From an uncultured Lachnospiraceae bacterium (GTDB lineage Bacteria > Bacillota > Clostridia > Lachnospirales > Lachnospiraceae), in assembly GCA_945949045.1 (NCBI GenBank), contig CAMFDG010000013.1, positions 1 to 51,452 of the forward strand: a stretch of 51,452 nt of DNA, given 5' to 3'. Within the stretch, counting starts at the first letter, position 1. Every line of letters begins with the position of its first letter. A program made the position numbers and the translations under genes. The notes below the pieces were generated by a model that made no database searches, was not told where the DNA came from, and saw nothing but the letters and a program-made list of their open reading frames with translations. Shown here piece by piece: positions 1 to 51,452 of the stretch.

Positions 1-71
1 GGGCTATCGCCAAGCGGTAAGGCACAGGATTTTGATTCCTGCATTCGTTGGTTCGAATCCAACTAGCCCAG
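1..71 (+). tRNA. tRNA-Gln (TTG), first base outside the window
   Basis: The cloverleaf reads with acceptor strands GGGCTA/TAGCCC, a TTCGAAT T-loop, and the anticodon loop TTTTGAT carrying TTG. The 5' T that would pair with the terminal A of the acceptor stem lies before base 1, so the gene is cut by one base. CCA is not encoded. It heads a tRNA cluster with tRNA-Lys. Confidence 0.93.
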
Positions 72-79
72 GCCCTGTC

Positions 80-244
80 GTAGGGAGGGGCCCGCTTGCG
101 GGAGGAATCCCTACGACCCAAACTGAAAGATCTGGTTTAACCTAATAGGGAGGGGCCCGCTTGCGGGAGGAATCCCTACGACCCAAGCTGAAAGATCTGG
201 TTTAACCTGACAGGGAGGGGCCCGCTTGCGGGAGGAATCCCTAC
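80..244. repeat. Tandem palindromic array, three hairpins with 65-bp period
   Basis: Three nearly identical palindromes start at 81, 146 and 211, exactly 65 bp apart. Each has an outer stem TAGGGA/TCCCTA (CAGGGA in the third copy) around an inner hairpin CCCGC-TT-GCGGG. The two intervening spacers of about 31 bp differ at only a few positions and contain a weak AAACT/GGTTT hairpin. The array fills the space between tRNA-Gln and tRNA-Lys, and no gene is visible in it. The same core occurs between clpP and clpX with a different but still self-complementary outer stem. Confidence 0.9.
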
Positions 245-257
245 AATTATTTAATAT

Positions 258-330
258 GGGATACTAGCTCAGGTGGTAGAGCACTTGACTTTTAATCAAG
301 TTGTCGGGGGTTCGAATCCCCCGTGTCTCA
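258..330 (+). tRNA. tRNA-Lys (TTT)
   Basis: Acceptor strands GGGATAC and GTGTCTC pair with G-U wobbles. The anticodon loop CTTTTAA carries TTT and the T-loop is TTCGAAT. CCA is not encoded. A terminator hairpin follows. Confidence 0.96.
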
Positions 331-348
331 TTAAGTGAAGTAGCAGAG

Positions 349-373
349 GCTCCGAGATTTCTCGGAGCTTTTT
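349..373 (+). terminator. Intrinsic terminator after tRNA-Lys
   Basis: An 8-bp stem GCTCCGAG/CTCGGAGC with a 4-base loop is followed by five T residues. It ends the tRNA-Gln/tRNA-Lys transcript before the cell-wall operon. Confidence 0.88.
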
Positions 374-402
374 GCTTTGCTGGTCACAGATCAGTTTCTG
401 TC

Positions 403-431
403 TTGTACGTCCGTTCCACTTCTGCTATAAT
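403..431 (+). promoter_or_regulatory. Sigma-A-type promoter of the cell-wall operon
   Basis: TTGTAC, 17 bp, then TATAAT preceded by TGC (extended -10). It lies between the tRNA-Lys terminator and the first gene of the hydrolase-murF-ddl operon. Confidence 0.7.
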
Positions 432-496
432 AAAGAATTGCAAAGCCGGGCGTATGAGTCACGGAAACAGGGTAGAGCAGAAAGGATTGGAAAGGC

Positions 497-1285
497 TTGA
501 ATATTGAGGTAGACGGATATAATATTTTCTATAAAGTCACGGGAGAAGGGGAACAGACTGCTGTGATCCTGCAGGGCTGGGGAACGAACTGCGAGATCTA
601 TGATTCCGTGGCCAATACCATCAATGATACATACCGGGTGATACAGTTTGATCTTCCGGGCTTTGGAGCAAGTGATGAGCCCAGGGAGCCATGGAGTGTG
701 GATGATTACGCGGATTTCTTCTGTAAATTTATGGAAGCCTTAGGAATTGGGCGGGCCGTGCTGATCGGCCATTCCTATGGCGGCAGAATGATCATTAAGC
801 TTGCTGCCCGTAAGGACTGCGGCTTTGAGATCGCGAGGATCGTGCTGATTGACAGCGCGGGAATCATGCCGAAGCGTTCCTTTAAGAAGAGAATGAAAAT
901 TAAGAAATATAAGGTGCTTAAGAAGCTCTTTAATATCAAGCTGGTTTATGCACTGTTTCCGGAGCTGATCGATGCCTGGAGGAGCCAGCAGGGCTCAGAG
1001 GATTATAAGAATGCAACGCCGATGATGCGTCAGTGCATGGTGATGGCTGTGAATGAGGATCTGGAGCATCTGCTGCCAAAAATGAAACAGGACACTTTGC
1101 TGATCTGGGGAGACCGGGATACGGCAACGCCCATTGCAGATGGCAGGGCTATGGAGGAGAAAATTCCGAATGCCGGACTCGCTGTGATTCAGGGGGCCGG
1201 TCATTTTTCCTTTCTTGATAATCCGGGGGTGTTTCGAAATATAATGAGGGTATATTTTCAGATTGGAGTAAAGGATGGAAGTTAA
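497..1285 (+). CDS. Alpha/beta hydrolase
   Basis: A 262-residue single-domain alpha/beta-hydrolase-fold protein. Visible landmarks are the oxyanion-side QGWGT near residue 26, the nucleophile elbow GHSYGG with Ser93, an acid in the segment GDRDTATP, and the catalytic His in GAGHFSF near the C terminus. No signal peptide is seen, so it is probably cytoplasmic. The start is TTG, the best in-frame start behind a purine-rich AAAGG stretch. Its last 11 bases overlap the murF start, so the two are translationally coupled. The substrate cannot be read from sequence. Its place ahead of murF and ddl suggests a role near peptidoglycan or D-amino-acid metabolism, but that is inference from context only. 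Confidence 0.85.
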   Translation: MNIEVDGYNIFYKVTGEGEQTAVILQGWGTNCEIYDSVANTINDTYRVIQFDLPGFGASDEPREPWSVDDYADFFCKFMEALGIGRAVLIGHSYGGRMIIKLAARKDCGFEIARIVLIDSAGIMPKRSFKKRMKIKKYKVLKKLFNIKLVYALFPELIDAWRSQQGSEDYKNATPMMRQCMVMAVNEDLEHLLPKMKQDTLLIWGDRDTATPIADGRAMEEKIPNAGLAVIQGAGHFSFLDNPGVFRNIMRVYFQIGVKDGS

Positions 1286-2849
1286 AATTCTGATTCGAAC
1301 GCTGATTGCACTGTTTATTGCAGCTCCGGCATTTTGGCTGACGATGCGCTACAATATGCATATGTTCCAGCTCAACGGATATAAAAACGGGGAACATGTT
1401 CACTGGATCAAGAAAAATATCAGACAGCAGTGGGTACTTTTGTTTGGGCTCGTTTTGGGGATACTCCGGCTGTTTTTGCCGGCATTGGCGTTAGATATTG
1501 TAATGGATCTTGCGCTTCTTTTGATCCTTGCCGTGTATCGTGCCATGAAGCTGCTCAATACGAAGAAGAAGCTGGTTTATACGGCCCGCATGAAACGGTT
1601 GATAGCCTGTAATGTGATTTTCTCCCTTGTGGTGCTTCTTCTTATAGGAATCTTTGCGGGTCTTCGTCCGATGGCCGGCGTATTTATGATTCTTGTGTCA
1701 ATACAGTTCTTTATGAATATTGTTGTGAATATTATAAATACACCGATTGAGTCGGGAGTTCGAAGCTTCTATGTCAACGATGCCAAAAGAAAGCTGAAGG
1801 AGGTGCCGAATCTTAAGGTGATCGGCGTGACCGGAAGTTATGGTAAGACCAGTGTGAAATTCTATCTGTTAAAGCTTCTGCAGGAAAAGTATCAGGTGCT
1901 GGCAACTCCGGAGAGCTATAACACGCCAATGGGCGTGGTAAAGACCATCCGGGAGTCTTTAAAGCCGACCCATGAGATCTTCATCTGTGAGATGGGGGCA
2001 AGGCACGTGGGAGATATCAAGGAGCTCTGCGATATTGTACATCCGGAGTACGGAATTATTACCGCTGTAGGACCGCAGCATTTAGAGACCTTTTTCAATA
2101 TGGATAACATCAAAAACACAAAGTTTGAGCTGGCGGATGCACTTCCGGAGAACGGAATGCTGTTTCTGAACGGAGATAATGCCTATATTCAGGAAAAGGC
2201 CGGGGAATATGACAGAAAGGTGTTTTATTTTTCCCAGACAGAGGGAGAGGGCTATTGTGCAAAAGATATATCGGTTTCGAGGCTTGGTACGGAATTTACG
2301 GTTGTGGCTCCGGATGGGGAGGAAGAGCGTTTTCAGATGCGTCTGATCGGAGCACACAATGTGATCAATGTCATCGGAGCAATCGCTGTGGCCAACACCC
2401 TTGGCATTGCGCTGGCTGATCTTAAGATTCCGGTGAGAAGGCTTGAACCGGTGGAACACCGGATGCAGATGCGGGATCACGGCACCGTAACAGTGATCGA
2501 TGATGCTTATAACTCCAATCCGGTAGGCTCCAGGGCAGCAGTTGAGACTCTGGCGCTGTTTGACGGTATCCGTATTCTGATTACACCGGGAATGGTGGAA
2601 CTGGGAGAGAAAGAACAGGAATACAATTACAAATTTGGAACATATGCGGCAGAATGCTGCGATTACATTCTTCTTGTGGGTAAAAAACACACGGCACCGA
2701 TTCGGGAGGGAGCGCTTGATAAGGGATTCCCGGAGAAAAAGTGCCTCGTATACAGCAGGCTGGAGGATGCGGTTTCCTACGCTTATGCGATCAAGGGACA
2801 GGGACATAAATACATTCTTCTGGAAAATGATCTGCCGGATAATTATTAG
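1275..2849 (+). CDS. murF: Membrane-anchored Mur ligase, UDP-MurNAc-tripeptide--D-Ala-D-Ala ligase (MurF)
   Basis: The protein has 524 residues. It ligates D-Ala-D-Ala to UDP-MurNAc-tripeptide using ATP, the last cytoplasmic step of the nucleotide precursor pathway. Residues 1-155 hold about four hydrophobic segments, which ordinary MurF lacks, so this is the membrane-anchored clostridial form. The Mur-ligase P-loop GVTGSYGKT follows at residues 184-192 (Lys191). Then come the central ATPase signature around EMGARHVGDI and the C-terminal domain with HRMQ and DDAYNSNP. It overlaps the upstream hydrolase by 11 bases and is followed 11 bases later by ddl, which makes the dipeptide this enzyme uses. 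Assignment to MurF rather than another Mur ligase rests on the ddl neighbour and overall resemblance. Confidence 0.85.
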   Translation: MEVKILIRTLIALFIAAPAFWLTMRYNMHMFQLNGYKNGEHVHWIKKNIRQQWVLLFGLVLGILRLFLPALALDIVMDLALLLILAVYRAMKLLNTKKKLVYTARMKRLIACNVIFSLVVLLLIGIFAGLRPMAGVFMILVSIQFFMNIVVNIINTPIESGVRSFYVNDAKRKLKEVPNLKVIGVTGSYGKTSVKFYLLKLLQEKYQVLATPESYNTPMGVVKTIRESLKPTHEIFICEMGARHVGDIKELCDIVHPEYGIITAVGPQHLETFFNMDNIKNTKFELADALPENGMLFLNGDNAYIQEKAGEYDRKVFYFSQTEGEGYCAKDISVSRLGTEFTVVAPDGEEERFQMRLIGAHNVINVIGAIAVANTLGIALADLKIPVRRLEPVEHRMQMRDHGTVTVIDDAYNSNPVGSRAAVETLALFDGIRILITPGMVELGEKEQEYNYKFGTYAAECCDYILLVGKKHTAPIREGALDKGFPEKKCLVYSRLEDAVSYAYAIKGQGHKYILLENDLPDNY

Positions 2850-2860
2850 GAGGGACGGAT

Positions 2861-4042
2861 ATGAAAACAAGAGTTGCAATGATGTTTGGCGGAAAAAGCG
2901 TGGAGCATGAGGTGTCGGTGATTTCCGGGATTCAGGCGATCATGAACATGGACACCGAAAAATATGAGGTGATTCCGGTATATATGACCAAGAAAAACGA
3001 GATGTACATCGGGGACGCTGTGGGTGAGATGGATTCCTACAAGGATATTGATGCACTTTTGAAAAAGTCCCAGAGGGTAATCATGGTGAATGAAGATGGC
3101 AGGGTATCCTTTGTGCCGTATCCGGTCAAGGCCTTTGGGAAGAATCATGCTGTGGAGGTCGATGTGGCATTTCCGGTAGTCCACGGAACCAACGTGGAGG
3201 ATGGTGCTTTTCAGGGCTATTTGAAGACGATGGGAATTCCATTTGTGGGCTGTGATGTGACGGCTTCTGCAATTGGAATGGATAAGTATATTATGAAGAC
3301 CGTGTTGAAGGAAAGCAATGTACCGGTTCTGGACGCGCAGCTTTACACCTTATCTGCGTATTCCCAAATAGAAACCCTGTTAGATGATGTGGAGGAGAAG
3401 CTGGGATATCCGGTGATCGTAAAGCCGGTAAATCTTGGCTCCAGCGTGGGAATCAGCGTCGCGAAGAACCGAACGGAACTCACGAATTCCATTGACGACG
3501 CTTTCAAATATGCAACCAAGGTTCTGGTGGAGCATGCAATCACAAATCTCCGCGAGATTAACTGCTCGGTACTGGGAGACGAGAATGAGGCGATTGCTTC
3601 TGAGTGTGAAGAGCCGATGCACACGAAGGACATTTTGAGCTATGAGGATAAATATGTCAGCAATGCCAAGGGCAGCGGCTCCAAGGGAATGGCCAGTGTC
3701 GCAAGAAAGATTCCTGCGGATCTTTCTCCCGAAAAGAGAGAGGAGGTCCGAAGCCTTGCTGTAAAGAGCTTCCAGGCACTGGGCTGTAACGGCGTTGCCA
3801 GAATCGACTTCATGATTGATGAAGATAGTGGAAAACTGTATTTCAATGAAATTAACACGATTCCGGGCTCCCTTGCCTTTTATCTGTGGGAACCGGTGGG
3901 AATTCCTTACAAGGAGCTTTTGGACCGTATGATTCAGCTCTCGCTGAAGCGTGCGCGTACCGAGCAGAACCTGACTTTTACTTTTGATACAAATATTTTG
4001 GATTCTGCGAGTCTTGGCGGCTCAAAGGGGGCAAAGCTTTAA
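2861..4042 (+). CDS. ddl: D-alanine--D-alanine ligase
   Basis: This 393-residue ATP-grasp enzyme joins two D-alanines. The N terminus carries the family motif GGKSVEHEVSV. The centre has VKPVNLGSSVGISVAKN, and the metal/ATP end has the ARIDFMID and NEINTIPG segments. The omega-loop region reads SYEDKY, with the Lys-Tyr pair typical of D-Ala:D-Ala ligases rather than the Lys/His pattern of VanA D-Ala:D-Lac ligases, so the normal dipeptide is expected. It is longer than most Ddl proteins, partly because of the Gly/Ser-rich stretch after that loop. The RBS AGGAGGGA lies 8 bases before ATG. Its stop shares one base with the next start (TAATG), coupling it to the dipeptidase. Confidence 0.95.
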   Translation: MKTRVAMMFGGKSVEHEVSVISGIQAIMNMDTEKYEVIPVYMTKKNEMYIGDAVGEMDSYKDIDALLKKSQRVIMVNEDGRVSFVPYPVKAFGKNHAVEVDVAFPVVHGTNVEDGAFQGYLKTMGIPFVGCDVTASAIGMDKYIMKTVLKESNVPVLDAQLYTLSAYSQIETLLDDVEEKLGYPVIVKPVNLGSSVGISVAKNRTELTNSIDDAFKYATKVLVEHAITNLREINCSVLGDENEAIASECEEPMHTKDILSYEDKYVSNAKGSGSKGMASVARKIPADLSPEKREEVRSLAVKSFQALGCNGVARIDFMIDEDSGKLYFNEINTIPGSLAFYLWEPVGIPYKELLDRMIQLSLKRARTEQNLTFTFDTNILDSASLGGSKGAKL

Positions 4043-4764
4043 TGGAACCGATTCCGCTCAGAGAGGGACCGGCAAGGTATGAGGAAAGTGCATTCCTGCC
4101 CTCCGAATTTGTAGAAATAAAATCAAACAGCTTTTGCGAGGTTCGGATGCAGTATCCACTGAGAAACATGAAAAATGCCGAAGAACAGTGCTTTGTGCGC
4201 AAAGAGGTGTATGAGCTCCTGCAAAAGGCAGCACAGCGTCTGCCGGCGGGGTACAAATTCTGTATTTTGGATGCCTGGCGGCCGTTCATGCTTCAGAAGG
4301 AATTGTATGAGGTGTATTCCGGAGAAATCATTCGGGATTTTGGACTGGACAGCTGTACGAGGGAGGAGGCCGATGCGGTGATTCGCAAGTTTGTCTCTGA
4401 TCCGGTGGCTGATGTTTGCGTGCCTCCGGTTCATACCACGGGTGGGGCCATTGACCTCACGCTGATGGATGATACAGGCAGAGCTCTTCCTATGGGAACC
4501 GGATTTGATGCCTTTACGGAAAAGACAAATACCGCATGGTTCGAGGGAAAGAATGATGATAGGGTCCGGGACAACAGACGGCTGCTTTATCATATTATGA
4601 CCAGCGTCGGATTTACCAACCTCCCCTCGGAGTGGTGGCATTTTGACTATGGTGACAGATTCTGGGGATATTACAATCACAAACCGGCGATTTACCGGGG
4701 CGTATTTACGAAAGAGGAGATTTATGCAGAAAGAGAACGAGAGTCAGAAAAAGGAAAAGAATAA
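4042..4764 (+). CDS. VanX/DdpX-type D-alanyl-D-alanine dipeptidase (M15D)
   Basis: A 240-residue zinc dipeptidase of the M15D family that hydrolyses free D-Ala-D-Ala. The zinc site is visible as His131 and Asp138 in PVHTTGGAIDL (the family SxHxxGxAxD motif with Val for Ser) and His200 in SEWWHF. Glu197 is the general base, and DAWRP upstream carries the conserved Arg. No signal peptide is present, so it is cytoplasmic. It is translationally coupled to ddl, so the enzymes that make and destroy the dipeptide come from one transcript. No vanH, vanA or vanS/R partner is present, so a glycopeptide-resistance role is unlikely. Recycling or pool control is the likelier reading. Confidence 0.9.
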   Translation: MEPIPLREGPARYEESAFLPSEFVEIKSNSFCEVRMQYPLRNMKNAEEQCFVRKEVYELLQKAAQRLPAGYKFCILDAWRPFMLQKELYEVYSGEIIRDFGLDSCTREEADAVIRKFVSDPVADVCVPPVHTTGGAIDLTLMDDTGRALPMGTGFDAFTEKTNTAWFEGKNDDRVRDNRRLLYHIMTSVGFTNLPSEWWHFDYGDRFWGYYNHKPAIYRGVFTKEEIYAERERESEKGKE

Positions 4765-5977
4765 AGCGAACCGGAGAGACATTAACAAGGGGTATCTGGT
4801 TCTTTATTTGGGTGTCTTTCTGCTGGTAATCATAGGAGAAATCATTCTGAATCAATTGGGGGATAAATTTTCTCCCCTGGACCTTGCCAAGGATATTATT
4901 GGGAATTTAATGGGAGTTTTAGCTGCCTTCTTGATTTTTGACATCGCTCATGATAAAATATCTAAGGATTCATATGCAAGTGAGGTTTCAGAGCAGATTC
5001 TTGATACGTTAATGTACCATCCGGAGGCTCTCAATCAATATGAGAAGGAGCAGAAGAAGGTGTTTGTCAACGCTTTCATTGAGTCCATTGTCAGTGATTC
5101 GGATGCTGCAGAGATGATCAACAATCATTTGAACAGCTATTTGCTTACAGACCGGGATTTTCAGGAAAACAAGGCCCTGACAGAGAAGGATTGCCGGATC
5201 CGCACTGCTTTTTCCTACCGCTTTGTTTTGGAGACGGAGAGGACTGCTGCCTTTAGCAGCCTGAGAGCTCCCATTGGTGAGGATGGGCTGGATCCATATT
5301 TCTACATGCAGGAGGAGTTGAATTACCGGGTGAAATATCTTGCTCCCAAGGGGAACTATACGGACCGCAGTGAGGTGAAGATCGGCTTTATCTATGATAA
5401 TGCCGCGTTGGATCGTTTTCTGCGCGGGAACAAAAGCGAGCAGAACGATGAGCTTTTAAAGAATTGTCTGTTCCGGGAGAGCCTGGATATTGAAGAAGAA
5501 GACCGGAAGTTGTTTGCAGAACTGTCGAAGGACAAAGAGGCGCTGATCCGGCTTGTCAAAAGCATGTTTCGTCCGCACCTGAATATTGACCGGTGCAGGG
5601 GCGAGGTGATTGATGTAAAGGTAGTTCCTGATAGTGGTGTGATTGTTGTATTTCATGTAGATCACGATGTAGAGGCTATGGAACATACCATTGACATTGT
5701 GTTCCATATTCCGAAGAAATGGAACACGGTTGTTGAAGTGGCACTGGTGGAGCCTACGAAGGATCCGAAGATTTCTCTCAGCTATAATGAGGATGCCATG
5801 GATGTTGAAATGTATTCGTTCCTCAATAAAGGAGAATCCTCTGCTTATGAGAACACCTCCGAGAATGAGAATGGAGTTTACAGTATTTCGCTGAGTGAGG
5901 AGTGGGTATTCCCCATCAGCGGTGTCGTATTTCCTGTGAGAAGAGATCATAGACTGTTACAGGATAAAAATCAATAG
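4724..5977 (+). CDS. Unknown two-TM membrane protein in the cell-wall operon
   Basis: I do not recognise this 417-residue protein. It starts with about 23 charged residues, then two hydrophobic segments (roughly residues 24-40 and 55-75) joined by a short loop. A large soluble domain of about 340 residues follows, rich in Asp/Glu, Lys and aromatic residues, without a motif I can name. I chose the ATG at 4724, which follows AAAGAGGAG by 5 bases, over an in-frame ATG at 4643 with no RBS buried deeper in the dipeptidase gene. The 41-base overlap with the dipeptidase gene supports co-expression. By topology the domain could face the cytoplasm. No function is proposed. Confidence 0.8.
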   Translation: MQKENESQKKEKNKANRRDINKGYLVLYLGVFLLVIIGEIILNQLGDKFSPLDLAKDIIGNLMGVLAAFLIFDIAHDKISKDSYASEVSEQILDTLMYHPEALNQYEKEQKKVFVNAFIESIVSDSDAAEMINNHLNSYLLTDRDFQENKALTEKDCRIRTAFSYRFVLETERTAAFSSLRAPIGEDGLDPYFYMQEELNYRVKYLAPKGNYTDRSEVKIGFIYDNAALDRFLRGNKSEQNDELLKNCLFRESLDIEEEDRKLFAELSKDKEALIRLVKSMFRPHLNIDRCRGEVIDVKVVPDSGVIVVFHVDHDVEAMEHTIDIVFHIPKKWNTVVEVALVEPTKDPKISLSYNEDAMDVEMYSFLNKGESSAYENTSENENGVYSISLSEEWVFPISGVVFPVRRDHRLLQDKNQ

Positions 5978-5985
5978 GTTCATTG

Positions 5986-6060
5986 CGGGATGTGGCTCAG
6001 TTTGGTTAGAGCGCACGGCTGGGGGCCGTGAGGTCGCAGGTTCGAATCCTGTCATCCCGA
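5986..6060 (+). tRNA. tRNA-Pro (GGG)
   Basis: Acceptor CGGGATG/CATCCCG, anticodon stem CACGG/CCGTG with loop CTGGGGG giving anticodon GGG, and T-loop TTCGAAT. CCA is not encoded. It starts only 8 bases after the stop of the membrane-protein gene, so it may be transcribed with that operon. Confidence 0.95.
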
Positions 6061-6068
6061 TATCAATA

Positions 6069-6111
6069 GGAGCCTGCTGTATGGAAGATACAGCAGGCTC
6101 CTTTTATTTTT
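6069..6111 (+). terminator. Strong terminator after tRNA-Pro
   Basis: A 14-bp perfect stem GGAGCCTGCTGTAT/ATACAGCAGGCTCC with a 5-base loop, followed by TTTTATTTTT. The T-tract is on the plus strand only, so it serves the tRNA-Pro/operon side rather than the opposing MATE gene. Confidence 0.92.
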
Positions 6112-6132
6112 GCGGCCTGGTATAGCGGTTCT

Positions 6133-7470
6133 TCAGGCGTGTTGTTTTCTGGAACGGTGCTTCCAGATGAGGTAGGCGAAGAGAAGCAAAAGGCCGGTAG
6201 TCAGCCAGGTGAAGGGATCTGCAAAGCAGACACCGGCGTATCCAAAGGACTTTGCGGCAATTTTGATGGCCATATAGCGGCTCACCAGCTCTACCACACC
6301 GCTGATCATGGGCACGAATCCCCGATTCAAGCCCTGCAGGGCATTGCGGTATATAAAAATCCACGCCAGAGGAAGCAGGCAGGTGCTGGAGAGATACAGG
6401 TATTTCATGGCATAGCCCATGGTTTCAGCAGATGGATGATGAATAAACCATCCTATCATATATGGCCCCGCAAGGCAGCAGAGAGCGGCTGCGGTGCCGG
6501 CTGCCACGAAGCTCAGCAGGAAGGCACATTTCATTCCCTTGTAGATGCGGTCGTATTTGGCGGCTCCGAGATTCTGACCACAATAGGTTGCCATGGCAGT
6601 GCCCAAGGTCGGCATCGTCTGGGTGGCCAGCTGGCTGACCTTGGCAGCTGCGGTAAAGGCGGCCATGACGGTGGAGCCGAACACGTTAATGGCTACCTGC
6701 AGAATCATGGTGCCGATAGCAGTAATGGAGTAATTGAGCGCCATGGGGATACCGACAGCCAGCATATTGCGCACTCCCGTGGCATCCAGATAATAGTCTT
6801 CTCTACCGGTTCTCAGAATATCGTGCTTGCGGAACATAACGACAAAGCAAAGCACTGCCGCAGTTCCCTGTGCGATGACGGTGGCGTAAGCAGCACCTGC
6901 AGTTCCAAGATGAAGGACAACGATACAGAATAAATCCAGCGCGATGTTTAAGGCACTGGAGAAAATCAGAAAATATAATGGCGTTTTACTGTCACCGATG
7001 CCCCGCAGGATTCCTGCTGCCACGTTGTAAGCCATGGTGCAGAGAATTCCGGCAAAAATAATGCGGATATAGCTGTCTGCAAGCCCCAGGATATTCTGTG
7101 GTGTTTTGAGCCAGATTAAGAGAGGCTTTGACCAGATGACCGTAGGAACAGTCAGAACAACAGAGACGATCATGGTCAGTGTCAGTGACAATGCCACATA
7201 ATGTTTTAACAGTTTTCCGTCTTTGGCACCGAAAGCGTGGGCAATCATAACACCGAAGCCCTGGGCGATACCGTTGGCAAAGCCCAGAACAAGAAACATC
7301 AGACAGCCGGTAGACCCCACAGCGGCCAGGGCGTCTTCGCCCAGATACTGCCCGACAATGATGGTGTCCACCATGTTGTAAAACTGTTGGAAAATACCAC
7401 CCAGAAGAACCGGCAGTGAAAAAAGCAAGATAATTTTCATTGGGCTGCCCACAGTCATGTCCTTTTTCAT
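6133..7470 (-). CDS. MATE family multidrug/cation-coupled exporter
   Basis: A 445-residue inner-membrane transporter with about 12 hydrophobic segments arranged as two homologous halves. The family opening is present (PMKIILLFSLPVLLG, then QFYNMVDTIIVGQYLG), as is the mid-protein LGTAMATYCGQNLGA stretch. MATE proteins export drugs or metabolites in exchange for Na+ or H+. The substrate is not predictable. I chose the ATG whose first base is 7470 (MKKDMTVG). An in-frame ATG at 7491 would add seven residues encoded across a run of ten G. That G-run sits 9 bases upstream of the chosen start and probably acts as the ribosome-binding site. tRNA-Leu lies upstream on the same strand, with a terminator between. 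Confidence 0.9.
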   Translation of the reverse strand: MKKDMTVGSPMKIILLFSLPVLLGGIFQQFYNMVDTIIVGQYLGEDALAAVGSTGCLMFLVLGFANGIAQGFGVMIAHAFGAKDGKLLKHYVALSLTLTMIVSVVLTVPTVIWSKPLLIWLKTPQNILGLADSYIRIIFAGILCTMAYNVAAGILRGIGDSKTPLYFLIFSSALNIALDLFCIVVLHLGTAGAAYATVIAQGTAAVLCFVVMFRKHDILRTGREDYYLDATGVRNMLAVGIPMALNYSITAIGTMILQVAINVFGSTVMAAFTAAAKVSQLATQTMPTLGTAMATYCGQNLGAAKYDRIYKGMKCAFLLSFVAAGTAAALCCLAGPYMIGWFIHHPSAETMGYAMKYLYLSSTCLLPLAWIFIYRNALQGLNRGFVPMISGVVELVSRYMAIKIAAKSFGYAGVCFADPFTWLTTGLLLLFAYLIWKHRSRKQHA

Positions 7471-7479
7471 AAATAAAAT

Positions 7480-7489
7480 CCCCCCCCCC
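7480..7489 (-). promoter_or_regulatory. G10 homopolymer at the MATE translation start
   Basis: Ten consecutive C on the plus strand are ten G on the coding strand, ending 9 bases before the ATG at 7470. No AGGAGG-like SD is present, so the G-run is the only candidate for pairing with the anti-SD. A run of this length is prone to slippage, which would change SD strength or spacing. Confidence 0.6.
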
Positions 7490-7507
7490 ATTGGTAAACA
7501 TTTTTAG

Positions 7508-7540
7508 CGAAAGAAAGAGACCAACAAAATGTCAGTCTCT
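7508..7540 (-). terminator. Terminator of tRNA-Leu
   Basis: On the minus strand a 10-bp stem (GAGACTGACA against TGTTGGTCTC, two G-U pairs) with a TTT loop is followed by TTTCTTTC. It lies directly 3' of tRNA-Leu and before the MATE gene. Confidence 0.7.
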
Positions 7541-7543
7541 GGC

Positions 7544-7624
7544 TGCGGGCAACAGGACTTGAACCTGCACGTCATGGACACCAGAACCTAAATCTGGCGC
7601 GTCTGCCAATTCCGCCATGCCCGC
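7544..7624 (-). tRNA. tRNA-Leu (TAG)
   Basis: Minus-strand acceptor GCGGGCA/TGCCCGC, anticodon loop TTTAGGT carrying TAG, T-loop TTCAAGT, and a variable arm of class II size. CCA is not encoded. Confidence 0.94.
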
Positions 7625-7654
7625 TTGCGGTATACAATTTAATGATACTTTTTT

Positions 7655-7683
7655 ACTATAACGGCTGATTTGATGGATGTCAA
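7655..7683 (-). promoter_or_regulatory. Sigma-A promoter of tRNA-Leu
   Basis: On the minus strand: TTGACA, 17 bp, TATAGT, about 31 bases before the mature 5' end. Confidence 0.8.
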
Positions 7684-7704
7684 CACATTTTTTATAAAAA
7701 AAGC

Positions 7705-7733
7705 TTGACGAAAAAGGCAAAATAGGGTAACAT
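7705..7733 (+). promoter_or_regulatory. Sigma-A promoter of tRNA-Ile
   Basis: TTGACG, 17 bp, TAACAT, ending 22 bases before the tRNA-Ile gene. It is back to back with the tRNA-Leu promoter. Confidence 0.75.
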
Positions 7734-7755
7734 ACAGAAAGTGTCGAAAGCATGA

Positions 7756-7829
<74 letters not shown>

Positions 7830-7832
7830 TAT

Positions 7833-7868
7833 TACCGTCGTACGGATTCTGTACGGCGGTATTTTTTA
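7833..7868 (+). terminator. Terminator after tRNA-Ile
   Basis: Stem ACCGTCGTAC/GTACGGCGGT with a G-U pair, then a run of six T. It overlaps the 3' end of the opposing small gene. Confidence 0.85.
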
Positions 7869-8162
7869 CCATAAGGTCTTACGTTCGTGGGACCAAAGCT
7901 CGGGGTGTTTTTCATATTGGGTATTGATCCAGTCTACGATCTCCTTTTTTCCATCCTCTGAAAAAGCAGCATATTTTTCTAACTTCAGGCTGTCATCTGT
8001 AAGATCAAAGATTTTAGGGCCGGGCCAGACCCAGGCGTGGAAAACCGGTTCATTCTCCTCCGGGGTTTCCCGCCGGATGAGAAAACGCATTCCGTTGATC
8101 CAGCCGGTGTAGCTTGTCTTTTTATAGTAGTTCAGGTTCAGTACTTCGTCGTATGTAAGCAT
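7866..8162 (-). CDS. Conserved-looking small protein of unknown function
   Basis: A soluble 98-residue protein rich in aromatics, with WINGMRF, FHAWVWPGP and a C-terminal IVDWINTQYE segment. I recognise the general look of a short Clostridia hypothetical but no named domain. An RBS (GAAAGGA) lies about 7 bases before ATG. It is monocistronic, with its 3' end reaching the tRNA-Ile terminator. No function is proposed. Confidence 0.7.
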   Translation of the reverse strand: MLTYDEVLNLNYYKKTSYTGWINGMRFLIRRETPEENEPVFHAWVWPGPKIFDLTDDSLKLEKYAAFSEDGKKEIVDWINTQYEKHPELWSHERKTLW

Positions 8163-8241
8163 TGGGGGGTCCTTTCAGGTGTTTCATCATTCTCACAATT
8201 CCTATCATAGCATAATACATTCCCAAAGGTAAGTGCGCTGG

Positions 8242-8277
8242 TTGACAAAATGGTGTAAATAGGTATAATTACCTATT
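8242..8277 (+). promoter_or_regulatory. Promoter with palindromic operator for the reductase operon
   Basis: TTGACA (8242-8247), 16 bp, TATAAT (8264-8269). A perfect inverted repeat AATAGGTA-TAAT-TACCTATT at 8258-8277 is centred on the -10 box, where a repressor would block polymerase. The protein that binds it is not identifiable here. Confidence 0.7.
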
Positions 8278-8335
8278 GTTCAAGGAAAATAAGAGTATGA
8301 TCTGAAATAAGAATGAATATAAGAGGGAGGAACAT

Positions 8336-9877
8336 ATGGCATCGGATTATTTACAGGAGTTTTTGCCAGATTTGGAGGAATTTCGTGCAAAAACGATGCA
8401 GTTTCATAACGGACAGATGACCATACCGGAGTACAAGGGCTTTTCGGGAGGATACGGCAGTTACGCCCAGCGTGGCGGAAAAAAGCATATGCTGCGTCTT
8501 CGAATGGCAGGAGGAAGACTGACAAAGGAAAGATTGGCATTTGTTTGTGATTCGATTCGAAAATATGGGATTGATACGGTTAAGCTGACCACCTGTCAGT
8601 CTATCCAGTTCCACAATCTTGAGGCGGAGGATCTGTGCATTCTCATTGAGGAGGCGTGGAAAGCAGGGATGATCTCCCGTGGAGGCGGAGGAGATTTCCC
8701 CAGAAATGTGATGGCGTCCCCCTTGTCCGGGGTAGAGGAGGGTGAATATTTTGATGTTCAGCCCTATGCCCAGGCAATGGCAGACTATCTGATGCAGTTT
8801 ATCCGTGCGGTCAAGTTTCCGCGGAAACTTAAGGTGGCCTTTTCCAATTCTCCCAAAAATGAAACCCATGCTACATTTCGCGATCTTGGTTTTGTGGCGA
8901 ACAGTGATCACACCTTTGATGTATACGCGGCAGGCGGACTCGGCAACCGACCGGCACTTGGCGTCAGGATGGCGGAGCATGTTGCACCGGAGCAAATCTG
9001 TTATTATGCAAAGGCCATGGTGGATACCTTTGTCACTTACGGAAACTACGAGAACCGTGGCCGGGCAAGAACCAGATTTTTGCAGGAAACCCTTGGAGAA
9101 GAGGGCTTTTTGACTGCTTACCGGCAGAAGCTTGCAGAAGCGATGAAGAGTGAGAAGCTGACGATCTCTGTGGGAGAGCCTGTGGTTGAGAAGGCGGGTA
9201 CAAAGGATCTTCTGACCCATAGACGGGCCCTTCCTCAGAAACAGGCAGGCCTTTACAGTGTATTTTACCAGCCAATCGGCGGAATGATTGCACCGGAGAA
9301 GTTTTTTGAACTGGAGGACGCTGTCCGTGATATGGATCAGGTGGAGATCCGGCTGACTCCTGAGGAAGGAATGTATATCATTAACTGTAACTCACAGGAG
9401 GCCCATAGACTTCTTGAAATTACGGAGGATGGTGCCAATACGCTGTTTGAAACTTCCGTTGCCTGTGTGGGCAATGCGATCTGCCAGGTGGGAGTGAGGG
9501 ATTCCCAGGCGGTCTTAAGACAGTGTGTGGAGGCTGTGCGAAAAGAAAACTTCGCAGACGGTGTTTTGCCGAAAATCCATATCAGCGGATGTCCATCCTC
9601 CTGTTCGGCGCATCAGACAGGCACCATCGGCTTCCGCGGTGCGGTGAAGCAGTCGCCGGACGGGCCGCTTCCCGCCTGTGCCATTTTCATTGACGGATGC
9701 GCAGCTCAGGGTGAGGAGGTTATCTCCGAGGCAGGAAAGTCCATCGTGCTGGAGGACATTCCGAAGTTTTTGGTGGAGCTGGGCAGTATGATTTCGAAAG
9801 ATCAGGAAACCTATGATACCTGGTCTGTGAAGAACCATGATAAGCTGGAGGAACTGATCGCAAAGTACACAGCATAG
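8336..9877 (+). CDS. Sulfite/nitrite reductase, siroheme [4Fe-4S] type
   Basis: A 513-residue protein with the two-repeat ferredoxin-like plus siroheme architecture of assimilatory sulfite/nitrite reductases. These transfer six electrons to sulfite or nitrite. The cofactor cysteines are visible as Cys377-x5-Cys383 and Cys419-x3-Cys423 (ISGCPSSCSAHQTG). The substrate-side basic region is around KLTTCQSIQFHNL. Length and single-subunit layout match ferredoxin-dependent enzymes (NirA/Sir-like). Sequence alone does not decide between sulfite and nitrite. A good RBS (AGGGAGGAAC) precedes ATG. The promoter overlaps a palindromic operator, so expression is probably controlled by sulfur, nitrogen or redox state. 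The next gene follows after 13 bases. Confidence 0.85.
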   Translation: MASDYLQEFLPDLEEFRAKTMQFHNGQMTIPEYKGFSGGYGSYAQRGGKKHMLRLRMAGGRLTKERLAFVCDSIRKYGIDTVKLTTCQSIQFHNLEAEDLCILIEEAWKAGMISRGGGGDFPRNVMASPLSGVEEGEYFDVQPYAQAMADYLMQFIRAVKFPRKLKVAFSNSPKNETHATFRDLGFVANSDHTFDVYAAGGLGNRPALGVRMAEHVAPEQICYYAKAMVDTFVTYGNYENRGRARTRFLQETLGEEGFLTAYRQKLAEAMKSEKLTISVGEPVVEKAGTKDLLTHRRALPQKQAGLYSVFYQPIGGMIAPEKFFELEDAVRDMDQVEIRLTPEEGMYIINCNSQEAHRLLEITEDGANTLFETSVACVGNAICQVGVRDSQAVLRQCVEAVRKENFADGVLPKIHISGCPSSCSAHQTGTIGFRGAVKQSPDGPLPACAIFIDGCAAQGEEVISEAGKSIVLEDIPKFLVELGSMISKDQETYDTWSVKNHDKLEELIAKYTA

Positions 9878-9890
9878 AGCAGGTGGGAAT

Positions 9891-10643
9891 ATGTTTGGGA
9901 AAAAGGATGAGACGGATCGGCTTAAGGATGCACTGGCAGCAACGGGCACTGATATGAATCAGTTCCGAAGCTGGCAGAAGCTGTATGATAAGAGAAACAG
10001 ACAGCTGGAGGCCGTCCGGACAAAATATGAGCAGGCAAGGCAGTGCGGAGAACAGGCCATGACAGATGCCGGAAGAATAGAAGAGCTTCTGACCGGGGAG
10101 ACACAGACAGATACTAAGGCAATTTTGCTGCTTTTGAAGGATCTTAAGCGATTGCAGAACCGGTTTGACCATGAATTTCTGGTGAGTAAAGAGGATCAGG
10201 AACTGCACTCCACCTATGATGCAATCCTTCAGTTTGGAGCAGACGCGGTGGAGGATCCCAAAAGGCGTCTGATCTTTCAGAGCGAGATTGAAAATCTGAT
10301 AGCACTGCTGGGGGAAAATCTGGAGAAGGAATCGGTAGATCCGGAAAAGCTCAGCTTCTTTTACCTGAATCACACCGATGAGGAACTGGCAGAGCTTCCG
10401 CCCCTGGAGCGCTTTCAATTGGTGGACCGGATCTACGAGGAGGAATTTCTTCGTCCCATCCGTCAGATGGTGGAGGATGCCTTGTGGAGAGCCGATGAAG
10501 AGAGGAATGCCTTTCAGGGCAACAGTGACAGAAAAAGTTCCCGATATCTGGAGACAATTTCAATTTTTCCGGAAAAAACAGAGGGGTCTTCAGATGTAGA
10601 GGAGCGCGCGAAAAAGGTGCTTTCAGAGGTGCTGCATATATAA
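9891..10643 (+). CDS. Hypothetical helical protein downstream of the reductase
   Basis: An unrecognised 250-residue protein. It is highly charged, with long predicted helices and coiled-coil character around residues 15-65 and 85-150. There is no signal peptide or membrane segment, and no Cys cluster that would suggest redox partnership with the upstream reductase. It follows the reductase by 13 bases with a plausible RBS (GGTGGGAAT), so co-transcription is likely. The repeat locus begins about 11 bases after its stop. No function is proposed. Confidence 0.75.
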   Translation: MFGKKDETDRLKDALAATGTDMNQFRSWQKLYDKRNRQLEAVRTKYEQARQCGEQAMTDAGRIEELLTGETQTDTKAILLLLKDLKRLQNRFDHEFLVSKEDQELHSTYDAILQFGADAVEDPKRRLIFQSEIENLIALLGENLEKESVDPEKLSFFYLNHTDEELAELPPLERFQLVDRIYEEEFLRPIRQMVEDALWRADEERNAFQGNSDRKSSRYLETISIFPEKTEGSSDVEERAKKVLSEVLHI

Positions 10644-10654
10644 GATGTGTGTAA

Positions 10655-10789
10655 CGTCGGTCCATTTGCCGAAGGCAAATTTTGCATGGACCGATGTTCA
10701 AAGATTGTGTCAAGTTTTCAATGAAAACTTGACATGTAGCGTCGGTCCATTTGCCGAAGGCAAATTTTGCATGGACCGATGTTCAAAGA
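10655..10789. repeat. Alternating palindromes: two identical 50-bp units around a third hairpin
   Basis: The 50-bp unit at 10655-10704 recurs with no mismatch at 10740-10789. Each unit folds with outer stem CGGTCCAT/ATGGACCG and inner hairpin TTGCC-GAA-GGCAA, and ends TGTTCAAAGA. Between them lies a perfect 12-bp hairpin TGTCAAGTTTTC/GAAAACTTGACA (10708-10734). The second unit ends directly at the SD of the next gene. The array lies between two same-strand genes and holds no ORF of its own. Confidence 0.92.
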
Positions 10790-10802
10790 GGAGGGACAGA
10801 AA

Positions 10803-11342
10803 ATGGAACGCCGACCGCAGAGCGGACAGATTTACAGACATTTTAAAAACAAACTATATCAGGTGATTGCCATTGCTACTCATTCGGAAACAGGAGAGGA
10901 GCTTGTGATTTATCAGGCACTTTATGGAGATTATCGTGTCTACGCCAGGGAGCTTTCCATGTTCGTAAGTGAAGTGGACCATGAGAAATATCCACTTGTT
11001 ACGCAGAAGTATCGGTTTGAACTGGTGAACCTTAAGGAAGAGACCAAAGAGGCGCCGGTGTCTCAGGAAAAGGGTGATGAGGATGTTTCAAAGAAAACGG
11101 AAGATGAGCTGATTGATGGTGTGCATCCGAAATTAATGGAGTTTCTGGAGGCAGATACCAGTGAAGAGCGTTACAAGATTCTTTCTACCATGGGCGACAT
11201 CGTCACCGATTCCATGATTGATACCATGGCTGTGGTGATGGATGTGGTCATTCCGGAGGGACAGTTGGAAGACCGCTATGACGACTTGAAGCGCGTGATC
11301 CGTACCAGACAGCAGTATGAAAATGCCAGCCGGCTGCGTTAG
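10803..11342 (+). CDS. DUF1653 domain protein
   Basis: A 179-residue protein. Residues 1-70 match the DUF1653 pattern ([20 protein letters not shown], then [18 protein letters not shown]). The rest is a charged linker and a helical tail ([11 protein letters not shown], then [13 protein letters not shown]). I chose the ATG at 10803, 6 bases after GAGGAGGG. An upstream in-frame ATG at 10767 lies inside the palindromic repeat and has no RBS. DUF1653 has no assigned biochemical role that I know. It converges on the CYTH gene and their stop codons overlap by 4 bases. Confidence 0.85.
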
Positions 11343-11788
11343 CAGTCCCGCTGGCTTAAGGTGCTGTTCTGGTATTTCCCGGAGCCGGTGACATCCGCCC
11401 CGAACCATTCCGGCGGCTGGAAAGCATTGGCCTCCTCCACATTTTCAAATTCTACTTCCACTAATATCAGAGGTGCAAGCTCTTCCTCGAAGACATCCAG
11501 TTCCGCAGTCAGCTTGTCCGTTAAGGGAATCAGATATCTGGTCTTTGCAATCAGCCGGCCGTCAATCTTTGGCAGTAGATGATCATAAGCTTCTTTGGTA
11601 AGGGGCAGATTGTATTCCTCCCGGACCATAAGTCCCCTTCCCTTATAAGTTAAGTAATAGTCCTCGTTGGAGCGCCGGATGCGCACCACGGGAGCAGTGC
11701 ACAGGTAGCCCTGTGCGATTTTTTTGCTTTCATAGTTCTCCAAATTCTCCGGCAGTTCTTTTACCAGAAATTTTCGTTCGATTTCCAT
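11339..11788 (-). CDS. CYTH domain protein (triphosphate-tunnel-metalloenzyme type)
   Basis: A 149-residue protein opening with MEIERKF, the ExExK signature of CYTH/ThTPase-fold proteins. Basic and acidic tunnel-lining residues appear in [22 protein letters not shown] and [19 protein letters not shown]. Members act on triphosphorylated substrates such as inorganic triphosphate. The exact substrate here is unknown. The RBS AGGAGG precedes ATG by about 9 bases. It is tail-to-tail with DUF1653. Confidence 0.88.
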
Positions 11789-12104
11789 GAATCATTTCCT
11801 CCTTTATGCCATAAGATCATTATTTTACTCTTGATTTTGTTCCAAAACCGGACTTATTTCCATAATTGGACATATGAGAAAAAATTTGTTTCCTACATCC
11901 CAATTTTCATGATCAAAACATCCTAAAAAAAGACAATTGGGCGTATTGTCCAACTGCTTACTCCTCCACGCCCGCATTTTAGGCATTTAGCGGGATGTAA
12001 AAATCAAATTTTTTGATAAATTCAACACCTGGCAACTTCCGATTTGACGATTCGTTTTTATTTTTATCATGAGTATATATTAAACTGGAAAAATTCACAA
12101 GATA

Positions 12105-12113
12105 TGGTATACT
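12105..12113 (+). promoter_or_regulatory. Extended -10 promoter candidate upstream of the DJ-1 gene
   Basis: TGGTATACT is an extended -10 box (TGn-TATACT). No good -35 is seen at 16-18 bp. If used, it gives a leader of about 175 nt that contains the paired elements at 12152-12215. The rest of the 480-bp gap 11789-12268 is AT-rich, and I see no gene in it. Confidence 0.45.
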
Positions 12114-12151
12114 GAAAAGTAGTTTTACAATTGTTGAAATACCGTTTCAGA

Positions 12152-12215
12152 ATTGCACAGTTACTAAGAAAAATATAGTCAACTAGCTACGTCGAGGCTT
12201 TTTGACATGTGCAAT
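12152..12215 (+). other. Possible structured 5' leader of the DJ-1 gene
   Basis: ATTGCACA (12152-12159) is fully complementary to TGTGCAAT (12208-12215). Just inside it GTCAA (12178-12182) pairs with TTGAC (12202-12206), giving two nested helices with an asymmetric loop on the 5' side. It resembles no riboswitch class that I recognise and has no T-tract, so it is not a terminator. Confidence 0.4.
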
Positions 12216-12295
12216 GGGAGAAATAGGCAAGTTATTTGGTCTAGTTATTTCGAAAACGCTGTACTAGGATGATCGTTCAGGGAAAGGAGCAAATC

Positions 12296-12844
12296 ATGAG
12301 CAAAATAGGAATTTTTATGGCAGATGGCTGCGAGGAAATCGAAGGTCTGACTGTTGTGGATATTGTAAGAAGAGCAAAGTTTGAAATCGATACGATTTCA
12401 ATCACCGGAAAGAAAGAGGTGACCAGCTCTCATAATGTTACATTTTTGACAGATACTACTGCAGAGGAGGCAGATTTTACTTCCTATGACGGAATTGTGC
12501 TTCCGGGGGGAATGCCGGGAACTATCTATCTGGGAGAAAATGAAATTGTTAATCGTGTAATCAGAGAATTTGCAGCAGAGGAAAAGCTGGTTGCTGCCAT
12601 CTGTGCCGCACCGAGTGTATTGGGGCAGGCAGGAATTCTTGAGGGGAGAAATGCCACCTGTCACCCGGGCTTTGAGGACAAGCTTCTGGGGGCAAATGTG
12701 AAATTCGAGCCGGTGGTGTGTGATGGCAATGTGATTACTAGCCGGGGGATGGGGACAGCCATTCCCTTTGCGCTGGAGATCGTCCGCTATTTCCTTGACG
12801 ATGCGGCAGTGGAGCATGTGAAGACCGGACTTGTCTATAAGTAA
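12296..12844 (+). CDS. DJ-1/PfpI family protein (DJ-1/YajL subgroup)
   Basis: A 182-residue single-domain protein. The nucleophile Cys103 lies in AAICAAPSVL, and the conserved Glu16 near EEIEGLTVVDI is positioned to polarise it, as in DJ-1 and YajL. Family members are linked to oxidative and carbonyl stress, with glyoxalase or deglycase activity debated. I chose the ATG at 12296 behind AAAGGAG (12283-12289) rather than an upstream in-frame ATG at 12269. It is monocistronic with a long 5' region. A hairpin shared with the opposing SASP gene follows. Confidence 0.88.
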   Translation: MSKIGIFMADGCEEIEGLTVVDIVRRAKFEIDTISITGKKEVTSSHNVTFLTDTTAEEADFTSYDGIVLPGGMPGTIYLGENEIVNRVIREFAAEEKLVAAICAAPSVLGQAGILEGRNATCHPGFEDKLLGANVKFEPVVCDGNVITSRGMGTAIPFALEIVRYFLDDAAVEHVKTGLVYK

Positions 12845-12874
12845 GACCTCAAAAAATTGGTTTTGTGAATATTC

Positions 12875-12913
12875 AAAAACCGTCGCACCTGCAAATCTGC
12901 GGGTGCGGCGGCT
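12875..12913 (-). terminator. Terminator of the SASP gene
   Basis: The stem CCGCCGCACCC/GGTGCGACGG is followed on the minus strand by TTTTT, so it ends the SASP transcript. On the plus strand it is followed by a poorer CTTCTGCTTTT, and it may also serve the DJ-1 gene. Confidence 0.75.
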
Positions 12914-12935
12914 TCTGCTTTTATATGAGCAAAGC

Positions 12936-13145
12936 TTATTTCATCTGCTCTTCCTGCTTCATGATCATCTTCTTGACCATCTCTCCACCGATGGAGCCGG
13001 CCTGCTTAGAAGTAAGGTCGCCGTTGTAGCCGTCCTTTAACGGTACTCCAAGCTCGCTTGCAACCTCTTCCTTGAAACGCTTCATAGCGTCCTTAGCCTC
13101 CGGTACGGCCATACGGTTAGAACCGGATGTGTTGTTTGATGTCAT
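12936..13145 (-). CDS. Alpha/beta-type small acid-soluble spore protein
   Basis: A 69-residue DNA-coating spore protein that protects DNA in dormant spores and is degraded by the Gpr protease at germination. Visible hallmarks are AMKRFKEEVASELGV, which holds the Gpr-type cleavage region, and the C-terminal GYNGDLTSKQAGSIGGEMVKK. A near-perfect RBS AAGGAGGTGA lies 7 bases before ATG, matching the high expression expected. The longer in-frame ORF start is dismissed because it crosses the promoter region. Family members are made in the forespore under sigma-G, but I could not find a clean sigma-G promoter here. Confidence 0.95.
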   Translation of the reverse strand: MTSNNTSGSNRMAVPEAKDAMKRFKEEVASELGVPLKDGYNGDLTSKQAGSIGGEMVKKMIMKQEEQMK

Positions 13146-13190
13146 AATGTTCACCTCCTTATTGGTATATGCCGGAATTCTTCCGGTCTG

Positions 13191-13220
13191 CACATAGGAA
13201 AAAACTGTTTTTCTTATGTG
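13191..13220. repeat. Inverted repeat upstream of the SASP gene
   Basis: A 13-bp inverted repeat (CACATAGGAAAAA against TTTTTCTTATGTG, one G-U) with a 4-base loop lies about 46 bases before the SASP ATG. It could be an mRNA-stabilising leader hairpin or an operator. The remainder of the divergent gap carries only the promoter listed next. Confidence 0.5.
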
Positions 13221-13267
13221 TCTGAGAATATTTTGACCAGAAAAAATAAAAATATGTCGGACAGACC

Positions 13268-13296
13268 TTGACAATTATTGGCAGGCAATATAGAAT
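13268..13296 (+). promoter_or_regulatory. Promoter of the beta-mannosidase gene
   Basis: TTGACA, 17 bp, TAGAAT (five of six), 64 bases before the ATG. Confidence 0.65.
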
Positions 13297-13360
13297 TGCT
13301 GCAGTTAGATTTTTATAGGAAAAAATAACTATTTATAACAAAGAAAACAGGGGGTAAAAA

Positions 13361-15817
13361 ATGACAAGAAAAACGTTAAACGGAACCTGGTCCATGTACC
13401 AGCTTCCGGAGGGGGAAAAAACGGATCTGACCGTTCCGGGCAGCGTCATTTCAGGTCTGATGGCAGCCGGAAAACTGGAGGATCCTTATTACCGTGAAAA
13501 TGAATATTCCACCAGAGAATTGTTCTGGAACGATTATGTGTTTGAGAGAAACTTTACGGTGGATTCGGAAACTCTCGCAGAAGATGAGGTGATGCTGGTC
13601 TGCGAAGGGCTGGATACGCTGACAGAAATTTTTATCAATGGAACATCTGTTGCAAAAACCAGCGATATGCACCGGACCTACCGGATTCCGGTAAAGGAAT
13701 ATTTATCAGAAGGGGAAAACGAAATTAAGATTCGTTTTTTCTCTGTGCTTCAATATATTGAAAACTACCCTTACCGTAAAAATCATAAGACAGATGTGAT
13801 TCCCTGTGGTTCCATGAAGGGCAACCAGCTGGTGAGAAAAGCCCATTCCATGTTTGGCTGGGACTGGGGCCCGCAGCTGGTGGATGCAGGTGTTTTTCGT
13901 GATATTTATCTGGAAAGCTGGAGCAGGGCAAGGATCAGCGATATCCGTATTCATCAGGATCACAATCCAGACAGATCGGTGGATGTGACCACATATATTG
14001 AGGTGGAGTACGTGGACCGCAGAGGGGAAAAAGAGGAAGAGATCACCGTCACTCTGACGGAGCCAAAGACCGGTCGAAGCCGGAACGCACGGGCAGTCAA
14101 AACAGGTGCCTTTTCCTATGAGGCAAAGCTTACCGTGGAGGATCCAAAGCTCTGGTGGCCCAACGGCTATGGGGAGCAGCCGCTGTACTCGCTTGCAGTG
14201 GAAGGCACGGGTGAGACCATCGAGAAAAATATCGGGCTTCGCACCCTGGTGGTAAGTCAGGAGGAAGATGAATGGGGCAGCGAATTTGCCTTCAAGGTCA
14301 ATGGGATTAAAATCTTTACCCGAGGAGGAAATTATATTCCGGAGGATGCCATTTATCCGCATATTACCACAGAGAAGATTGATTCCATTCTTCGTTCCTG
14401 CGCGCGGTCAAACTTTAACTGCATCCGGATCTGGGGCGGCGGCTATTTCCCTTCAGATGCCTTTTATGATCTCTGTGACCGCTATGGTCTGATCGTATGG
14501 CAGGATCTGATGTTTGCCTGCAATGTCTACGATGCCACGGATGAATTTACAGAGAACGTTAGGCAGGAGACCATCGATAACGTGAAGCGATTGCGCCATC
14601 ACGCCTGTCTGGGGCTTTGGTGCGGGAACAATGAGATCGAATCCGGCTGGTACCACTGGGCGGAGTTCCAGACACAGAGCCCGTATCTTCGTGCAGATTA
14701 CATCAAGATCTTCGAGGATGTGCTTCCAAGAGCGGTGGCGGAAACGGATCCGGACACCCTCTACTGGCATTCTTCTCCGTCCTCAGGCGGCTGTATGGAC
14801 AATCCGGATGATGAGAATCGCGGAGACGTTCATTACTGGGCAGTCTGGCACGGACAGAAGCCCTTCAGCGATTACCAGAATTATTATTTCCGCTTCTGCT
14901 CTGAGTTTGGCTTCCAGTCCTTTCCGAGTCTGAAGACCGTCGAGACCTATACCAATGAGAGCGACCGGAATATTTTTTCCAAGGTGATGGAGAGCCATCA
15001 GAAAAACGATTCCGCGAATGGCAAGATGCTTTATTATCTCTCGGAGAATCTTCGCTATCCGAAGGATTTTTCCAGTCTTTTGTATGCATCACAGGTGCTG
15101 CAGGGCATGGCCATTAAAAGCGGCGTGGACCACTGGCGGAGAAACAGAGGACGCTGTATGGGCTCTCTGTACTGGCAGATCAACGATAACTGGCCGGTGG
15201 CATCCTGGTCCAGCATCGATTACTTTGGACGCTGGAAGGCGCTGCAGTATATGGCAGTGAAATTCTATGCACCGATTGCCGGAAGTCTTCGGGTAACAGA
15301 GGATGCGGTGGAATTTTATCTCACCAACGAGACAGACAGGGCTCTTTCTTATTCTGTAACACTGAACAGACAGGATTTCGCGTGCAATACACTTGACGTG
15401 GCAGAGGCTTCAGGAGAGATTCCTGCTTTTTCCTCCGTCTATGTGACAAAGCTTCCGAAGAAGGAAATCTACACAAGCTTTGTCCATGCCATAGCAGAGT
15501 GCGGAGGGCAGCATATTGAGGAGACAGAGGTGATGGCTCCTTATAAATATCTGGAGCTGCCACAGCCATCTTATGAGCTGCAGACCAAAGAGGAAACGGA
15601 TGGTTATGAAATCTCTGTAAAGGCAGACTGCTTTGCGCCTTTTGTGGAACTGGATTTTGCCGATGCAGACGGAATTTTCAGTGATAATTATTTCCATCTC
15701 ACGGGAAAAGAAATCCGTATTACCTTGAAGAAAGGGGATATCAGAAACGGAAGCTTTTCGGGCGCGGAGGATGTCAGGAAGAGGCTGAAGGTGAGGAGCC
15801 TGAGGGACAGCTATTAA
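13361..15817 (+). CDS. GH2 beta-mannosidase
   Basis: An 818-residue glycoside hydrolase family 2 enzyme that releases beta-linked mannose. An N-terminal jelly-roll sugar-binding region is followed by an immunoglobulin-like domain and the TIM barrel from about residue 290 (RGGNYIPEDA). The acid/base is Glu425 in WCGNNE and the nucleophile is Glu515 in SEFGFQS. The RIWGGGYF and WQDLMFACNVYD segments are typical of beta-mannosidases rather than beta-galactosidases. There is no signal peptide, so it probably acts in the cytoplasm on imported oligosaccharides such as N-glycan or mannan fragments. It has its own promoter, and no transporter or regulator sits beside it. Confidence 0.9.
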   Translation: MTRKTLNGTWSMYQLPEGEKTDLTVPGSVISGLMAAGKLEDPYYRENEYSTRELFWNDYVFERNFTVDSETLAEDEVMLVCEGLDTLTEIFINGTSVAKTSDMHRTYRIPVKEYLSEGENEIKIRFFSVLQYIENYPYRKNHKTDVIPCGSMKGNQLVRKAHSMFGWDWGPQLVDAGVFRDIYLESWSRARISDIRIHQDHNPDRSVDVTTYIEVEYVDRRGEKEEEITVTLTEPKTGRSRNARAVKTGAFSYEAKLTVEDPKLWWPNGYGEQPLYSLAVEGTGETIEKNIGLRTLVVSQEEDEWGSEFAFKVNGIKIFTRGGNYIPEDAIYPHITTEKIDSILRSCARSNFNCIRIWGGGYFPSDAFYDLCDRYGLIVWQDLMFACNVYDATDEFTENVRQETIDNVKRLRHHACLGLWCGNNEIESGWYHWAEFQTQSPYLRADYIKIFEDVLPRAVAETDPDTLYWHSSPSSGGCMDNPDDENRGDVHYWAVWHGQKPFSDYQNYYFRFCSEFGFQSFPSLKTVETYTNESDRNIFSKVMESHQKNDSANGKMLYYLSENLRYPKDFSSLLYASQVLQGMAIKSGVDHWRRNRGRCMGSLYWQINDNWPVASWSSIDYFGRWKALQYMAVKFYAPIAGSLRVTEDAVEFYLTNETDRALSYSVTLNRQDFACNTLDVAEASGEIPAFSSVYVTKLPKKEIYTSFVHAIAECGGQHIEETEVMAPYKYLELPQPSYELQTKEETDGYEISVKADCFAPFVELDFADADGIFSDNYFHLTGKEIRITLKKGDIRNGSFSGAEDVRKRLKVRSLRDSY

Positions 15818-15856
15818 CTCCGCCGGAGAGGATATGCGGGTAAATGCAAAAAACTC

Positions 15857-15886
15857 TTGGCAAACAGGTATTCTTTATGCTATAAT
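15857..15886 (+). promoter_or_regulatory. Promoter of tig
   Basis: TTGGCA, 18 bp, TATAAT, giving a leader of about 90 nt before the tig ATG. No stress-operator repeat (CIRCE or CtsR-like heptads) is visible. Confidence 0.75.
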
Positions 15887-15985
15887 GCTTTAATGACTGT
15901 AGTGGTCGCAGTATGCCTGATTTCCGGCCATATACAGATAGAATGAATGTACATGGATGATATATTTAAGGAGGAAACAGATAGA

Positions 15986-17335
15986 ATGAGTGTACAGGTT
16001 GAAAATTTAGAGAAGAATATGGCGAAGCTTACCATCGAGGTACCGGCTGAGGAATTGGAGAAGGCAATTGAGGCAGCTTACAGAAGACAGAAGAATAAGA
16101 TCAGCATTCCGGGCTTCCGCAAGGGCAAGGTTCCGAGAGCCATGGTGGAGAAGATGTATGGCGCAGGTGTATTCTACGAGGATGCAGCCAACACCCTGAT
16201 GCAGCAGAATTATCCGTCAGCAGTCGATGAGAGCGGCATTGATATTGTGTCCCGTCCGACCATTGATATTGTTCAGATTGAGCAGGGTAAGCCGTTTATT
16301 TTTACTGCAGAGGTTGCTGTAAAGCCGGAAGTAACACTCGGAAAATATATGGGAGTTACCGTAACCAAGGCAGATACCTCTGTATCTGACGAGGAAGTAG
16401 AGGAAGCTCTTGAGAAAGAGCGTAACAACAATGCAAGAACAATCACGGTTACAGACAGACCGGTTGCAGAGGGAGATACCGCTGTGATCGATTTCGAGGG
16501 ATTTGTTGATGGTGAGCCTTTCGAGGGTGGCAAGGGAGAGAATCATCCGCTGGAGATCGGTTCCCATACTTTCATTGATAATTTTGAGGAGCAGCTGGTT
16601 GGCAAAAATGCCGGAGATGACGTAGAAGTTAACGTTACTTTCCCGGAGCAGTATCAGGCTGCTGAACTTGCAGGAAAGCCTGCAGTATTTAAGGTAAAGA
16701 TCAATGAGATCAAGACCAGGGAGCTTCCGGAGCTGGATGATGAATTTGCGAAGGATGTATCTGAGTTTGATACTCTTGCAGAATACAAGGACAGCGTAAA
16801 GAAGAATCTGGAGGAGCAGAAGAAGAACGAGGCAAGACGTACTCAGGAGGATGAGGCAATCCAGAAGATCATTGATAAGTCCAAGATGGATATTCCGGAG
16901 GCAATGATCGATACCCAGTGCGAATCCATGATCGAGGAGTTTGCACAGAGAATTGCACAGAGCGGTCTGACGATGGAGCAGTACCTGCAGTTTTCCGGCA
17001 CAACAATCGAAGGAATGAAGGAGCAGGTTCGGCCTGAGGCTCTGACCCGTATCCAGAGCAGCCTTGTTCTTGAGCAGATTGCCAAGGAAGAGAACATCGA
17101 AGTCACCGATGAGGATATCGATGCAGAGCTCGAGAAGATGGCAAAGAGTTATGGCATGGAGGCTGATAAGCTGAAGGAATACATGGGTGATGCCCAGAAG
17201 GATTCCATGAAGAAGGAACTTGCACTTTCCAAGGCGGCAGATCTGATTATGGAGAATGCCAAGGAGAGAGCGAAAGCTAAGAGCAAGAAGGATAAGGATG
17301 CAGACTCTGATGCTGAGGCAGATGCAGAAGAATAA
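15986..17335 (+). CDS. tig: Trigger factor
   Basis: A 449-residue ribosome-associated chaperone and prolyl isomerase. The N-terminal domain carries the ribosome-docking signature GFRKGKVPRAMVEK. The FKBP-type PPIase domain lies around residues 150-240 (VIDFEGFVDGEPFEGG, then FPEQYQAAELAGK). The C-terminal helical cradle follows, ending in an acidic/basic low-complexity tail (KSKKDKDADSDAEADAEE). I chose the ATG at 15986 behind AAGGAGG. An in-frame ATG at 15947 lies before that SD. A near copy of the start region (CAGATAGAATGA) occurs 42 bp upstream. The gene order tig-clpP-clpX-lon-engB links nascent-chain folding to proteolysis. Confidence 0.97.
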   Translation: MSVQVENLEKNMAKLTIEVPAEELEKAIEAAYRRQKNKISIPGFRKGKVPRAMVEKMYGAGVFYEDAANTLMQQNYPSAVDESGIDIVSRPTIDIVQIEQGKPFIFTAEVAVKPEVTLGKYMGVTVTKADTSVSDEEVEEALEKERNNNARTITVTDRPVAEGDTAVIDFEGFVDGEPFEGGKGENHPLEIGSHTFIDNFEEQLVGKNAGDDVEVNVTFPEQYQAAELAGKPAVFKVKINEIKTRELPELDDEFAKDVSEFDTLAEYKDSVKKNLEEQKKNEARRTQEDEAIQKIIDKSKMDIPEAMIDTQCESMIEEFAQRIAQSGLTMEQYLQFSGTTIEGMKEQVRPEALTRIQSSLVLEQIAKEENIEVTDEDIDAELEKMAKSYGMEADKLKEYMGDAQKDSMKKELALSKAADLIMENAKERAKAKSKKDKDADSDAEADAEE

Positions 17336-17362
17336 TCGCTGTTTCTTTCCACAGAACCTACA

Positions 17363-17397
17363 GACTGGTCCGGGGGGATATACCGGGCCGGTCTTTT
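17363..17397 (+). terminator. Terminator after tig
   Basis: The stem GACTGGTCCGG/CCGGGCCGGTC (G-U pairs allowed) is followed by TTTTCCCGTCTTTT. It separates tig from clpP, possibly with partial read-through. Confidence 0.65.
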
Positions 17398-17459
17398 CCC
17401 GTCTTTTGGCATGTGTCCCGGACGGTTACTTGAAATGAATAGATGGAGGCGTATTTCAT

Positions 17460-18041
17460 ATGAGTTTAGTACCTTATGTCATTGAACAGACCAGCAGAGG
17501 TGAGCGGAATTATGACATTTATTCCCGCCTTTTAAAGGACAGAATTATTTTCCTTGGTGAGGAAGTGAACGAGACAACCGCGAGTCTGACGGTTGCACAG
17601 CTTCTGTTTCTGGAGTCAGAGGATCCGAATAAGGATATCCAGCTTTATATCAATTCTCCTGGTGGTATGGTAACTGCCGGGCTGGCAATCTATGATACTA
17701 TGCAGTATATCAAGTGTGATGTGTCAACAATCTGTATCGGTCTGGCAGCCAGCATGGGAGCTTTCCTTCTGGCCGGAGGAACCAAGGGAAAGCGATTTGC
17801 ACTTCCAAATTCAGAAATTATGATCCACCAGCCATCCGGAGGCGCAAAGGGACAGGCAACCGAGATTGAGATTGCTGCTGAGAATATTTTGAAGACAAAG
17901 AAACGTCTGAATGAGATCCTTGCAGCAAACACCGGCAAGCCGTATGACGTGATTGCAGCAGATACGGAGAGAGATCATTACATGTCTGCGGAAGAAGCGG
18001 CAGAATACGGATTGATCGATGGTGTGATTACGAAGAGATAA
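17460..18041 (+). CDS. clpP: ATP-dependent Clp protease proteolytic subunit
   Basis: A 193-residue serine peptidase that forms the tetradecameric degradation chamber. The catalytic triad is readable as Ser98 (GLAASMGAF), His123 (MIHQP) and Asp172 (TERDHYM). The length and the short N-terminal [16 protein letters not shown] loop, which contacts the ATPase, match the family. ATG follows GGAGG by 9 bases. It is paired with clpX just downstream, separated by a terminator-like hairpin and the palindromic repeats. Confidence 0.98.
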
Positions 18042-18062
18042 ACGTCTGGCAGGACCAGATGA

Positions 18063-18095
18063 AATACCTCCGGCATGCCGCCGGAGGTATTCTTT
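18063..18095 (+). terminator. Hairpin after clpP
   Basis: A 12-bp perfect stem AATACCTCCGGC/GCCGGAGGTATT with a 5-base loop, followed by only CTTTG. It may be a weak terminator or attenuator between clpP and clpX. Confidence 0.6.
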
Positions 18096-18225
18096 GTAAT
18101 AAGGAGGGACCCGCTTGCGGGAGGATGCCTTATTACTTATGCACACGCTTCCCCGTCAGGGGAACTCTCATGCGTGTGCTCCTTGTGATAAGGAGGGACC
18201 CGCTTGCGGGAGGATGCCTTATTAC
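18096..18225. repeat. Alternating palindromes between clpP and clpX
   Basis: Two copies of a 40-bp palindrome (18096-18136 and 18185-18225) have outer stem TAATAAGG/CCTTATTA around CCCGC-TT-GCGGG. They flank a different hairpin with arms GCACACG/CGTGTGC (18141-18179). The core matches the tRNA-spacer repeat while the outer stem differs but stays paired. After the second copy, 18235-18258 resembles the 3' end of the 10.7-kb repeat (TTTTGCA, then TGTTCAAA), ending at the clpX SD. Confidence 0.88.
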
Positions 18226-18273
18226 AAAGGATAGATTTTGCAGGGTTCGTTGTTCAAAAAAGGAGAGAAAATA

Positions 18274-19560
18274 ATGGCAGGAAAGAATGATGGAAAGATT
18301 CGCTGCTCCTTCTGCGGTAAGACGCAGGATCAGGTTGGCAGGATGATTTCCGGCCCCAATGGAGCATATATCTGTGATGAATGTGTGGATATCTGCGCTG
18401 AGATTATTGAAGAAGAAAATTTAGAGGAACGCGGTGAGACCTCTGCCAAGGAGGAAATCAACCTATTGAAGCCGGAGGAACTTAAGGCATTCCTGGATGA
18501 CTATGTAATCGGGCAGGATCAGGCAAAGAAGGTATTGTCAGTAGCTGTCTACAATCATTATAAGCGTGTTCTTGCAGGAAATGATCTGGGTGTGGAGCTG
18601 CAGAAGAGCAATATTCTGATGCTGGGACCCACCGGCTCCGGAAAGACGCTTCTGGCACAGACATTGGCGAGGGTGATCAATGTTCCCTTTGCGATCGCAG
18701 ATGCGACTACACTGACAGAGGCTGGTTATGTGGGGGAAGATGTGGAGAATATTCTTCTGAAGCTGATCCAGGCGGCAGATTATGATATCGAGCGGGCGCA
18801 GCATGGAATCGTCTATATTGATGAGATCGATAAGATCACCAAGAAGTCGGAGAATGTGTCTATTACCCGGGACGTTTCCGGTGAAGGTGTGCAGCAGGCA
18901 CTGCTTAAGATCCTTGAGGGAACCATTGCCTCCGTTCCGCCACAGGGCGGCAGAAAACATCCACAGCAGGAGCTGATCCCAATTGACACCACGAACATTT
19001 TGTTCATTTGTGGAGGTGCCTTTGACGGACTCGAGAAGATCGTGGAGGCCCGTATGGATGCCTCAGCCATCGGGTTTAATGCAGAGGTTCGATCCAAGGC
19101 CGACATCAATGTGGGAGATGCCTTTAAGAAAGCGCTGCCACAGGATTTTGTGAAATTCGGATTGATTCCGGAGTTTATCGGGCGTGTGCCGATCACGGTT
19201 TCTTTGGATTCTCTGGATCGCGAGGCGTTGATTCGTATTTTGAGGGAGCCGAAGAATTCCCTGATCAAGCAGTACACCAAGCTGTTAGAACTGGATGGTG
19301 TTGGTCTGGAATTTGACGACAGCGCTGTAGAGGCCATCGCAGATAAGGCACTGGAACGCAAGACCGGAGCAAGAGGACTTCGTGCGATTATGGAGGCCGT
19401 TATGCTGGATCTGATGTATCGGGTGCCATCGGATGAATCCATCAGCCGGTGCGTGGTGGATAAGGATATGGTGGAGCGAAATCTTCAGATGGATGGAAAA
19501 GAGATTCTCGGAATCGAAGAATCCCAGGCGGAATCTAAGAAGGAAGAACTTGCGTCTTAA
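18274..19560 (+). CDS. clpX: ATP-dependent Clp protease ATP-binding subunit ClpX
   Basis: A 428-residue AAA+ unfoldase that feeds ClpP. The N-terminal C4 zinc-binding domain is CSFCGKTQ with [10 protein letters not shown]. Walker A is GPTGSGKT, Walker B is IVYIDEIDK, and the IGF-type loop that docks on ClpP is part of the central region. The C terminus carries the sensor 2 GARGLRAI. The ATG at 18274 follows AAAGGAGAG. The longer in-frame start at 18238 lies in repeat-like sequence and lacks an RBS. Confidence 0.97.
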
Positions 19561-19577
19561 TATAGGAGCGGATACAA

Positions 19578-21899
19578 GTGGAAGATAAATGTTTACGGTT
19601 ACCTGCGGTGGCCCTGCGGGGAATTACGATTTTGCCGGGGATGGTGGCTCATTTTGATATCAGCAGATCCCGGTCGATTCGGGCTGTGGAGACAGCAATT
19701 CGGGAAAACCAGCAGATTTTTCTTGTGACACAGAAGAATGTGGATAAGGAAGACCCCCATGGAGATGACCTGTATCAGGTGGGAATTCTCGCAGATATCA
19801 AGCAGGTCATGAAATTACAAAATGATATTGTGCGCGTCCTTGTGGAGGGAAGCTGCCGGGCGGAGGTCTATGAGACCCTTCAGGAGGAGCCCTTTTTAGA
19901 GGTGCGTGTGGTTTCCTATGATCAGGAGGAGCTGCCACAGCAGGCAAAGGACGCTATGGTGATGAGTGTTAAGGAGACCTTTGCCAAATATGCTTCCATC
20001 CGGGGGAAGATCGGACAGGATGTTCTGCGTCAGGTGGAGGATGCAACGGATCTGGTAAAGCTTCTGGATTATGTGGGAAATAATCTCCCGGTGCACTACA
20101 CAAAGAAGCAGAAGCTTCTTGAGGCTGTCAATGTGACTGCCCGCTACGAGGTGCTGGTGGCAATGCTGCTTCAGGAGATTGAAGTCCTTGCTATCAAGAA
20201 TGATCTGCAGCAGAAGGTCAAGGAGCGGGTGGAAAAGCACCAGAGAGAGTATGTTCTGAGAGAACAGATGGCCCAGATCAAAGAAGAACTGGGGGAGACC
20301 GATACGGATTCTGATGCGGATGAGTACCGCAGAAAGGTCGAACAACTGGAGGCACCGGCTTCGGTCAAGGAACGAATCTTAAAGGAAATCAAGAGATTTC
20401 AGGGAATCAGCGCCAGCTCTTCGGAAAGCACGGTGAGCCGCGGCTACATCGAAACCCTGTTGGAACTTCCGTGGAACAAAAGTTCCAGGGATAATAAGGA
20501 CCTTTCTCATGCGAAGAAGATTCTTGAGGAGGACCACTATGGCCTGGAAAAGGTCAAAGAACGAGTGCTGGAGTTTCTGGCAGTCCGCAACCTGACCGGT
20601 AAGGGAGAGAGCCCGATCATCTGTCTGGTGGGGCCTCCGGGAACTGGCAAGACCAGTATCGCAAGATCGATTGCCCGGGCGCTGGATAAGAGATATGTGC
20701 GCATTTCCCTGGGCGGAGTCCGGGACGAGGCAGAGATCCGGGGCCACAGACGAACCTATGTGGGAGCCATGCCGGGAAGGATTGTTGCAGGGCTTAAGAG
20801 CGCGGGCGTCAAAAATCCGCTGATGCTGCTGGATGAAATCGATAAGATGAGCAGCGACTACAAGGGAGATACTGCTTCAGCCATGTTAGAGGTTTTGGAC
20901 TCTGAGCAGAACTCCCGTTTCCGGGATCATTATGTTGAACTTCCGGTGGACCTTTCCGAGGTCCTGTTTCTGGCAAGCGCTAATTCCATGCAGGATATTC
21001 CGGCGCCGCTTTTAGATCGTATGGAAATCATAGAAGTCAGCGGCTATACGGAAAATGAAAAGCTTCATATTGCAAAGGAACACCTGTTGGCCAAACAGTA
21101 TGAAAAGAACGGTATCCATAAGGAGCAGCTTAAGATTACGGACAAGGCGCTGAAAAACATGATTTCCTTCTATACGAGGGAGGCAGGGGTCCGTGATCTG
21201 GAGCGGAAAATTGCACAGATCTGCAGAAAGAGTGCCCGTAAGCTATATGAGGAAGAGACGAAGAAGGTGCGGGTCTCAGGGACAAATCTGGAGGAATTTC
21301 TGGGAAAACCGAAATACCGCAGGGATCTGAAGAACAAAAAAGATGAAGTGGGCATTGTCCGCGGACTGGCGTGGACCAGCGTGGGCGGCGTGACCCTTGA
21401 AATTGAAGTAAATGTGATGCCGGGAAAGGGAGAACTGGTTCTGACGGGAAAGCTGGGAGATGTGATGAAGGAGTCTGCGCAGGCGGGTATCAGCTATATC
21501 CGTTCAATCAGTGATCGATACGATGTGAAGCCGGAGTTTTTCAAGGAAAACGATATCCATATCCATATTCCGGAAGGCGCAGTTCCCAAGGATGGACCGT
21601 CGGCGGGCATTACCATGGCAACAGCCATGCTTTCGGCTGTAACCAATACTTCTGTGCGGGCGGATATTGCTATGACAGGAGAAATTACTCTTCGGGGAAG
21701 AGTGCTTCCCATCGGAGGTTTGAAGGAAAAACTTCTTGCTGCAAAGAACGCGGGGATGAGCACGGTATGTATCCCGAAGGACAATGAGATGGATCTGGCA
21801 GAATTCTCGGAGGAGATTATCGGTGGAATGGAAATCCTCCCGGTGGAGCATATGGATCAGGTCATAAAAGCAGCTTTTGGAGGGCACAATGATCATTAA
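19578..21899 (+). CDS. lon: ATP-dependent protease Lon (LonA type)
   Basis: A 773-residue cytoplasmic protease of the AAA+ class. The N-terminal substrate-recognition domain (residues 1-200) is followed by a coiled region, the Walker A motif GPPGTGKT, and the proteolytic domain. The catalytic dyad is Ser675 in PKDGPSAG and Lys718 in GGLKEKLLAA. Start is GTG 18 bases after clpX, with GGAG upstream. No in-frame ATG is better placed. Its last 11 bases overlap engB, so translation is coupled. It is likely co-transcribed with clpX. Confidence 0.97.
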   Translation: MEDKCLRLPAVALRGITILPGMVAHFDISRSRSIRAVETAIRENQQIFLVTQKNVDKEDPHGDDLYQVGILADIKQVMKLQNDIVRVLVEGSCRAEVYETLQEEPFLEVRVVSYDQEELPQQAKDAMVMSVKETFAKYASIRGKIGQDVLRQVEDATDLVKLLDYVGNNLPVHYTKKQKLLEAVNVTARYEVLVAMLLQEIEVLAIKNDLQQKVKERVEKHQREYVLREQMAQIKEELGETDTDSDADEYRRKVEQLEAPASVKERILKEIKRFQGISASSSESTVSRGYIETLLELPWNKSSRDNKDLSHAKKILEEDHYGLEKVKERVLEFLAVRNLTGKGESPIICLVGPPGTGKTSIARSIARALDKRYVRISLGGVRDEAEIRGHRRTYVGAMPGRIVAGLKSAGVKNPLMLLDEIDKMSSDYKGDTASAMLEVLDSEQNSRFRDHYVELPVDLSEVLFLASANSMQDIPAPLLDRMEIIEVSGYTENEKLHIAKEHLLAKQYEKNGIHKEQLKITDKALKNMISFYTREAGVRDLERKIAQICRKSARKLYEEETKKVRVSGTNLEEFLGKPKYRRDLKNKKDEVGIVRGLAWTSVGGVTLEIEVNVMPGKGELVLTGKLGDVMKESAQAGISYIRSISDRYDVKPEFFKENDIHIHIPEGAVPKDGPSAGITMATAMLSAVTNTSVRADIAMTGEITLRGRVLPIGGLKEKLLAAKNAGMSTVCIPKDNEMDLAEFSEEIIGGMEILPVEHMDQVIKAAFGGHNDH

Positions 21900-22653
21900 G
21901 AGTGTGAATTTGGAGACTGTGTGCGGGATCACCAGCACAATTCCGGAAAATATCCATGATGAGGTTGCCTTTGCCGGGAAATCCAACGTGGGCAAATCTT
22001 CTCTCATCAATGCGCTGATGAACCGGAAGGCGCTGGCCCGCACCTCCTCCCAGCCGGGCAAGACGCAGACCATCAATTTCTATAATATCAATGAGGCCCT
22101 GTATCTGGTGGATCTTCCGGGTTACGGGTATGCCACGGCCGGTGAGGAGATCAAAGCCAAATGGGGGCAGATGATCGAGCACTATCTTCATACCTCGAAG
22201 CGGCTTAAGGCTGTGTTTCTTTTGATTGACATCCGTCATGACCCATCGGAGAATGATATCCTGATGTACGATTGGATGCTTCATCAGGGCTTTGCGCCAA
22301 TCATTATTGCGACGAAGTCAGACAAGCTGAAAAAGAGTCAGTTGAAGCGGCATATAGATAACATCCGCTCGGTGCTTGCAGTGGAACCGGGGACGATTAT
22401 CATCCCCTTTTCGGCGGAGACGAAGCAGGGCAGGGAGGAGATCTGGGAGCTTATTGCATCCCTGACAGAGCTTCCCACCGACGCCCGGGATTCCGGGGAA
22501 GAGGGGGGCAAAAAGAAGAATGCGGACTCTGGAAGTCAGCCGGAGAGAAAGCCCCGCTGGAAAAAGACGGACCGGCCTGTGGCAAAAAAGACAAAGAAAA
22601 AGCAGCAGGAAAAAAAGGCCGCCGGAGGGAAAAAGAGAACCGGCAGAAAGTGA
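21889..22653 (+). CDS. engB: Ribosome biogenesis GTPase EngB/YsxC with basic C-terminal tail
   Basis: A 254-residue GTPase needed for late 50S subunit assembly. G motifs are visible: G1 AGKSNVGKS, G3 DLPGYG, G4 TKSD. The ATG at 21889 lies inside the end of lon behind TTGGAGGG. Typical family members are about 195-210 residues. This one carries an added tail of about 50 residues with many Lys and Arg (runs such as KKTKKKQQEKK), which would suit rRNA contact. The GTPase core seems complete, so the tail looks like an extension, not a frameshift. Confidence 0.93.
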   Translation: MIIKSVNLETVCGITSTIPENIHDEVAFAGKSNVGKSSLINALMNRKALARTSSQPGKTQTINFYNINEALYLVDLPGYGYATAGEEIKAKWGQMIEHYLHTSKRLKAVFLLIDIRHDPSENDILMYDWMLHQGFAPIIIATKSDKLKKSQLKRHIDNIRSVLAVEPGTIIIPFSAETKQGREEIWELIASLTELPTDARDSGEEGGKKKNADSGSQPERKPRWKKTDRPVAKKTKKKQQEKKAAGGKKRTGRK

Positions 22654-22660
22654 TGCGTGC

Positions 22661-23566
22661 ATGAAAAAAAAATATCTGTTTGTCTTTGTAATGCTTCTTG
22701 TTGTTACATTTGCGGGAATGGGACTTACGAGCCTGTATGTGCAAAGGACCGGAGGGCAGGAGAAGGAAGAAAAAATATCCATCGTGACATCCTTTTATCC
22801 CATGTATATCGCAGCCCTGAACGTTGTGGGGGACACGGATACAGTGAAGCTGACCAACCTGAGTGAGCCGCAGACGGGATGTCTGCATGATTTCCAGCTG
22901 ACACCGGAGGATATGAAGCTATTGAGCACAGCGGACGTGTTTGTGATCAACGGAGGGGGAATAGAAGCCTTTATGGAAGAGGTGGCCGCTTCGTATCCCT
23001 CGCTTCAGATCGTGGAGGCCTGTGAGGGCATAGCCCTTTTGCAGGAGGAGGACGAGGAAAACGCCCACGCGTGGATGAGTGTGGCGGATTATGAAAAGCA
23101 GGTGGAGAATATCGCAAAGGGGCTCGCTGAGGCAGATCCCGCTCATGAAAAGCAGTACCAGAGCAATGCGAAGGACTATTGCGGCAGACTGGAAGATCTG
23201 AAGGAGCGACAGCAGGCAGTATTTGCTGCGGCCCGGGGGCAGAATGTGATCCTTTTTCATGAGGCCTATGCTTATGTGGCAGAGGATTATGGACTTTCCG
23301 TCAGCTATGTGATGGATCTTGACGAGGAGCGTCAGGTCAGCGCAGGGGAGGTTTCGGAGGTTCTGTCTGCCGTAAAAAAAGACCATGTAAAATATATTCT
23401 GGCGGAAAAGCGCTATGGAAAGAGCATGGGAGACACGATTGAGAAGGAATCTGATGCGAGAGTGATCTATCTGGATCCGTTAAACCGCGGCGATTATGAG
23501 AAGGACAGCTATCTTGACGGAATGTCGGAAAATATCAGGTTATTGGAACAGGATTTTGGTGCATAG
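22661..23566 (+). CDS. TroA/ZnuA-type metal ABC transporter substrate-binding protein
   Basis: A 301-residue solute-binding protein for zinc or manganese. Candidate metal ligands are His76 (CLHDFQLTPED), His136 (AHAWMS), His200 (LFHEAYAY) and an acidic residue near Glu249. A hydrophobic N-terminal segment (residues 4-26) lacks a lipobox Cys, so the protein seems anchored by an uncleaved helix or released, unlike most lipoprotein relatives. The His-rich loop of many ZnuA proteins is missing. I chose the ATG at 22661 (MKKKYLF), because the longer ORF runs back through engB. The ATPase and permease genes follow. No Zur-like box is evident. Confidence 0.88.
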   Translation: MKKKYLFVFVMLLVVTFAGMGLTSLYVQRTGGQEKEEKISIVTSFYPMYIAALNVVGDTDTVKLTNLSEPQTGCLHDFQLTPEDMKLLSTADVFVINGGGIEAFMEEVAASYPSLQIVEACEGIALLQEEDEENAHAWMSVADYEKQVENIAKGLAEADPAHEKQYQSNAKDYCGRLEDLKERQQAVFAAARGQNVILFHEAYAYVAEDYGLSVSYVMDLDEERQVSAGEVSEVLSAVKKDHVKYILAEKRYGKSMGDTIEKESDARVIYLDPLNRGDYEKDSYLDGMSENIRLLEQDFGA

Positions 23567-23620
23567 CATTTGCAGAACACCGAAAAGGATGAACCGATGC
23601 CGGGAAGAAGGAGCACATAA

Positions 23621-24394
23621 ATGAGAAAGATTATTTCTCCCTGTGGATTTCACTGTATCAAAGTTAATCATCTGGGAGTCCGATTTAACGAGCAGACGGT
23701 TTTAGAGGATGTGAATCTGCATGTCCACTGTGGCTCCTTTCATGCCATTATCGGAAAGAACGGGGCCGGAAAATCCACGTTGATCCGCGCGATGCTGGAC
23801 GATATTCCCCATACGGGAAGTATTGAATTCCGGGATACGAAGGATGGCAAAATGCAGAAGCTTAAGATCGGCTATGTTCCCCAGAGCGTGAATATTGAGA
23901 AAAATACGCCGGTCAGTGTCTATGATCTGCTGGCCAGTTATGAGTCCCGCTGCCCGGTGTTCCTGCCGAAAAATCGCAAGCTGTATGAGAAAATCAGACA
24001 AAGTCTAAGAATCTTTGAGGCGGAGGAACTGATTGACCGTCAGGTGTGTAACCTCTCAGGAGGACAGCTCCAGCGGGTCCTCCTCTCTCTTGCCATCATG
24101 GATGAGCCGAACCTGCTGCTGTTGGACGAACCGGTTTCCGGGATTGATCAAAACGGTATGGAGCGTTTTTATAAGACCATGGATTATCTGAAAAAACACT
24201 ACGATCTGGCAATTATTCTGATTTCTCACGATCTGGAATACGTGGCGAAATATGCGGATCATGTGGTGCTTTTGGATCAGACGGTATTAAAGCAGGGATC
24301 CCCGAAGGAGGTATTTGAAAGCAGGGAATTTGCCTCTGTTTTTTCTGCGGGAGATAAGGATTCCTGGATCAGAGAGGAGGAAGACAATGATTAA
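23621..24394 (+). CDS. Metal ABC transporter ATP-binding protein
   Basis: A 257-residue ABC ATPase powering the metal importer. Walker A is GKNGAGKST, the Q-loop is GYVPQS, the signature is LSGGQLQR, Walker B is LLLLDEPVSGID, and the switch His lies in LISHD. These features and the partners place it with ZnuC/MntB-type ATPases. ATG follows AAGAAGGAG. The permease start overlaps its last 8 bases. Confidence 0.93.
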   Translation: MRKIISPCGFHCIKVNHLGVRFNEQTVLEDVNLHVHCGSFHAIIGKNGAGKSTLIRAMLDDIPHTGSIEFRDTKDGKMQKLKIGYVPQSVNIEKNTPVSVYDLLASYESRCPVFLPKNRKLYEKIRQSLRIFEAEELIDRQVCNLSGGQLQRVLLSLAIMDEPNLLLLDEPVSGIDQNGMERFYKTMDYLKKHYDLAIILISHDLEYVAKYADHVVLLDQTVLKQGSPKEVFESREFASVFSAGDKDSWIREEEDND

Positions 24395-25202
24395 CTGGAC
24401 CTCCTGGCTGGATTATGGTTTCATGAGAAGTGCATTGCTTGCCATTCTTATTATTACGCCGCTTTTTGGGCTTTTAGGAACCATGATCGTCAATAAAAAA
24501 ATGGCATATTTTTCGGATGCACTGGGGCATTCCGCCCTGACCGGCATTGCAGTGGGGGTGGTGTTCGGTGTGTCGGACACAAATCTGTCCATGGTGATTT
24601 TTGCCGTGATCTTTGCACTTCTTTTAAATTGGATCGGAAGTAAAAGTACGGCCTCCACAGATACGATTATTTCTGTGTTTTCCTCCTGTTCGGTGGCAAT
24701 CGGTCTGGCAATTTTGTCCAGAGGAGGTAATTTCAGTAAATATTCGGGACTTCTTGTGGGGGATGTTCTTAGTATTACGAACCGGGAGATTATCTATCTG
24801 CTGGTGATTTTTGCTGTCACGATTCTTTTCTGGCTGGTCTGCTTTAATTGGCTGAATGCGATCTGCATTCACCGGGCACTGGCGAAGAGCAAGAGGATTC
24901 CGGTAAGGCTGATGGACAATATTTTTGCAGTGCTGGTGGCACTGATCGTTATGCTGTCCATTAAGTGGGTAGGTATTCTCATTATCAATGCACTGCTCAT
25001 TCTTCCGGCAGCTTCCAGTCGGAATATCTCTGTCAACATGCGGGAATACCATCTGTTTTCCGTAATCTTTTCACTCTTTTCCGGTGTTCTTGGTCTTATT
25101 CTTTCGTACTATACGAATGTTGCTACCGGACCGATGATCGTAATCATAGCTTCTGTGATTTATTTTTGTACTTATATTTTCGGACGCAGGTGTAAAAACT
25201 AA
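24387..25202 (+). CDS. Metal ABC transporter permease
   Basis: A 271-residue inner-membrane protein of the ABC-3 family (ZnuB/MntC-like) with about eight hydrophobic segments. Family-typical stretches are DALGHSALTGIAVG near the N terminus and VGILIINALLILPAAS. I chose the ATG at 24387 behind GAGGAGG. The longer ORF start at 24315 is inside the ATPase gene. It completes the three-gene importer, and the next promoter begins 35 bases after its stop. Confidence 0.93.
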   Translation: MINWTSWLDYGFMRSALLAILIITPLFGLLGTMIVNKKMAYFSDALGHSALTGIAVGVVFGVSDTNLSMVIFAVIFALLLNWIGSKSTASTDTIISVFSSCSVAIGLAILSRGGNFSKYSGLLVGDVLSITNREIIYLLVIFAVTILFWLVCFNWLNAICIHRALAKSKRIPVRLMDNIFAVLVALIVMLSIKWVGILIINALLILPAASSRNISVNMREYHLFSVIFSLFSGVLGLILSYYTNVATGPMIVIIASVIYFCTYIFGRRCKN

Positions 25203-25236
25203 GGTGTAGCTGTTCATAGGCCTTTCGGGCTGTGGT

Positions 25237-25265
25237 TTGACGGATTGTATTTTATATGGTACAAT
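25237..25265 (+). promoter_or_regulatory. Promoter of ispE
   Basis: TTGACG, 17 bp, TACAAT with an extended TGG, 31 bases before the ispE ATG. Confidence 0.75.
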
Positions 25266-25295
25266 CGATGTATACAAAATACAGAGGAAGATACA

Positions 25296-26192
25296 ATGGA
25301 CGAGATTACACTGAAGGCACTTGCAAAAATTAATCTGGGACTGGATGTGGTGAGGCGGCGAGAGGACGGCTACCATGAGGTTCGTATGGTCATGCAGACA
25401 CTCCATCTGTACGACAGGCTGGTTCTTAAGAAGAGTCACACGCCGGGCATTCAGATTCAGACAAATCTCTCTTTTCTCCCTGTCAATGAAAATAATTTGG
25501 TTTACCGCGCCGGCCGGCTATTGATGGACGAGTTCGGCATTACGGAGGGCGTATCGGTACGGCTGGAAAAGCGGATTCCGGTGGCAGCCGGGATGGCCGG
25601 GGGAAGTACGGATGCGGCGGCGATGCTGTATGGTATGAACCGGATGTTTGGACTTCATTTATCTAAGAAAGCTTTGATGGAGCGGGGAGTGAAGATTGGC
25701 GCGGATGTACCCTACTGCATTATGCGGGGAACGGTTCTGGCGGAGGGAATCGGAGAGAAGCTGACACCGCTCTCTCCAATGGTCAAGTGTCCGGTCTTGA
25801 TCGCGAAACCGGCTATATCAGTATCCACGAAATTTGTTTACCAGAATCTCAGGCTGGATGAGACAACAGTCCATCCGGATATCGATGCACTGCTTAGGGA
25901 CATTCAGGCACAGGATTTTGAAGCCCTGTGTACAGACATGGGAAATCTCTTAGAGACCGTGACGATTCCGAACTACCCGGTAATCGCGAAGATTAAGGAA
26001 CGTATGAAGCTGTCCGGTGCCGCGGCTGCCATGATGAGCGGCAGCGGGCCTACCGTTTTCGGACTGTTTCGGGACCAGGAGACGGCGGAGCGTGCAAAGG
26101 AGGATATGAAGGGATCCGGCCTGGCAAGGCAGGTGTATCTCACCACGATATACAATAATAGATTCGAAAGAGGATGTATACATGACAGATGA
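25296..26192 (+). CDS. ispE: 4-diphosphocytidyl-2-C-methyl-D-erythritol kinase
   Basis: A 298-residue GHMP kinase that phosphorylates CDP-ME in the MEP isoprenoid pathway. The N-terminal KALAKINLGLDVVRRREDGYHE and the glycine-rich ATP loop PVAAGMAGGSTDAAAML are diagnostic. The C terminus has MMSGSGPTVFGLF. I chose the ATG at 25296 downstream of the promoter; the longer start at 25245 lies before or in the -10 region. It overlaps the GntR regulator gene by 11 bases. Confidence 0.97.
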   Translation: MDEITLKALAKINLGLDVVRRREDGYHEVRMVMQTLHLYDRLVLKKSHTPGIQIQTNLSFLPVNENNLVYRAGRLLMDEFGITEGVSVRLEKRIPVAAGMAGGSTDAAAMLYGMNRMFGLHLSKKALMERGVKIGADVPYCIMRGTVLAEGIGEKLTPLSPMVKCPVLIAKPAISVSTKFVYQNLRLDETTVHPDIDALLRDIQAQDFEALCTDMGNLLETVTIPNYPVIAKIKERMKLSGAAAAMMSGSGPTVFGLFRDQETAERAKEDMKGSGLARQVYLTTIYNNRFERGCIHDR

Positions 26193-26862
26193 TTTAACTT
26201 TGAATATGGATGCGTATCTGCCGCTTCGGGATGTGGTATTCAATACGCTTCGGGAGGCCATTTTAAGAGGGGATTTAAAACCGGGTGAGCGCCTGATGGA
26301 GTTGCAGCTGGCCGACAAGCTTGGGGTAAGCCGTACACCGATCCGGGAAGCCATTCGGATGCTGGAGCAGGAGGGACTTGCTGTCACTACGCCCAGGAAG
26401 GGCGCAGAGGTTGCGGGGATGACTCTTAAGGATATGGAGGATGCCCTCGAGATCCGGGAGGCTCTTGATGACCTGGCGGTTCGCATTGCCTGTGATAAAA
26501 TTTCAGATGAGCAGCTTAAGCATCTTACGGATGTGAAGGATCAGTTTGAACAGAGTACCCAGACTGGTAATGTGAAGAGAATTGCCCAGGCCGATGTGAA
26601 TTTTCACGATGTGATTTATGAGGCCACCGGTAATGTAAAGCTGGTTACTCTGCTCAGCAATCTGCGGGAGCAGGTCTATCGTTACCGGGTGGAATATATC
26701 AAGGATCCGAAAAATTATCCGACGCTGATCGCAGAGCATGAGGCGATTGTGGAGGGATTGAGAAGGCACGACAAGCAGGCCGCTACCCTGGCCATGCAGG
26801 AGCATGTGAGAAACCAGGCAACAGCGGTGAAGAACCTGATTCAGAAGCAGGAGCAGGGCTAG
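26182..26862 (+). CDS. GntR family transcriptional regulator, FadR/FCD subfamily
   Basis: A 226-residue DNA-binding regulator. The winged HTH is at about residues 12-75 (LREAILRGDLKPGERLMELQLADKLGVSRTPIREAIRMLEQEGL). The FCD ligand-binding domain follows with metal-ligand candidates in the DVNFHDVIY and EHEAIVEGL segments. FCD members sense small carboxylates or related metabolites. The target here is unknown, and no obvious catabolic operon sits beside it. Coupling to ispE by overlap is common in Clostridia and need not mean isoprenoid control. Confidence 0.9.
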   Translation: MTDDLTLNMDAYLPLRDVVFNTLREAILRGDLKPGERLMELQLADKLGVSRTPIREAIRMLEQEGLAVTTPRKGAEVAGMTLKDMEDALEIREALDDLAVRIACDKISDEQLKHLTDVKDQFEQSTQTGNVKRIAQADVNFHDVIYEATGNVKLVTLLSNLREQVYRYRVEYIKDPKNYPTLIAEHEAIVEGLRRHDKQAATLAMQEHVRNQATAVKNLIQKQEQG

Positions 26863-26886
26863 TACAGCGAATAAAAAGTTTCTAGT

Positions 26887-26915
26887 GCATAAAATTGAAT
26901 ATTTCGGACATTTTA
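26887..26915 (+). promoter_or_regulatory. Sigma-G-like promoter of the germination operon
   Basis: GCATA (26887-26891), 17 bp, CATTTTA (26909-26915) fits the forespore sigma-G consensus (GNATR, 17-18 bp, CATNNTA), as expected for a ger operon. The predicted start falls within the hairpin of the preceding terminator. Confidence 0.6.
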
Positions 26916-26916
26916 A

Positions 26917-26942
26917 GGACAGGCGTATGCCTGTTCTTTTTT
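26917..26942 (+). terminator. Terminator after the GntR gene
   Basis: An 8-bp stem GGACAGGC/GCCTGTTC with loop GTAT is followed by six T. Confidence 0.85.
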
Positions 26943-27003
26943 ATGTCCCCCGGAGAGAATCCCGGAAAGCAAATGGATTGTTGATCGACAAGGAGGGAAT
27001 GGT

Positions 27004-28494
27004 ATGGAGGAGAAAACAAGAATTTCGAATCATCTTGAAGAGAATTTCAGCGTGTATCAGACGCTTTTTAAGAATTGTGCGGACATCAAGATGCGCACCA
27101 TGTATATCGGCCAGGAAAAAAGAAGGAAGTGTTTTCTGGCTTATATCGAGGTGGCAGTCAGTAATATGCTTTTGGAGAATACCGCACTGGGACGGCTTCT
27201 GGCAGCATTGGAGAAGATTCCGGAGGATGGGATCAATCAGGTGCTTTCGGACAATGCCCTGGGGATCTCAGATGTGACACCCTACGATTACGTGGAGGAT
27301 GCAGCTCAGGGGATGCTGACGGGCGATGCAATTCTCTTTGTGGACGGATATCCCCATGCCCTCAAAATTGCGGATAAGGGCTATCCGGGGATGGGAGTGC
27401 AGGAGCCGGATTCAGAAAAAGTAATCCGGGGCTCCAAGGAGGGCTTCACCGATTCCATCAAGGTCAATACCGCATTGATTCGAAAAAGAATCCGTTCCAC
27501 CAGGGTGAAGGTGCAGGAGATCAAGGAGGGAATCCGTTCCCATACATCAGTGGATCTTGTCTATATGGAGGATCTGGCCTATCCCTCGGTGATCGAGGAA
27601 ATCAAAAGCAGGCTCACGGAATACGAGATTGATGGTGTTCTGGACAGCGGAGTGATCGAGCAGCTGGCGGAAAAGAAGTGGTATTCTCCATTCCCGCAGT
27701 TTCAGACAACCCAGCGCCCGGACCGGGCGGCTTTTGCTATTCTGGAGGGAAGGGTTGTGCTGCTTTGTGACAACTCACCGGCAGCCCTGATTTTGCCCAC
27801 AGATTTTAATTCCTTTCTTAAAACCAGCGATGACTATTACAACCGGTTTGGGGTAGCTACCTTTGCAAGGATTCTGCGCTATCTTGCGGCCTTTTTTTCT
27901 ATGACGCTGCCGGGATTGTACCTGGCGGTCACCAACTTTCACACGCAGATTCTGCCGACGCCTCTTTTGCTGTCTTTCTGGGAGGCGAGGATCGGTGTGC
28001 CTTTTCCGGCAGCCCTGGAGGTCATTCTGATGGAGCTATCCTTCGAGCTTCTTCGGGAGGCAGGCGTGCGTCTTCCCGGTGCCATGGGAAATACCATTGG
28101 AATTGTCGGCGGACTTATCATCGGGCAGGCCGCGGTGGATGCAAATCTGGTAAGCCCCATCGTGGTGATCGTGGTGGCTTTTACGGCACTTTGCTCTTTT
28201 TCCATTCCCAATGAAGAATTTGCCTTTGCCTTCAGGCTCCTTAAGTTTTATATCATTCTGATGTCCGCATGGCAGGGGTATTTTGGATTTTTGCTGGGGC
28301 TTTTTACGATACTGATCCATCTTTCCCGGCTCAAAAGCTTTGGAATCCCGTACCTCATGCCTTTTGTGGGGGCTGACCTGACCGGCTATCAGGACGAGCG
28401 GGATTCCATCTGGCGGGCGCCCATGCGGTGGCTGCACAGGCGCCCGATCTACGCAAAACGAAGCGAACGCATACGGTTGAAAAAAAGGAGGTAA
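27004..28494 (+). CDS. GerA-family spore germination receptor, A subunit
   Basis: A 496-residue inner-spore-membrane protein of the GerAA/GerKA family. The hydrophilic N-terminal half (about residues 1-270, containing YIEVAVSNMLLENTALGRLL and VRGSKEGFTDSIKVNTALIRKRIRS-like segments) precedes five or six hydrophobic segments and a basic C-terminal tail. These subunits combine with B and C partners to sense nutrients and trigger ion release. RBS AGGAGGGAA precedes ATG. It heads an A-B-C operon under a sigma-G-like promoter. The germinant cannot be inferred. Confidence 0.93.
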   Translation: MEEKTRISNHLEENFSVYQTLFKNCADIKMRTMYIGQEKRRKCFLAYIEVAVSNMLLENTALGRLLAALEKIPEDGINQVLSDNALGISDVTPYDYVEDAAQGMLTGDAILFVDGYPHALKIADKGYPGMGVQEPDSEKVIRGSKEGFTDSIKVNTALIRKRIRSTRVKVQEIKEGIRSHTSVDLVYMEDLAYPSVIEEIKSRLTEYEIDGVLDSGVIEQLAEKKWYSPFPQFQTTQRPDRAAFAILEGRVVLLCDNSPAALILPTDFNSFLKTSDDYYNRFGVATFARILRYLAAFFSMTLPGLYLAVTNFHTQILPTPLLLSFWEARIGVPFPAALEVILMELSFELLREAGVRLPGAMGNTIGIVGGLIIGQAAVDANLVSPIVVIVVAFTALCSFSIPNEEFAFAFRLLKFYIILMSAWQGYFGFLLGLFTILIHLSRLKSFGIPYLMPFVGADLTGYQDERDSIWRAPMRWLHRRPIYAKRSERIRLKKRR

Positions 28495-28498
28495 GTCC

Positions 28499-29605
28499 AT
28501 GTTTTCAGAAAATGATCAGATATCCATCCGTCAGGTATTTCGGCTGTTTGCCTTTGACTTTATCGGGGGGAGCACACTGGTGCTGCCTGCCGTACTTTCC
28601 GGTCTGGCTGGGGTGGATGGCCTGTGGAGTATCCTGTTGGGAGGCGGCATCGCAAGCCTGTACCTTTTCTACCTTGGTTTGGTCTTAAGGCGGATTGATA
28701 CGGATTTTCTGACCTTTCTGCAGCAGCGGCTTCCGGTTTGGCCGGCAAAGGGAATTCTGGTTTTTCTGACGATTCACTGCGTTCTGGTGGCGGGTTATGC
28801 GGCATATATTTTTGCGGATGTGATGAAGCTTGGTCTGGTTACGGGAGAGAAGTACAGCCTGATTCTGGCTCTGATCCTCTTAGCTGCTGCCTATGCGGTC
28901 TGTGGGGGAGTGGAGAGCCGGGCAAGGGTATATGAGGTTTTATTCTGGCTCCTTTTTATCTCTCTTTTTCTCATGCTGCTGTTGGCGGCAAGAGATATGG
29001 AGGCTGTTAATCTGACTCCGTTTTTTGCCGCTCCTGCATCCTCTGTGGGGAAGGGAGGGTGTCTGGTGTTTTTCTGCATGACGCCCCTGTTTTTAACGCT
29101 TTTTTTCCCCGCCTATGTGGGAAAAGGAAAACGTGGAAAAATGGTGCTTGCAGTGTTTGCGGCCCTGTGGTTTGCGGTGGGGGTGCTCGCAGTTTTCTAT
29201 GTGATCCTGATTGGAAATTTCGGAGCTTCTTCTCTTGCTTTTATGGGGTATCCGGCGGTAACTCTGATGAGCAGTATTGAACTGCGGGGGAGCTTTTTGA
29301 AACGGTTTGACGCCTTCATGATCGGGATCTGGTTCTTTACTTTATTTGCATTGGTGAATGTATTTTTATTTTATGGAAAACTGTTTTTGCAGAAGGCTTT
29401 TTCCTGTCAGACCAGGGGAAAAAAGGCGGCGGCCTTTGTGACAATTCTTATTCTGGTTTACGTAACAGCTATGCTTTTTCAGATGGTTGGAAGCGCTGCC
29501 GTTTTCACGGATTACATGAGATATTTTGCAATACCGTTTCTGGTCATTCTCCCGGCGGCAGTGTTTGTGCGGGGGAAGAGGACTGACAGCGGTTCGTATC
29601 TGTGA
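28499..29605 (+). CDS. GerB-family spore germination permease subunit
   Basis: A 368-residue integral membrane protein with about ten hydrophobic segments of the amino-acid-permease-like GerAB/GerKB family. It is thought to be the nutrient-binding subunit. RBS AAGGAGG lies 7 bases before ATG. It starts 4 bases after the A subunit stop. An 8-bp hairpin (CGTATCTG/CAGATACG) spans its stop codon without a T-tract, possibly protecting or attenuating the message before the C subunit. Confidence 0.92.
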   Translation: MFSENDQISIRQVFRLFAFDFIGGSTLVLPAVLSGLAGVDGLWSILLGGGIASLYLFYLGLVLRRIDTDFLTFLQQRLPVWPAKGILVFLTIHCVLVAGYAAYIFADVMKLGLVTGEKYSLILALILLAAAYAVCGGVESRARVYEVLFWLLFISLFLMLLLAARDMEAVNLTPFFAAPASSVGKGGCLVFFCMTPLFLTLFFPAYVGKGKRGKMVLAVFAALWFAVGVLAVFYVILIGNFGASSLAFMGYPAVTLMSSIELRGSFLKRFDAFMIGIWFFTLFALVNVFLFYGKLFLQKAFSCQTRGKKAAAFVTILILVYVTAMLFQMVGSAAVFTDYMRYFAIPFLVILPAAVFVRGKRTDSGSYL

Positions 29606-29675
29606 GGGTACTGAACAGATACGATAAAAGATAGAATGATGAATGGTTTGACAGGGGAAAGGAGAGGATAAGAGC

Positions 29676-30338
29676 ATGAGACACCATCGATCAACAATTA
29701 TGACAGCTACAGCAGTTTTTTGGGGGCTGGTTTTCTGTTCCGCTGCCCTCAGTGGCTGCAGTGCGACACAGCTGGAGGAGAGAAGCTTTCCAATGGCTGC
29801 CCTTGTGGATGATAAGGATGGACAGGTGGTATTCGCCTACGGTTTTCCTGCCCTCAGCCAGAAGGATAACACAGATCTCGAGGTGGCAAAGGTCAACGTG
29901 CCGATGACATCGGGAGCTTCTTTTGCGGAGAGTCTGGCTGCTTATGAGGGGGAAATGAGCAAGAAAGCAGACTGCAGTCACCTGAAGGTTCTGGTGCTTG
30001 GGGAACAGCTTTTGCAGGACAAAAAGGCATTTAACGATATGCTGGACACCATGGAGGAATCGGATCTTTATCCTCGCAACACCTATGTGTGCGTGACAAA
30101 GGATGTCTCGGTGCTTTTTGAGACGGAGGAAAATCTGCCACAGGATCTGGGCACCTATCTGGAATTGTTTTTGCAGAATCACGAGTCAGACCGTCAGATT
30201 CGTCATGAGAATCTGGGAAAGCTTCTGGACGAGAGAAGGAACCGGCGCAAGGTAGTGGAACTTCCCTGCCTTCAGGTGGAGGAGGGGGCAATCGTGCTGT
30301 CTGACCCGGTGAGCGTGGATTTTCGGTGGGAAGGTTGA
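29676..30338 (+). CDS. Short GerC-like germination lipoprotein
   Basis: A 220-residue lipoprotein with lipobox LSGC (Cys28) and an N-terminal GerC-type domain (VVFAYGFPAL, then HLKVLVLGEQLLQDK and NTYVCVTKD). Typical GerC proteins have about 370-400 residues with a second C-terminal domain, which is missing here. I see no remnant of it in any frame before spoIIR, so this is a shortened form rather than a fresh frameshift. As the third gene of the A-B-C operon it should complete the receptor on the outer face of the inner spore membrane. ATG follows AAAGGAGAGGA. Confidence 0.82.
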   Translation: MRHHRSTIMTATAVFWGLVFCSAALSGCSATQLEERSFPMAALVDDKDGQVVFAYGFPALSQKDNTDLEVAKVNVPMTSGASFAESLAAYEGEMSKKADCSHLKVLVLGEQLLQDKKAFNDMLDTMEESDLYPRNTYVCVTKDVSVLFETEENLPQDLGTYLELFLQNHESDRQIRHENLGKLLDERRNRRKVVELPCLQVEEGAIVLSDPVSVDFRWEG

Positions 30339-30353
30339 AGCGGAAAGTGAATG

Positions 30354-30395
30354 TGTTTCGTGAGCCTGTGGCGGCAGGCAGGCCCTCACGAAACA
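30354..30395. repeat. Compound palindrome between gerC and spoIIR
   Basis: Outer stem TGTTTCGTGAG/CTCACGAAACA (11 bp, perfect) encloses a second hairpin CCTG/CAGG. No T-tract follows, so it is not a standard terminator. Its layout (outer stem plus inner hairpin) resembles the compound palindromes elsewhere in the window, but only one copy is present and the sequence differs. Confidence 0.7.
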
Positions 30396-30435
30396 TATAA
30401 GCACCGGAACCTGAGTAACCCCCCAAAAAAATATT

Positions 30436-30465
30436 GAATAAGTATGCAAAAAGCAGGGAATGCTT
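30436..30465 (+). promoter_or_regulatory. Sigma-F-like promoter candidate of spoIIR
   Basis: GAATA, 15 bp, GGGAATGCTT resembles the sigma-F consensus (GYWTA, 15 bp, GGNRANANTW) with one mismatch in each box. spoIIR is a known early-forespore sigma-F gene in Bacillus. Confidence 0.4.
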
Positions 30466-30502
30466 CTACTGTCAAATAAAACAGTAAAAGGAGTGTACCA
30501 AA

Positions 30503-31168
30503 ATGAAATGGATGAAATACATAACTTCAAAGCGGAAATTGAATCAGAAAAAACCCCTCAGGGTGCTTCTATGGATCATTGCCTTCTCAGCGATACTGGC
30601 GTCTTCCTTTTTCCTTTTACATAAGAATGAAAAGACCGCAGATCCTCTCCAACCGCAGATTGCCCAGAAGATTCTACGTTTTCATATTCTGGCCAACAGT
30701 GACAGTGAGGAGGACCAGAAGGTAAAGAAGAAGGTAAGGGATGCGGTTGGACAGATGCTGGAGCCAAAGCTGGCAGCATCGGAGGGGCTTTCCGATACAG
30801 AGAGGATCGTAGAGGAAAATATGGATGCCATTGTGGAGACGGCGGAAAGAACGCTGGCGAAAAACGGTTTTTCCTATGGGGCCGGTGCAAGGCTTGCCAG
30901 GGTGGATTTTCCGGTAAAGACCTACGGGGATTATACCTTTCCGGCGGGGAATTATGAGGCTCTGCAGGTGACTCTGGGAAAAGGAGAAGGGCACAACTGG
31001 TGGTGTGTGCTTTACCCCAATATGTGTTTTCAGGGCAGTGTGTATGAGGTCGTGGACGACAAGGCAGATGAAGAACTGCGCCAGGTGCTGACCACGGAGG
31101 AATATCAGGATGTTTTTCATTCCGGTAATTTAAAGCTTCGGTGGAAATTCCTTGAATATTTCCGGTAA
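30503..31168 (+). CDS. spoIIR: Stage II sporulation protein R
   Basis: A 221-residue secreted signalling protein of sporulation. It has a basic start, one hydrophobic export segment (about residues 20-40), and the family signature RFHILANSDSEEDQKVKKKVRDAV. The C-terminal half has YPNMCFQ. In Bacillus it is made in the forespore and acts across the septum on SpoIIGA to trigger pro-sigma-E processing. RBS AAAAGGAG precedes ATG. It follows the ger operon but has its own promoter candidate. Confidence 0.95.
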   Translation: MKWMKYITSKRKLNQKKPLRVLLWIIAFSAILASSFFLLHKNEKTADPLQPQIAQKILRFHILANSDSEEDQKVKKKVRDAVGQMLEPKLAASEGLSDTERIVEENMDAIVETAERTLAKNGFSYGAGARLARVDFPVKTYGDYTFPAGNYEALQVTLGKGEGHNWWCVLYPNMCFQGSVYEVVDDKADEELRQVLTTEEYQDVFHSGNLKLRWKFLEYFR

Positions 31169-31180
31169 AACAGGTATCAT
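31152..31180 (+). promoter_or_regulatory. Promoter of the DUF1934 gene
   Basis: TTGAAT, 17 bp, TATCAT, overlapping the end of spoIIR and 40 bases before the next ATG. Confidence 0.55.
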
Positions 31181-31219
31181 AGATGTACGGACCGATTTTT
31201 AAGAACGGGGACAGGAAAT

Positions 31220-31666
31220 ATGACAAAAGATATCTTACTTTCTATCCGGGGACTTCAGATTACGGAGGATACCCAGAAGGATACGGTTGAGGTGATCACT
31301 CCGGGAGAATATTATTTTCGAAACGGAAAGCATTTTTTTCTATATGAGGAAGCGGAAGAGGGTAAACAGGAAATAACAAAAAATATCATCAAGGTGACTG
31401 ACGATTACATGGAGGTGACTAAGAAGGGCGCTGTGAACGTCCATATGGTTTTCGAAAAGAATAAGAAAAATGTCACTTATTACAATACGCCCTTTGGAAG
31501 TCTGCTGATCGGTATCGATGCTTACCGTGTGGATGTCACACAGACACCGGAGGAGATTGAAGCATACGCGGAATATGCGCTTGAGGTTAACAATGAGCAT
31601 CTTGCCAACTGCCGGATCCGGATAAAAGCAAATTCCCGGGCAGAGAGAGCGTTTCACCTGATGTAG
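31220..31666 (+). CDS. DUF1934 (YwiB-like) protein
   Basis: A 148-residue soluble protein matching DUF1934. It has the beta-rich opening DILLSIRGLQ, then GEYYFRNGKHFFLYEE and YYNTPFGSLLIGI, as expected of a calycin-like barrel. No enzymatic motif is visible. ATG follows GGGGACAGG. It is monocistronic, between a promoter at the spoIIR end and a bidirectional terminator. The function of the family is not established to my knowledge. Confidence 0.85.
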   Translation: MTKDILLSIRGLQITEDTQKDTVEVITPGEYYFRNGKHFFLYEEAEEGKQEITKNIIKVTDDYMEVTKKGAVNVHMVFEKNKKNVTYYNTPFGSLLIGIDAYRVDVTQTPEEIEAYAEYALEVNNEHLANCRIRIKANSRAERAFHLM

Positions 31667-31705
31667 AACGGAAGAGAAAATGTGCTTTTAAGCAGATATG
31701 ATATA

Positions 31706-31739
31706 GAAAAAGCTGCCGCTTGCCGCGACAGCTTTTGTT
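31706..31739. terminator. Bidirectional terminator between convergent genes
   Basis: Outer stem AAAAGCTG/CAGCTTTT has T-rich tails on both strands (TTTTGTTTA on plus, TTTTTCTAT on minus). It serves the DUF1934 gene and the opposing membrane-protein gene. Confidence 0.8.
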
Positions 31740-32257
31740 TATCTCTTCTTTTTATTCTTTGAAGATTTTTCAGATTTGGATTTCTCTGCCTCGAGCTGAG
31801 CACTGGCCTCATTGTATTTGGCCTGAAGCTTGGCACGGAAGCCCTTTTTCTTCTTTGCGGGTTTCTCAAGGGGACCTCTGAGTCCGCGAACGGATGTAAT
31901 GTATAATCCGCTGATGGTTGCCTTGACCTCCTTCTTGACCGGGATGTCATCGAAAATCTGCTCATCGGCAATCATGGACATGACTCTCGGACCGATCTTG
32001 GCCTTGACAATCGGAAGCTTGGAGCGGCGCATCAGCTTTGGTGTCTGCTCGACGACCTGAGCGGGAAGTCCGGCATCCTTTAGCCGCATTCGTTTCTTGT
32101 CGATAATTAACATGGTAACATTCTGGGCTGCAGCAGCCAGCTGCTCGTCCTGTTCTTCCTTCTTCTTCTGCGCTTTCCTGCCAAGAAAGTACAGTGCAAT
32201 CATAATGGCAATGAGGATCACCAAAATGACCAATGTGATAATAAGTGGTTTACTCAC
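31739..32257 (-). CDS. Single-TM protein with basic cytoplasmic domain, unknown function
   Basis: A 172-residue protein that I do not recognise. One strong N-terminal membrane helix (residues 5-25, rich in Ile/Leu/Val) is followed by a basic soluble domain (MLIIDKKRMRLKDAGLP, then KAKIGPRVMSMIADEQ) and a Lys/Ser/Glu-rich tail. Helix-first topology suggests a membrane-tethered cytoplasmic or surface domain. Start is GTG behind AGGAGG. The motif of residues KLPIVKAKIGPR looks conserved in style with Lachnospiraceae hypotheticals, but I cannot name a family. Confidence 0.75.
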   Translation of the reverse strand: MSKPLIITLVILVILIAIMIALYFLGRKAQKKKEEQDEQLAAAAQNVTMLIIDKKRMRLKDAGLPAQVVEQTPKLMRRSKLPIVKAKIGPRVMSMIADEQIFDDIPVKKEVKATISGLYITSVRGLRGPLEKPAKKKKGFRAKLQAKYNEASAQLEAEKSKSEKSSKNKKKR

Positions 32258-32304
32258 GATGGATTCCTCCTGTTTTTACTGAGAAACATTGTAACAAAGT
32301 TTGT

Positions 32305-32333
32305 TTGAAAAATCAACGTGAATATGATATGAT
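32305..32333 (+). promoter_or_regulatory. Promoter of the trigger-factor-like lipoprotein gene
   Basis: TTGAAA, 17 bp, TATGAT, 76 bases before the ATG. Confidence 0.65.
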
Positions 32334-32409
32334 TTGTATTTTTTCCTAATCTATGGTATGTTTAATAAGTTAAGTCACAAAGCGAAGTGACTGGGAAGGA
32401 ATTAAGAAA

Positions 32410-33621
32410 ATGAAAAAGAGAACAATTGCGATTTTACTTTGTATGACAACAGCGCTGGTCTTTGCCGGATGCGGTAAAAATGCACAGGCCGGGGATACAC
32501 AGAGCATACAGGGAACAGAGGCTGCCGTGATAACCTACAATGGCCCCTCCAGTGCACAGATGGATATTGATCTTGAGAAACAGGTAACAAAGCTTGCAGA
32601 TTATGATAAGATCGATGTGACCATAAGCGGGGATTATGAGGTGACGGACGACCAGGTGAAGGAGCATACGTTAAGCCTACTGCCGTATTACGGTATCACC
32701 GGAATTGAGGTCAAGGATCGTGACACTGTGAAGGACGGCGATTATGTTAAGGTGGATTACACCGGTTATCACAAGGGAGAGGCCTTTGAAGGCGGAGCTG
32801 CAGAGGACGTGATGCTGGATGTCACAAACAACACGGATGTGGTCAATCAGACAGGTTTTATTGACGGCTTTACAGATGGACTTAAGGGGGCCAAAGTGGG
32901 AGACGAGGTGAGTTCCGACGTAACCTTCCCGGAAGAGTATCCGCAGAATGAGGATCTGGCAGGGGAAAAGACCACCTTCAAGTTCAAGGTGAAGGGAATT
33001 TATGAGCCGGTGACACTGGATAAGCTGACCGATGATATGGTTGCAGAGGCCTTTACCGAGGAGGGACTGAAGACGAAGGATGAACTGATCCAGTCCGTGA
33101 AGGAGGCCCTGACAAGTCAGGCAGAGAGTAATAAGAATCAGGATACAGTGAGTGAAGTTGAGGATTATGTTGTTAAGAACAGTCAGGTGGATATCCCTGA
33201 GGATTATCTGAATGCAAGACTTTCTGAGTATCAGAAGCAGTTTTCAGACCAGTACTGCAGTGAAACCCAGTCTCTGGAGGAATATCTGACGGCAAACGGC
33301 ACAACCCTTGCAGACCAGCAGAAGTCCTGGAAGAGCGCCTTAGAGCAGCAGATCAAGATCGAGTTCTTATTTGGAAGAATTGCAGAGCTTGAGAAAATTG
33401 AAGTGGACGAAGATGATTTTGCACAGTTTGTCAATTATCTGATCAGCTCCAGCAGCCAGATGAGTACCGAGGATGAGGTTTACGAGTATTACGGCAATGG
33501 CAGCAAGGAGGATGGAGAGAAATCGCTCCGTCAGCTTTATCGGGTGAACAAGGCCATTTCCCATGTGGCAAAGAATGCCAATGTGACGGTAGATAAGGGG
33601 ACCGACACAGAGGAGAACTAA
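32410..33621 (+). CDS. Secreted trigger-factor-like lipoprotein with FKBP PPIase domain
   Basis: A 403-residue lipoprotein with signal peptide and lipobox FAGC (Cys21). After a linker comes a segment like the trigger-factor inter-domain strand. An FKBP-type domain follows at about residues 95-200 ([15 protein letters not shown], then [20 protein letters not shown]), and then a long helical part like the trigger-factor C-terminal cradle ([19 protein letters not shown]). The N-terminal ribosome-docking domain with its FRxGKxP signature is absent and replaced by the export signal. It therefore looks like a trigger factor moved outside the membrane, probably helping fold exported proteins. It has its own promoter. 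Confidence 0.88.
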
Positions 33622-33680
33622 ACAGTAACAATAAGGTTGATGTAGAAACAGGGATTAGAGAGTCCATCGGGAGGAAAAGC

Positions 33681-35072
33681 ATGGATTTAGTAAATGTCAG
33701 AGATATTTTCCGCCATACGGCACAATATGAGAATCAGGAGGTTCGTATCGGCGGCTGGGTCAGGAGCAACCGCAGCTCCAGGAATTTTGGATTTATCGTG
33801 GTCAACGACGGAACATTTTTTGAACCAATTCAGGTAGTGTACGCAGACGGCCTGGATAATTATGCGCAGATCAGCAAGATCAATGTAGGGGCAGCGATCC
33901 TTGTGAAGGGGCAGCTGGTGCTGACACCGGAGGCGAAACAGCCCTTTGAGATTCAGGCATCCGAGATTGAAATCGAGGGGGCATCCACACCGGATTACCC
34001 GCTCCAGAAAAAGAGACACACCTTTGAATATCTTCGGACGATTTCCCATCTGCGTCCGAGGACCAATACCTTTGAGGCGGTATTTCGCGTGCGGTCCCTC
34101 TGTGCTTATGCGATCCACAAATTTTTTCAGGAGCGGGATTTCGTCTATGTGCACACACCACTCATTACCGGCAGCGACTGCGAGGGAGCGGGAGAGATGT
34201 TTCGTGTGACGACGATGGATCCTGCCGATCCTCCGAGAAGACCGGACGGAAGTGTGGATTACAGCAAAGATTTTTTTGGAAAACCTACGAATCTTACAGT
34301 TTCGGGACAGCTCAACGGTGAGACCTACGCGATGGCATTTAAGAATATCTATACCTTTGGTCCCACCTTCCGTGCGGAGAATTCCAACACCACAAGACAT
34401 GCGGCGGAATTCTGGATGATCGAGCCGGAGATCGCTTTTGCAGACCTTGAGGATGATATGGAGCTGGCGGAGAGCATGCTCAAATATATCATCCGCTATG
34501 TGATTGAGAATGCGCCGGAGGAAATGGCCTTTTTCAACAGCTTTGTGGACAAGGGCCTTTTGGATCGGCTGGAAAACGTGGTCAGCAACGATTTTGCCAG
34601 AGTGACTTATACGGAAGCAATCAACATTCTCACAAAGCATAATCATAAGTTTGATTATAAGGTGTCCTGGGGCTGTGACCTTCAGACCGAGCATGAGCGC
34701 TATCTGACGGAGCAGGTATTCAAGCGTCCGGTTTTTGTTACAGACTACCCGAAGGAAATCAAGGCATTTTATATGAAGCTGAATGACGACGGCAGAACCG
34801 TTGCTGCCGTGGACTGCCTTGTGCCGGGAATCGGAGAGATTATCGGCGGAAGCCAGAGAGAGGATGATTATGATAAGCTTCTCACCAGAATTAACGAGCT
34901 GGGCCTTAAAGAGGAGGACTACCGTTTTTATCTGGATTTAAGGAAGTACGGCTCTGCCAGACATGCAGGATTTGGCCTTGGATTTGAACGCTGCGTCATG
35001 TATCTGACCGGTATGGCCAATATCCGGGATGTGATTCCGTTCCCGAGAACTGTAGGTAACTGTGAGCTTTAG
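33681..35072 (+). CDS. asnS: Asparaginyl-tRNA synthetase
   Basis: A 463-residue class IIb aminoacyl-tRNA synthetase. The N-terminal OB-fold anticodon-binding domain includes [24 protein letters not shown]. The catalytic core carries motif 2 ([21 protein letters not shown]) and motif 3 ([15 protein letters not shown] near the C terminus). Pattern and length separate it from AspRS. RBS GGGAGG precedes ATG. No T-box leader is present, which fits co-expression or constitutive expression. Confidence 0.97.
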
Positions 35073-35142
35073 AAAGGGAATAGTCCTTTGATCTTCTGCA
35101 TAAGTATAAAACAAATGAGGTCAGTCCTTAGGGAGGGCTTGT

Positions 35143-35598
35143 GTGGAAAATCAAATGGAGGAAAAGAAAGAACAAAAGAGCCGGGGCCCGGGGAAGGGGG
35201 CCTTCGGCTTTTGGTTTCTGATGGACCTGTTCATCATGATATTGGCTGCGGCAGGATTTTTATTTTTGTGGGTATGGGTTTCCTACCGGATGAGGTACTC
35301 TGCAGAGGTTATCCGTGTGGGACTCATTTTCGTTTATATACTGCCATGTATGTTAGGCGGACGCCTGCTTTTCATCTGCAGGCATTCTTATCTGCCCTTT
35401 TGGGGTGCCCTGATGGGAGGGCTGTTTTATGGCCTTCTGTGTCTGTGCACTCTGTTGGTGAAAGGGGGAGATTTTTCCTTTGAAACAATAGAATGGACCA
35501 CACCGGTTTTGTGTATTCTCAGTGGAATGGTGGGGGCGATTCGCTCCGATGTTTCCCAAAACAGGCAAAAGGGTAGGAAATCAGTACGAAATGAATAA
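35143..35598 (+). CDS. TIGR04086 family membrane protein
   Basis: A 151-residue protein with four hydrophobic segments after a charged N terminus (residues 1-22). It fits the TIGR04086 family, which in Clostridia sits next to SCIFF peptides. Start is GTG behind AGGGAGGG. Its function is unknown. By genomic association it may help export or anchor the modified SCIFF product, but that is inference. Confidence 0.8.
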   Translation: MENQMEEKKEQKSRGPGKGAFGFWFLMDLFIMILAAAGFLFLWVWVSYRMRYSAEVIRVGLIFVYILPCMLGGRLLFICRHSYLPFWGALMGGLFYGLLCLCTLLVKGGDFSFETIEWTTPVLCILSGMVGAIRSDVSQNRQKGRKSVRNE

Positions 35599-35604
35599 AA
35601 AATG

Positions 35605-35633
35605 TTTGCATATTTGTATGGCTGTGTTATAAT
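35605..35633 (+). promoter_or_regulatory. Promoter of the SCIFF gene
   Basis: TTTGCA, 17 bp (or TTGCAT, 16 bp), TATAAT, with a leader of about 43 nt before the SCIFF ATG. Confidence 0.65.
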
Positions 35634-35682
35634 AGCAAAGATAGACGGGATTTTCCCGAAAAGAGACAAAGGAGAGATGATT

Positions 35683-35826
35683 ATGAAGCATGTAAAGACC
35701 TTAAATACAAGAAAATTACAGAACACACTGAAAAAGGGTGGCTGCGGCGAATGCCAGACCTCATGCCAGTCTGCATGTAAGACATCCTGCACCGTTGGTA
35801 ATCAGAAGTGTGAACAATGTCAGTAA
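35683..35826 (+). CDS. scfA: SCIFF ranthipeptide precursor with a seventh cysteine
   Basis: A 47-residue RiPP precursor of the SCIFF family (six cysteines in forty-five residues). The leader is MKHVKTLNTRKLQNTLKKGG and the core has Cys at 21, 24, 28, 32, 36 and 43. An extra Cys46 sits next to the end. The Cys32 and Thr37 pair, joined by a thioether in the characterised Clostridium thermocellum homologue, is present. The last two codons (TGT CAG) and the stop TAA lie within the first copy of the palindromic repeat that follows, so the repeat may have rewritten the C terminus. I chose the ATG at 35683 over upstream ATGs at 35677 and 35602 because it matches the family start. Confidence 0.92.
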   Translation: MKHVKTLNTRKLQNTLKKGGCGECQTSCQSACKTSCTVGNQKCEQCQ

Positions 35827-35953
35827 TCTCTGATTACTGACCCAGCCCGAGCTATCGCGAAGCGATTGTGCATGGCGAGGGTAAAATGTCAGTAATCTCT
35901 GATTACTGACAGGGCCCGAGCCATCGCGAAGCGATTTTGCATGGTGAAGGTAA
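35816..35953. repeat. Tandem compound palindromes overlapping the SCIFF stop codon
   Basis: Two 69-bp units (35816-35884 and 35885-35953) share about 62 of 69 positions. Each has a perfect 10-bp hairpin GTCAGTAATC/GATTACTGAC, then a second structure with outer strands CCCGAGC and GCGAGGG around ATCGC-GAA-GCGAT. The outer stem of the second structure contains adjacent G-A oppositions. The strand TTTTGCATGG is shared with the repeat at 10.7 kb. The array fills most of the gap between the SCIFF and maturase genes. Confidence 0.88.
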
Positions 35954-35955
35954 GA

Positions 35956-35983
35956 AGACCGCGTGCCCTGCGCGCGGTCTTTG
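35956..35983 (+). terminator. Hairpin between SCIFF and its maturase, possible attenuator
   Basis: An 8-bp stem AGACCGCG/CGCGGTCT with a 9-base loop is followed by TTGT only. A partial terminator here would make the small precursor more abundant than the maturase. Confidence 0.55.
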
Positions 35984-36013
35984 TCATGTTAGAGAAAGAG
36001 AGGAAATATTGTA

Positions 36014-37369
36014 GTGGTTCATGAGTTTAAGAACAACGGCTATGATATTGTCTTAGATGTCAACTCCGGTGCGATCCATGTCGTGGATGATGTCACCTAT
36101 GATGTGATTGGAATGTATGAGGAGCACACGAAGGATGAGATTGTCCGGACACTTTCGGACAGGTATCCGCAGGCGGAGATTGAGGAAGCAATCGATGAGG
36201 TACAGCAGCTCAAAGAGAACGGGGAACTGTTCACAGAGGATGTGTATGAAGACCGCATTATGGACTTTAAAAAACGTCCGACCGTGGTCAAGGCACTTTG
36301 CCTGCATATCGCCCATGACTGTAATCTTGCCTGCCGTTATTGCTTTGCAGAGGAAGGCGAATATCATGGAAGAAGGGCACTTATGTCCTACGAGACCGGA
36401 AAGCAGGCCCTTGATTTTCTGATTGCCAATTCCGGTAACCGGAAGAATCTGGAGGTGGATTTTTTCGGTGGGGAACCGCTTCTCAATTTTGATGTTGTCA
36501 AGCAGCTGGTTGCCTACGGACGGGAGCAGGAGAAGCTTCACGACAAGCATTTCCGGTTTACATTGACAACGAACGGTGTGTTGTTAAATGATGACATTAT
36601 GGAATTTGCCAACCGTGAGATGGATAATGTGGTTCTGAGTATTGATGGGCGAAGAGAGGTTCACGACCGGATGAGGCCTTTCCGGAATGGGACAGGCAGC
36701 TACGATCTGATCGTTCCCAAGTTCCAGAAATTTGCGGAAAGCCGGAATCAGAGTAAGTATTATGTCCGTGGAACCTTTACCCATTTTAATACGGATTTTT
36801 CCAGAGATGTTCTTCATCTGGCAGATCTGGGCTTTCAGCAGATTTCGGTGGAGCCGGTGGTGGCCCAGCCGACGGATGAATATGCATTGACGGAAGAGGA
36901 TCTGCCGGTCCTTTTTGAAGAGTATGATAAGCTTGCTGCTGAGATGGTTCAAAGGAAGAGGGAGGGAAGGGCCTTCCATTTCTTCCATTTTATGATCGAT
37001 CTTGAGGGTGGGCCTTGTGTTTATAAGCGGCTGTCAGGATGTGGCTCAGGGACGGAGTATCTTGCGGTGACCCCATGGGGAGACCTCTATCCGTGCCACC
37101 AGTTTGTGGGAAACGAGGATTTCCTGATGGGTAATGTCTGGGATGGCGTGAAGAACACCGAGCTTCGGGACGAATTTAAATGCTGTAACGTCTATGCGAA
37201 GGAAAAATGCCGTAACTGTTTTGCAAAGTTCTATTGTAGTGGCGGATGTGCCGCAAACTCATACAATTTTCACGGAAGTATTACGGATGCTTATGATCTT
37301 GGCTGTGAACTTCAGAAGAAACGTATCGAGTGTGCGATCATGATAAAGGCTGCTGAGGCAGAAAATTAA
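36014..37369 (+). CDS. scfB: SCIFF radical SAM maturase (SPASM domain)
   Basis: A 451-residue enzyme that installs thioether crosslinks in SCIFF. The N-terminal region (residues 1-85) has the precursor-recognition (RRE-like) fold found in such maturases. The radical-SAM cluster is Cys103-x3-Cys107-x2-Cys110 (CNLACRYC). The C-terminal SPASM part has CGSG, YPCHQF, CCNVYAKEKCRNC and CSGGC, enough Cys for two auxiliary clusters, and a last Cys in LGCELQ. Start is GTG behind AGAGAGG. It lies about 190 bases after SCIFF and is followed 20 bases later by secDF, the conserved clostridial arrangement. Confidence 0.95.
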   Translation: MVHEFKNNGYDIVLDVNSGAIHVVDDVTYDVIGMYEEHTKDEIVRTLSDRYPQAEIEEAIDEVQQLKENGELFTEDVYEDRIMDFKKRPTVVKALCLHIAHDCNLACRYCFAEEGEYHGRRALMSYETGKQALDFLIANSGNRKNLEVDFFGGEPLLNFDVVKQLVAYGREQEKLHDKHFRFTLTTNGVLLNDDIMEFANREMDNVVLSIDGRREVHDRMRPFRNGTGSYDLIVPKFQKFAESRNQSKYYVRGTFTHFNTDFSRDVLHLADLGFQQISVEPVVAQPTDEYALTEEDLPVLFEEYDKLAAEMVQRKREGRAFHFFHFMIDLEGGPCVYKRLSGCGSGTEYLAVTPWGDLYPCHQFVGNEDFLMGNVWDGVKNTELRDEFKCCNVYAKEKCRNCFAKFYCSGGCAANSYNFHGSITDAYDLGCELQKKRIECAIMIKAAEAEN

Positions 37370-37389
37370 AGAATAGGAAGGAAACAAAG

Positions 37390-39687
37390 ATGAAAAAAAG
37401 TAAGGGCGTCGTTATCATCGCGTTGATCCTGGCCTGTCTGGTAGGTCTGGGGTATTATACGACCACAATCGTGACAACGACAAGCACAAGTCAGGCAAAG
37501 ACTGACAACAAGGAAAAGTCCGAGGGAATCAAGCTCGGTCTTGATCTTTCCGGTGGTGTGTCCATTACCTATCGTATCGTGGACAAGAACCCGTCAAAGG
37601 AAGATATCAACGACACTGTGGCAAAGCTGGAAGAGCGTGCCGAAAGTTATAGTACCGAGTATGCAGTATATCCGGTGGGAGACGATCGAATTACTGTTGA
37701 GATTCCGGGTGTTTATGATGCCAATGCGGTGCTGGAGGATTTGGGCAGTCCTGGATCTTTGTACTTTATCGTACAGAAGGGACCGGACGGAACCGATAAC
37801 TACAGCTATGGAAGTGACGGACAGTATCAGCTGAACAAGGATATTGATACGCTGCAGGAAGAAGGATCTATTCTTTTTGATGGGAATGCTGTCAAATCTG
37901 CGAATGCTGCTTACAATCAGGATCAGAGCACAGGCTCCAAGGATCCGGTGGTTCAGCTTGCTTTTAACAAGGATGCTGCAGAGATTTTCGGCGATGCAAC
38001 AACAAAAGCCTATACAAATGGTGAGACCATCGGTATCTATTATGATGATCACTTCATCAGTGTACCGTCCGTAAACAGTGCCATTACCGATGGACAGTGT
38101 ATCATCGAGGGACAGGCTGATTACGAGGAAGCAGAACAGCTGGCAACCTTCATCCGTGTAGGTGCCATTAACTTAAAGCTGGAAGAGATGGAGTCAAGCG
38201 TTGTGGGTGCACAGCTTGGTGGAAAAGCTCTTTCCTCCAGTGTAAAGGCAGCCATCATTGGTCTGATCCTTGTAATGCTGTTTATGATCATCTGCTATGG
38301 TCTTTCCGGTGTGGTTGCATCTATCGGCCTGGCAATTTACACAACATTAGTGGTTTCACTGATCTATCTGTTTGAAATTACCCTGACACTGCCAGGTATC
38401 GCGGGTGTAATCCTTGGTATCGGTATGGCGGTAGATGCCAATGTTATCATTATCTCCCGTATGCGGGAGGAGGTTGCCAGCGGTAAATCCGTACTTACTT
38501 CCATTAAGGAAGGTTACAAGAAGGCAATGTCAGCCATTATCGATGGTAATGTGACGACCTTTATTGCAGCGCTGGTACTGATGTGGCTTGGTTCAGGTAC
38601 TGTGAAGGGATTTGCTTACACCTTAATGATTTCCATTCTTGTGTCTGTATTTACAGCACTGGTGATTTCCAGACTCCTCAATATGGCATTGTATGGTGTG
38701 GGTTTCAAGTCCGAAAAGTGGTATGGCCGTGCAAAGCAGCATAAGACCATTGATTTTATCAAACATCGTTGGGTATATTTCATTCTTTCCCTTGTTGTGA
38801 TTGCATCAGGATTTGTGGGAATGATTGCCTACAGCGCATCCGGAAACCGTGCGTTAAACTTCAGCCTTGAGTTCATGGGTGGTACTTCTATCACCGCTGA
38901 TTTTGGTAAGGATTACACAGTTGAAGAGGTTGAGGAGAAGATTGTACCGGAGGTTGCAGATGTGATCGGTGATAATGCGATCCAGGCAAGTACCGTATCC
39001 GGAAGCACCAGTGTCACCATTAAGACAAAGACATTGTCTCTGGAGGAACGTGAGGCTGTCGGCAATATGCTGGTGGATAAATTCGGCGTTGACGAGAAGA
39101 CCATCGAGAGCCAGAGTATCGGTTCCACCATCAGTGGTGAGATGAGAAAGAACGCCATTCTTGCAGTTATTGTTGCCTGCATTTTTATGCTGTTCTACAT
39201 CTGGTTCCGTTTCAAGGATATCCGTTTTGCAGGAAGTGCTATTATTGCGCTGGTACATGATGTACTTGTAATGCTGACCGCTTATGCGCTGATCCGTATT
39301 TCGGTGGGTAATACCTTTATCGCATGTATGCTGACCATCGTGGGATATTCCATCAACGATACCATCGTTATTTTCGACCGTATCCGTGAGAATATGAGAA
39401 GTCTGAAGAAACAGACACCGGAGACGCTGGCAGAGGTTGCCAACCGTTCTCTGACACAGACACTGACAAGATCTATCAATACTTCTATTACCACCATAAT
39501 CATGGTACTGCTGCTGTTCATTCTGGGTGTATCTTCCATCCGTGAATTTGCATTACCGCTTATGGTTGGCTTGATCAGTGGTACGTATTCTTCTATTTTC
39601 ATTGCGGCAAATCTGTGGTATGTTATGAAACTTCATCTTGGCAAGAACCGCCTGATGAAGAAGAATGATGGCAAGAAGACAAAGTAA
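37390..39687 (+). CDS. secDF: Protein translocase subunit SecDF (fused)
   Basis: A 765-residue RND-type membrane protein that uses the proton gradient to pull exported proteins through SecYEG. The SecD half has one N-terminal helix, a periplasmic-type P1 domain (GLDLSGGVSITYRI) and five helices with GIGMAVDANVIIISRMREE. The SecF half repeats the plan (FSLEFMGGTSITADF) and has VGYSINDTIVIFDRIREN. The fusion is complete with no frameshift. ATG follows AGGAAGGAAAC. A terminator follows. Confidence 0.96.
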   Translation: MKKSKGVVIIALILACLVGLGYYTTTIVTTTSTSQAKTDNKEKSEGIKLGLDLSGGVSITYRIVDKNPSKEDINDTVAKLEERAESYSTEYAVYPVGDDRITVEIPGVYDANAVLEDLGSPGSLYFIVQKGPDGTDNYSYGSDGQYQLNKDIDTLQEEGSILFDGNAVKSANAAYNQDQSTGSKDPVVQLAFNKDAAEIFGDATTKAYTNGETIGIYYDDHFISVPSVNSAITDGQCIIEGQADYEEAEQLATFIRVGAINLKLEEMESSVVGAQLGGKALSSSVKAAIIGLILVMLFMIICYGLSGVVASIGLAIYTTLVVSLIYLFEITLTLPGIAGVILGIGMAVDANVIIISRMREEVASGKSVLTSIKEGYKKAMSAIIDGNVTTFIAALVLMWLGSGTVKGFAYTLMISILVSVFTALVISRLLNMALYGVGFKSEKWYGRAKQHKTIDFIKHRWVYFILSLVVIASGFVGMIAYSASGNRALNFSLEFMGGTSITADFGKDYTVEEVEEKIVPEVADVIGDNAIQASTVSGSTSVTIKTKTLSLEEREAVGNMLVDKFGVDEKTIESQSIGSTISGEMRKNAILAVIVACIFMLFYIWFRFKDIRFAGSAIIALVHDVLVMLTAYALIRISVGNTFIACMLTIVGYSINDTIVIFDRIRENMRSLKKQTPETLAEVANRSLTQTLTRSINTSITTIIMVLLLFILGVSSIREFALPLMVGLISGTYSSIFIAANLWYVMKLHLGKNRLMKKNDGKKTK

Positions 39688-39708
39688 TTTATTTTGATAT
39701 GAGTACAG

Positions 39709-39739
39709 ACAGGGCTCTGCTTGGCAGGGCCCTGTTTTT
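39709..39739 (+). terminator. Terminator of secDF
   Basis: A stem ACAGGGC/GCCCTGT continued by CTGC/GCAG is followed by five T. The promoter of the next gene lies inside it (TTGGCA at 39721-39726). Confidence 0.85.
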
Positions 39740-39749
39740 CTGTTATAAT
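39721..39749 (+). promoter_or_regulatory. Promoter overlapping the secDF terminator
   Basis: TTGGCA, 17 bp, TATAAT. The -35 lies in the terminator loop and right arm, and the -10 ends 6 bases before the next ATG, predicting a leaderless or near-leaderless message. Confidence 0.65.
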
Positions 39750-39755
39750 TTGGGC

Positions 39756-40961
39756 ATGTATAGAATCAATGAACAGGAATATGCAGAAAAATATATCCTC
39801 TTAATTCCGGCTATGCTGGATGCCCATTTTCCTCTCTTAAAATACGCCTTTTATTCCGGAAATTATCATCCGGTGATTCTTGAGAATGAGGAGGGGGTGA
39901 CGGACGTTGGCCTTTCGTATGTGAACAATGATATGTGCTATCCGGCTATTCTGAATATCGGTCAGATGATATCGGCGCTGCAAAGCGGAGCCTATGATCT
40001 GAGCCGGACCAAGGTACTGATGCCGACAGCCGGAGATGCCTGTCGTGGCTCCAATTATACCGGGGCACTGCGAAGGGCATTGCAGGCAGCCGGGTTTCCA
40101 CAGGTGCAGGTGCTGTCCTTAAATGTACAGGGACTGGAAAAGGAAAATCAGATGAAGCTTACGCCGGGAATGGTATGGAGGGCGCTGTTTGGACTTTTTT
40201 ATGGGGATATCCTGATGCTTCTGACGAACCAGGTACTGCCCTATGAGCTTCGGTCCGGGGACACAGAAGCATGCAGGCAGCATTGGATCCGACTTCTCTC
40301 TGAGGATTTAAAGCGGGGAAAGAAACTGTCCCTTCGCCATATGAAGGAGACTTTTTACCGGATTGCGGAGGACTTTGCCAAAATTTCAAAGACCGGGGAG
40401 AAAAAGCAGCGCATTGGTATTGTAGGGGAACTGTACATCAAGTACTGTCATATGGGCAATTGGAATCTGGAGCAGACACTCCGGCAGGAGAACTGCGAGA
40501 GCCATACCAACGGGCTTTCCTGGTATGTGCTCTATTATATGGACACCCATCTGGTCCAGGCAGATACCATGACGGCCGGAATATACCGGATTGGAATGCA
40601 GCTGATCGAAGGTCTGCAGAAGGATATGATTGCAGCAATGAAAAAGTACGGCTTTTATACCCTGCCGGAATTTTCGGTTCTGAAACAAGAAGCGGAAAGC
40701 TATGTGGGTTTCCATGATACCATCGGGGACGGATGGCTGATCGGTGCGGAGATGGTAAGTCACATCCTGCATGACTGCAGAAAGGTTGTAGCCATTCAGC
40801 CCTTTGCCTGTATGCCCAATCAGATCTGTGGCAGAGGACTTTATCCCTCCATTGCAAGGAAACTGCCCCAGGCCCGGATCGTCAGTGTGGACGTAGATTC
40901 CTCTGCTTCGAAGCTGAATGCGTATAACCGGATTAAGATGCTGATTGACAATCCGCTGTGA
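39756..40961 (+). CDS. Acyl-CoA dehydratase activase-related protein (orphan)
   Basis: A 401-residue protein resembling the iron-sulfur, DUF2229-like or BcrB-like part of large 2-hydroxyacyl-CoA dehydratase activator proteins. Family-like stretches are LMPTAGDACRGSNYTGA near the middle and QPFACMPNQICGRGL near the end, with Cys residues that may bind [4Fe-4S]. The usual ASKHA ATPase activator domain is absent and no dehydratase subunits are adjacent, so this is a stand-alone module. I chose the ATG at 39756, since the in-frame ATG at 39699 lies before the secDF terminator and promoter. The exact reaction is unknown. Confidence 0.75.
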   Translation: MYRINEQEYAEKYILLIPAMLDAHFPLLKYAFYSGNYHPVILENEEGVTDVGLSYVNNDMCYPAILNIGQMISALQSGAYDLSRTKVLMPTAGDACRGSNYTGALRRALQAAGFPQVQVLSLNVQGLEKENQMKLTPGMVWRALFGLFYGDILMLLTNQVLPYELRSGDTEACRQHWIRLLSEDLKRGKKLSLRHMKETFYRIAEDFAKISKTGEKKQRIGIVGELYIKYCHMGNWNLEQTLRQENCESHTNGLSWYVLYYMDTHLVQADTMTAGIYRIGMQLIEGLQKDMIAAMKKYGFYTLPEFSVLKQEAESYVGFHDTIGDGWLIGAEMVSHILHDCRKVVAIQPFACMPNQICGRGLYPSIARKLPQARIVSVDVDSSASKLNAYNRIKMLIDNPL

Positions 40962-41054
40962 GTGTGGATGACTGGCTTGTTGTATGATGTGTAGAATGGT
41001 GGCAGCTGCACATTATGATATGTAAAGAGCAGGGAGAGGAGCAGCAAGAAGAAA

Positions 41055-41330
41055 ATGGGCAGAGAAATTTTTATCGGATACCTGATTCTGATAAATATAA
41101 TTGGATTCTCCATTATGGGAATCGACAAGCGAAGGGCGAAAAAGCATGCCTGGAGAATCCCGGAAAAAATGCTTTTTCTTACCAGCCTGCTGGGGGGAAG
41201 CATTGGAACCTGGGCGGGGATGTACGTATTCCGTCATAAGACGAAGCACTGGTATTTCGTAGTGGGGATGCCGGCAATTTTACTGCTTCAGGCGGCAGGG
41301 CTGTGTTGGATGGTGGCTCGCATGACGTAG
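41055..41330 (+). CDS. DUF1294 membrane protein
   Basis: A 91-residue membrane protein with about three hydrophobic segments and the family pattern MGIDKRRAKKHAWRIPEK followed by LLGGSIGTWAGMYVFRHKTKHWYF. DUF1294 has no assigned role known to me. A purine-rich GGGAGAGG lies somewhat far upstream, with AAGAAG nearer. It is followed by a strongly paired leader region of the ECF gene. Confidence 0.85.
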   Translation: MGREIFIGYLILINIIGFSIMGIDKRRAKKHAWRIPEKMLFLTSLLGGSIGTWAGMYVFRHKTKHWYFVVGMPAILLLQAAGLCWMVARMT

Positions 41331-41333
41331 TGA

Positions 41334-41400
41334 CCGCCGGAATCATGATAAAGTAATCCCAAAAGCTGCGATAGGGCTGGAAAAAGATTACTTCCGGCGG
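41334..41400 (+). other. Structured leader upstream of the ECF-DUF1893 gene
   Basis: CCGCCGGAA (41334-41342) pairs with TTCCGGCGG (41392-41400). Further in, GTAATC (41353-41358) pairs with GATTAC (41386-41391). A 10-base bulge lies on the 5' side only, and the enclosed loop is A/G-rich. No T-tract follows. It could be a cis-regulatory RNA for the transporter gene or a single compound palindrome. I recognise no riboswitch class. Confidence 0.6.
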
Positions 41401-41463
41401 GAAGCGGAGAAAATAGCAAGTCAAAGCAGCGTGGAGGGACCCGAAAAAGGAAGGATTGAAAGC

Positions 41464-42540
41464 ATGAAAAAGAAAATCGAAACCTGGAAGATTACATGGA
41501 CGGGAATTCTGATTGGAATCGGAATTTTACTGCCCTATGTTACGGCACATTTGTGGGGCATAAAAGGAACGGTGTTCCTGCCCATGCACTACAGCATTTT
41601 TATTACAGGAACTGTATGCGGTCCTCTTTGCGGCATGATTGCAGCGATAGCCACACCGGTGCTTTCCTCAGTATTGACGGGGATGCCGCAGATTTTTCCG
41701 ATGCTTCCGGTGATGGTATGTGAGCTGCTGGTATATGGCAGCCTGACGTCTGTGCTGCAGCGCAGAATTAAAAATATATATGGGACACTGATTCTGTCCA
41801 TGGCCGCAGGACGACTGGTGCACGGTCTGGTCTTTGCACTGCTGATGCATTTTTCGGGAGCCCCGGTTACCTTCTCGACTGCAGCCTTTTTTGTTGTGGA
41901 GGGAATCCCGGGGACGGTGGCACAGCTTGTACTGCTTCCTCCGGTCATTCATTTCTTGGGGAGGATACATCCGAAGAATGCAGACAGCAGATATTCTTCT
42001 GTGCAAAAATCAGATGAAGACAGGTCAAGGATGGCAAAACAGATCCATGACCAGGGGGATACTTCGAAGAAAACTAAGATGCAGAGCCCGGAGGAGCAGA
42101 ACACAACAGAAGCCATCGGGCAGGCAAAGCAGATGATCCGTGAAGAGGAATGTTCCTTTGTCGTGATCCAGAAGGGAAGAATCGTATATCAGGACAAGGG
42201 AAATGGCGTAAAGCCGATTATGAAACTTTTGGATTCGCAAAAAGAACTGTTAAGGGATGCTGTGATTGTAGATAAGCTGATCGGAAAGGCCGCGGCACTT
42301 TTGCTTTGCCTGGGAGAAGTGAAATATGTTTACGGGATTACCATGAGTGAAGCCGGCAAAGCATATCTGGATCAGGCCGGGGTTGCGGCTGCGTGTGACA
42401 AGTGCATTGGCATGATCAGCAACCGGAAAAGGGATGGAATCTGTCCTCTGGAACGGGCAGTCAGCGATATCGAGGATCCACAGACCGCTTACGACACACT
42501 GAAGGAGACCATTGCACAGCTGATGAAAACTGCCGGTTGA
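41464..42540 (+). CDS. ECF transporter S-component fused to a DUF1893 domain
   Basis: A 358-residue fusion. Residues 1-175 have about six hydrophobic segments, with features of ECF substrate-binding (S) components (VFLPMHYSIFITGTVCGPLCG, then GAPVTFSTAAFFVVEGIPG). A polar linker (about 176-225) leads to a soluble domain like DUF1893 (SFVVIQKGRIVYQDKGNGVKP, then VDKLIGKAAALLLC). It has Lys271, Lys275, the CDKC pair (Cys311, Cys314), Asn320-Arg321 and Cys327. I recall that DUF1893 (TM1506 type) has a cytidine-deaminase-like fold. Vitamin-like uptake coupled to binding or chemistry is plausible. The ATG at 41464 follows GGAAGG. The EcfA/T module is not in the window. Confidence 0.8.
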   Translation: MKKKIETWKITWTGILIGIGILLPYVTAHLWGIKGTVFLPMHYSIFITGTVCGPLCGMIAAIATPVLSSVLTGMPQIFPMLPVMVCELLVYGSLTSVLQRRIKNIYGTLILSMAAGRLVHGLVFALLMHFSGAPVTFSTAAFFVVEGIPGTVAQLVLLPPVIHFLGRIHPKNADSRYSSVQKSDEDRSRMAKQIHDQGDTSKKTKMQSPEEQNTTEAIGQAKQMIREEECSFVVIQKGRIVYQDKGNGVKPIMKLLDSQKELLRDAVIVDKLIGKAAALLLCLGEVKYVYGITMSEAGKAYLDQAGVAAACDKCIGMISNRKRDGICPLERAVSDIEDPQTAYDTLKETIAQLMKTAG

Positions 42541-42553
42541 TCGTTACACAGCA

Positions 42554-42582
42554 TTGCAAAGAGGGAAGGAATCGGGTATAAT
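42554..42582 (+). promoter_or_regulatory. Promoter of glyA-serS
   Basis: TTGCAA, 17 bp, TATAAT, about 60 bases before the glyA ATG. Confidence 0.75.
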
Positions 42583-42642
42583 AAAAAACAGCGGGTGCAA
42601 AAGCACCAATACGTGAATAAGAAAAAGAAGAAGGAGAACAAT

Positions 42643-43890
42643 ATGTACACACTGGAAGATATTCAGGCAGTAGATCCTGAAATTGCAGCAGCCATTACGT
42701 CAGAGTTTGACAGACAGAACAGCCACATTGAGCTGATCGCCTCCGAGAACTGGGTGAGCCCGGCGGTTATGTCCGCCATGGGAAGCATTTTGACCAATAA
42801 ATATGCAGAGGGCTATCCGGGAAAACGTTATTACGGTGGATGTGAGTGCGTGGATGTTGTCGAGGAACTTGCGAGAGAACGCGCAAAGGAGTTATTTGGA
42901 TGTGAGTATGTCAATGTACAGCCCCACTCCGGTGCCCAGGCCAATATGGCTGTGCAGTTTGCTGTACTGCAGCCGGGTGACACCATTATGGGTATGAATC
43001 TGGATCACGGCGGACATTTGACCCACGGTTCACCGGTGAATTTTTCCGGTACTTATTTTCATGTTGTTCCTTATGGCGTCAATGACGAAGGATTCATTGA
43101 TTATGATAAGGTAAGAGAGATTGCATTAGAGTGCAGGCCAAAGATGATTATCGCGGGAGCTTCTGCTTACGCGAGAACCATCGATTTCAAGAAATTCCGT
43201 GAGATTGCAGATGAGGTTGGCGCTGTGCTGATGGTGGATATGGCGCATATCGCAGGACTTGTGGCAGCAGGTCTTCATCCAAGCCCGATTCCATATGCAG
43301 ACGTGGTTACAACCACCACCCACAAGACACTTCGCGGACCTCGTGGCGGTATGATCATGTGCAGTGAGGAGGTCAATAAGAAATATAACTTTAACAAGGC
43401 TATTTTCCCGGGAACCCAGGGTGGACCGCTGATGCACGTGATCGCAGCCAAGGCTGTCTGCTTTAAGGAGGCATTGCAGCCGGAGTTCAAGGAATATCAG
43501 ACACAGATCGTGAAGAATGCACAGGCACTCTGCAAGGGACTGCAGGCAAGGGATATCAAGATTGTATCCGACGGAACGGACAATCACCTGATGCTTGTGG
43601 ACCTGACTCCTTATGATCTGACCGGAAAGGCCGTGGAGAAGCTTTTGGACAGCGCACACATTACCGCCAATAAGAATACCATTCCGAACGATCCTCAGAA
43701 GCCGTTTGTAACCAGCGGTATCCGTCTGGGTACACCCGCCGCAACATCCAGAGGCTTGAAAGAGGAGGATTTCGATCAGGTGGCAGAAGCCATTGCATTG
43801 ATCATCAAGAAGGGTGAGCCGGCAGTGGATGAGGCAAGAGCAATTGTTAAGAAACTGACGGATAAGTATCCGCTTAAGGGTATGAATTAG
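42643..43890 (+). CDS. glyA: Serine hydroxymethyltransferase
   Basis: A 415-residue PLP enzyme interconverting serine and glycine with tetrahydrofolate. The PLP lysine is Lys228 in [14 protein letters not shown]. The family start [11 protein letters not shown] and the folate-site YPGKRYYGG are present. I chose the ATG at 42643 behind AAGGAG over the longer ORF start. serS follows 17 bases after the stop, so the pair supplies and uses serine. Confidence 0.97.
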
Positions 43891-43907
43891 TCAAACTGGA
43901 GGCAGTC

Positions 43908-45200
43908 ATGATAGATTTAAAATTTTTACGTGAGAATCCGGAAATTGTAAAGGATAATATTCGAAAGAAGTTTCAGGATCAGAAGCTTCCGCTGGTGGAT
44001 GAGGTCATCGAGCTGGATGCAAAGGCCCGGGCAGCCCAGGCGGAGGCGGACGAGCTCCGCGCCAGCCGTAATAAGCTGTCCAAGCAGATCGGTATGCTGA
44101 TGGGACAGGGCAAGAAGGACGAGGCTGAAAAGGTGAAGGCTGAAGTTGCAGCAAATGCAGAGCGCCTGGCAGGGCTTGAGGCCCAGGAGAAGGAACTTTC
44201 CGAGAAAGTGACGAAGATCATGATGACAATCCCGAATATCATCGATCCCTCCGTACCGATTGGGAAGGACGACAGCTGCAACGTGGAGATCGAGAAATTC
44301 GGTGAGCCGGTGGTTCCCGATTTTGAAATTCCGTATCACACAGATATTATGGAGCGTTTTGATGGAATTGATCTGGATGCGGCAGGCAGGGTTGCAGGCA
44401 ATGGATTTTACTATCTGATGGGTGATATTGCAAGACTTCATTCCGCTGTGATCTCCTATGCAAGAGATTTTATGATTAACAGAGGATTTACCTATTGTGT
44501 ACCACCATTTATGATTCGTTCCAACGTCGTGACCGGTGTAATGAGCTTTGACGAGATGGACGCCATGATGTACAAGATCGAGGGCGAGGACCTGTATCTC
44601 ATCGGAACCTCCGAGCATTCCATGATCGGCAAGTTCATCGATACCATCAACGATGAGGAGAAGCTTCCGTACACATTGACCAGCTACTCTCCATGCTTCC
44701 GGAAGGAGAAGGGAGCCCACGGCATTGAAGAGCGCGGGGTGTACCGGATTCACCAGTTTGAGAAGCAGGAGATGATCGTTGTCTGCAAGCCGGAGGAGTC
44801 CAAGATGTGGTATGACAAGCTCTGGCAGAATACGGTAGATTTGTTCCGCAGCATGGATATTCCGGTGCGTACCCTGGAATGCTGCTCCGGAGATCTTGCC
44901 GACCTTAAGGTAAAATCCTGCGATGTGGAAGCATGGTCCCCGCGGCAGAAGAAGTACTTTGAGGTGGGAAGCTGTTCGAATCTGGGAGATGCTCAGGCGA
45001 GACGTCTGAAGATCCGTGTCAAGGGTAAGGATGGTAAGAAATATTTTGCTCACACTCTGAACAACACGGTAGTCGCACCGCCGCGTATGCTGATCGCATT
45101 CCTGGAGAACAATCTGAACGCAGATGGCAGTGTGAATATTCCGAAAGTCCTCCAGCCTTATATGGGGGGAACCGAGAAGCTGATTCCGAAGCATGATTGA
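43908..45200 (+). CDS. serS: Seryl-tRNA synthetase
   Basis: A 430-residue class IIa synthetase. The N-terminal antiparallel coiled coil that grips the tRNA-Ser long arm is at about residues 25-105 (Lys/Glu/Ala-rich). The catalytic core has motif 2 (TSYSPCFRKEKG) and motif 3 near the C terminus (NNTVVAPPRMLIAFLENN). RBS TGGAGG precedes ATG. The stop codon overlaps the -35 of the downstream crt promoter. No T-box is seen. Confidence 0.97.
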   Translation: MIDLKFLRENPEIVKDNIRKKFQDQKLPLVDEVIELDAKARAAQAEADELRASRNKLSKQIGMLMGQGKKDEAEKVKAEVAANAERLAGLEAQEKELSEKVTKIMMTIPNIIDPSVPIGKDDSCNVEIEKFGEPVVPDFEIPYHTDIMERFDGIDLDAAGRVAGNGFYYLMGDIARLHSAVISYARDFMINRGFTYCVPPFMIRSNVVTGVMSFDEMDAMMYKIEGEDLYLIGTSEHSMIGKFIDTINDEEKLPYTLTSYSPCFRKEKGAHGIEERGVYRIHQFEKQEMIVVCKPEESKMWYDKLWQNTVDLFRSMDIPVRTLECCSGDLADLKVKSCDVEAWSPRQKKYFEVGSCSNLGDAQARRLKIRVKGKDGKKYFAHTLNNTVVAPPRMLIAFLENNLNADGSVNIPKVLQPYMGGTEKLIPKHD

Positions 45201-45235
45201 CAAGAATTTGTGAAAGTGATACGATAGTACTATCT
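45197..45235 (+). promoter_or_regulatory. Promoter of crt with palindrome at the start point
   Basis: TTGACA (45197-45202), 17 bp, TACGAT (45220-45225). The -35 overlaps the serS stop. A perfect 12-bp palindrome GATAGTACTATC (45224-45235) covers the -10 end and the expected start site, a possible operator. Confidence 0.65.
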
Positions 45236-45266
45236 GATAACGATCATTTTTAGGAGGAAATTAACA

Positions 45267-46070
45267 ATGAGTGAATTTAAGAACCTGATTCTGGAAGTTG
45301 CTGATGGAATTGCTGTTCTGAAGATTTCCAGACCGGCAGCGCTTAACGCATTAAACAGTGAGACACTGGACGAACTGAATGTGTGCCTCAGCGAGATCGA
45401 GAAGAACGATGATGTCAAGGTAGTTATCTTAACCGGTGGACCGGACAAGAAGGGCAATGAGTTTAAGTCTTTCGTAGCAGGTGCAGATATCGCAGAGATG
45501 GTAAACTTTACCGCTCCGGAGGCACGTGCATTCGGAATCAAAGCTTCTGAGCCATTTTTCAAGCTGCAGAATATGCGTCAGGTTACCATCGCAGCCGTAA
45601 ACGGATTTGCTCTTGGCGGCGGATGTGAGATCGCAATGAGTTGTGATATTCGTATCGCAAGTGACAATGCAGTCTTTGCACAGCCGGAGTGTGGTCTTGG
45701 AATTATTCCAGGTTTCGGCGGAACCCAGAGACTTGCCCGTCTGGTTGGTATGGGACGCGCGAAGGAGATGATCTTCACCTGCGATAATGTTGATGCAAAC
45801 GAGGCATACAGAATCGGTCTTGTAAATAAGGTTGTTGCAAAGGAAGAACTTATGGCAACGGCCAAGGCTATGGCTGCAAAGATCATTTCCAAGGGAAGCT
45901 ATGCAGTATCTGTTGCAAAGGCAGCAATCAACAATGGTTATGATATGGATATCAAGAATGCCGTTGAGATGGAGGCTAACCTTTTCGGTGTTGTAAACGA
46001 TACCAATGATAAGAAGGAAGGCATGGGTGCATTCTTAGAGAAGAGAGCTGCAAACCTGACGGATTTTTAA
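45267..46070 (+). CDS. crt: Short-chain enoyl-CoA hydratase (crotonase)
   Basis: A 267-residue enoyl-CoA hydratase of the crotonase family, acting on crotonyl-CoA and similar substrates in butyrate-type fermentation. The CoA/oxyanion region is GNEFKSFVAGADIAEM with NGFALGGGCEIAMSCDIRIAS, and the catalytic-acid region is QPECGLGIIPGFGGTQRL. RBS AGGAGGAAA precedes ATG. It stands alone here, without the bcd-etf-hbd genes that accompany it in many butyrate operons, so its partners are elsewhere or it serves another acyl-CoA route. Confidence 0.93.
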   Translation: MSEFKNLILEVADGIAVLKISRPAALNALNSETLDELNVCLSEIEKNDDVKVVILTGGPDKKGNEFKSFVAGADIAEMVNFTAPEARAFGIKASEPFFKLQNMRQVTIAAVNGFALGGGCEIAMSCDIRIASDNAVFAQPECGLGIIPGFGGTQRLARLVGMGRAKEMIFTCDNVDANEAYRIGLVNKVVAKEELMATAKAMAAKIISKGSYAVSVAKAAINNGYDMDIKNAVEMEANLFGVVNDTNDKKEGMGAFLEKRAANLTDF

Positions 46071-46104
46071 TTCCGCTTATTACATAATAAAACAGACAAA
46101 TATG

Positions 46105-46153
46105 ACATCTCCTATACAGGAATCGTAGCATCATGTATGGGAGGTGTTTTTTT
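46105..46153 (+). terminator. Terminator of crt
   Basis: A 13-bp stem (ACATCTCCTATAC against GTATGGGAGGTGT, with G-U pairs) is followed by T7. It overlaps the 3' end of the opposing XRE gene. Confidence 0.85.
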
Positions 46154-46568
46154 GCGCTTTAATTTTAGCAAAGGCAATCATTTCTTTTTGATCTTCTTCG
46201 GATAGCTGGGAAAAATAGAAAAGTATTTCTTTCTCCAAATCCGAATGAAATTGCAATTTCTTCTTGTTATTCGGATTGTTGAGAAAATCAAGGTAGTTTG
46301 AAAGTTCCCGGCTTGTCTGGGTTGGAACCGGGGCGTCATAATATTCATTTTCATCTAACTCAATGGATAAATGCAGCAAATCATCAACAGAAATCTGATA
46401 TAGTCCGGCAAGTTTATATAATGTTTCATAACTGGGAGTTCTGAGTCCGTTCTCATAGTGAGAGTACGTTTGACGGACGACACCGAGAAAAGATGCGACA
46501 TAGTCCTGCGTGTACTGGTGACTTTTCCGCAGGGCCAGTAATTTTTGAGCCAATCTGTTGTTATCCAT
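46131..46568 (-). CDS. XRE family transcriptional regulator
   Basis: A 145-residue protein. The N-terminal Cro/C1-type HTH is at about residues 5-65 (LAQKLLALRKSHQYTQDYVASFLGV, then RQTYSHYENGLRTPSYETLYKLA). The C-terminal region is Asp/Glu/Lys-rich and helical (LNNPNNKKKLQFHSDLEKEILFYFSQLSEEDQKEMIAFAKIKA). It is divergent from the flagellin gene. Two operator-like 20-bp direct repeats lie in the shared 171-bp gap. One covers its own -35 region and one lies just downstream of the flagellin -10, which suggests autoregulation and flagellin control. Confidence 0.88.
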   Translation of the reverse strand: MDNNRLAQKLLALRKSHQYTQDYVASFLGVVRQTYSHYENGLRTPSYETLYKLAGLYQISVDDLLHLSIELDENEYYDAPVPTQTSRELSNYLDFLNNPNNKKKLQFHSDLEKEILFYFSQLSEEDQKEMIAFAKIKAQKNTSHT

Positions 46569-46607
46569 ATAAAATCCCCCGATTCAAAAATGCATGTTTA
46601 TGGTATT

Positions 46608-46648
46608 AGTATATTTTTTCTTATATCCATAAATGATACATTTTGTAG
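46608..46648 (-). promoter_or_regulatory. Promoter region of XRE with operator-like repeat 1
   Basis: On the minus strand TATACT (46613-46608) is a good -10; the -35 (TCATTT) is poor. The plus-strand sequence ATAAATGATACATTTTGTAG at 46629-46648 overlaps that -35 and is repeated near the flagellin promoter. Confidence 0.5.
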
Positions 46649-46667
46649 CGAAAATGAATAAAAAGGT

Positions 46668-46712
46668 TAACAAGTAATAACATAATACCGATATAAATGA
46701 TACAAAACGTAG
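46668..46712 (+). promoter_or_regulatory. Sigma-D/FliA-like flagellin promoter with operator-like repeat 2
   Basis: TAAC (46668-46671), 15 bp, ACCGATAT (46687-46694) fits the sigma-D consensus TAAA, 14-16 bp, GCCGATAT with one mismatch in each box. The second repeat, ATAAATGATACAAAACGTAG at 46693-46712, begins at the end of the -10 and covers the start site. It matches repeat 1 at 16 of 20 positions. Confidence 0.65.
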
Positions 46713-46739
46713 AGTTGGCAGCATAGAGAGGGACGGATT

Positions 46740-48851
46740 ATGGTAATTGCACATAATATCAGCGCGATCAATACGCAGAGACAGCTGAATGTAACAACGA
46801 AAAAGCAGGCAAAATCTACAGAGAAGCTTTCCTCGGGATACCGGATCAACCGGGCAGCAGATGATGCTGCAGGATTATCCATCTCAGAGAAAATGCGCAG
46901 GCTCATTCGGGGACTGGATCGTGGTGCAGATAATATTACAGAGGGAATTTCACTGGTACAGACGGCAGATGGGGCATTGGGAGAAGTGATTGACAATCTT
47001 CAAAGAATCCGTCAGCTTTCTATTGCAGCATATAATGGTACGAATTCTGAAAGCGACATCGCTGCCATGCAGGCGGAAGTAGACCAGTCCTTAACAGAGA
47101 TTGGCAGAATCGGGGAAACTACAACTTTTAACGGGAAGGCTCTTTTCCAAGGAGCCAAAACGGTGTATGTGGGAAGAACACCGGATATGATTGAAACCTA
47201 TGATGAGGTAACTTATGCAACACGTAGGGTCCCCAACTGGATTACGCAGAACTCGGATATGGAGATGAAGTTTGAAAATCCTAGGACCAAAGATTGTGTG
47301 CCAGGAAATGATGATGGGATTATGTATACGACAGAATCCGGCCCAGATGGAAAGAGTACCATCGTATATTATGGGAAGGAGATTCAGCCTCCGGAAACTC
47401 CTATGAATCAGGCAGAACATAGGGGAGACTGGGGTCCAAAGTTAGACGATAATGCAAGTGCAGTTCTGGATTTTTCGGCGTTAAAGGACTGTGACAAGCC
47501 GGAGGACCTGTTTGATCATATGGTAGATCTGCTTGGTGTGAGCATTAAGTACCCCTGTGGAAACTGTCACGACAGCAGATGTGGGATTCATTTTATCGGA
47601 GAAGTAGAGGGAATGCCTTTTACTTTGCCGGATTCGTCCAAAGTAACAAATGGAAGTGATCAGGTAGGAACCGTCAATTTGTCAGATCAGGTATTTCCTT
47701 ACAATATTACCCGCAACGGCAGCAGTACTTCATATTCTGCAAATGGTTATTTTCAGGCGATTGAAAACCTGAAAGAACAGCATAATGATCCGGCACTTGC
47801 ACTTACTGATGAGCAAAAAAAGCAGGAGACGAAGGAATTAGCGGATCAGATCGCCAGGGATTTGACAACAAAATCTCTGACGGCGCTGCAGTCAGCTTCC
47901 CAAGGTCATTATGACAGAGTGATACGAAATCAGCCGGATGGGAATTATTCACTAATTATTTATGATTACCGTGATAAAGGGAAACTTCTTTATCCTGATC
48001 AAGCCACATCACAGACAATTTCCAGTGCGGAAGGTTATATGGAATTACATAATGAAAAGACCAGAATTAAGGAGGGAGAAGATCTATATGCTCTGGAAGG
48101 AATTACCATTGTACCCAGCACAGAGTATGCAAAGTCCATAGAATTAACTCTGCCCAAGATCACATTGAAGGAGTTGGAAATAGAGAATTATCGTCTGGGA
48201 ACACAGTATGATACACATGTTGATTATAAGTATGGGGAAAGGGCCCAAAAAAAACTGGCGGAAGCACAAATACAATATGCCAAGGATAAAGAGGCATATG
48301 ACAAAGCTATGGTTCAATACAACATCGATTTATTGACTTGGAAACAAAGTGGGATTTCAAAAAAAATAGACAGGCAGGAGGAGGAAGTAAAGCTTGTAAA
48401 GGAAATGATAGACGGGCATGAAAAATATATAGCGAAAAAAACGGGAAATATAATAGATACTTCGTATTATATAACCGTATATCCGACAGATCCTCCGGTA
48501 GAGCCGATAAAACCTAAGGAACCTGTGCTTTCGGATTTTTCCAAGTATGCAGATAAGATAGTTACAAAAACAGTTCGGGAGGATTCTCTTGATCCTATTG
48601 ACAAAGCATTAGCTACAGTACTTGCCTCCCGTGCAACACTCGGTGCTCAGCAGAACCGTCTGGAACATGCATACAAAATTAACAAAAATACGGAAGAAAA
48701 CGAGCAGGCGGCAGAATCTAAAATTCGGGATACAGATATGAGCAAAGAGGTTGTGGAGAATTCGAAAGCAAGTATTCTGGCTCAGGCAGGTCAGGCGATG
48801 CTTGCTCAGGCTAATCAGCAGCCCCAAAGTGTTTTACAGCTTCTTCAGTAA
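46740..48851 (+). CDS. Large flagellin with long central insertion
   Basis: A 703-residue flagellin. The conserved N-terminal D0/D1 (residues 1-145; NISAINTQRQLN, then SSGYRINRAADDAAGLSIS) and C-terminal D1/D0 (about 615-703; ASRATLGAQQNRLEHAY to QANQQPQSVLQLLQ) are intact. They enclose about 470 residues of unusual surface sequence. That insert has a C-x2-C-x4-C motif (CGNCHDSRC), a helical coiled-coil stretch around residues 500-570, and Pro-rich repeats (DPPVEPIKPKEP). I find no HExxH, so it is not a flagellinolysin-type metalloprotease. No other flagellar gene is in the window. The gene is A-rich compared with its neighbours, so acquisition is possible. Confidence 0.9.
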   Translation: MVIAHNISAINTQRQLNVTTKKQAKSTEKLSSGYRINRAADDAAGLSISEKMRRLIRGLDRGADNITEGISLVQTADGALGEVIDNLQRIRQLSIAAYNGTNSESDIAAMQAEVDQSLTEIGRIGETTTFNGKALFQGAKTVYVGRTPDMIETYDEVTYATRRVPNWITQNSDMEMKFENPRTKDCVPGNDDGIMYTTESGPDGKSTIVYYGKEIQPPETPMNQAEHRGDWGPKLDDNASAVLDFSALKDCDKPEDLFDHMVDLLGVSIKYPCGNCHDSRCGIHFIGEVEGMPFTLPDSSKVTNGSDQVGTVNLSDQVFPYNITRNGSSTSYSANGYFQAIENLKEQHNDPALALTDEQKKQETKELADQIARDLTTKSLTALQSASQGHYDRVIRNQPDGNYSLIIYDYRDKGKLLYPDQATSQTISSAEGYMELHNEKTRIKEGEDLYALEGITIVPSTEYAKSIELTLPKITLKELEIENYRLGTQYDTHVDYKYGERAQKKLAEAQIQYAKDKEAYDKAMVQYNIDLLTWKQSGISKKIDRQEEEVKLVKEMIDGHEKYIAKKTGNIIDTSYYITVYPTDPPVEPIKPKEPVLSDFSKYADKIVTKTVREDSLDPIDKALATVLASRATLGAQQNRLEHAYKINKNTEENEQAAESKIRDTDMSKEVVENSKASILAQAGQAMLAQANQQPQSVLQLLQ

Positions 48852-48979
48852 AAAGAATATAGGAAAACTGTACTATTTGCTTTTCATATGCGGGTGGATA
48901 TGGTATCCTTAAATAGGTCCGTGTGATATGGCATGGAAAATGTGACAAAATAATAACGGATTATTTAGGAGGACAAAAC

Positions 48980-50290
48980 ATGTGGGCATATGAAAGTGTT
49001 TTTTATCAGATTTACCCCCTGGGCTTTTGCGGGGCACCTTTTGAGAATGATGGTGTATTAGAGCACCGGATTGAGAAGGTCAATGACTGGATCCCGCAGA
49101 TTAAGAAACTGGGAGCCAATGCAATTTATTTTTCACCGATTTTTGAGTCGGATACCCACGGTTATAACACCAGAGATTATACGAAGATCGACACCAGACT
49201 TGGCACAAACGAGGATTTTGCGAAGGTATGTGAGAACCTCCACAAGGAAGGCATCAAGGTGGTGCTTGACGGAGTTTTTAATCATGTGGGAAGAGGCTTC
49301 TGGGCCTTTGAGGATGTGGTTAAGAACAGGGAGAGTTCTCCGTATGTGAGTTGGTTTTCACGGATTGATTTCGGAGGAAATTCCAACTATAACGATGGCC
49401 TGTGGTATGAGGGCTGGGAAGGGAATTATGACCTGGTAAAGCTGAATCTGAAGAATGAGGATGTGATCCAGCATATTTTTTCTGCAATCAGGGGCTGGGT
49501 CGAGGAGTTTGATATCGACGGACTTCGTCTGGATGTGGCTTATTGTCTGGATCATGATTTCGTTCGCAGACTTCGTAAATTCTGTGATGAGTTAAAGCCG
49601 GATTTCTTCCTGGTAGGAGAGACACTGCACGGAGACTACAACCAGCTCATGAACGATGAGATGCTGCATTCCGTAACGAACTACGAGTGTTATAAGGGCT
49701 TATATTCCAGCTTTAATTCTATGAATATGTTTGAGATCAATCATTCTCTGCTTCGCCAGTTTGGACCGGAGAACTGGACGCTGTATAAGGGCAGGCATCT
49801 GTTGTCTTTCGTGGACAACCATGATGTGTCCAGAATTGCTTCCATTCTGACGAACAAAGCACATCTGCCACTTGTCTATGCATTGATGTTCGGTATGCCG
49901 GGCATTCCGTGCGTTTACTATGGCAGTGAGTGGGGCGCTGAGGGACGAAAGGAGGAGGGCGATCCAAGCCTTCGTCTTTCCTACGAGGAACCACAGTGGA
50001 ATGAGCTTTCCGACTGGATCGCAAAGCTGGCAGAGGCAGAGAAAACCTCCAAAGCTCTGCAGTATGGCGGATTTTCCTCGGTTGTGCTCACCAATGGTCA
50101 GTGCGTATTTTTGAGAGAGTATGAGGGAGAAAAGGTATATGTGGCCATCAATGCGTCAGACCAGCCGTATCATGCAGGATTTGATGCTGGCTGTGGAGAG
50201 GCCGTTGACCTGATCACTGGAGATAAGATTGCACTAAATGGCGGTCTGGATCTGCCGGGCTACAGCGCATATTTCCTTTGTGTAAAATAA
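48980..50290 (+). CDS. GH13 alpha-amylase family enzyme
   Basis: A 436-residue cytoplasmic glycoside hydrolase acting on alpha-1,4-glucans or maltodextrins. Catalytic residues are visible: Asp185 nucleophile in GLRLDVAY, Glu214 acid/base in LVGETL, Asp282 in VDNHDVSR, and the DGVFNHVG region I. There is no signal peptide, so it likely degrades intracellular glycogen or imported maltodextrin. I chose the ATG at 48980 behind AGGAGG. The ORF start at 48923 is further upstream without an RBS. mutY begins 1 base after its stop. Confidence 0.92.
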   Translation: MWAYESVFYQIYPLGFCGAPFENDGVLEHRIEKVNDWIPQIKKLGANAIYFSPIFESDTHGYNTRDYTKIDTRLGTNEDFAKVCENLHKEGIKVVLDGVFNHVGRGFWAFEDVVKNRESSPYVSWFSRIDFGGNSNYNDGLWYEGWEGNYDLVKLNLKNEDVIQHIFSAIRGWVEEFDIDGLRLDVAYCLDHDFVRRLRKFCDELKPDFFLVGETLHGDYNQLMNDEMLHSVTNYECYKGLYSSFNSMNMFEINHSLLRQFGPENWTLYKGRHLLSFVDNHDVSRIASILTNKAHLPLVYALMFGMPGIPCVYYGSEWGAEGRKEEGDPSLRLSYEEPQWNELSDWIAKLAEAEKTSKALQYGGFSSVVLTNGQCVFLREYEGEKVYVAINASDQPYHAGFDAGCGEAVDLITGDKIALNGGLDLPGYSAYFLCVK

Positions 50291-50291
50291 C

Positions 50292-51377
50292 ATGCTTTAT
50301 GATTTTGAATTGGAAAAGCTCGTAGAGCCATTGCAGGAGTGGTTTGGGGGACACGCCAGGGTGCTGCCCTGGCGGGAAAATCCAACCGCCTACCATGTCT
50401 GGGTTTCAGAAATCATGCTGCAGCAGACCCGGGTGGAGGCGGTAAAACCGTATTTCGCCAGATTTATCCGGGAATTACCTGATGTGCAGGCACTGGCCGC
50501 CTGTCCCCAGGAACGGTATTTAAAACTCTGGGAGGGGCTTGGTTACTATAATCGTGTGCGAAATATGAATACTGCCGCTAAACAGGTGGTGGAGGACTAC
50601 GGCGGAGTCATTCCGGATTCCTATGAAGAACTGCGAAAACTGAAAGGGATTGGAAGCTATACAGCCGGAGCCATCGCATCCATCGCTTATAACAAGCCGG
50701 TTCCTGCAGTAGATGGCAACGTACTGCGGGTGATTTCCAGGGTGAGTGGCGACGATTCGGATATCATGAAACAATCTGTTCGTGCAGGAATGGAACAGAA
50801 GTTGAAAAGGATGATGGAGGAGCAGTCTGCATGTGATACTCTGGTGCCACGAATCTTTAATCAGGCATTGATGGAGCTGGGAGCACTGGTGTGTGTGCCA
50901 AACGGAGAGCCCCATTGCGGCGAATGTCCCTGGCAGGAATTTTGCAGGGCACATTTAGAGAAGCGGACGCAGGAGATCCCGGTGCGCACCAGGGCAAAGG
51001 CAAGGCGTATTGAGGAGAGGACCGTCTTTGTTCTTCGTGACGGAGATCAGGTGGCACTTCGCAAAAGACCTTCGAAAGGACTTCTCGCTGGGATGTATGA
51101 ACTGCCGAACTGTCTGGGATGGCTTTCTGATGAGGAGGCTCTTTCCTATGTGCGGGTCCTTGGCGTTGAGCCGGTACGTATCCGGCCTTTGGCGGATGCA
51201 AAGCACATTTTTTCTCATGTGGAGTGGCATATGAAGGGGTATTCGGTGCTGGTGGAGGATCCTCATGAAAATCCTTCCGGTCTTCTGTTTGTGGAGGTTA
51301 TGGATGCCAGGGAGAGATATGCGGTGCCCAGTGCGTTTTCAGCCTATTGGGATGCCGTGATTCAAAGCAGTGAATAA
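50292..51377 (+). CDS. mutY: A/G-specific adenine glycosylase
   Basis: A 361-residue base-excision repair enzyme that removes adenine mispaired with 8-oxoguanine. The catalytic Glu40 lies in VSEIMLQQTRV. The helix-hairpin-helix LKGIGSYTAGA leads to Asp141 in AVDGNVLRV. The [4Fe-4S] cluster ligands are Cys201, Cys209, Cys212 and Cys218, giving C-x7-C-x2-C-x5-C, one residue longer than the classic first spacing. The C-terminal Nudix-like 8-oxoG domain is present. It is coupled to the amylase gene without an obvious functional link. Confidence 0.96.
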   Translation: MLYDFELEKLVEPLQEWFGGHARVLPWRENPTAYHVWVSEIMLQQTRVEAVKPYFARFIRELPDVQALAACPQERYLKLWEGLGYYNRVRNMNTAAKQVVEDYGGVIPDSYEELRKLKGIGSYTAGAIASIAYNKPVPAVDGNVLRVISRVSGDDSDIMKQSVRAGMEQKLKRMMEEQSACDTLVPRIFNQALMELGALVCVPNGEPHCGECPWQEFCRAHLEKRTQEIPVRTRAKARRIEERTVFVLRDGDQVALRKRPSKGLLAGMYELPNCLGWLSDEEALSYVRVLGVEPVRIRPLADAKHIFSHVEWHMKGYSVLVEDPHENPSGLLFVEVMDARERYAVPSAFSAYWDAVIQSSE

Positions 51378-51387
51378 AGAGAAGAAA

Positions 51388-51418
51388 AACCGATGCATAT
51401 TCTGCATCGGTTTTTCGT
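51388..51418 (+). terminator. Terminator of mutY
   Basis: An 11-bp stem AAACCGATGCA/TGCATCGGTTT with a 5-base loop is followed by TTTTT. The remaining bases to 51452 show only a possible ATG at 51433, too close to the window end to judge. Confidence 0.9.
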
Positions 51419-51452
51419 TGAAAAAGATTAGTATGAGAAAGAAATATTTCTT

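Follow-up and report, generated by a model that had tools for sequence, protein, structure and literature searches.

A hairpin over the stop codon of a SCIFF precursor gene, beside a module that shares its core with a mobile-type palindromic family in Lachnospiraceae

Introduction

How did the end of a SCIFF (six-cysteine ranthipeptide) precursor gene come to lie inside a palindromic repeat, and did that repeat give the peptide its seventh cysteine? The gene occupies positions 35683-35826 of the window, by which we mean the whole 51,452-nt stretch of DNA from an uncultured Lachnospiraceae bacterium that was analyzed; the precursor and maturase genes and the hairpin modules given with coordinates below are on its forward strand. 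A preliminary description had proposed that a mobile or expanding 69-bp palindrome was inserted at the end of this gene and supplied Cys46, Gln47 and the stop codon. Characterized SCIFFs contain a single thioether formed from Cys32, the partner being given in conflicting ways, as Thr37 or Thr34, in the accessible part of the source (PMC8326336).

Results and Discussion

The open reading frame at 35683-35826 encodes 47 residues with seven cysteines, ends in ...KCEQCQ* and carries its seventh cysteine at residue 46. Residues 2-44 match the entire 43-position NCBIfam model TIGR03973 (E 2.4e-25, 88.2 bits; cut-off 50), and the product of the next gene (36014-37369) matches TIGR03974 (E 2.3e-246, 817.9 bits; cut-off 425), identifying a SCIFF precursor and its adjacent radical SAM/SPASM maturase. 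The pair is preceded by a gene for a TIGR04086-type membrane protein (35143-35598) and followed by a SecDF gene (37390-39687), and the corresponding loci of genus mates coincide in sequence with Agathobacter sp. and Roseburia faecis records. While the gene pair and the peptide core fit the family models in the manner of other SCIFF/ranthipeptide systems, the cysteine at 46 lies beyond the modeled positions, as it does in 13 other distinct relatives among 103.

Two direct copies of a 69-bp unit (35816-35884 and 35885-35953) follow one another with 90% identity, and Tandem Repeats Finder reports a period of 69 with 2.0 copies and 89% matches. The preliminary description correctly placed codons 46-47 and the stop codon (TGT CAG TAA, 35818-35826) inside the first unit and recognized palindromic DNA there, but the unit is not one palindrome; it is a composite of a hairpin over the stop codon (hereinafter P1) and a second module with a GCGAAGC core (P2). 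P1 spans 35819-35841 as GTCAGTAATC-TCT-GATTACTGAC, with ten perfect pairs over codons 46-47 and the stop, and P2 spans 35842-35884 around the core TATCGCGAAGCGATTGTGCATGG, which is common to a dispersed element of other genomes. The second copies, recovered as direct repeats, lie at 35888-35910 (P1, non-coding, also seen in the palindrome search) and 35911-35953 (P2, core CATCGCGAAGCGATTTTGCATGG). RNA from 35810-35990 folds with -85.9 kcal/mol (z -7.75). The P1 palindrome occurs twice in the window against 0 occurrences expected from shuffles, and allowing up to 3 mismatches it was found nowhere else in the assembly (2.16 Mb, 80% complete). Since the 69-bp unit has a single place in this assembly, the idea that it is dispersed through its own genome was rejected. 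At gathering scores, Rfam models across the window return tRNAs only; when eight P1/P2 loci were searched with E up to 1, one tRNA and four sub-threshold matches were obtained.

For comparison, we surveyed 154 SCIFF loci (L004-L157), in 148 of which a precursor frame was found (the six without one being L068, L075, L076, L077, L118 and L156), yielding 103 distinct sequences. P1 lies in the same register relative to the stop codon in eight species (L004, L005, L006, L007, L008, L048, L014 and L065). With pairs taken from the fold of each sequence and counts given as species rather than events, seven of the ten core pairs have changed on both sides (at -8, -7, -6, -5, -4, -1 and the base directly following the stop), two do not vary in the species that have them and one has changed on one side only; the last two core pairs are missing in L014 and L065. 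The changes at -5 and -4 occur in one sister pair only (L014 and L065), those at -8, at -1 and at the post-stop base in L007 alone, and T-G (G-U) pairs stand at -3 in L007 and L048.

The coding arm resembles the gene ends of hairpin-free relatives, which read TAC/TAT AAA/AAG/CGT stop: TAT CGT TAG of L040 (Tyr46, no long stem) compares with TGC CGT TAA of L014, and TAC AAA/AAG stands beside TGT/TGC AAG. Since the coding arm is native-like and the downstream arm tracks it species by species, we read the downstream arm as a copy of the gene end. The downstream arm is the reverse complement of the coding arm and the changes in the two are linked, as is expected of a template-switch hairpin.

Perfect stems of at least 8 bp cover the stop in 5 of the 13 members of the window's subclade against 0.04 expected from shuffles, the boundary of this subclade having been drawn after the stems were seen and several branches being poorly supported. 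Among the other 90 relatives there is none (0.1 expected), and stems of at least 6 bp number seven (2.07 expected). Across all 103 sequences the mean stem is 3.84, a small excess over the 3.04 of shuffled sequences and the 3.36 obtained with swapped downstream regions; where stems are longest, hardly any or none of the downstream regions swapped in from other relatives pair equally well. In a 48-nt fold test, only 0 to 4 of 300 shuffles were as good in L004-L008, L048 and L014, the result being weak for L017 (23/300) and not special for L065, L016, L031, L019 and L040 (67 to 204 of 300).

On balance, these comparisons incline us moderately to a reading in which P1 lies over the gene end with its downstream arm as an inverted copy, brought about by template switching and/or RNA selection, and the 69-bp unit would be a later expansion. 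P1 would belong to the window's Agathobacter subclade independently of the tandem unit, and the coding end would be the template, not the product, of the palindrome. Replication template switching (quasipalindrome correction), selection for an RNA stem, or the two together would have produced the arms and preserved their complementarity. P2, with a core common to a mobile-type element family, lies beside P1, and P1 and P2 together would then have been duplicated in tandem to give the 69-bp repeat of this genome. Position 46 would have become Cys on several occasions through point mutation (TAT/TAC to TGT/TGC, for instance), in genes that have the hairpin and in genes that do not. At the RNA level, P1 would most likely fold into a stem where the precursor message ends, in front of a further hairpin, P3, that separates precursor and maturase, and would protect or define this 3′ edge. 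The anatomy, the common register, the both-arm changes and the presence of Cys46 without the repeat are observed, whereas we infer the template switching, the order of events and the mRNA role of P1.

According to the accessible parts of two sources, a single template-switch event creates reverse-complement hairpin arms, which the process also repairs (PMC8794818), and coding arms in yeast have been changed in this way (PMC8604942). Measured against what those parts describe, the SCIFF hairpins are alike in their perfect reverse-complement arms, their both-arm changes and the involvement of a coding arm; they differ in that the arm here is the stop region of a bacterial peptide precursor gene and lies beside mobile-type modules.

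Template switching and RNA selection predict an identical pattern. It is possible, though we hold it to be less probable, that RNA selection acted without any template switching, P1 being a functional 3′ stem (for protection, processing or stoichiometry control) kept by compensatory mutation. The constant register, the pairs changed on both sides, the T-G (G-U) pairs of L007 and L048 and the recurrence of P3 as a further hairpin beside P1 would all suit such a stem, but the absence of perfect stems of at least 8 bp from all 90 relatives outside the subclade means that its function would be dispensable.

The P2 core (CATCGCGAAGCGATT) lies inside a dispersed MITE-like element of other Lachnospiraceae. 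It is present in 10 of 62 genus genomes and 13 of 397 family genomes, sets in which the reversed control pattern has no match, and reaches 21 copies in G021, 18 in G173 and 8 in G323; some single core matches outside Agathobacter (L201, L202 and L204) look by eye like chance matches in coding sequence. The element is mostly 132-144 bp long with ends such as GTAACNGTTCAG/CTGAACNGTTAC, and many of the core copies that were read lie inside it. It is short, multi-copy and bounded by terminal inverted repeats, as MITEs are. Both ends could be set by rule at 25 of 41 loci tried; 21 of these 25 show an 8-bp target-site duplication with at least 6 of 8 positions equal and 13 with 8 of 8, compared with 15/600 and 0/600 for swapped flanks, although choosing the ends for maximal flank agreement gives a locus's own flanks some advantage, and L184 has flanks that look like the end of the element itself. 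On these grounds we class the element as MITE-like. Its GTAA ends and 8-bp duplications may point to an IS66-type origin. Loci of this palindromic family are L167-L195, L207-L224 and L173-L189.

Of the mobile character first ascribed to the whole repeat, what is supported is that one half of it, P2, has its core in common with this mobile-type element. The terminal repeat GTAACNGTTCAG has no match, with up to 2 mismatches, in the SCIFF array (35810-35990), so that the 69-bp unit has the core only. P2-like sequence stands beside P1 in G005 and G053 and, in a form that looks degenerate by eye, in G010 and G026. The nearest relative found in a draw of 40 genus genomes (G037; maturase 95%) has one P1, without the second unit and without P2. 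Outward pairing of 47 distinct P2-core modules is weak evidence, 7 of them showing no extension and many one pair only, for which we take asymmetric stems to be the cause. At one locus (L006, in G005), the spacer 3′ of the SCIFF gene apparently holds nested palindromes, the last part of which repeats most of the P1 sequence.

Related modules also change or end the C-termini of other genes. We read thiI at 30 loci, out of 59 genomes with a match. In G036 and G054 the gene runs into P1-(P2-P1)n arrays built from 74-bp units and containing five and two copies of P2, respectively; the TGA stop is inside the first P1 and the protein ends in VVS* (L225/L188 in G036, L226 in G054). At the other 28 loci the perfect stem at the gene end never exceeds 4 bp, and 18 of the 28 proteins end in [VI][DE]AE. 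Between G054 and G036, the internal thiI P1 has changed in both arms, and the last G054 copy in one arm only. As for the SCIFF array, 69 is 3 x 23 and the second unit copy also reads CQ* in frame; the thiI unit is 74 bp long, which leaves no case for readthrough of the 69-bp unit.

Within the window, a solo module corresponding to the 3′ end of the MITE-like element (29594-29624, TCGTATCTGT-GAGGGTACTGA-ACAGATACGA) provides the TGA stop and the last residues of a spore-permease gene (28499-29605, PF03845), which is the one gene among 45 mechanically chosen long window ORFs with a perfect stem of at least 6 bp over its stop. By eye, the solo module is at the spore-permease gene in 0 of 10 relatives read, out of 34 other genomes with a match. 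Its loop motif pattern is present in 23 of 62 genomes, and 20 of 30 loci with the loop motif have a strict stem; in three of these 20 (the window, G016 and G053) the TGA of the module closes an open frame of more than 200 codons.

Could P1 and P2 then be one bipartite mobile element, inserted at the gene end in the subclade ancestor and reshaping the tail once, with G037 as a collapsed array that lost P2 by recombination between P1 copies? We find this rather doubtful. P1 and P2 do stand together at thiI of G036 and G054 and are both missing from the 28 other thiI loci read, the ThiI tail VVS* differs from the [VI][DE]AE of 18 of those 28, and similar layouts are seen by eye in G297, G032 and G131; the P1 sequences, however, are wholly different between loci, the SCIFF array is without the terminal repeat of the dispersed element, and the SCIFF 5′ arm looks native because it can be aligned with hairpin-free relatives.

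A broader proposition, which we put forward only tentatively, is that palindromes arise again and again over stop codons in Agathobacter and its kin (SCIFF, thiI and the spore permease), beside or from mobile-family modules. Palindrome and last codons would then evolve as a unit, and template switching may write C-terminal residues into proteins, a RiPP precursor among them; Gln47 of three species would be one example and Cys46 perhaps another.

The origin of Cys46 itself was addressed by comparing the C-termini of relatives. Because the NCBIfam model stops at residue 44, residues 45-47 form a variable tail. The 103 distinct SCIFFs comprise 57 of 47 residues, 45 of 46 and one of 48, with six cysteines in 89 and seven in 14, the seventh always at position 46 of 47; in the 57 peptides of 47 residues, position 46 is C in 14, N in 12, S in 10, Y in 9, H in 8, T in 2, A in 1 and Q in 1. 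G037, lacking both tandem unit and P2, yet ends in ...KCENCQ* and so encodes Cys46-Gln47-stop, an observation that the preliminary description had itself named as contradicting its proposal. Cys46 also occurs without a perfect stem of 5 bp in L027, L069, L092, L112 and L141, with a 6-bp stem in L047 and with an interrupted stem in L017; L080/L040 (maturase 91%) have the tail Tyr-Arg and no long stem. On the maturase tree (97 rows; six distinct loci, L069 included, were omitted because their maturase pieces are short), Cys46 needs at least 8 changes and P1 only 3. Counted by independent pairs, the association of P1 with Cys46 comes down to a single pair on well-supported branches and is not informative.

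The 69-bp unit did not bring the cysteine, because G037 has it without the unit, other loci have it without the stem, and 57 of 103 precursors are 47 residues long. The model of the preliminary description, in which insertion of the 69-bp palindrome brought Cys46-Gln47-stop to the gene, is accordingly improbable: the codons do lie within the first unit, Cys46 is found in seven of the eight species with a long P1, and Gln at the last position is confined to three species that have the window's P1 sequence in common, but the tail of G037, the stemless Cys46 loci, the prevalence of length 47 and the many more changes of Cys46 than of P1 on the tree all speak against it. What stands of that model is the expansion, tandem in the window and more complex in G005, and not the gain of Cys46. 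P1 may nevertheless be linked to the sequence of the tail, since G037 keeps P1 and seven of the eight long-P1 species have Cys46. That the repeat reflects faulty assembly or binning of a draft genome (80% complete, 78 contigs) is highly improbable, given that the two unit copies differ by 10% and that P1-P2 sequence stands at the same place in other assemblies (G005 and G053).

What the locus offers, a stop-codon hairpin that a subclade has retained next to mobile-type modules, is a variation on known things. BOX elements of pneumococcus are modular repeats whose module number varies, and the layout here is likewise modular, a likeness of description and not of sequence. In Coxiella burnetii, QMITE1/2 are MITEs at gene 3′ ends with altered C-termini, as far as the accessible part of the source describes them (PMC5896051); by that description, again not by sequence, they resemble the thiI and spore-permease ends, and the SCIFF unit differs in being without the terminal repeats of the dispersed element. 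Rickettsia palindromic elements, about 150 bp long, are inserted within genes and alter the encoded protein, in the part of the source available (PMC10969869); they share with the SCIFF locus, to that extent, a palindrome inside a gene, and differ in that the coding arm here is native-like and covers the stop region only. Among the matches listed in the open-licence literature, the top-ranked titles and abstract openings hold no description of these elements or of a SCIFF-stop hairpin.

The tempting reading of a repeat that adds a cysteine is thereby corrected, and replaced by a testable one in which the gene end has to work simultaneously as code, as stop signal and as hairpin arm. The comparison also reveals in Lachnospiraceae a palindromic family of mobile type, whose target duplications are clear and whose modules end several genes, and provides loci at which persistence of stop-codon hairpins by mutation bias can be tested against persistence by selection.

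Between precursor and maturase, P3 (35952-35984, GACCGCGTGC-CCT-GCGCGCGGTC) is an intergenic G+C hairpin with a weak T tail. Its motif GACCG...CGGTC forms the best hairpin found between the two genes in 61 of the 103 distinct relatives, a T-rich tail follows the best hairpin at 58 of the 103 distinct loci, and in some other clades this spacer is occupied by a G+C hairpin other than P3. A terminator scan of 35827-36013 lists stems in the P3 region only, marking the inner part of P3. P1, which is without a T tract, is not a terminator by itself, and it was rejected as an intrinsic terminator for want of a T run after the stem. It is reasonable to infer that P3 may act as an attenuator that lowers maturase relative to precursor. 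Elsewhere in the window, a 65-bp tandem repeat of 2.5 copies lies at 81-244, between tRNA genes at the contig start.
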